Part shown: in pieces, positions 1 through 32,820 of the stretch
Position numbering within the stretch: position 1 is the stretch's first letter
Layout of the letters: every line of letters starts with the position of its first letter
Source: Desulfuromonas sp.
Lineage (GTDB): Bacteria; Desulfobacterota; Desulfuromonadia; Desulfuromonadales; Geopsychrobacteraceae
Assembly (NCBI GenBank): GCA_002868865.1
Contig: PKUC01000022.1
Coordinates: forward strand, 138,019-170,838
Direction: 5' to 3'
Length of the DNA: 32,820 nt
The notes under the pieces: generated by a model
Told to the model about the DNA's origin: nothing
The model's database searches: none
Seen by the model: only the letters and a program-made list of their open reading frames with translations
Program-made: the position numbers and the translations under genes

Positions 1-1
1 T

Positions 2-772
2 CTTTTTGTTGGAACGACCGCCTGCCTTACGATGCTACTACTGACCTTCGGGTGCTCCTCTCTGTTTGAACCGAAGACTCCGTCGAGCTATATTGATCCC
101 GTCACCGGTATGGAATTTGTCCTGGTTAAGGGGGACTGTTTTCAGATGGGGGACGCCAGAGGGGATATTGACAAGAATGCCCGACCGGTGCACGAGGTCT
201 GCCTAGACGACTACTATCTGGCTAAAACCGAAGTGACGCAGGGACAGTGGCTAAAAATCATGAGTGACAACCCTTCGCACTTCCCCAAAGGGAACAACCA
301 TCCAGTTGAACGAGTTTCGTGGGATGACAGCCAGGAGTTTTTAAGCGCCCTGTCGAAAAAAAGCGGAAAAAAGTATCGGCTACCGACTGAAGCCGAGTGG
401 GAATTCGCCTGTCGTAGCGGCGGCAAAGATGAATTGTTCTGCGGAGGGAACGATCCAAAGAACTATGCCTGGTTCGACCGCACCGGCGGCGGCAGCACTC
501 AGCCCGTGGCCACTCGCGCGCCGAACGCCCTCGGGCTGTATGACATGAGCGGCAACGTCTGGGAGTTCTGCTCAGATATCTACGCTGCGGGCTACTATGC
601 AACCAGCCCCGTCAACAACCCTGCCGGAGCCGGAGAGGGTCCACACATCATCAAGCGGGGTGGCAGCTGGAGCATCAACCCCCGCTACCTGCGCGCAACG
701 GTACGTGGACGTGCCAACCGCAGCGACAAACACTACTCAACGGGATTCCGTGTTGCCCTGTCGACTCCGTAG
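2..772 (+). CDS. SUMF1-fold (formylglycine-generating-enzyme-like) lipoprotein, 5' end cut by window
   Basis: SUMF1/FGE-sulfatase fold protein, probably exported. The sequence shows the family hallmarks in order: an FVLVKGDCFQMGD start of domain, TEVTQGQW, RLPTEAEWEFACRSGG, GLYDMSGNVWEFC, IKRGGSW and a final GFRVAL. The reading frame stays open to the left edge. The first ATG (32) would give a signal peptide with no charged n-region, while the upstream codons add more hydrophobic residues, so the true start probably lies outside the window. A Gly-Cys after the hydrophobic run suggests a lipoprotein, although the lipobox (TFGC) is imperfect. The two catalytic cysteines that true formylglycine-generating enzymes carry shortly after GGS are absent (GGSWSINPRYLRATVRG), so sulfatase-activating oxidase activity is unlikely. 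Five other cysteines are shared with the paralog just downstream. Function unknown. Confidence 0.85.
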   Translation, partial: LFVGTTACLTMLLLTFGCSSLFEPKTPSSYIDPVTGMEFVLVKGDCFQMGDARGDIDKNARPVHEVCLDDYYLAKTEVTQGQWLKIMSDNPSHFPKGNNHPVERVSWDDSQEFLSALSKKSGKKYRLPTEAEWEFACRSGGKDELFCGGNDPKNYAWFDRTGGGSTQPVATRAPNALGLYDMSGNVWEFCSDIYAAGYYATSPVNNPAGAGEGPHIIKRGGSWSINPRYLRATVRGRANRSDKHYSTGFRVALSTP

Positions 773-811
773 CAACAGGGACGGCGCTAAAGGCTCGCCC
801 CGCGGGGGCTA

Positions 812-840
812 TTGACCTTTAACACCGAACTCTTCATAAT
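812..840 (+). promoter_or_regulatory. Sigma70-type promoter for the second SUMF1 gene
   Basis: TTGACC (812-817) and CATAAT (835-840) are separated by exactly 17 bases, five of six matches to each consensus hexamer. Transcription would begin near 847, leaving a leader of about 45 bases before the ATG at 893. This independent promoter also argues that translation does not begin at the upstream in-frame TTG at 812. Confidence 0.65.
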
Positions 841-892
841 CCGGCAGCGTTACCTACTTGCATCAACTTACGCCGCCCTGAGAGGACATCAC

Positions 893-1666
893 ATGAAACA
901 ACGATACACCATTGCCTGCCTGGCTCTGTGTTTTCTGACACTGATCATCAGTAACCCGCTGCTCGCAGCGCCCTTAAAAAGCTACACAGAGCCGGCGACA
1001 GGAATCAAATTCGTGCTGGTTCCCGGAGGCTGTTTCGAAATGGGAAACATCCACGGTGGGGGCAGTTATACCGAATACCCGGCACACGACGTCTGCGTGG
1101 ACAGCTTCTACATCGGAACAACGGAGGTCACTCAGGGCCAGTGGAAGGCGCTGATGGAAACCAACCCGTCTTCGTTCAAACTGGGTGACAACTACCCGGT
1201 TGAAACCCTCTCCCGCAAAAACATTTCTCAATTCGCAAAAAAGATGGAGAAAAAAAGCGATAAGGGTTTTCGTCTGCCGACTGAGGCCGAGTGGGAATTC
1301 GCCTGTCGTAGCGGCGGCAAGGAAGAAAAGTTCTGCGGCAGCAGCCACGCGAAGGAGGTTGCCTGGTTTCAGACAAATGCAGCCGACACAGTCCACCCCG
1401 TCGCCGAAAAAAAACCGAACAGTCTCGGACTGTACGACATGAGCGGTAATGTCTGGGAGCTCTGCTCCGATATCTTTTCGCGGGATTACTACAAAAACAG
1501 CCCAAAGCAAAACCCACAGGGCGCAGAAACCGGACGCCACTATATCAAACGCGGCGGCAGCTGGGACATCAACGAAAATTTCCAGCGGGCCTCAACACGG
1601 GGTCGTGGCAGCTATGACGAAAAACACTATTCCACCGGATTCCGACTGGTTTTCCCGGCAGAATAA
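893..1666 (+). CDS. Secreted SUMF1-fold protein, paralog of the upstream gene
   Basis: A 257-residue exported SUMF1/FGE-fold protein. The ATG at 893 is chosen because GAGAGGA (880-886) sits 6 bases upstream and it opens a classical signal peptide (MKQR, a hydrophobic stretch, then NPLLAA with likely cleavage near residue 26). No lipobox is present, so it is probably periplasmic, unlike its neighbour. Motifs match the upstream paralog: FVLVPGGCFEMG, TEVTQGQW, RLPTEAEWEF, GLYDMSGNVWELC, IKRGGSW, STGFRLVF. The catalytic cysteine pair of real formylglycine-generating enzymes is missing here too. The two genes share a 35-base identical stretch (392-426 and 1286-1320), which points to a fairly recent tandem duplication or gene conversion. 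It has its own promoter and is followed by a strong terminator. Ligand and role unknown. Confidence 0.88.
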   Translation: MKQRYTIACLALCFLTLIISNPLLAAPLKSYTEPATGIKFVLVPGGCFEMGNIHGGGSYTEYPAHDVCVDSFYIGTTEVTQGQWKALMETNPSSFKLGDNYPVETLSRKNISQFAKKMEKKSDKGFRLPTEAEWEFACRSGGKEEKFCGSSHAKEVAWFQTNAADTVHPVAEKKPNSLGLYDMSGNVWELCSDIFSRDYYKNSPKQNPQGAETGRHYIKRGGSWDINENFQRASTRGRGSYDEKHYSTGFRLVFPAE

Positions 1667-1692
1667 CGCTGCAGCAAAAGAAACAGTCGAAC

Positions 1693-1733
1693 AAAAACGG
1701 CCGATACCCCAAGAGGGTCCGGCCGTTTTTTTA
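1693..1733. terminator. Bidirectional intrinsic terminator between convergent genes
   Basis: AAAAACGGCCG (1693-1703) pairs perfectly with CGGCCGTTTTT (1720-1730). An inner ACCC/GGGT pairing (1706-1709 with 1715-1718) closes the loop. A T-run follows on the + strand and, read from the other strand, the A-run at 1693-1697 supplies one, so it can stop both the SUMF1 gene and the leftward darP. Confidence 0.9.
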
Positions 1734-1756
1734 TTTGCGATCACTGCACAACAGCG

Positions 1757-2260
1757 TCAGGCGGAGATCTCAGCCAATGCGTCCCGCAAACGGCGAAACA
1801 ACTCCCGCGCGGCACGGCGATCGTTATGCTGATGAACGGACTGCGCCAACCGGGCGATCACCTTGCGCTCGATGGCAGGGCAGAGAACGAGCAGCTCCTC
1901 GTACGCCTCCTGAAAGCGTTCGGCATCACAGAGCCGGTCACGAAAATCCTCGACCCGGTGGAACTGTCGACGGTCAACCGCCGCCACCTGATCCAGAGCC
2001 GTCAACCGCTCCCGGAGCCGCTCCGTGTACGCGGGATTACTCCTTAAGACGGCTGCCAGTCGCTTGATCTGGCGCTTGTGCGAGCCACGTCCGACAGTCT
2101 CACGGGCCAGGATCGCTTCCTCGCGAATGTCAACCTCGAGTTCAAAACCCGCAAACGCCGCTTCGGGCATTGTCGCCAGATGCTTTGCCAAACCTTCAAC
2201 CTCTTTGGCCAGCTTTTTCAACCGGGTTTTACTCAAGGGGATATCGAGATTCTCTTCCAT
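1757..2260 (-). CDS. darP: Ribosome-associated protein DarP/YjgA (DUF615)
   Basis: About 167 residues, alpha-helical and strongly charged. It resembles E. coli YjgA/DarP (DUF615), known as a factor associated with the large ribosomal subunit during late 50S assembly. Recognised blocks are IPLSKTRLKKLAKEVEGL near the N-terminus, the central KRQIKRLAAVLR, FHRVEDFRDRL, and a C-terminal AARELFRRLRDALAE, which correspond to the same blocks in YjgA. The start is taken as the ATG at 2260. A good AAGGAG (about 2274-2279) lies 13 bases away, so the in-frame TTG at 2266 or GTG at 2269 could be the real start. It lies downstream of, and on the same strand as, the VWA-OmpA lipoprotein gene, 130 bases away, with no evident functional tie. 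Family assignment is from sequence memory. Confidence 0.8.
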   Translation of the reverse strand: MEENLDIPLSKTRLKKLAKEVEGLAKHLATMPEAAFAGFELEVDIREEAILARETVGRGSHKRQIKRLAAVLRSNPAYTERLRERLTALDQVAAVDRRQFHRVEDFRDRLCDAERFQEAYEELLVLCPAIERKVIARLAQSVHQHNDRRAARELFRRLRDALAEISA

Positions 2261-2334
2261 CGTCAACACAAAGCTCCTTTTCGTCGACACAGAAGCTAAT
2301 CCAGCAAGGCCTTCACCGTCAAGCAGATACACCA

Positions 2335-2362
2335 GAGGCGGAAACCTTTCGATCTCCGCCTC
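2335..2362. repeat. 8-bp inverted repeat between the OmpA-like gene and darP
   Basis: GAGGCGGA (2335-2342) and TCCGCCTC (2355-2362) form a perfect 8-bp stem with a 12-base loop, 29 bases past the stop codon of the leftward OmpA-like gene. No T-run follows on the minus strand, so it may be a weak or Rho-assisted terminator or an mRNA-stabilising hairpin rather than a classical terminator. Confidence 0.5.
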
Positions 2363-2390
2363 CAGACTGAGCAGTTATCGCGCCAGGACG

Positions 2391-3614
2391 TTACTTGGGC
2401 CGGGCGACACAGCAGATGATCTCCACTCTGCGGTTCTGATAACGACCCTCGGCGGTCTGATTCGAAGCAACCGGCCTGTCCATACCGTAGCCGTAGGCTT
2501 CGAGCCGCTTGCCATCGATACCGTAATCCTTCACCAGAGCGTTCAATACGGCTTCTGCGCGTCGCTCGGACAGCTTCTGATTATACGCCGCGGCACCGCG
2601 GCTGTCGGTATAGCCGGCGATGATAATGTAGGGGATATTTTTGTACTTCTGGATATAGGCGGCCGCCTTATCGAGTTCGACTTTAAACTCAGGCTTGATC
2701 TCTGCGCGGTTCGAATCAAAATTGACATGCAGAGTCAACTTCAGGGTGCAGCCGTTCTCATCCACCATCTCACCGGACGGAGTCGCAGGGCATTTATCTT
2801 TCGTATCGACAACGCCATCACCGTCCGTATCAGCAGGGGGCACAGTCTTAACAATCGGTTTTGAGATCACCGGCGTCACCATCTTTTTCTTCTTAACCGG
2901 TACGGGCGTCGTCAACAGAGCCTTCTGGACAAAGGCGGTCATGTTCGCATCGGTTGCCAGCGCCGCATCGGTGGTCGCGTACCCACACTCGCCAGCGGCG
3001 GCCACTTCGCTGAGAAGATCCTGCCCTGCGCCGTTGTTCTCATTCCCGATCGCGATGGTGTACAGGCAGGCGTTTTTACCCAACTGCCGCTTCAGGGCCT
3101 TAGCGGCGTCAACAGCACCATCCATGTGCAAGCCATCACTGACCACCACCACCGCCGATGAACCACCGGCACCACGCAGGTCCTCGGCTGCGGAGTCTAA
3201 TGCCGCTGCCAGAGGGCTGGGGCCACCGGTATAGTGGATGCGGGCCAGCCCGTCATGGAAGGCGCTACGTGAATATGAGGACATGCCGTAAAGCAGCGCG
3301 CTGTCCTTCGATGACTGGCTATCGTGATGACCGAAGCTGCGCAGCCCCGTCCGAGCGCTAAAATCGGCGGGCAGGGTTTGATTGAAACGACGGACGATAT
3401 CGCGCGCCGGAAGAAAATCGTTCCGGCCGCCCTCATCCATACTGAGCGAGGCGTCAAGAATCACCTGCAGGTTATCGACCTTCGACACATATTTTCCCGC
3501 CGGAATCGCCCCGGACTGGTCACTTAAAGGACCCAGGGGCGGTTGCATCACCGGAGCACAGGACACGATACTAAAAACGCTGAGCAGCAAAACAGCAGTG
3601 CGTAAAAAGGGCAT
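2391..3614 (-). CDS. Outer-membrane lipoprotein with VWA domain, thrombospondin-3-like Ca repeat and OmpA peptidoglycan-binding domain
   Basis: 407 residues. The start at 3614 is supported by AAAGGAG nine bases upstream and by a lipoprotein signal peptide ending in IVSC (lipidated Cys19). Domains in order: von Willebrand A domain at about 46-235 with MIDAS residues D54-x-S56-x-S58 and a SDG strand end at D160; a lysine/proline-rich linker (240-260); a TSP3-type acidic repeat DTDGDGVVDTKDKCP (262-276); an OmpA/MotB C-terminal domain (about 293-402) with peptidoglycan-contacting D337 (GYTDSRG) and R351 (LSERRA). It should anchor the outer membrane to peptidoglycan and present a metal-dependent adhesion module. 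The OmpA part is firm; the VWA ligand is unknown. Its promoter must lie in 3615-3816, back to back with that of the HD gene; TTGACT about 3708 on the minus strand is a possible -35, without a convincing -10. Confidence 0.9.
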   Translation of the reverse strand: MPFLRTAVLLLSVFSIVSCAPVMQPPLGPLSDQSGAIPAGKYVSKVDNLQVILDASLSMDEGGRNDFLPARDIVRRFNQTLPADFSARTGLRSFGHHDSQSSKDSALLYGMSSYSRSAFHDGLARIHYTGGPSPLAAALDSAAEDLRGAGGSSAVVVVSDGLHMDGAVDAAKALKRQLGKNACLYTIAIGNENNGAGQDLLSEVAAAGECGYATTDAALATDANMTAFVQKALLTTPVPVKKKKMVTPVISKPIVKTVPPADTDGDGVVDTKDKCPATPSGEMVDENGCTLKLTLHVNFDSNRAEIKPEFKVELDKAAAYIQKYKNIPYIIIAGYTDSRGAAAYNQKLSERRAEAVLNALVKDYGIDGKRLEAYGYGMDRPVASNQTAEGRYQNRRVEIICCVARPK

Positions 3615-3759
3615 CACAGCAGTCTCCTTTTGGTTGGTCCACGCAAATCTAAGTGGAAAAAGGGTTTGAGTTATCAATTACTATCAGTGAATGGGAACAA
3701 GTCAAGTCAGCTATTGCAAAAAGGGGGTCGACAGAAAGACGCTGAACGACCGTATCCTT

Positions 3760-3789
3760 TTGTCCTCGGATGTGGCTTTCTGTTATGAT
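3760..3789 (+). promoter_or_regulatory. Candidate sigma70 promoter for the HD-larB-larC-pgpA-cinA cluster
   Basis: TTGTCC (3760-3765) and TATGAT (3784-3789) with an 18-base spacer. The predicted start near 3796 gives a leader of about 20 bases that ends in the CAGGGAG ribosome binding site and the ATG at 3817. Position and match are good but this is a by-eye call. Confidence 0.55.
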
Positions 3790-3816
3790 TCCGGGAATAA
3801 CAGGGAGACGATCGAT

Positions 3817-4383
3817 ATGGACTATGGGATCACCCGCGAACGAGCACTGAAGCTTCTGCAGCAACATCTGACCAACAACAACATGATCAAACACTGCATA
3901 GCCTCCGAAGCGGTCATGCGGAAACTGGCCGGGCATTTTGGCGAAGATGTCGATCTGTGGGGATTGGCCGGCCTGCTCCACGACCTGGACGCCGAAGCCA
4001 CGGCCGATGACCTGACGCAACACACTCATCAGACTGTTGCTATCCTGGAGGAAGAGGGGGTCTGCGCGGAGATCATTGATGCAATCCGCATGCACAACGA
4101 GGCGGCCCACACGGAGAAACGCGCGCAGCGCTTCCATCACGCGCTGGCCGCCGGGGAGACCATCACCGGGCTGATCACCGCAACGGCACTGGTCTATCCC
4201 GACAAGAAACTGGCCAGCGTCAAACCCAAGTCGGTCCGCAAGCGGATCAAGGAAAAAGCCTTCGCTGCCGGAGCCAATCGGGACATCATCCGCGAATGTG
4301 AATGGATCGGGCTGCCCATCGCCGACTTCTGTGATCTCTGCCTCAGCGCGATGCAGGAGATTGCAGACGATCTCGGCCTGTAA
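3817..4383 (+). CDS. HD-superfamily predicted hydrolase (COG2316-like)
   Basis: 188 residues. The ATG at 3817 is preferred over an upstream in-frame ATG (3691) because AGGGAG lies 9 bases before it and the upstream part overlaps the likely promoter. Metal-binding HD signature: H26, H55-D56 (AGLLHDLDAE) and H93 (AIRMHNE). The C-terminal half (TGLITATALVYPDKKLASVKPKSVRKRIKEK, split here only by description) matches a well-conserved group of small HD hydrolases of unknown substrate. HD enzymes usually cut phosphate esters or nucleotides with divalent metal. It begins the larBC cluster, 12 bases ahead of larB, so co-transcription is nearly certain. A link with nickel-pincer nucleotide metabolism is only suggested by this position. 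Confidence 0.85.
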   Translation: MDYGITRERALKLLQQHLTNNNMIKHCIASEAVMRKLAGHFGEDVDLWGLAGLLHDLDAEATADDLTQHTHQTVAILEEEGVCAEIIDAIRMHNEAAHTEKRAQRFHHALAAGETITGLITATALVYPDKKLASVKPKSVRKRIKEKAFAAGANRDIIRECEWIGLPIADFCDLCLSAMQEIADDLGL

Positions 4384-4395
4384 AGAAAGTGACAG

Positions 4396-5166
4396 ATGAA
4401 CCGACAAGATCTGATTGACATCCTCCGTAAACTTGACCGCGGCGACGCCAGCATCGACGAAACCGCCGACAGTCTCACCCACCTCCCCTTTGAAGATATC
4501 GGCATCGCCTGCATCGACCACCACCGCGCATTGCGGCAGGGGGTGCCGGAAGTTATTTTCGGCGAGCACAAGACAACGGAGCAACTGCGAACAATCCTCA
4601 GTGCAATGTCGGCCAGAGGCGGCAACATCCTCCTAACCCGAGTCGCCGCCGAAAAGGCGAAAATTCTTGCCGATGAATTTCCACAGGGCGAGTACGACCG
4701 GACCGCGCGCACCTTCGTTCTCGAGCAGAAAGAGATCGACATCACCGGCCGCGGGACCATTCTCGTCGTCTGCGCTGGCACTTCGGATCTCCCGGTAGCC
4801 CGTGAGGCGGCCGTCACGGCAAGACTGCTCGGCAACCGGGTCGAAGAACTTGTTGATGTCGGTGTGGCCGGCATCCACCGTCTGCTGTCTCAGGGTAAAA
4901 AGCTGACCGACGCTGCGGTCATCATCGTTGTTGCCGGCATGGAAGGGGCTCTGCCGTCTGTAATCGGCGGACTGGTCGCCGTCCCCGTCATCGCCGTGCC
5001 CACCTCGGTCGGATACGGTGCAGCGTTCGGCGGAGTCGCCGCCCTGCTCGGCATGCTCAACTCTTGCGCCAGCGGCGTCACCGTGGTCAACATCGATAAC
5101 GGCTTCGGCGCGGCGTTCGCAGCGAACCGTATCAACACTCCGTCCACCACAAAGGCTGACCATTAA
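4396..5166 (+). CDS. larB: LarB, pyridinium-3,5-biscarboxylic acid mononucleotide synthase
   Basis: 256 residues, the usual LarB length. LarB carboxylates and hydrolyses nicotinic acid adenine dinucleotide to pyridinium-3,5-biscarboxylate mononucleotide, the first step of nickel-pincer nucleotide (NPN) cofactor synthesis. The C-terminal half (about 118-250) is an AIR-carboxylase/PurE-like fold: VVCAGTSDLPVAREA, GMEGALPSVIGGLV, AVPTSVGYGAAFGG. C224 in LNSCASGVTVVNIDNGFG corresponds to the cysteine known to form a covalent substrate adduct in the Lactobacillus enzyme (Cys221). The N-terminal 110 residues are the LarB-specific helical part. Its stop overlaps the larC start by one base (TAATG). 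larE and larA are not in the window. Confidence 0.93.
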   Translation: MNRQDLIDILRKLDRGDASIDETADSLTHLPFEDIGIACIDHHRALRQGVPEVIFGEHKTTEQLRTILSAMSARGGNILLTRVAAEKAKILADEFPQGEYDRTARTFVLEQKEIDITGRGTILVVCAGTSDLPVAREAAVTARLLGNRVEELVDVGVAGIHRLLSQGKKLTDAAVIIVVAGMEGALPSVIGGLVAVPVIAVPTSVGYGAAFGGVAALLGMLNSCASGVTVVNIDNGFGAAFAANRINTPSTTKADH

Positions 5167-6359
5167 TGAAAACCCTCTACCTCGACTGCTTCTCCGGAAT
5201 TTCCGGAGACATGTTCCTCGGCATGCTGATCGACCTGGGGCTCAATAAAGATGAGCTCTATACCGAACTGAAAAAACTTGAACTGGACGGCTTTGAGCTG
5301 GAAGCCACCCGGGAGCAGCGTCACGGCATCGAAGGCTGCCGTCTCAAGGTTTGCTACGAGAAGGAATCCCACCACCGATACTGGAGCCAAATCGATCGGA
5401 TCCTGGAGAACAGTCGTCTCGATCCACACCCCAAGCAACTGGCACGCCAGCTGTTTCTCCGCCTGGGAAAAGCCGAGGCTAAAGTCCACGGCATTGAACT
5501 GGAGCAGGTCCATTTTCACGAGGTCGGGGCACTGGACGCCATCGTCGACCTGACCGGCGCCGCGATCGGGCTGTCAAAACTCAACATCGAGCAGGTGATC
5601 TGTGCTCCGCTGCCCCTTTCGCGCGGGCTGAGCCGCTGTGCCCACGGCGCGCTGCCGCTACCCGCCCCGGCCACCCTCGAACTGCTCCACCAGTTCCCGA
5701 TCTGCGATAGCGGCTGCAACAAAGAGCTGGTCACACCGACCGGGGCCGCAATCGTCGCCGAGGTGGCGACCGCCGGAGATCTGCCGAACATCCGTATCGA
5801 AAAAATCGGCTACGGCGTCGGCACATGGGAACTCGCCGACCGCCCCAATCTACTGCGCGGCTTAATCGGTCAGATCGATACGCCACCCCCTGATCAGGAC
5901 AGCGTGCAGGTCCTCGAAACACATATCGATGATGCCACCCCGGAACTGCTAGGGCACCTGCTCGACCAACTGTTTGCACAGGGCGCATTGGATGCGGGCT
6001 ACACCCCGCTGCAGATGAAGAAAAACCGCCCAGGCGTTCGCCTGACGCTGATCTGCTCACCCGAACAGGAGAAGTCTCTGGCCCGTCTGATCCTCCACCA
6101 GAGCAGTGCAATCGGCATCCGCAGCTATCCGGTTCGCCGCTGGAAACTCCGACGCGAGACGGCGACGATCGAGACCCCGGACGGTCCGGCGCAGGTAAAA
6201 CTGATCTACGATAACGACAGACTGCTGCGGATCACCCCTGAATTTGACGACTGCCGCGCACTGAGTGCACTGAGCGGCCGCGATCTCCAAGACATCTATC
6301 GCATCGTCGAGCAGGCCGCCTACGCGCACTATTCCTCCCTACCTCCGGAGCAGAGCTGA
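5166..6359 (+). CDS. larC: LarC, nickel-inserting cyclometallase for the nickel-pincer nucleotide
   Basis: 397 residues. LarC uses CTP to insert nickel into pyridinium-3,5-bisthiocarboxylate mononucleotide, the last step of NPN synthesis. Characteristic features: the N-terminal LYLDCFSGISGDMFLGML, HFHEVGALDAIVDLTG, APLPLSRG, ELVTPTGAAIV and a C-terminal ETHIDDATPELLGHLLDQL / MKKNRPGVRLT block. In Lactobacillus plantarum the protein is made from two frames by ribosomal frameshifting; here both halves are in one continuous frame, so no frameshift is needed. The start shares one base with the larB stop, and its own stop shares one base with the pgpA start (TGATG), so the three genes are translationally coupled. 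Confidence 0.94.
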   Translation: MKTLYLDCFSGISGDMFLGMLIDLGLNKDELYTELKKLELDGFELEATREQRHGIEGCRLKVCYEKESHHRYWSQIDRILENSRLDPHPKQLARQLFLRLGKAEAKVHGIELEQVHFHEVGALDAIVDLTGAAIGLSKLNIEQVICAPLPLSRGLSRCAHGALPLPAPATLELLHQFPICDSGCNKELVTPTGAAIVAEVATAGDLPNIRIEKIGYGVGTWELADRPNLLRGLIGQIDTPPPDQDSVQVLETHIDDATPELLGHLLDQLFAQGALDAGYTPLQMKKNRPGVRLTLICSPEQEKSLARLILHQSSAIGIRSYPVRRWKLRRETATIETPDGPAQVKLIYDNDRLLRITPEFDDCRALSALSGRDLQDIYRIVEQAAYAHYSSLPPEQS

Positions 6360-6832
6360 TGCCTTCACCCACTAAAATCCGGCGCTTTTTCATCCTCGCA
6401 CTATCCAGCAACGGCGGCCTTGGCTATGTTCCCTTCGCCTCCGGAACCTTCGGCACCCTGGCAGGAATCCCCTGTTACTTTTTGCTCGCTCAACTGCCAT
6501 GGCCTCAGGTACTGGCGCTGTTGATCGGCCTGCTTCTTCTGTCGTTCTGGATCTGTCACCAGGCCGGGCTGATCTACGGCGTAACGGATGACGGCCGGAT
6601 CGTGATCGATGAACTGATCGGCTACCTGATCACCGTCGCCTTTCTACCGTTCAGCTGGCACGCCGCGCTGCTCGGTTTTTTCTGGTTTCGACTGTTCGAC
6701 ATCACCAAGCCACCGCCTGCCAACTGGTTTGACCGCAACATCAAAAATGGCATCGGTGTGACCCTCGATGACGTGGCCGCGGGCGTCTATGCGGCCATTT
6801 TACTGCGCCTGAGCCTGACGCTGTTCACCTGA
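6359..6832 (+). CDS. pgpA: Phosphatidylglycerophosphatase A
   Basis: 157 residues. PgpA dephosphorylates phosphatidylglycerol phosphate in the inner membrane, completing phosphatidylglycerol synthesis. Family marks: GGLGYVPFASGTFGTLAG near residues 19-36, the acidic metal-binding patch DDGRIVIDELIGYLIT (about 79-94), RLFDITKPPPANWFD and a final LDDVAAGVYAA. Several hydrophobic segments are consistent with an integral membrane protein. It overlaps larC by one base and is followed 30 bases later by cinA. pgpA next to cinA is, as I recall, a common arrangement in this bacterial group. Confidence 0.93.
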   Translation: MPSPTKIRRFFILALSSNGGLGYVPFASGTFGTLAGIPCYFLLAQLPWPQVLALLIGLLLLSFWICHQAGLIYGVTDDGRIVIDELIGYLITVAFLPFSWHAALLGFFWFRLFDITKPPPANWFDRNIKNGIGVTLDDVAAGVYAAILLRLSLTLFT

Positions 6833-6862
6833 AACCACTGACACGACGGGAAAGGGATCCGC

Positions 6863-8104
6863 ATGACACCACCGAGCATCGCCATCCTCACCACCGGCAA
6901 TGAACTCCTTAACGGCGACCGCACCGACACCAATACCGGAACCATCGCCAGACGGCTTAACGAGTGCGGGTTTCAGGTCGACATGTCGGTCTCAGTGGCC
7001 GACAGCCCGGATCGGATCGAAGCCGCGCTGCGGCAGCTCGCACAGCAGGTTCGGATCATCATCACTACCGGTGGACTCGGGTCCACCGGCGACGACCTCA
7101 CTGCCCGCGCTGCTGCCAGATTCAGTGGCCAGCCCCTTGCGGTCAACGAAGAAGCCCTCACCATGATCCGCCAGTTCGCAACCCGCTCCGGCCGCACCCT
7201 CGAATCCCTCACGGAGCGGCAGGCGCTGCTTCCGCAAAAAGCCGTTCCCCTTCCCAACAGCGTCGGAACGGCCCCGGGGTTCTGGCTGCAACATCAGCAG
7301 TGCGACCTGTTTTTTCTTCCCGGCGTCCCGGCGGAGATGACCGCCATGTTCGACACGGCGGTGCTGCCGACCCTGCAACGCACCTTTACGGCCGGCGCCG
7401 CTGTCCAGCGGCGCAAATACCGGCTTTTCGGTCTCTCCGAACCGAAGGTCGAATCGCTGATCCCCTATCAGAAACTGCCCGAGGGCGTCGACGTGGCCTT
7501 TGCTCTCGATTATCCGCAGGTCATCATCAAACTGGCCTGCTCCAAAGCGGATGCCGACATCCTGCTCAACAGCGCTGAAAAGCTGCTCTACGCCGCCCTG
7601 GGAGAGTTTATTGTCGGGCAGAACGATGACACCATGGCCGGACAGGTCGGACACCTTCTTACCCGACAAAAAAAGACCCTGTCCCTTGCGGAATCCTGCA
7701 CCGGAGGCCTGATCGCGCAGCTGCTGACCCGCCAGGCGGGGGCCTCCACCTTTCTGGAGCGCGGCGCAGTCACCTACGCCGACTCCGCCAAGATCGACTG
7801 GCTGAAGATCGATCCCGATCTGCTGCACCGCCATGGTGCGGTCAGTGAGCAATGCGCCCGGGAGATGGTTCGCGGGATCCGACGCGCCGCAGATACCGAC
7901 CTGGCTGTGGCGGTCACCGGCATCGCCGGCCCAGACGGGGGCACCACAGACAAACCGGTGGGGACGGTTTATCTCGCCCTGGCCACCGACGATATCGAAC
8001 AGGTGCAGCGCTACAGATTCTCCGGAAGCCGTGAACAGGTCCAGATCATGACCGCCCATATGGCGCTGGAGTGGTTGCGGCGCTACCTGCTCGGATCGTG
8101 CTGA
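6863..8104 (+). CDS. cinA: CinA, molybdopterin-binding-like domain plus nicotinamide-nucleotide amidohydrolase
   Basis: 413 residues, standard full-length two-domain CinA. The N-terminal part (about 5-170) is the MoCF/MogA-like domain (AILTTGNELLNGD, ITTGGLGSTGDD, LPGVPAEM) linked to ADP-ribose pyrophosphatase activity. The C-terminal part (about 255-410) is the PncC amidase (LAESCTGGLIAQLLT, GAVTYADSAKI, AVTGIAGPDGGT, GTVYLAL), which deamidates NMN to nicotinate mononucleotide in pyridine-nucleotide recycling. AAAGGGAT lies upstream of the ATG at 6863. It sits just ahead of recA, as in several other phyla. Because larB consumes nicotinate adenine dinucleotide, cinA in the same cluster may supply related pyridine nucleotides; that link is inference. 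Confidence 0.93.
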   Translation: MTPPSIAILTTGNELLNGDRTDTNTGTIARRLNECGFQVDMSVSVADSPDRIEAALRQLAQQVRIIITTGGLGSTGDDLTARAAARFSGQPLAVNEEALTMIRQFATRSGRTLESLTERQALLPQKAVPLPNSVGTAPGFWLQHQQCDLFFLPGVPAEMTAMFDTAVLPTLQRTFTAGAAVQRRKYRLFGLSEPKVESLIPYQKLPEGVDVAFALDYPQVIIKLACSKADADILLNSAEKLLYAALGEFIVGQNDDTMAGQVGHLLTRQKKTLSLAESCTGGLIAQLLTRQAGASTFLERGAVTYADSAKIDWLKIDPDLLHRHGAVSEQCAREMVRGIRRAADTDLAVAVTGIAGPDGGTTDKPVGTVYLALATDDIEQVQRYRFSGSREQVQIMTAHMALEWLRRYLLGSC

Positions 8105-8238
8105 GCCCTACCGGCACGATGCCCTTTTGAGCAGCGAGTCGCAAGACGATCAATCTTGCAGAAGCGCGGTAAAACATGCTATCGGTAACGAGGGCAGACC
8201 TCAAAATGACATATCCTGACACACCCATCTGCCTATCC

Positions 8239-8262
8239 TGTGGTCATCGACAACCGACCACA
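8239..8262. promoter_or_regulatory. Dyad upstream of recA, candidate operator
   Basis: TGTGGTC (8239-8245) and GACCACA (8256-8262) form a perfect 7-bp inverted repeat with a 10-base spacer, ending 31 bases before the recA ATG. TATCCTG also occurs twice (8212-8218 and 8234-8240), two helical turns apart. The spacing suits a dimeric repressor. It only partly fits the GGTT-type LexA box reported for Geobacter, so the binding protein is unknown; a 5'-leader hairpin is the alternative. Confidence 0.4.
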
Positions 8263-8293
8263 CTTTTCCATTCCTATCGAAGGAGGGACACCG

Positions 8294-9319
8294 ATGTCTG
8301 ACGAAAATCGAGACCGTGCCATCAACCTGGCCATGACACAGATCGAAAAGCAATTTGGGAAGGGGAGCATCATGCGTCTGGGGGGAGACTACCAGATGCC
8401 GGAGATCGAAAAAATTTCCACCGGCGCCCTGAGCCTCGACTTGGCCCTCGGCATCGGCGGCATCCCCAAGGGACGAATCATCGAGATCTACGGTCCTGAA
8501 TCCTCGGGTAAAACCACTCTAGCACTGCACATCGTCGCTGAGATCCAGAAGCAGGGCGGCATCGCCGCCTTCGTCGACGCAGAACATGCCCTCGATATCA
8601 ACTACGCCGGACGCCTGGGCGTCAAAGCCGATGACCTGCTGGTCTCACAACCGGACACCGGCGAGCAGGCCCTGGAAATCACCGAAGTGCTGGTCCGCAG
8701 TGGTGCCATCGACGTTCTGGTAGTCGACTCCGTCGCCGCCCTCACTCCACGTGCCGAGATCGAAGGGGACATGGGCGACTCGCACATGGGCCTGCAGGCA
8801 CGGCTGATGTCTCAGGCACTGCGAAAATTGACCGGCACGGTAAGCAAATCAAACTGCTGCATCATCTTCATCAACCAGATCCGCATGAAGATCGGCGTCA
8901 TGTTCGGCAACCCCGAAACCACCACCGGCGGCAACGCCCTCAAGTTCTACTCTTCAGTCCGCCTCGACATCCGCAAGATCGCCACCCTCAAGCAGGGGCA
9001 GGACGTCATCGGCGGCCGCACCCGGGTCAAGGTGGTTAAAAACAAGGTGGCACCGCCATTCAAAGAGGCCGAATTCGACATCATGTACGGCACCGGAATC
9101 TCCCGCGAAGGAGACATCCTCGATCTCGGCGTCGATCAGGACATCGTCGAAAAAAGCGGTGCCTGGTACTCCTACAACGGTGAACGAATCGGACAGGGCC
9201 GCGAAAACTCCAAACTGTATCTGCGCGATCATCCGGAACTCACCGAAGAGATCGACGCCAAGCTACGCGAGCGCTTCGGCCTGACCGCCGCACCACAAGA
9301 AGAAGCACCTCAAACCTGA
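8294..9319 (+). CDS. recA: RecA recombinase
   Basis: 341 residues. RecA forms ATP-dependent filaments on single-stranded DNA, pairs homologous DNA and triggers LexA cleavage. Start at 8294 follows a perfect AGGAGG (8281-8286) 7 bases upstream. Visible motifs: Walker [10 protein letters not shown] with K73, FVDAEHALD, the Walker B strand [26 protein letters not shown], and DNA-binding loop L2 [15 protein letters not shown]. The C-terminal domain ends in a short acidic tail. It is preceded by about 190 non-coding bases holding a dyad that may be an operator. pilT follows 44 bases downstream and recX after that. Confidence 0.98.
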
Positions 9320-9363
9320 CCCGTACGGGCCGCTGACACGACACCCGCACCGGGGAGAAACGC

Positions 9364-10521
9364 ATGACTCTCAACGATATTCTCAGCATGGCGCTGAAAT
9401 CGAATACTTCGGACGTCCACCTCAAAGCATGGCTGCCTCCCGTGTTCCGCATCGACGGCAACCTGCGTCCTGTACCCAAAGCGCCGCGTTTGACGGCCGA
9501 GCAGATTTTTTCCATGTGCGACGGGCTGATGAACGAACGACAACGCGCCCGCTTTGAGGAGCACCACGAGGTCGATCTGGCGTACGGCATCCCCGGGCTG
9601 GGCCGGTTTCGCGTCAATGTCTTCTCGCAGCGCAGCTCCATGTCGGCGGTGTTCCGCGCTATCCCGGTAAAGATCTTAAGCCTCGACGATTTGGAACTCC
9701 CGCAGGTATTGAAGAAGATCGCCATGGAGCCGCGTGGGCTGGTGCTGGTCACCGGCGCGACCGGATCGGGAAAATCGACCACGCTGGCGGCCATCATCGA
9801 CTACCTCAACAACCAGCGCACCGCGCATGTCGTCACCATCGAAGACCCCATCGAGTATCTGCATCGCGACCGCAAATGTATCATCAATCAACGCGAGGTC
9901 GGCTTCGACACGGTCGGCTTCAGCACCGCCCTCAAAGGGTCGTTGCGCCAGGATCCGGACGTCATTCTGGTCGGTGAGATGCGCGATTTGGAGACCACCG
10001 AAACCGCGCTGGCCGCTGCCGAAACGGGTCACCTGGTTCTGTCGACCATGCACACCATCGACGCGGCCGAGACCATAACCCGCATCGTCGCCATGTTTCC
10101 CCCGCATCAGCAGCGTCAGATCCGTCTACAGCTTTCTGGGGTTCTGCGGGGCGTCATCTCCCAGCGCCTGATCCCGCGGGCATCGGGCAAAGGGCGGGTC
10201 CCAGCGGTGGAGGTTATGGTCTCCACCGCTCGGGTGCGCGACCTGATCGACGACCGCGAAAAGACCAATCAACTCAAAGACACCATCGCTCAAGGCTACA
10301 CCACTTACGGCATGCAGACTTTCGATCAATCGCTGATGGACCTCGTCAAGCGGGAGATCATCACCTTCGAAGAAGCTCTACGCCAGAGCTCCAACCCCGA
10401 CGACTTCAAGCTCAAGTTCTCGGGCATCTCATCGACCGGTGATCAGGGGTGGCAGGACATCTCCGCCGATGAGGAAACGCCCGGTGAAAGCAACGATGAC
10501 TTCACCATCAACCGGATCTGA
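9364..10521 (+). CDS. pilT: PilT-family type IV pilus retraction ATPase
   Basis: 385 residues. Cytoplasmic hexameric ATPase that powers pilus depolymerisation and retraction (twitching, DNA uptake, surface sensing). Motifs: N-terminal SDVHLKAWLPPVFRIDG, Walker A GATGSGKSTT with K137, Asp box TIEDPIEYLH, Walker B VILVGEMRDLET followed by ALAAAETGHLVLSTMHT. The GEMRDLET form is typical of PilT rather than the extension ATPase PilB, which is also longer. The C-terminal tail (after about 345) is acidic and not family-conserved. GGGGAG precedes the ATG. It lies between recA and recX; its last 26 bases overlap the recX start. PilT versus PilU cannot be fully separated by eye. Confidence 0.93.
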   Translation: MTLNDILSMALKSNTSDVHLKAWLPPVFRIDGNLRPVPKAPRLTAEQIFSMCDGLMNERQRARFEEHHEVDLAYGIPGLGRFRVNVFSQRSSMSAVFRAIPVKILSLDDLELPQVLKKIAMEPRGLVLVTGATGSGKSTTLAAIIDYLNNQRTAHVVTIEDPIEYLHRDRKCIINQREVGFDTVGFSTALKGSLRQDPDVILVGEMRDLETTETALAAAETGHLVLSTMHTIDAAETITRIVAMFPPHQQRQIRLQLSGVLRGVISQRLIPRASGKGRVPAVEVMVSTARVRDLIDDREKTNQLKDTIAQGYTTYGMQTFDQSLMDLVKREIITFEEALRQSSNPDDFKLKFSGISSTGDQGWQDISADEETPGESNDDFTINRI

Positions 10522-10972
10522 TCCCCGCGTTGAAGCGCTGAAAATCCTCACCGGCCGGGACCATAGCGTCCACCAGCTGAAACAGAAACTACAGCGCCGC
10601 GGTTTCGATGAAGAACAGATCGGCGACGCCTGTGACTACTGCGAGCGCTGCGGCTACCTCAACGACCGGCGCTACGCACTGGAACGCGCCCGCATGCTCA
10701 TGCGCACCGGTCGCGGGGTCGGCACAAAAGTGCTGGTCGATCTGAGGCGACACGGCATCGACGGCGAGCTCGCCGAAATCGCTCTCGGACAGGCCAACGA
10801 AGAGATCGACAGCCGGAAACTGCTGGGCGAACAGATCGAACGCCGCTTCCCCAACCATGCGGAACATCGCAACGACGTCAAACTAAAACGGCGCATCGTC
10901 GGCTACTTTCAACGACGGGGACATCGACTCGATGACATCTTTGACGTTCTTAAAAACTCTCTATGGGAGTGA
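10496..10972 (+). CDS. recX: RecX, RecA regulatory protein
   Basis: 158 residues. RecX binds RecA filaments and modulates recombinase and coprotease activity. Visible family pattern of three-helix repeats: ALKILTGRDHSVHQLKQKL, CDYCERCGYLNDRRYAL (the RecX GYLND motif), GRGVGTKVLVDLRRHGI and KRRIVGYFQRRGHRLDDI. The ATG at 10496 is preferred; it lies inside the pilT end, giving 26 bases of overlap and translational coupling, with only a weak GGTGAAAG upstream. The in-frame ATG at 10469 would add 9 residues. No terminator is obvious between its stop and the convergent histidine kinase (10973-11035). Confidence 0.9.
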   Translation: MTSPSTGSDPRVEALKILTGRDHSVHQLKQKLQRRGFDEEQIGDACDYCERCGYLNDRRYALERARMLMRTGRGVGTKVLVDLRRHGIDGELAEIALGQANEEIDSRKLLGEQIERRFPNHAEHRNDVKLKRRIVGYFQRRGHRLDDIFDVLKNSLWE

Positions 10973-11035
10973 ATTTCATAGGAGCACAAAGGCGGGGTAG
11001 AGCGAAATCAGGAGGCAGGGCCAGAAGAAAGACAA

Positions 11036-13327
11036 TCAACCGGTCTTATCGGGCAGGGTAAAATAGACCCGTGTTCCTTCCCCTACACAGCTTTCAACCC
11101 AGATCTTACCGCCGTGGTCTTCGACAATCTGCTTGACGATACTCATCCCTAGCCCCAGTCCACGAATTGCCGGGTCGGCATTATCCGCCCGATAAAACTT
11201 GTCGAAAATTCTGTCGACCTGCCCTTCGGACATACCGACACCGGCATCTCGAACGGCAACCCGGAAAGCTCCATCTACAGGATCCAATGCGACTTCGACC
11301 TGTCCCCCCTCGGGGGAATATTTCACAGCATTACTAAGAAGATTTTCAAAAACTTGTACTAGTTTTTCCTGATCGACCATCAATAACGTATCCGCACCAA
11401 CATTTATCGATACAGAAAAATCGTGGTTGGATGAAAACTGCCGATACTGATTAACCACCCTCTCGATCAGAGCGTGCACATCCGTCGGTTGCAACTGCAG
11501 CGGCAAAGGCTGTCCCGATTCAATGCGACTGACATCGAGCAACTCGTCAACGATCCGAGATAAACCATGGCCCTTGTCAGAAATTTCCTGAAGGAAGTCC
11601 TTGCGGTTCTCGACGGTCGCCAAACCGCTCTCCTCCATCTGCAGGAGCAGATCCGAGTAACCAATGATTGACGTCAGCGGGGTGTGCAGTTCGTGCGCTG
11701 CCGTCGAGATAAAACAATCTTTCAATCGAGACAACTCACGCTCCTTGGTCACATTCTGAATAATGGTGACCTTACCGGCCACAACTGCGTCCTCATTACG
11801 CATTTCAGAAGTCAAGGCCTGGTAAATGTTTTTGCCCTTTCCGGACTGTGAAGGAAGTTCGAATTCCCAGGGGATGAGCAGGTTTTGCCCATCCTGCTGC
11901 ACTTCGAAGGGCATCTCCTCCACATCGTAACGCAAAAACAAATCTCGGATATCGCTCCCAACAGATTGTTCATAGGTGACGTTGAATATCTTTTGCGCAA
12001 CGGGATTGATCAGAACAATTTTTCCAGTCGTATCTGTCACAACCAAGCCGTTTGTGAGCGATTTGACGATGTTATCGAGTCGGGTTCTTTCTTCAGACAA
12101 CGCCTCTTCGGACAGCGTATGCTCTCTAATTTCCTTCTGAAGTTTTTGATTGGTCTGCTTCAGTTCTCGCGTGCGACTGGCTACCTTCTCCTCCAGTCCG
12201 CTGTGAGCGGCAGCCAGAGCCTCGCGAGATTCGGAGAGCTTGCGATTCATGCGCAAGGTATGAATTACCGTGAGATAGGCGGCAATCATGAGAACCGTCC
12301 CCAAAAGAAACCAGACCCAAAGGCGCTGAATGGCCACCCAGATCGTCACCTTGCCGAAATCCTGATAAGGCGCAATCTGCAGAGATTTCAGACAATCGTG
12401 TACCGGTTGATATTCGTGAGGGATGGACCAACCGCGACTTTCCGCAATCCGTGCGGCATCACCCTCTTCCGGCATTTGCAGCAGCGCGATAGCAACCTGC
12501 TGCGCCAAGTGATTCGAAACCCCGGCAACTTTAGCAAAAGGCCACTCTGGGTAAAGTCGCGTACTGTGGAGAAAAGGAAACATCGGGTTTTTCTTAGGAT
12601 TAAGAACGCGAAAATCGTTCAGATCGATTTTACCTTCTTCTGCCATCCTCTCCAGAGTGTCCGAACGAACGGTTCCGGAGTCAACTCGACCCGATGCGAC
12701 ACCGTAGACCACCGCATCGTGAGTCCCCCCCATTTCAAGCCTGCTGAAGTCCCGGTAGGGGTCGATCCCCTGTGCCATGAGCTCTCGCCAAGCCATATGA
12801 AACCCGCCGAAAGAACGTTCATCGACAGCCATGAAACTCTTACCCTGAAGGTCCTCAAGGACACGGATATCATTCCGCTCAGCGCGGCTGAAGATTGTCC
12901 CCGCAAAGACCGTAAGACCTTCTTCTCCCCTCAAGTTTTTCAAAGTAGCCAGACGAGAGACTCCATAATTCACTTCAAGATCAACATAAATAGCTGAGTT
13001 CGCGAGGACAAATTCGACCTGTTTCTCGTCTATCACAAAATGGATTTCATCGAAGCTTAAAGGAACGATGTAGAATTGGTAGGCGGGAAGCTTCAGGGAA
13101 AGATATTCGGCCAGAGAGTCCCAGCGCGCGTGAGTTTTCTGCTCGCCACGCTTGGCCAGGACACCGATACGCACCGACTCTCTTCCTGCCGAATCGCTCT
13201 CCGCAAACGAAGGCAGAGCACACATCACTAATAGTGTGAGAGCAAACAGCACCAACTGGACAACACGCGAAATTGCCATAAGTACAAACCTGCTTAAAAT
13301 GTAAATATTTTGCAAACCATAACCCAT
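11036..13327 (-). CDS. Membrane sensor histidine kinase with periplasmic PhnD-type binding domain and PAS domain
   Basis: 763 residues. Order: signal/anchor segment (about 17-42); a periplasmic PhnD/phosphonate-type solute-binding domain (about 50-300; RIGVLAKRGEQKTHARWDSLAEYL, GGTHDAVVYGVASGRVDSG); a transmembrane helix near 335-360; a coiled coil ending ASRTRELKQTNQKLQKEI; a PAS domain (about 415-530); HisKA with H545 (AAHELHTPLTSIIGY); HATPase with N-box ENLLSNAVKYSPEGG, DAGVGM and GLGLGMSIVKQI. It should autophosphorylate on H545 in response to a periplasmic ligand and pass phosphate to a response regulator not found here. The first start (13327) has TAGGAT 6 bases upstream; the ATG at 13279 is an alternative with a poorer site. 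Divergent from ppc. The ligand is unknown; PhnD-like sensors need not bind phosphonates. Confidence 0.9.
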   Translation of the reverse strand: MGYGLQNIYILSRFVLMAISRVVQLVLFALTLLVMCALPSFAESDSAGRESVRIGVLAKRGEQKTHARWDSLAEYLSLKLPAYQFYIVPLSFDEIHFVIDEKQVEFVLANSAIYVDLEVNYGVSRLATLKNLRGEEGLTVFAGTIFSRAERNDIRVLEDLQGKSFMAVDERSFGGFHMAWRELMAQGIDPYRDFSRLEMGGTHDAVVYGVASGRVDSGTVRSDTLERMAEEGKIDLNDFRVLNPKKNPMFPFLHSTRLYPEWPFAKVAGVSNHLAQQVAIALLQMPEEGDAARIAESRGWSIPHEYQPVHDCLKSLQIAPYQDFGKVTIWVAIQRLWVWFLLGTVLMIAAYLTVIHTLRMNRKLSESREALAAAHSGLEEKVASRTRELKQTNQKLQKEIREHTLSEEALSEERTRLDNIVKSLTNGLVVTDTTGKIVLINPVAQKIFNVTYEQSVGSDIRDLFLRYDVEEMPFEVQQDGQNLLIPWEFELPSQSGKGKNIYQALTSEMRNEDAVVAGKVTIIQNVTKERELSRLKDCFISTAAHELHTPLTSIIGYSDLLLQMEESGLATVENRKDFLQEISDKGHGLSRIVDELLDVSRIESGQPLPLQLQPTDVHALIERVVNQYRQFSSNHDFSVSINVGADTLLMVDQEKLVQVFENLLSNAVKYSPEGGQVEVALDPVDGAFRVAVRDAGVGMSEGQVDRIFDKFYRADNADPAIRGLGLGMSIVKQIVEDHGGKIWVESCVGEGTRVYFTLPDKTG

Positions 13328-13410
13328 GTAGCATCCTATTTAGAAACAAAATCATTTAGGCACCACACTCCATCCAATCTCTGCAAACACCCGCCTTAAC
13401 ACGCCTGCAA

Positions 13411-13438
13411 TTGTTTTTTTCCAAAAATCGGTCAGAAT
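13411..13438 (+). promoter_or_regulatory. Possible sigma70 promoter for ppc
   Basis: TTGTTT (13411-13416) and CAGAAT (13433-13438), 16-base spacer, four of six matches each. A start near 13445 would give a leader of about 28 bases. The rest of the 145-base divergent region is AT-rich and shows no clear operator. Confidence 0.3.
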
Positions 13439-13472
13439 GCTAGTTACACTCAATAAACGCAACGAGTCGTTC

Positions 13473-16250
13473 ATGAACAAAACGGAGCTATACTGGCGCG
13501 TACGGAACCAATCAGAACAATTACGGGAACTGACCAGTTCCGACACGCCGCTGAAGGAATTGCCGCTACGCCGCGATGTTCGATCGCTCGGCAAGCTGCT
13601 CGGCTGTGCGATCCGCGAGCAAGCCGGCCAAGCCATCTACGCATTCGAGGAGAACCTGCGGCAACTGGCGATCCGCCACCGTGAAGAGGAGAAGACCCAG
13701 GACGCGACAGCCCTGCATGAAAAAACAGAACAGAAGCTGCTCGTAGAGATAGCGGACAGCATCGCCTCGCGAAATCTCGACGATCTCCACCAGATCGTCA
13801 AAGCCTTCGCGACGTTTTTCGAGCTGACCAATCTGGCCGAAACCAACCATCGAAAGAGGCGCAGTCGTGCCCACCGTGTGGCTGGCGAGCCGGGCAAGAC
13901 CGGTTCATTTCGGGCCACCCTGTCGCGTCTTCGCAACCAGGGGCTCGACTGGCAACAGGCGCTGACCTGGCTGAACAAGATCGACATCCGCCCCGTATTT
14001 ACCGCCCACCCAACAGAAGTTGCCCGTCGCGTTGTTCTCTACAAAAGGCGACGCATCGCTGCGCATCTGGAAAAACTCGATAGGCTCCCTTTGGCCGATT
14101 CCGAAGCGCTCTCCAGTCAGCAGTCGATTCTGGCTGAGATCACAACCCTTTGGCTTTCGGATGAAGTGCGGCGCAGAAAACCCCGCGTCGAAGATGAAAT
14201 TGCTATGGGGTTGGACCACTATGCGGTTTCGCTGCTGCCGCCGCTGGCTGAACTTTACCGGGAGATGGTCAACGACTTCCAGGACGTTTATCAGGTCGAA
14301 CTGCCGGAAGCCGACCTGCCGACGATGATCACCTTCGGCTCCTGGGTCGGCGGCGACCGTGACGGGAATCCGTTCGTCAGCGTCGATTCAACCCATCATG
14401 CGCTACAGGAAGCGCGCACCCTGATCCTGAACAACTATCTGTCTGAAATCGATCAACTCCGCCGCCTGTTGACTACGTCGACCGCGCGAGTCGGTGAATC
14501 AGTACCTCTTCAACAAGCGCTGAAAAACGCTCTGCAGCAGTTTCCGGCCACCATCCAGAAACTCGACAGTCTGCCACCCCATGAACCGTACCGGCGCTAC
14601 CTGACCCTGATCCACGTCCGTTTACACCAAACCCTGACCGCCCCCACAAGCCCCGAGAGTTACGCAGCCGCAGTCGATCTACAGGCCGACCTGCAACTGC
14701 TCTCAGACTGCCTGTGCGAACAGGGCGGGCAACACCTGGCCACCCAACTGCTGGCCCCGCTGATGCGCAAAGTGGCGACATTCGGCTTTCATCTGCACAG
14801 CCTCGACATCCGCCAGCACGCTAACGTTCACACAGCGGCCATCGCAGAACTCGCCGGCGGCCAGCAGCACCCCGAGACACCGCCGGCCGCTTCAGAACAA
14901 ACCGGGGAACTCCTCGACACCCTGCGGGCGATTGCCACGTTCAAAATCGACTTTCCCGCCGAAGCGATCCGCAGTTACGTGATCAGCGGGGCGACCTCAG
15001 AACAGGATGTTCTCGGACTTATCTGGCTGATGGAATTGTGCGCCATCGATGTCGCCGGTGAGCGTGAAGATGACCCCGGTCTCATGCCAGTGCCACTGTT
15101 TGAATCGATCGAAGACCTGCGTAACGCCCCGAATATTTGCCGACGACTCTGGACCAACCCGGGCTACGCGCGGTATCTCGACAGCTGGGATCGCTGGCAG
15201 GAGGTGATGCTCGGCTACTCCGACTCCAACAAGGACGGCGGCATGCTGACCAGCAGTTGGGAGATCTTCGAAGCCCATCGCACCCTGCATCAGGTCGCGG
15301 ACGAGTGCGGAGTCAAACTTCGCCTCTTTCATGGTCGGGGCGGCACCGTTGGTCGTGGCGGTGGTCCGACCCACCGCGCCCTGATCGCACAACCGATCGG
15401 GGCCTTCAGCGGTGCCTTCAAACTGACCGAACAGGGCGAGGTAATCAATTTCAAATACGCCGATCCTGCGCTGGCTCAGCGCAATCTGGAACTGATGATC
15501 GCCGCGTCTCTCGATGCTCTGGTCCATACAGGTATCGTCGAGACGAAGGTCGATCCAGGCTGGGAAGAAGCGATGGAGGAGATGTCGATGATCGCTTTTT
15601 CCTGTTACCGGGAAAAAATCTTTAACAACCCCGATATCCTCAGCTATTTCGAGCAGGCTACGCCGGTCAATGAGTTCGAACTGGCCAAGATCGGCTCGCG
15701 ACCGTCGCGGCGCAAGCGGGCCCAGGGACTGGACGATCTGCGTGCCATCCCGTGGGGTTTCGGTTGGATTCAGAGCCGCCTGCTGACCCCGGCCTGGTTC
15801 TGCGTCGGCACGGCCTTCGAACAATTCATCTCGCGCAGCCCCTCCCATCAGCAGTTGCTCTGCACCATGATGCGCCGTTTTCCGTTCTTCTTCGATATGA
15901 TCCGCAACGTCGAAATGGCCCTGGCCAAGGTCGACTTGCCGCTGGCCCGCCAGTACTCTTTGCTGGTCGAGGATGAGGCCCTGCGTGAGCGTGTATTCAC
16001 GATGATGGTCGATGAATTTCAGCGAACATACCGGATGATTTTACTGGTCACCGGACAGGATCGACTGCTGGCAACCAACCCCGATCTGGTCAACAGCCTG
16101 CAACTGCGAAATCCCTACATCGATCCGATGAGCCTGATCCAGATCGAACTGCTGAAACGGAAGCGAAGCGGCGACGAAAGCGCAGAGCTGAATTACGTGC
16201 TGGCGGCAACAATCAACGGTATCTCCGCCGGGCTGCGTAACACCGGCTGA
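13473..16250 (+). CDS. ppc: Phosphoenolpyruvate carboxylase
   Basis: 925 residues, slightly longer than the 883-residue E. coli enzyme. Converts PEP and bicarbonate to oxaloacetate, the anaplerotic entry to the TCA cycle and to aspartate, hence to the lysine and arginine pathways encoded downstream. Catalytic motifs all present: VFTAHPTEVARR with H179, SWVGGDRDGNPFV, the GYSDSNKDGG loop, FHGRGGTVGRGGGPTH, and the C-terminal GLRNTG required at the active site. The ATG at 13473 is favoured (MNKTELYWRVRNQ); the ribosome binding site is weak. An in-frame ATG at 13437 region lies within the likely promoter. Transcribed away from the PhnD-type kinase. Confidence 0.97.
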   Translation: MNKTELYWRVRNQSEQLRELTSSDTPLKELPLRRDVRSLGKLLGCAIREQAGQAIYAFEENLRQLAIRHREEEKTQDATALHEKTEQKLLVEIADSIASRNLDDLHQIVKAFATFFELTNLAETNHRKRRSRAHRVAGEPGKTGSFRATLSRLRNQGLDWQQALTWLNKIDIRPVFTAHPTEVARRVVLYKRRRIAAHLEKLDRLPLADSEALSSQQSILAEITTLWLSDEVRRRKPRVEDEIAMGLDHYAVSLLPPLAELYREMVNDFQDVYQVELPEADLPTMITFGSWVGGDRDGNPFVSVDSTHHALQEARTLILNNYLSEIDQLRRLLTTSTARVGESVPLQQALKNALQQFPATIQKLDSLPPHEPYRRYLTLIHVRLHQTLTAPTSPESYAAAVDLQADLQLLSDCLCEQGGQHLATQLLAPLMRKVATFGFHLHSLDIRQHANVHTAAIAELAGGQQHPETPPAASEQTGELLDTLRAIATFKIDFPAEAIRSYVISGATSEQDVLGLIWLMELCAIDVAGEREDDPGLMPVPLFESIEDLRNAPNICRRLWTNPGYARYLDSWDRWQEVMLGYSDSNKDGGMLTSSWEIFEAHRTLHQVADECGVKLRLFHGRGGTVGRGGGPTHRALIAQPIGAFSGAFKLTEQGEVINFKYADPALAQRNLELMIAASLDALVHTGIVETKVDPGWEEAMEEMSMIAFSCYREKIFNNPDILSYFEQATPVNEFELAKIGSRPSRRKRAQGLDDLRAIPWGFGWIQSRLLTPAWFCVGTAFEQFISRSPSHQQLLCTMMRRFPFFFDMIRNVEMALAKVDLPLARQYSLLVEDEALRERVFTMMVDEFQRTYRMILLVTGQDRLLATNPDLVNSLQLRNPYIDPMSLIQIELLKRKRSGDESAELNYVLAATINGISAGLRNTG

Positions 16251-16314
16251 GCGTTTTCAGCTGAATTAATCCACCATGCAGATAATGTTACTCCTTTCCT
16301 CCCATTCCACATCG

Positions 16315-16336
16315 GCATCGCTTCGATGCGCTTTTT
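16315..16336 (+). terminator. Intrinsic terminator after ppc
   Basis: GCATCG (16315-16320) and CGATGC (16324-16329) form a 6-bp stem with a CTT loop, followed after two bases by TTTTT (16332-16336). Short but well placed, 65 bases past the ppc stop. Confidence 0.6.
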
Positions 16337-16343
16337 AATCGCT

Positions 16344-16371
16344 TTTCAATCCGCTCAACTTCGATTATTAT
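16344..16371 (+). promoter_or_regulatory. Possible promoter for alaS
   Basis: TATTAT (16366-16371) is a fair -10; TTTCAA (16344-16349) with a 16-base spacer is a poor -35. The placement, just after the ppc terminator and 58 bases before the alaS ATG, is the main support. Confidence 0.3.
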
Positions 16372-16428
16372 CGCAGATTCAATGGTTAGCCCGTTTTCAA
16401 ATATGAGAAACCAGAAAGGCCGTCACAG

Positions 16429-19074
<2,646 letters not shown>

Positions 19075-19142
19075 GGTTTCCTTCCGGGACTTTCTGCGCC
19101 ACAACCAAGGCCAGCACAATCCTTGTGACCGCAGGAGGTCCC

Positions 19143-20270
19143 GTGAAGATCGGTCAAAAACAGAGGCAACAGCTCTCCCCCTCACAGCGCGGCCGCACCC
19201 TGCTGGTCGTTGATGACGATTCTGCCACACGTCTACTCTGCACAAAGGCCCTCGACCAGTTTACCGTCAGCCATGCCGCCAATGGCACCGAAGCGCTTCA
19301 TCAGATCCGCAACGCACACTTTGACGTCATCCTTTCAGATATCATGATGCCCGGTCTTGACGGATTGGAGCTGCTGCAAGAAGTTAAAGCGCACGATCCC
19401 GAACAGGCGGTGGTGCTGATGACCGCCTACTCCCAAAAGGAGATCATCCTCCGCGCCCTCAAGGCAGGAGCCGACGACTTTATCGGCAAACCGCTTAATC
19501 TTCTGCAACTGCGGACCTTAATCGACAAAGTGGTCGAGAAGCAGCGTCTGCGCTGCGAACTGTCCGATCTGCGCCGCCTTGATCGGCTGAAAAATCAATT
19601 TCTCGGCCTGATCTCACACAAACTGAAAACCCCCGCCACCGCAATCTCGCTGTTTATCCAGAACCTCAACGCCGCGTCCATCGATCCAGAAGATGAGGGA
19701 TTTCAACAGATCCTGAAAATGATCCAAAGCGAAAGCCGCCACCTTGAACACCTGATCGAAGACCTGCTCTATTTTGGTGATATCATCACCAGACAACAGA
19801 CAGTCCAGATCGAAAAGATCGACCCCAACAAAACCCTGAGCCGCGTCCTTGAGCAGCTCCGCGAACCAATTGAGCAGAAACAGCTGACGATAACGAGCAC
19901 CCTTTGCTCCGCCAATTGCAGCGTCTTTGCCGACAACGAACGGCTCAATTTCTCCCTGCATGCCCTGCTGGACAACGCAATCAAGTTCACCCCCCCAGGC
20001 GGTTCGATCCGGGTCGACAGCGCCCAACAGGAGACAACGGTCCAGATCGAAGTGCAGGACACCGGCCCCGGCATCCCTGCAGAGGAGAAGGAACGGGTCT
20101 TTGACAAATTTTACCAGATCGACCCAGCCGGCAGCGGGCAGGTCCGCGGCTTTGGGCTCGGCCTGTTCTATGCCCGCGAGTTCATTCGTGCCGCCGATGG
20201 CGAGTTGTCGCTCGAAAGCGCCCCCGGTTTCGGCACCCAGGCGACCATCTCCCTGCAGCGCTGCTCCTAA
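19143..20270 (+). CDS. Receiver domain fused to histidine-kinase module with altered H-box
   Basis: 375 residues, no membrane segment. Receiver domain at about 18-135 with phosphoacceptor D66 (VILSDIMMPG), TAYS and the conserved Lys in IGKPLNL. It is followed by a HisKA-like dimerisation segment with H159 in ISHKLKTP and a HATPase domain (N-box ALLDNAIKFTPPGG, DTGPGI, FGLGLFYARE). The usual residue after the phosphorylated His is Glu or Asp; here it is Lys160, so kinase or phosphatase chemistry may be changed. A GTG at 19143 is chosen because AGGAGG (19133-19138) is just before it, with a short 4-base spacer; the GTG at 19125 is the alternative. Lies between alaS and hslV. Input and partner unknown. 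Confidence 0.85.
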   Translation: MKIGQKQRQQLSPSQRGRTLLVVDDDSATRLLCTKALDQFTVSHAANGTEALHQIRNAHFDVILSDIMMPGLDGLELLQEVKAHDPEQAVVLMTAYSQKEIILRALKAGADDFIGKPLNLLQLRTLIDKVVEKQRLRCELSDLRRLDRLKNQFLGLISHKLKTPATAISLFIQNLNAASIDPEDEGFQQILKMIQSESRHLEHLIEDLLYFGDIITRQQTVQIEKIDPNKTLSRVLEQLREPIEQKQLTITSTLCSANCSVFADNERLNFSLHALLDNAIKFTPPGGSIRVDSAQQETTVQIEVQDTGPGIPAEEKERVFDKFYQIDPAGSGQVRGFGLGLFYAREFIRAADGELSLESAPGFGTQATISLQRCS

Positions 20271-20398
20271 GCCCTTCCTCCGACGCGCCAAACCCGTGGC
20301 CAACAGCACCCGCAAAGCATCTTTTCTCCGCCCTCTCCTTATGATATGTTTGATCTTTTTTGATTCATCACACTCTCGATTCATTGGGAAGCGATTAC

Positions 20399-20925
20399 AT
20401 GTTCAAAGGAACCACTATCATCTGCGTCCGACAGGGTGATCAAGTCGCTCTCGGCGGTGACGGTCAAGTCAGTCTGGGACATACGGTCATGAAGCATGGG
20501 GCCCGCAAAATAAGACGGCTCTATCAGGATAAGGTTCTGGCCGGATTTGCCGGCAGTACCGCTGACGCCTTTACCCTGTTTGAAAAGTTCGAAGCCAAAC
20601 TACAGGAGTTCCGCGGCAACCTGCCGCGCGCCGCTGTCGCCCTGGGGAAAGACTGGCGGACCGACAAAATCCTGCGGCGCTTAGAAGCCCTGCTGATCGT
20701 CGCCGACAGCGACACCACTTTGATCCTATCCGGATCGGGGGATATCATCGAACCGGACGACGGCATCGCCGCCATCGGCTCCGGAGGCAGTTACGCGCTG
20801 GCCGCCGGACGGGCGCTGGTCGGTCACTCCGAGCTGACTGCGGAAGAGATTGTCAACAAGTCCCTGCTGATCGCTGCGGGGATCTGCATCTACACCAACG
20901 AACATATTTCCATCGAGGTGCTGTC

Positions 20926-20929
<4 letters not shown>
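20399..20929 (+). CDS. hslV: HslV (ClpQ), proteasome-like peptidase subunit
   Basis: 176 residues. HslV forms the double hexameric core of the HslUV protease. The catalytic N-terminal threonine is seen in the block GTTIICVR; here four residues (MFKG) precede it, so the propeptide must be removed to expose Thr1, whereas E. coli HslV needs only Met removal. Other family blocks: [82 protein letters not shown] lies 7 bases before the ATG at 20399. It overlaps hslU by four bases (GTGA). Confidence 0.95.
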
Positions 20930-24367
<3,438 letters not shown>

Positions 24368-24371
<4 letters not shown>

Positions 24372-25285
24372 TGAAGGATTTTCTGTGCCTCTCTGACTGG
24401 TCGCTAACGGCGCTGGAAGAAATCTTCGCGCTGACAAAGAAACTCAAGGACCGCCAGAAAAACGGTGAACCGCACCGGCTACTGGACGGCAAAACCCTCG
24501 GGATGATCTTTGAAAAGAGCTCAACCCGCACCCGGGTCTCCTTCGAAGTCGGCATGTACCAGCTCGGTGGCCACGCGCTGTTCCTCCACTCGGGAACCAC
24601 CCAACTGGGCCGCGGCGAGCCGATCAAGGACACCGCCCGCGTTATGGCGCGCTACTGCGACGGGATTATGATCCGCACCTACTCCCAGGCCGGCATCGAA
24701 GAATTGGCACACTGGTCTGACGTGCCGGTCATCAACGGCCTGACCGACATGTATCACCCCTGTCAGATTATGGCTGACCTGTTCACCGTCATCGAGCACA
24801 GAGGCAACTACCGCGACCTCAGCTACTGCTGGATCGGCGACGGCAACAACATGGCCAACAGCTGGATCAACGCCGCCGCGCTGTTCGGATTTGAGCTGCG
24901 GGTAGCCACCCCTCAGGGTTACGAACCGGACGCAGAAGTGATCGCTCGAGCCCAGAAACAGGGGGTCAAGCTGCTGCTGACCAATGATCCGCGTGAAGCG
25001 GCGGACGGCGCCGACGTCCTCAATACCGACGTATGGGCGAGCATGGGGCAGGAAGACGAACAACAGGCCCGCGAAAAGGCCTTTGCCGATTTTCAGATCA
25101 ACGCCGCGCTGGTCAAACAGGCCGCGGCAGACTGCGTTGTTATGCACTGCCTGCCGGCGCACCGCAACGAGGAGATCACCGACGATGTAATTGAGGGTCC
25201 GCATTCGATCATCTTTGACGAAGCGGAAAACCGGCTGCACGTCCAAAAGGCGATCATGGCAACCCTGATGGGACCCAACGTTTGA
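24368..25285 (+). CDS. argF: Ornithine carbamoyltransferase
   Basis: 305 residues. Makes citrulline from ornithine and carbamoyl phosphate. Carbamoyl-phosphate-binding S52-T53-R54-T55-R56 (KSSTRTRVSFE), HPCQ in MYHPCQIMADL, and the ornithine-loop MHCLPAHRNEEI are all present. AGGAG (24358-24362) precedes two adjacent in-frame ATGs (24368 and 24371); either could be used. Overlaps argD by four bases; the next gene starts after one base. Confidence 0.96.
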
Positions 25286-25286
25286 C

Positions 25287-25862
25287 ATGCAGCTGATCTG
25301 TCCCCACTGTCAGTTCAGCAGAGAGCTCGATCCGGACAGTATTCCAGCGACGGCAAAAACCGCCACCTGTCCGCGCTGTCAAGGTCGTTTTCCGCTATCT
25401 GTGCAAACCACCGGCATCGAGGACAATCCTTCCGCCGATCTCAGAGCCCACCCCAAAGCGGGGTTCTGGATCAGGGGTACAGCGATGACACTCGACGCGA
25501 TACTGGTCCTGACACTCCAGGCGATGTTGGGTGGGATGCTGTTTCTGGCCGGAATCCTCAACGGGTCCGGTGATGAAAACCTGGCTCTGCTGGTGCAGCT
25601 GTTCAGCTCCCTGCTCAGCCTCGTGTACTATATTTTTTTTACCGGATACTGTGGGCAGACTCCGGGGAAGATGGCGCTGCGCATCAAGGTGGTCCGCTGC
25701 GACGGATCGCCGCTGACCTACGGACGGGCGGCATTTCGCGAACTGCCGGCCAAATTCATCTCCGGAATTATCCTCGCGATCGGCTACCTGCTGGCGGCGT
25801 TTGACGACCAGAAGCAGGCCCTGCACGACCGTATGTCCGACACCTATGTCATCAAGCTATAA
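25287..25862 (+). CDS. RDD-family membrane protein with N-terminal zinc ribbon
   Basis: 191 residues. The N-terminus (1-37) is a zinc-ribbon of MJ0042 type with two CxxC pairs (CPHC and CPRC). The remainder is an RDD domain: a first membrane helix beginning with the conserved Arg/Asp (RGTAMTLDAIL), a second helix, the PGKMALRIKVV turn, a third helix, and the final conserved Asp region HDRMSDTYVI. RDD proteins are small membrane proteins, some implicated in ion transport; the function is not known here. It lies one base after argF and before argG, inside the arginine operon, an arrangement I recall in related genomes, so a role tied to arginine or ornithine movement is possible but unproven. 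Confidence 0.85.
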   Translation: MQLICPHCQFSRELDPDSIPATAKTATCPRCQGRFPLSVQTTGIEDNPSADLRAHPKAGFWIRGTAMTLDAILVLTLQAMLGGMLFLAGILNGSGDENLALLVQLFSSLLSLVYYIFFTGYCGQTPGKMALRIKVVRCDGSPLTYGRAAFRELPAKFISGIILAIGYLLAAFDDQKQALHDRMSDTYVIKL

Positions 25863-25865
25863 AAC

Positions 25866-25882
25866 CGGGACCCTACGTCCCG
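25866..25882 (+). repeat. Small hairpin before argG
   Basis: CGGGAC (25866-25871) pairs with GTCCCG (25877-25882) over a five-base loop, just after the RDD gene stop. It is followed by CATTCTTTATTT rather than a clean T-run, then the argG ribosome binding site. Could be a weak attenuator or an mRNA-processing hairpin. Confidence 0.35.
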
Positions 25883-25908
25883 CATTCTTTATTTAGGAGA
25901 TAGAAACC

Positions 25909-27123
25909 ATGAGCAGAAAAAATCAGGTCAAAAAAGCGGTCCTCGCCTATTCGGGCGGACTGGACACCTCTATCATCCTCAAATGGCTGGTGGAAGAATA
26001 CGGCTGCGAAGTGGTGGCCTTCTCGGCCGACCTCGGCCAGGGCGAAGAACTGGACCATATCCCCGAAAAAGCCAAAGCGACCGGTGCCTGTGCCTGCTAC
26101 ATCGAAGACCTGCGTGAAGAATTCGTCCGCGATTTTGTCTTCCCCATGTTCCGTGCTAACGCCATCTACGAGGGCCGCTACTTCCTCGGTACCAGCATCG
26201 CCCGGCCGCTGATCGCCAAAAAACAAATGGAGATCGCCGCAGCCGAGGGAGCAGACGCCGTCAGCCACGGTGCCACCGGCAAAGGTAACGACCAGGTGCG
26301 CTTCGAGCTCGGCTACTACCACTTCGACCCGGCAGTCAAGGTCATCGCCCCCTGGCGCGAGTGGGACCTCAACAGCCGCACCGCCCTGGAGGACTACGCC
26401 AAAAAGCACGGCATTCCGGTGCCGACCAGCAAGAAGAACCCCTGGAGCTCCGACCGCAACCTGCTGCACATCTCCTTTGAAGGGGACGTGCTCGAGGACC
26501 CCTGGGCAGAAGCACCGGAACACATGTACGTGCTTAGCGTCTCCCCTGAAGAAGCCCCCGACACCCCGGAATTCGTCGAAATCGAGTTCAAGAACGGTGA
26601 CCCGATCTCGGTTAACGGTGAAGCCCTCTCCCCCGCCAACCTGCTGGCCAAACTGAACGAACTGGGCGGCAAACACGGCATCGGCCGCATCGACCTGATG
26701 GAAAACCGCTACGTCGGCATGAAGAGCCGCGGCGTCTACGAGACCCCCGGCGGCACCATTTTAGAGGAGGCGCACCGCGGCGTCGAGTCGATCACCATGG
26801 ACCGCGAGGTCATGCACCTGCGCGACTCGCTAATCCCACGCTACGCCGAGATGGTCTACAACGGCTACTGGTTCGCTCCCGAGCGCGAGGCGCTGCAGGC
26901 GCTGATCGACGACACCCAGAAGACGGTCAACGGCAAAGCCCGCGTCAAGCTCTACAAAGGGCATTGCCGGGTGGTCGGTCGCCAAAGCGACACCGACAGC
27001 CTGTTCAACGTCGAGTTCGCCACCTTTGAAGCGGACGAGGTTTACAACCAGGCCGACGCCGAGGGCTTCATCAAGCTCAACGCCCTGCGCCTGCGCATCC
27101 GCAGCATGATGAACAAGAAATAG
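25909..27123 (+). CDS. argG: Argininosuccinate synthase
   Basis: 404 residues. Joins citrulline and aspartate using ATP. P-loop-like nucleotide motif [15 protein letters not shown] at about 13-27, [17 protein letters not shown], the [18 protein letters not shown] block and [19 protein letters not shown] near the end are diagnostic of the class-I bacterial enzyme. TTAGGAG lies upstream of the ATG. A 13-bp hairpin follows its stop, before argH. Confidence 0.97.
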
Positions 27124-27150
27124 ACGGTTTCAAGCCAACACCTGAGCCAA

Positions 27151-27194
27151 TTGCCGCAGATGACCGCGCGATCAACGGGGATCATCTGCGGCAA
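27151..27194. repeat. Perfect 13-bp inverted repeat between argG and argH
   Basis: TTGCCGCAGATGA (27151-27163) is exactly complementary to TCATCTGCGGCAA (27182-27194), with an 18-base loop. It begins 27 bases after the argG stop and ends 31 bases before the proposed argH start. What follows is AACATTTTGAC, not a proper T-run, so it is a poor intrinsic terminator. It may set the argG/argH expression ratio, protect the argG mRNA 3' end, or be part of a leader structure controlling argH. Confidence 0.8.
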
Positions 27195-27225
27195 ACATTT
27201 TGACTTTCATGAAATAGGACACACA

Positions 27226-28596
27226 ATTAGCAGCAAACTGTGGGGTGGCCGGTTCACCCAACCGACCGATAAGTTCGTTGAGGAATTTACCGCCTCTATC
27301 GAATTCGATCAGCGCCTCTACGCTTACGATATCCAGGGATCAAAAGCCCACGCCGAGATGCTCGGCCGTCAGGCGATCATCGGCACGGATGAAGCCGCAC
27401 AGATCATCGCCGGGCTGGATGAAATTCTCGCTGATATCGAAGCGGGCAAGGTCGAGTTCTCGGTAGCGCTGGAAGATATCCACATGAACGTCGAAGCGCG
27501 GTTGATCGAGCGGATCGGCAGCGTCGGCGGCAAACTGCACACCGGCCGCAGCCGTAACGATCAGGTCGCCGTCGATATCCGCCTTTACCTGCGCGACGAG
27601 ATCGACACCTGCCTCGACTACCTAGGCAAACTGGAAGCGGCGCTGATCAAGCAGGCTCAGGAAAATCTCGACGTCATCATGCCCGGCTACACCCACCTGC
27701 AGACCGCCCAGCCTGTACTCTACAGCCACCACATGCTCGCCTACCGGGAGATGATCGCCCGCGACATCAGTCGCCTGCAGGATCTGCGCACCCGCTTCAA
27801 TGTCATGCCGCTCGGTGCCGGCGCCCTGGCCGGAACCACCTTCCCCATCGACCGGGAGTGGGTCGCACAGCAGCTCGGCTTTGACGGGGTGACCCGCAAC
27901 AGCCTCGATTCGGTCTCCGACCGCGATTTCGCCATCGAGTTCTGCAGCGTCTCCAGCATCCTGATGATGCACCTCTCAAGACTCTCCGAGGAGCTGATCC
28001 TCTGGTCGAGTGCCGACTTCGACTTTATCGAACTGACCGATGCCTTCTGTACCGGCAGCTCGATCATGCCTCAGAAAAAGAACCCCGACGTTCCCGAACT
28101 GGTACGCGGCAAGACCGGTCGTGTCTACGGCAACCTGATGAGCATGCTGACCCTGATGAAGTCGCTGCCACTGGCCTACAACAAGGACATGCAGGAAGAC
28201 AAAGAACCGTTGTTCGACACCATCGACACGATCAAGGGTTCACTGAAGATCTTCGCCGACATGATCGCCGAAATGAACGTCAAAGGCGACAACATGCGCA
28301 TCGCCGCGGCGCGCGGCTTTTCCACCGCTACCGATGTCGCCGATTACTGCGTGCGTAAGGGGCTGCCATTCCGTCAGGCCCACGAGGTCGTCGGCAAAAC
28401 AGTGCGTTACTGCGTTGAAACCGGCAAGGATATTCCGGAGTTAACGCTGGCCGAGTTCAAGGAGTTCAGTGATCTGATCGAAGAGGACATCTACGACTAC
28501 GTCACCCTCGAAGCCTCGGTTAATGCCCGCAAAGCGACCGGAGGTACTGCCCGTGAAGCGGTCGAACGCGAGCTGTCCCGCCTGAAAGACGACTGA
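27226..28596 (+). CDS. argH: Argininosuccinate lyase, probable ATT start
   Basis: 456 residues. Splits argininosuccinate into arginine and fumarate, the last step of the pathway. Family blocks: [19 protein letters not shown] at the N-terminus, [22 protein letters not shown], and the fumarase/ASL signature [12 protein letters not shown] with S278/S279. ArgH proteins normally begin one to four residues before KLWGGRF. The only codon in that place with proper spacing from a ribosome binding site (AGGA, 27216-27219, 6 bases) is ATT at 27226. The nearest in-frame ATG (27160) lies inside a hairpin stem, has no ribosome binding site and would add 22 unrelated residues. A sequencing error (ATG read as ATT) is possible. 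Confidence 0.92.
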
Positions 28597-28603
28597 GCGT
28601 CCG

Positions 28604-29056
28604 ATGCTCAGCACGTTCCGCACGGCACTGATACTCGTGTTTTTTTCTTCGTTGCTGTTAGCCTGCGGCAAGAAGGGGCCGGTCCGCCCATTGAACCAAC
28701 CCGAACCGGCGGCGGTCGAAACAGTTGAATTGACCCAGCAGGGGAACAACCTGCAACTCAGCTGGTCCCTGCCAAGCCGCAATCGTGACGGCTCTGTGCT
28801 TACCGACCCTCCGGTGGTCGAGATCTACCGATCGCTCTATGAGCCGGAGAACGATTGCCCTTCCTGCCCGACAACCGGCGAACCGATTGCCATCATCGAT
28901 CCGGACTATCCCGCGCCGGCAACACTGGAGCGGGGTATTTATCGTTTTATCGACAGCGACATTTCTCCCGGGCAGGGGTACCGTTATCGACTGATCCCCC
29001 GCACCGCTCAGGGGCAAGCAGGCGCTAAGGCTGACGTGAACGTGATCAGCCGATAA
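28604..29056 (+). CDS. Small LptM-like lipoprotein with fibronectin-III-like domain
   Basis: 150 residues. Lipoprotein signal peptide with lipobox LLAC (Cys21), directly followed by GKKGPVRPL, which resembles the CGxKGPL start of LptM/YifL, a lipoprotein that helps the LPS translocon LptD mature. The rest (about 45-150) looks like a single fibronectin-III-type beta domain (LQLSWSLPSRNRDG, PPVVEIYRSLY, YRFIDSDISPGQGYRYRL), which LptM lacks. A CPSCP pair sits in one loop. It starts 8 bases after argH and is probably co-translated with it. Exact function unknown; the LptM parallel rests on a short motif. Confidence 0.8.
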   Translation: MLSTFRTALILVFFSSLLLACGKKGPVRPLNQPEPAAVETVELTQQGNNLQLSWSLPSRNRDGSVLTDPPVVEIYRSLYEPENDCPSCPTTGEPIAIIDPDYPAPATLERGIYRFIDSDISPGQGYRYRLIPRTAQGQAGAKADVNVISR

Positions 29057-29120
29057 ACCTGCACCACCACGCGCGAAAACGCGGCCGGTTCTTTACTTTC
29101 AAACACCGGTATGATAGCTA

Positions 29121-29132
29121 TTGAACGTTCAA
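29121..29132. promoter_or_regulatory. Perfect 12-bp palindrome overlapping the terminator before dapA
   Basis: TTGAACGTTCAA (29121-29132) is a perfect palindrome. Its right half is also the base of the 5' arm of the terminator stem at 29127, so the two structures compete. It lies 5 bases after a TATGAT (29110-29115) that could serve as a -10 box. Operator or antiterminator element are both possible. Confidence 0.45.
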
Positions 29133-29161
29133 TCACTTTTGGGTGATTGGACCTTTTTTTT
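29127..29161 (+). terminator. Strong intrinsic terminator or attenuator upstream of dapA
   Basis: GTTCAATCAC (29127-29136) pairs with GTGATTGGAC (29143-29152) over ten base pairs including one G-U, with a six-base TTTTGG loop, followed at once by C and eight Ts. It ends the argH-lipoprotein transcript 35 bases before the dapA ATG. With so little room for another promoter downstream, it may be regulated. Confidence 0.9.
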
Positions 29162-29196
29162 CATTCTTTTTGCAGAGACAGTTGCGGAGGAAAGAC

Positions 29197-30072
29197 ATGT
29201 TTCAGGGATCCATGGTTGCCCTCAGTACCCCCTTCGACGCCGAGGGTCGTTTTGACGAAGAGAGCTACCGTCAACTGATCGAGTTTCAGATCGAAAACGG
29301 CACCGATGTCATCGTCCCCTGCGGGACCACCGGCGAATCCGCCACCCTTGACTTTGACGAACATGGCTACGTCATAAAAACCTGCATCGACCAGGTCAAT
29401 AAACGGATTCCGGTTATCGCAGGCACCGGCGCAAACTCCACCTCAGAAGCACTGCACCTGTCGAACCGCGCCAAAGACATGGGCGCAGACGGGCTGTTGC
29501 TGGTCTGTCCTTACTACAACAAACCGTCACAGGAAGGTGTCTACCAGCACTATAAGATGCTGGCAGAATCGGTCGCGCTGCCGCAGGTACTGTATAATGT
29601 CCCCGGCCGCACCGGCATCAACATGACCGCCGACACCACCTGCCGCCTGGCGGAATTTGACAATATCGTCGCCATTAAAGAGGCCGCCGGATCCTTGACC
29701 CAGGTCAGTGAAATCCTGGCCCGCGCCGGTGATAAGATCGATGTCATCTCCGGTGACGACTTTCTGACCTTCCCGATGATGGCCTGCGGTGCCAAAGGTG
29801 TCATCTCGGTGTCGGCCAACGCGATTCCGGCTGAAGTCAAGGCGATGGTCAAAGCGACCCAGGATGGCGACTACGAAACCGCGCGCGAAATGCACCTGAA
29901 GCTGCTGGCGTTTCATACTGCAATGTTCATCGAAAGCAATCCGGTTCCAGTGAAAAAGACCGTTGCCCTGATGGGAAAATGCCGCGCAGATGTCCGCCTG
30001 CCGCTGGTCGAAATGAGTTCAACGACCCTGGAAAAGCTGCAGGGCGTGCTGAAGCAGTACGCTCTGATCTAA
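29197..30072 (+). CDS. dapA: 4-hydroxy-tetrahydrodipicolinate synthase
   Basis: 291 residues. Condenses pyruvate with aspartate semialdehyde, committing carbon to diaminopimelate and lysine. Schiff-base K161 in AIKEAAGS (the same number as E. coli), GTTGESATLDFDEH, PYYNKPSQEGVYQHY and YNVPGRTGINM are present; the tyrosine and threonine of the catalytic relay are therefore conserved. GGAGG six bases upstream fixes the start at 29197. dapB follows after 73 bases. Feedback control by lysine is usual in this family but cannot be read here. Confidence 0.97.
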   Translation: MFQGSMVALSTPFDAEGRFDEESYRQLIEFQIENGTDVIVPCGTTGESATLDFDEHGYVIKTCIDQVNKRIPVIAGTGANSTSEALHLSNRAKDMGADGLLLVCPYYNKPSQEGVYQHYKMLAESVALPQVLYNVPGRTGINMTADTTCRLAEFDNIVAIKEAAGSLTQVSEILARAGDKIDVISGDDFLTFPMMACGAKGVISVSANAIPAEVKAMVKATQDGDYETAREMHLKLLAFHTAMFIESNPVPVKKTVALMGKCRADVRLPLVEMSSTTLEKLQGVLKQYALI

Positions 30073-30093
30073 ACAACACAACCGATCACGTGA

Positions 30094-30121
30094 CGGCACC
30101 GCTCCCTGAAGGACGGTGCCG
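30094..30121. repeat. Hairpin in the dapA-dapB spacer
   Basis: CGGCACCG (30094-30101) pairs perfectly with CGGTGCCG (30114-30121); inside the loop TCC (30103-30105) can also pair with GGA (30111-30113). No T-run follows, so it is more likely an mRNA-stability or processing hairpin than a terminator. Confidence 0.6.
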
Positions 30122-30145
30122 CCATTGACGCGATAAGGAGTACCG

Positions 30146-30946
30146 ATGAAAGTTGCCATTATTGGCGCCGCCGGACGGATGGGTATCCGCCTTGTGCATG
30201 CGGTCCTCGAAGCCGACGGGCTGGAGGTCGCGGGAGCCATCGAGCGCTCCGGTCACCCCCAGCTAGGACAGGATATCGGCCGGATCGCCGGCGTCGATGA
30301 GCTGGGAGTACTGGTCTCTGATGATCTCGCTGCAACCATGAACGATGCAGACGTTCTGATCGACTTCACCTTCCCCGATGTGACCCTCAACAATCTGGAG
30401 ATCTGCGCCAAACTGGGCAAGATGGTGGTCAGCGGTTCAACCGGGTTTACCCCTGAGCAGCGCGCGGCGGCGGAACAATATGCCAAACAAATCCCCGTTG
30501 TTCTTGCGCCCAACATGAGCGTCGGAGTCAACGCCTGCTTCAAGCTGTTGAAAGAAACCGCCAAGATCCTCGGCGATGACTTCGATGTCGAGGTCGTAGA
30601 ACTGCACCACAACAAAAAGAAAGACTCTCCCTCAGGTACCGCGGTGCGCATGGGCGAAGTTGTCGCAGACGCTTTGGGGCGCGACTACAATCAGGTCGCC
30701 AACTATCACCGTGAAGGGATGTGCGGTGAGCGCAGCCCGCAGGAAATCGGGATGCAAACCGTCCGCGGTGGCGACATCGTCGGCGAACACACCGTCTACT
30801 TTATCGGCATGGGCGAGCGCATCGAAATTTCCCACCGCGCCATGAGCCGCGATATGTTCGCGCGAGGTGCGGCACGGGCCTGTCAATGGATCGCACATCA
30901 GGGACCGGGAATTTACGACATGCAGGACGTCCTCAACTTGAAATAG
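30146..30946 (+). CDS. dapB: 4-hydroxy-tetrahydrodipicolinate reductase
   Basis: 266 residues. NAD(P)H-dependent reduction to tetrahydrodipicolinate. The N-terminal Rossmann motif VAIIGAAGRMGIRLV, DFTFPDVTL, VSGSTGFTPEQ, APNMSVGVN and the substrate-binding ELHHNKKKDSPSGTA with H154/H155 and K158 are all visible. RBS AAGGAG lies before the ATG. Its product is the direct substrate of DapL, encoded 180 bases downstream, so the operon covers three consecutive functions in one branch. Confidence 0.97.
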   Translation: MKVAIIGAAGRMGIRLVHAVLEADGLEVAGAIERSGHPQLGQDIGRIAGVDELGVLVSDDLAATMNDADVLIDFTFPDVTLNNLEICAKLGKMVVSGSTGFTPEQRAAAEQYAKQIPVVLAPNMSVGVNACFKLLKETAKILGDDFDVEVVELHHNKKKDSPSGTAVRMGEVVADALGRDYNQVANYHREGMCGERSPQEIGMQTVRGGDIVGEHTVYFIGMGERIEISHRAMSRDMFARGAARACQWIAHQGPGIYDMQDVLNLK

Positions 30947-30969
30947 CACCGGGCAAAGGAGAGTGTCCC

Positions 30970-31098
30970 ATGAATAAATTCTCCGTTTTTCTCTGTATTC
31001 TGGCCCTTCTCACCCTCTGCGGCTGCGAAACCCTGCGCGGTTTCGGTAAAGACCTGCAAAAAGCCGGAAACTGGGTCGAAGACCAGGCCAAACAATAA
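30970..31098 (+). CDS. Entericidin-like small lipoprotein
   Basis: 42 residues. Lipoprotein signal peptide with lipobox LCGC (Cys19), then ETLRGFGKDLQKAGNWVED, the pattern of the entericidin EcnA/EcnB family (TxRGxGxDxxxxGxxI in enterobacteria). Entericidins are tiny outer-membrane lipoproteins first described as a toxin/antidote pair in E. coli; most distant members have no tested role. AAAGGAG lies 7 bases before the ATG at 30970. It sits in the dap operon between dapB and dapL with no partner gene, so a toxin-antidote role is not supported. Confidence 0.85.
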   Translation: MNKFSVFLCILALLTLCGCETLRGFGKDLQKAGNWVEDQAKQ

Positions 31099-31128
31099 AT
31101 AGACCGATTCCCCCGATCAGGAGTAAGC

Positions 31129-32364
31129 ATGGCACGCATCAACGACAACTATCTGAAACTTCAGGCTGGTTACCTGTTTCCTGAAATCAGCCGCCGCGTC
31201 AGTGAATTCACCACCGCCAACCCGGACGCTCAGGTGATCCGTCTCGGCATCGGCGACGTCACCAAACCACTGGTTCCGGCAGTCCTCAAGGCCTTTCACG
31301 AAGGGGTTGACGACATGGCCCAGGGCGTCAGTTTTCACGGCTACGGCCCGGAGCAGGGCTACGACTGGCTATCGCAAGTCATTATCGACAAGGCGTACAA
31401 ACCCCTCGGTGTCGAGCTGAAAACCAGCGAGGTGTTCATCTCCGACGGTTCCAAGTGTGACAGCGCCAATATCCTCGACATCTTCGACCTCGGCAACAAG
31501 GTGGCCATCGGCGATCCGGTCTACCCGGTCTACAACGACACCAACGTCATGGTCGGCCGCAGCGGTCAGGCCGATGACAAGGGCTACTACGAGGGCCTGG
31601 TCTACATGCCCTGCACCGAGGAAAACGGCTTCGCCCCTGCCTTCCCGAGCGAGAAGGTCGATGTCATCTACCTCTGCTTCCCCAACAACCCGACCGGCAC
31701 CGTCGCCAGCAAAGAGCAGCTCAAGGCCTGGGTCGACTACGCCATCGAAAGCGACGCGGTGATTTTGTTCGACGCCGCCTACGAAGCGTTCATCACCGAA
31801 ACCGATATCCCGCACTCGATTTATGAGATCGAAGGCGCCAAACAGTGCGCCATCGAGTTTCGCTCCTTCTCCAAGACCGCTGGTTTCACCGGCGTACGCT
31901 GCGGGCTGACCGTAGTCCCGGAAGAGCTGATGGGCACCACCGAGAGCGGCGAGAAGTACAGCTTCAACAAACTCTGGAACCGCCGCCAGTGCACCAAGTT
32001 CAACGGCGTCTCCTATCCGGTCCAGAAAGCCGCCGCCGCCGTCTACAGCGACGAAGGCTGGGCCCAGGTCAAGGAGGTCATCGACTATTACATGGAGAAT
32101 GCCCGCATCATTCGTGAAGGGCTGAGCGCAGCAGGAATCGAGTGTTTCGGTGGTGTCAACGCCCCCTACATCTGGCTCAAAACCCCGGAAGGCATGACCA
32201 GCTGGGACTTCTTTGACAAACTGCTGAACGAATGCTTCGTGGTCGGTACCCCCGGCAGCGGTTTTGGTCCGAGCGGTGAAGGCTACTTCCGCCTTTCCGC
32301 TTTCGGTGATCGCGCCAATGTCGAAACTGCGGTGGAGCGCATCCGTCAGAAGTGGGGAAAATAG
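31129..32364 (+). CDS. dapL: LL-diaminopimelate aminotransferase
   Basis: 411 residues. PLP enzyme that converts tetrahydrodipicolinate straight to LL-diaminopimelate with glutamate, bypassing DapD, DapC and DapE. Marks of the DapL subfamily: the start [73 protein letters not shown], and Schiff-base K249 in [19 protein letters not shown] precedes the ATG. It is the third biosynthetic gene of the dapA-dapB-dapL series. The ferredoxin gene overlaps or directly abuts its stop. Confidence 0.97.
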
Positions 32365-32373
32365 GTGATTCGC

Positions 32374-32568
32374 ATGGTGATCGACGCCAATAAGTGCTGC
32401 GGCAGCGGCGAATGTGTCAAGGCCTGCCCCGAAAAAGCGCTGAGCGTCGTCAACGGCGTCGCGGTTCTCGACGAATCGAAGTGCGATTATGACGGTATCT
32501 GCATTCCGGCCTGCCCCTACAGCGCGATCATCTTTGAAGATACCGAACCGGGCGGCTGCGGTTTTTAG
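32374..32568 (+). CDS. Small two-cluster ferredoxin with non-cysteine second ligands
   Basis: 64 residues, bacterial 2[4Fe-4S] ferredoxin fold. Motif one reads C8-x2-S11-x2-C14-x3-C18-P and motif two C37-x2-D40-x2-C43-x3-C47-P. The second cysteine of each normal CxxCxxCxxxCP motif is therefore Ser and Asp. CxxDxxC is known in Pyrococcus furiosus ferredoxin, where Asp can bind the fourth iron; the Ser variant is rarer. An adjacent C9 and a near-terminal C62 are extra. The ATG at 32374 has AGGTGA 5 bases upstream (overlapping the dapL stop); the GTG at 32365 is an alternative adding three residues. Coupled to dapL, though DapL needs no electron donor. Redox partner unknown. Confidence 0.88.
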   Translation: MVIDANKCCGSGECVKACPEKALSVVNGVAVLDESKCDYDGICIPACPYSAIIFEDTEPGGCGF

Positions 32569-32584
32569 CCAGCCCGCATAGCAA

Positions 32585-32638
32585 CAGAAAAAAAGGAACC
32601 CCGAAAGATTCCCAATCTTTCGGGGTTCCTTTTTTCTG
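32585..32638. terminator. Very long perfect bidirectional terminator
   Basis: A perfect 22-bp stem (32589-32610 with 32614-32635) on a CCC loop; its core is GGAACCCCGAAAGATT and its complement. CAG/CTG (32585-32587, 32636-32638) extend the stem beyond one bulged A. The outer part of the stem is A-run against T-run, so it works as a terminator on both strands. It closes the dap-ferredoxin operon 17 bases after the stop codon. Confidence 0.95.
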
Positions 32639-32820
32639 CCTCACCCCTCAACAGCAGTGAAACGTTTCCTGTCAACTACGACCAAAAACGCAACTTACCA
32701 CAACCCTGATATACCCCAAAAAAACCACCATATTAATTAGGTATGGTTTAGGGTCATATTCCCTACCAGAAAACTCAACCCTGGGGGTTTTCCCCCTCAT
32801 TAAACCATGAACAACCCTAA
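32639..32820. other. Non-coding intergenic stretch with short repeats and dyads
   Basis: No credible gene is visible here. The stretch is more AT-rich than the genes and holds CAACCCT three times (32701-32707, 32776-32782, 32812-32818), an inverted repeat TAGGG-N7-CCCTA (32749-32765) and a GGGGG-TTTT-CCCCC hairpin (32783-32796). It resembles a regulatory region of a gene beyond the window edge. Confidence 0.45.

Follow-up and report, generated by a model that had tools for sequence, protein, structure and literature searches.

ATT at the initiator position of an argininosuccinate lyase gene in a Desulfuromonas draft genome

Results

The window, the whole stretch of 32,820 nucleotides that we analysed in this Desulfuromonas sp., carries a run of arginine biosynthesis genes in the order argB, argD, argF, a short frame (25287-25862), argG and argH (Table 1). 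We identified argB, argD and argF by eye from the list of open reading frames, and argG and argH with NCBIfam profiles. Read from 27226, ArgH scores well above the TIGR00838 cut-off of 279.5 bits and covers positions 1-451 of the 455 in the profile. The short frame between argF and argG encodes 191 residues and looks, by eye, like an RDD-like membrane protein that begins with a zinc ribbon; the NCBIfam profiles gave no match to it. Elsewhere in the window, two adjacent similar genes at 32-1666 appear by eye to be of the SUMF1 / formylglycine-generating-enzyme type and are a probable tandem duplication. An Rfam scan of the window returned 0 matches at the gathering score.

Table 1. Coordinates of the window and of the features around the argH start
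Feature	Position	Strand	Remarks
Analysed window	C68:138019-170838		Part of a 2.66-Mb draft genome in 109 contigs
argG (argininosuccinate synthase)	25909..27123	+	NF001770 628.8 bits, TIGR00032 484.8 bits; upstream of argH
argG-argH hairpin	27151..27194	+	Perfect 13-bp arms 27151-27163 / 27182-27194 (predicted stem); contains TTG 27151 and ATG 27160
Weak Shine-Dalgarno AGGA	27216..27219	+	Spacer to ATT 6 nt; duplex energy -3.9 kcal/mol
ATT at argH initiator position	27226..27228	+	ATG in 59/59 readable relatives; predicted opening cost 5.0 kcal/mol
argH (argininosuccinate lyase)	27226..28596	+	TIGR00838 655.2 bits; frame otherwise intact

The argH frame is open from 27124, immediately 3' of the argG stop codon. 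Positions 27226-27240 read ATT AGC AGC AAA CTG and are followed by TGG GGT GGC CGG TTC, which encodes the WGGRF motif. Upstream of the ArgH homology, the only canonical in-frame starts (ATG, GTG or TTG) are the TTG at 27151 and the ATG at 27160. Both lie in an arm of the hairpin, and the sequence-only reading was correct in finding no such codon between the hairpin and the homology. We set aside CTG 27238 as a downstream start, 18 nt from AGGA, and ATG 27209, which is out of the argH frame. The argG stop codon (TAG, 27121-27123) is itself in the argH frame, 35 codons upstream of the ATT with no stop in between, so that read-through would fuse ArgG to ArgH; a shared frame has a one-in-three chance and is probably a coincidence. 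A promoter-like sequence, TTGACT-16-CACAAT (9/12), spans 27200-27227 and ends on the ATT. Two such sites occur in 601 bases, one per strand, against 0.3 expected, and this one may be due to chance.

We then compared the argH start among 66 relatives. The N-terminus was readable in 59 of them, 37 from this organism's family, including one from its genus, and 22 from its order. Of the other seven, two gave no match (G015, G050), two a fragment lacking the N-terminus (G019, G022) and three distant superfamily members only (G030, G036, G061). Every one of the 59 has an ATG four to six codons before W(G/A/Q)GRF, at a distance, with rows counted by eye, of five codons in 40, six in 12 and four in 7. 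Twelve loci that fell outside the N-terminal motif were read individually and counted; at two loci (L006, L008) the automatic finder gave a TTG beside the W, and an ATG 5 codons before the W is visible in both. Seven relatives (G021, G006, G013, G020, G027, G017 and G007) read ATG-AGC-AGC-AAA where the window reads ATT-AGC-AGC-AAA. The genus mate G001 has an N-terminus longer by one codon; there, GGA and 6 nt precede the ATG, compared with GGA and 6 nt before the ATT here (by eye). Given the placement of the relatives' ATG, the codons that follow it and the spacing in G001, the comparison identifies ATT as the ancestral argH initiator with one G>T change at its third base, private to this genome. 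The proposal that this ATT, 6 nt past AGGA, sits at the family's initiator place is thus borne out by the relatives. The same reading had asked for ATT to be looked for in related genomes, and there the answer was ATG in all 59 readable relatives.

A pattern search of 277 genomes of the class, this one included, for ATH (ATA, ATC or ATT) at five, four or six codons before the W found no second argH among the pattern matches that has such a codon and lacks ATG. The four- and six-codon patterns also demanded an (S/T)QPT-like continuation, and an argH that deviates from the patterns would escape them. The five-codon pattern returned 71 rows, 30 with a locus and 41 without. Among the 30, the window and three relatives (G014, G038, G058) are argH and the remaining 26 are not; the three relatives have ATG immediately after the ATH codon. 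We fetched 20 of the 41 rows without a locus and found 0 argH. The last 21 of the 71 rows were assessed on the printed match alone: 17 have Ser for the Arg of WGGRF, and the other four resemble the non-argH rows or contain a stop. The four-codon pattern gave one row (G008), in which ATG stands immediately before the ATH codon. The six-codon pattern gave 19 rows, 18 with ATG immediately after ATH; in the last (G207), an in-frame ATG lies 12 codons ahead of the W.

If ATT is not the start, the two upstream codons could serve instead and would add 22-25 residues to ArgH. The frame is indeed open upstream, as part of a 490-aa open frame, and some ArgH of other bacteria seem to have longer N-termini (nearest upstream start 19 codons before the W at L065 and 33 at L068). 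Of the 56 relatives that gave an ArgH match, however, 13 have open frames at least this long, so the open frame here carries little weight. The predicted fold of the RNA also speaks against these codons. RNA 27121-27265 has a predicted minimum free energy of -45.9 kcal/mol (z -2.83; 1 of 200 shuffles equally good), and the 13-bp stem is its main feature. The Shine-Dalgarno sequence and the AUU at 27226 are mostly unpaired in the predicted fold. Opening the ribosome site is predicted to cost 5.0 kcal/mol at ATT 27226, compared with 21.5 at TTG 27151 and 26.7 at ATG 27160; the Shine-Dalgarno energies are -3.9 kcal/mol at the ATT and -1.9 at each of the other two. By these energies 27226 is modelled as by far the best ribosome site and an upstream extension is unlikely. 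A usable canonical in-frame start is therefore probably absent, as the prediction buries both codons in the stem and gives them hardly any Shine-Dalgarno pairing; their earlier description as poor starts within the hairpin agrees with the prediction. Since all 59 readable relatives also start four to six codons before the W, we consider initiation at the TTG or ATG very unlikely, and an N-terminal extension was rejected as the main reading.

The exact arm of the hairpin occurs only at this site in the genome, and we rejected the idea that it is an abundant repeat. Allowing up to 1 mismatch gives 22 hits, both of its arms among them, versus 3 for the reversed control. The inverted repeat has no clear T-tract, and we found no terminator-like site.

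The Shine-Dalgarno sequence of argH is weak. At -3.9 kcal/mol it comes 50th when the 60 argH sites are ordered from the strongest down, below 49 of the 59 relatives. Ten relatives that start at ATG have a weaker one, including five of the seven that share AGC-AGC-AAA, so this weakness is not peculiar to the window. The genome's own infC, which encodes IF3, has a Shine-Dalgarno energy of -12.3 kcal/mol versus the -3.9 of argH. Its locus (C31:57407-57913) reads TGAGGAGGCAGACCC-ATA-GCT, with an apparent ATA start behind GAGGAGG. We searched 41 genomes, this one included, for infC, obtained a match in 39 and read the loci of 30; a regular expression caught 28 of the 30 starts, one (L167) was found by eye and one (L158) was read separately. 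In the family and order, the apparent start is ATA in 26 loci and ATC in 4, with none ATT or ATG. With an apparent ATA or ATC start at all 30 loci, autoregulation by IF3 is a plausible feature of this lineage.

These infC starts speak for an idea of the sequence-only reading, namely that an AUU start would tie arginine synthesis to IF3 levels. If true, a single base would put a biosynthetic enzyme under initiation-fidelity control in a lineage whose infC is already AUA. The argH codon, however, lacks both the codon conservation and the strong or extended Shine-Dalgarno sequence usual for IF3-regulated starts. ATT is found in no relative (59 of 59 readable ones have ATG), the class-wide pattern matches hold no other ATH-started argH, and 49 of 59 relatives have a stronger Shine-Dalgarno sequence at argH; those of infC, cvfC1, ccpN and sigR are strong. 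The proposed tie thus finds no backing in the relatives, and an evolved IF3-responsive start is highly improbable. The full chain in which argH really starts at AUU, is retained that way, and IF3 level consequently sets arginine synthesis is likewise very improbable. Were AUU the start, sensitivity to IF3 would come with it as a by-product; we see no case for a new control circuit.

The argH gene is single copy, this protein having no other match in the genome at E <= 0.001. Compared with G014, dN is 0.05 and dS 0.73, giving a dN/dS of about 0.07. Across 36 ArgH sequences (35 relatives and this one), the ArgH here shows no change of its own at any column that is invariant in the rest, as is also the case for 12 of the other 35. 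The products of argB, argD, argF and argG align to their orthologs up to the C-terminus, within three residues, and argC is present in the genome. Two argJ-like genes (C95:33185-34243 and C78:14158-15333) both score above the cut-off of TIGR00120; a contig end truncates the one on C95. Because ArgH is single copy and constrained and argB, argD, argF, argG, argC and argJ are present, the organism probably needs it. The base could be right and argH only recently non-functional, with arginine taken up and the rest of the pathway still undecayed. Changing the argH start of E. coli from ATG to ATA is reported to give auxotrophy (PMC11782819), and the weak Shine-Dalgarno sequence points the same way. 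Against such a loss, we found no further lesion in argH, the products of the four neighbouring arg genes align up to the C-terminus, and argC and argJ are present. We regard it as unlikely.

As a control on the contig, we took 51 ORFs with an ortholog in the fetched stretches of G014 or G010, and kept 33 close pairs (identity of 60% or more, spanning 70% or more of the shorter frame), leaving out 18 looser ones. In 31 of the 33, a canonical start lies within three codons of a canonical start in the relative. One of the other two is argH; the second is a partial match within a 1002-aa ORF, for which the starts are not comparable. Some ortholog pairs on the contig differ in length. The start control, the column control and the dN/dS indicate that the assembly is not grossly bad and that argH is not an old pseudogene, and are compatible with a single miscalled base.

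An error in the assembly at base 27228, or a minority or culture variant, would leave argH with an ordinary ATG start. The sequence-only reading had named a base error as the main rival, and rightly took it seriously: a difference of one base from the family's codon, private to one genome, is what a wrong base looks like. In addition, argH is otherwise constrained, the other arginine genes we looked for are present, the Shine-Dalgarno sequence shows no compensation, and loss of the argH start is reported to be harmful in E. coli (PMC11782819). On the other side, the contig shows no sign of poor assembly, with 31 of 33 close pairs keeping their start, and the columns invariant in the other ArgH sequences are unchanged here; both controls would reveal a gross error rate rather than one miscalled base. 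We lean towards the base at 27228 being real; even so, a wrong base is nearly as likely as weak initiation at AUU.

Discussion

The position of the ATT, the homology that follows it, its restriction to this genome and the weak Shine-Dalgarno sequence are all direct observations. Our leading reading, to which we give a probability of roughly 0.4, is a private change from ATG to ATT with weak AUU initiation at argH. The ancestral initiation site would be kept, and a G-to-T change at the third base of the initiator, private to this genome, would make it AUU. We think it most likely that the ATT arose recently and only here. With the base right, ribosomes would still start at 27226, since no other accessible site has a Shine-Dalgarno sequence at normal spacing. 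We infer that AUU is then used, at a small fraction of AUG efficiency, and that the ArgH level would be low. Sensitivity to IF3 would be incidental to the codon, not an evolved link.

AUU-started genes outside infC are known. E. coli pcnB reportedly starts at AUU and is translationally limited, as Binns and Masters are said to have tested by experiment in 2002. It resembles the window argH as an AUU-started gene outside infC; the argH start is deduced from sequence.

The infC gene of E. coli starts at AUU and is discriminated against by IF3, as reported in PMC5472188, and Xanthomonas infC is described as starting from ATT (PMC5559785). The initiator is the one proposed for argH, but the infC start is autoregulatory, whereas the argH codon is private and belongs to a biosynthetic enzyme; in this lineage, moreover, infC has ATA or ATC and the window argH has ATT. 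Of 34 Streptomyces species, 32 are reported to start sigR at GTC and 2 at GTT, and its ribosome binding site, AGGAGGTG, is conserved (PMC5472188). This gene likewise has a non-canonical start outside infC, but differs in its codons, its conserved AGGAGGTG and its regulatory role. In S. aureus, infC (AUA), cvfC1 (AUU) and ccpN (AUA) are described with extended Shine-Dalgarno motifs; in poor medium, the cvfC1, ccpN and citZ reporters reached about 10% of the output from AUG, and the rare starts of cvfC1 and ccpN are reported as conserved (PMC13009471). According to the same source, the AUA start of citZ, a core metabolic gene, is specific to the S. aureus NCTC 8325 lineage, so unconserved near-cognate starts do exist. 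This is probably the closest precedent for the argH ATT: both are lineage-specific near-cognate starts of a core metabolic enzyme, although citZ has AUA and was reporter-tested. Among 61,358 ancestral AUG starts in 36 prokaryote groups, one switch to AUU is reported (PMC5622118). We found no natural AUU-started argH among the titles and abstract openings listed for open-access papers on argH start codons or bacterial ATT starts.

A counterpoint to weak initiation comes from the argH of E. coli. Editing the E. coli argH start from ATG to ATA is reported to yield arginine auxotrophs of both a laboratory strain and Nissle 1917, with 41 to 303 off-target changes in the sequenced edited strains (PMC11782819). 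This is the same gene and the same third base of the start codon; the edit differs in being engineered, in giving AUA and in causing auxotrophy. By analogy with these auxotrophs, a near-cognate start may yield too little ArgH, and the Shine-Dalgarno sequence is weak with no sign of compensation. Judged by the ATA edit, AUU together with this weak Shine-Dalgarno sequence would cost the cell much of its ArgH.

What the ATT means depends on base 27228. If the base is wrong, this is an ordinary consensus error. If the base is right, nature has here made a change akin to the edit that turns E. coli into an arginine auxotroph, and a gene finder restricted to ATG, GTG and TTG would misplace the argH start. 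The ATT would then reveal either that the need for ArgH is small in this organism or that organisms other than E. coli make better use of near-cognate starts.
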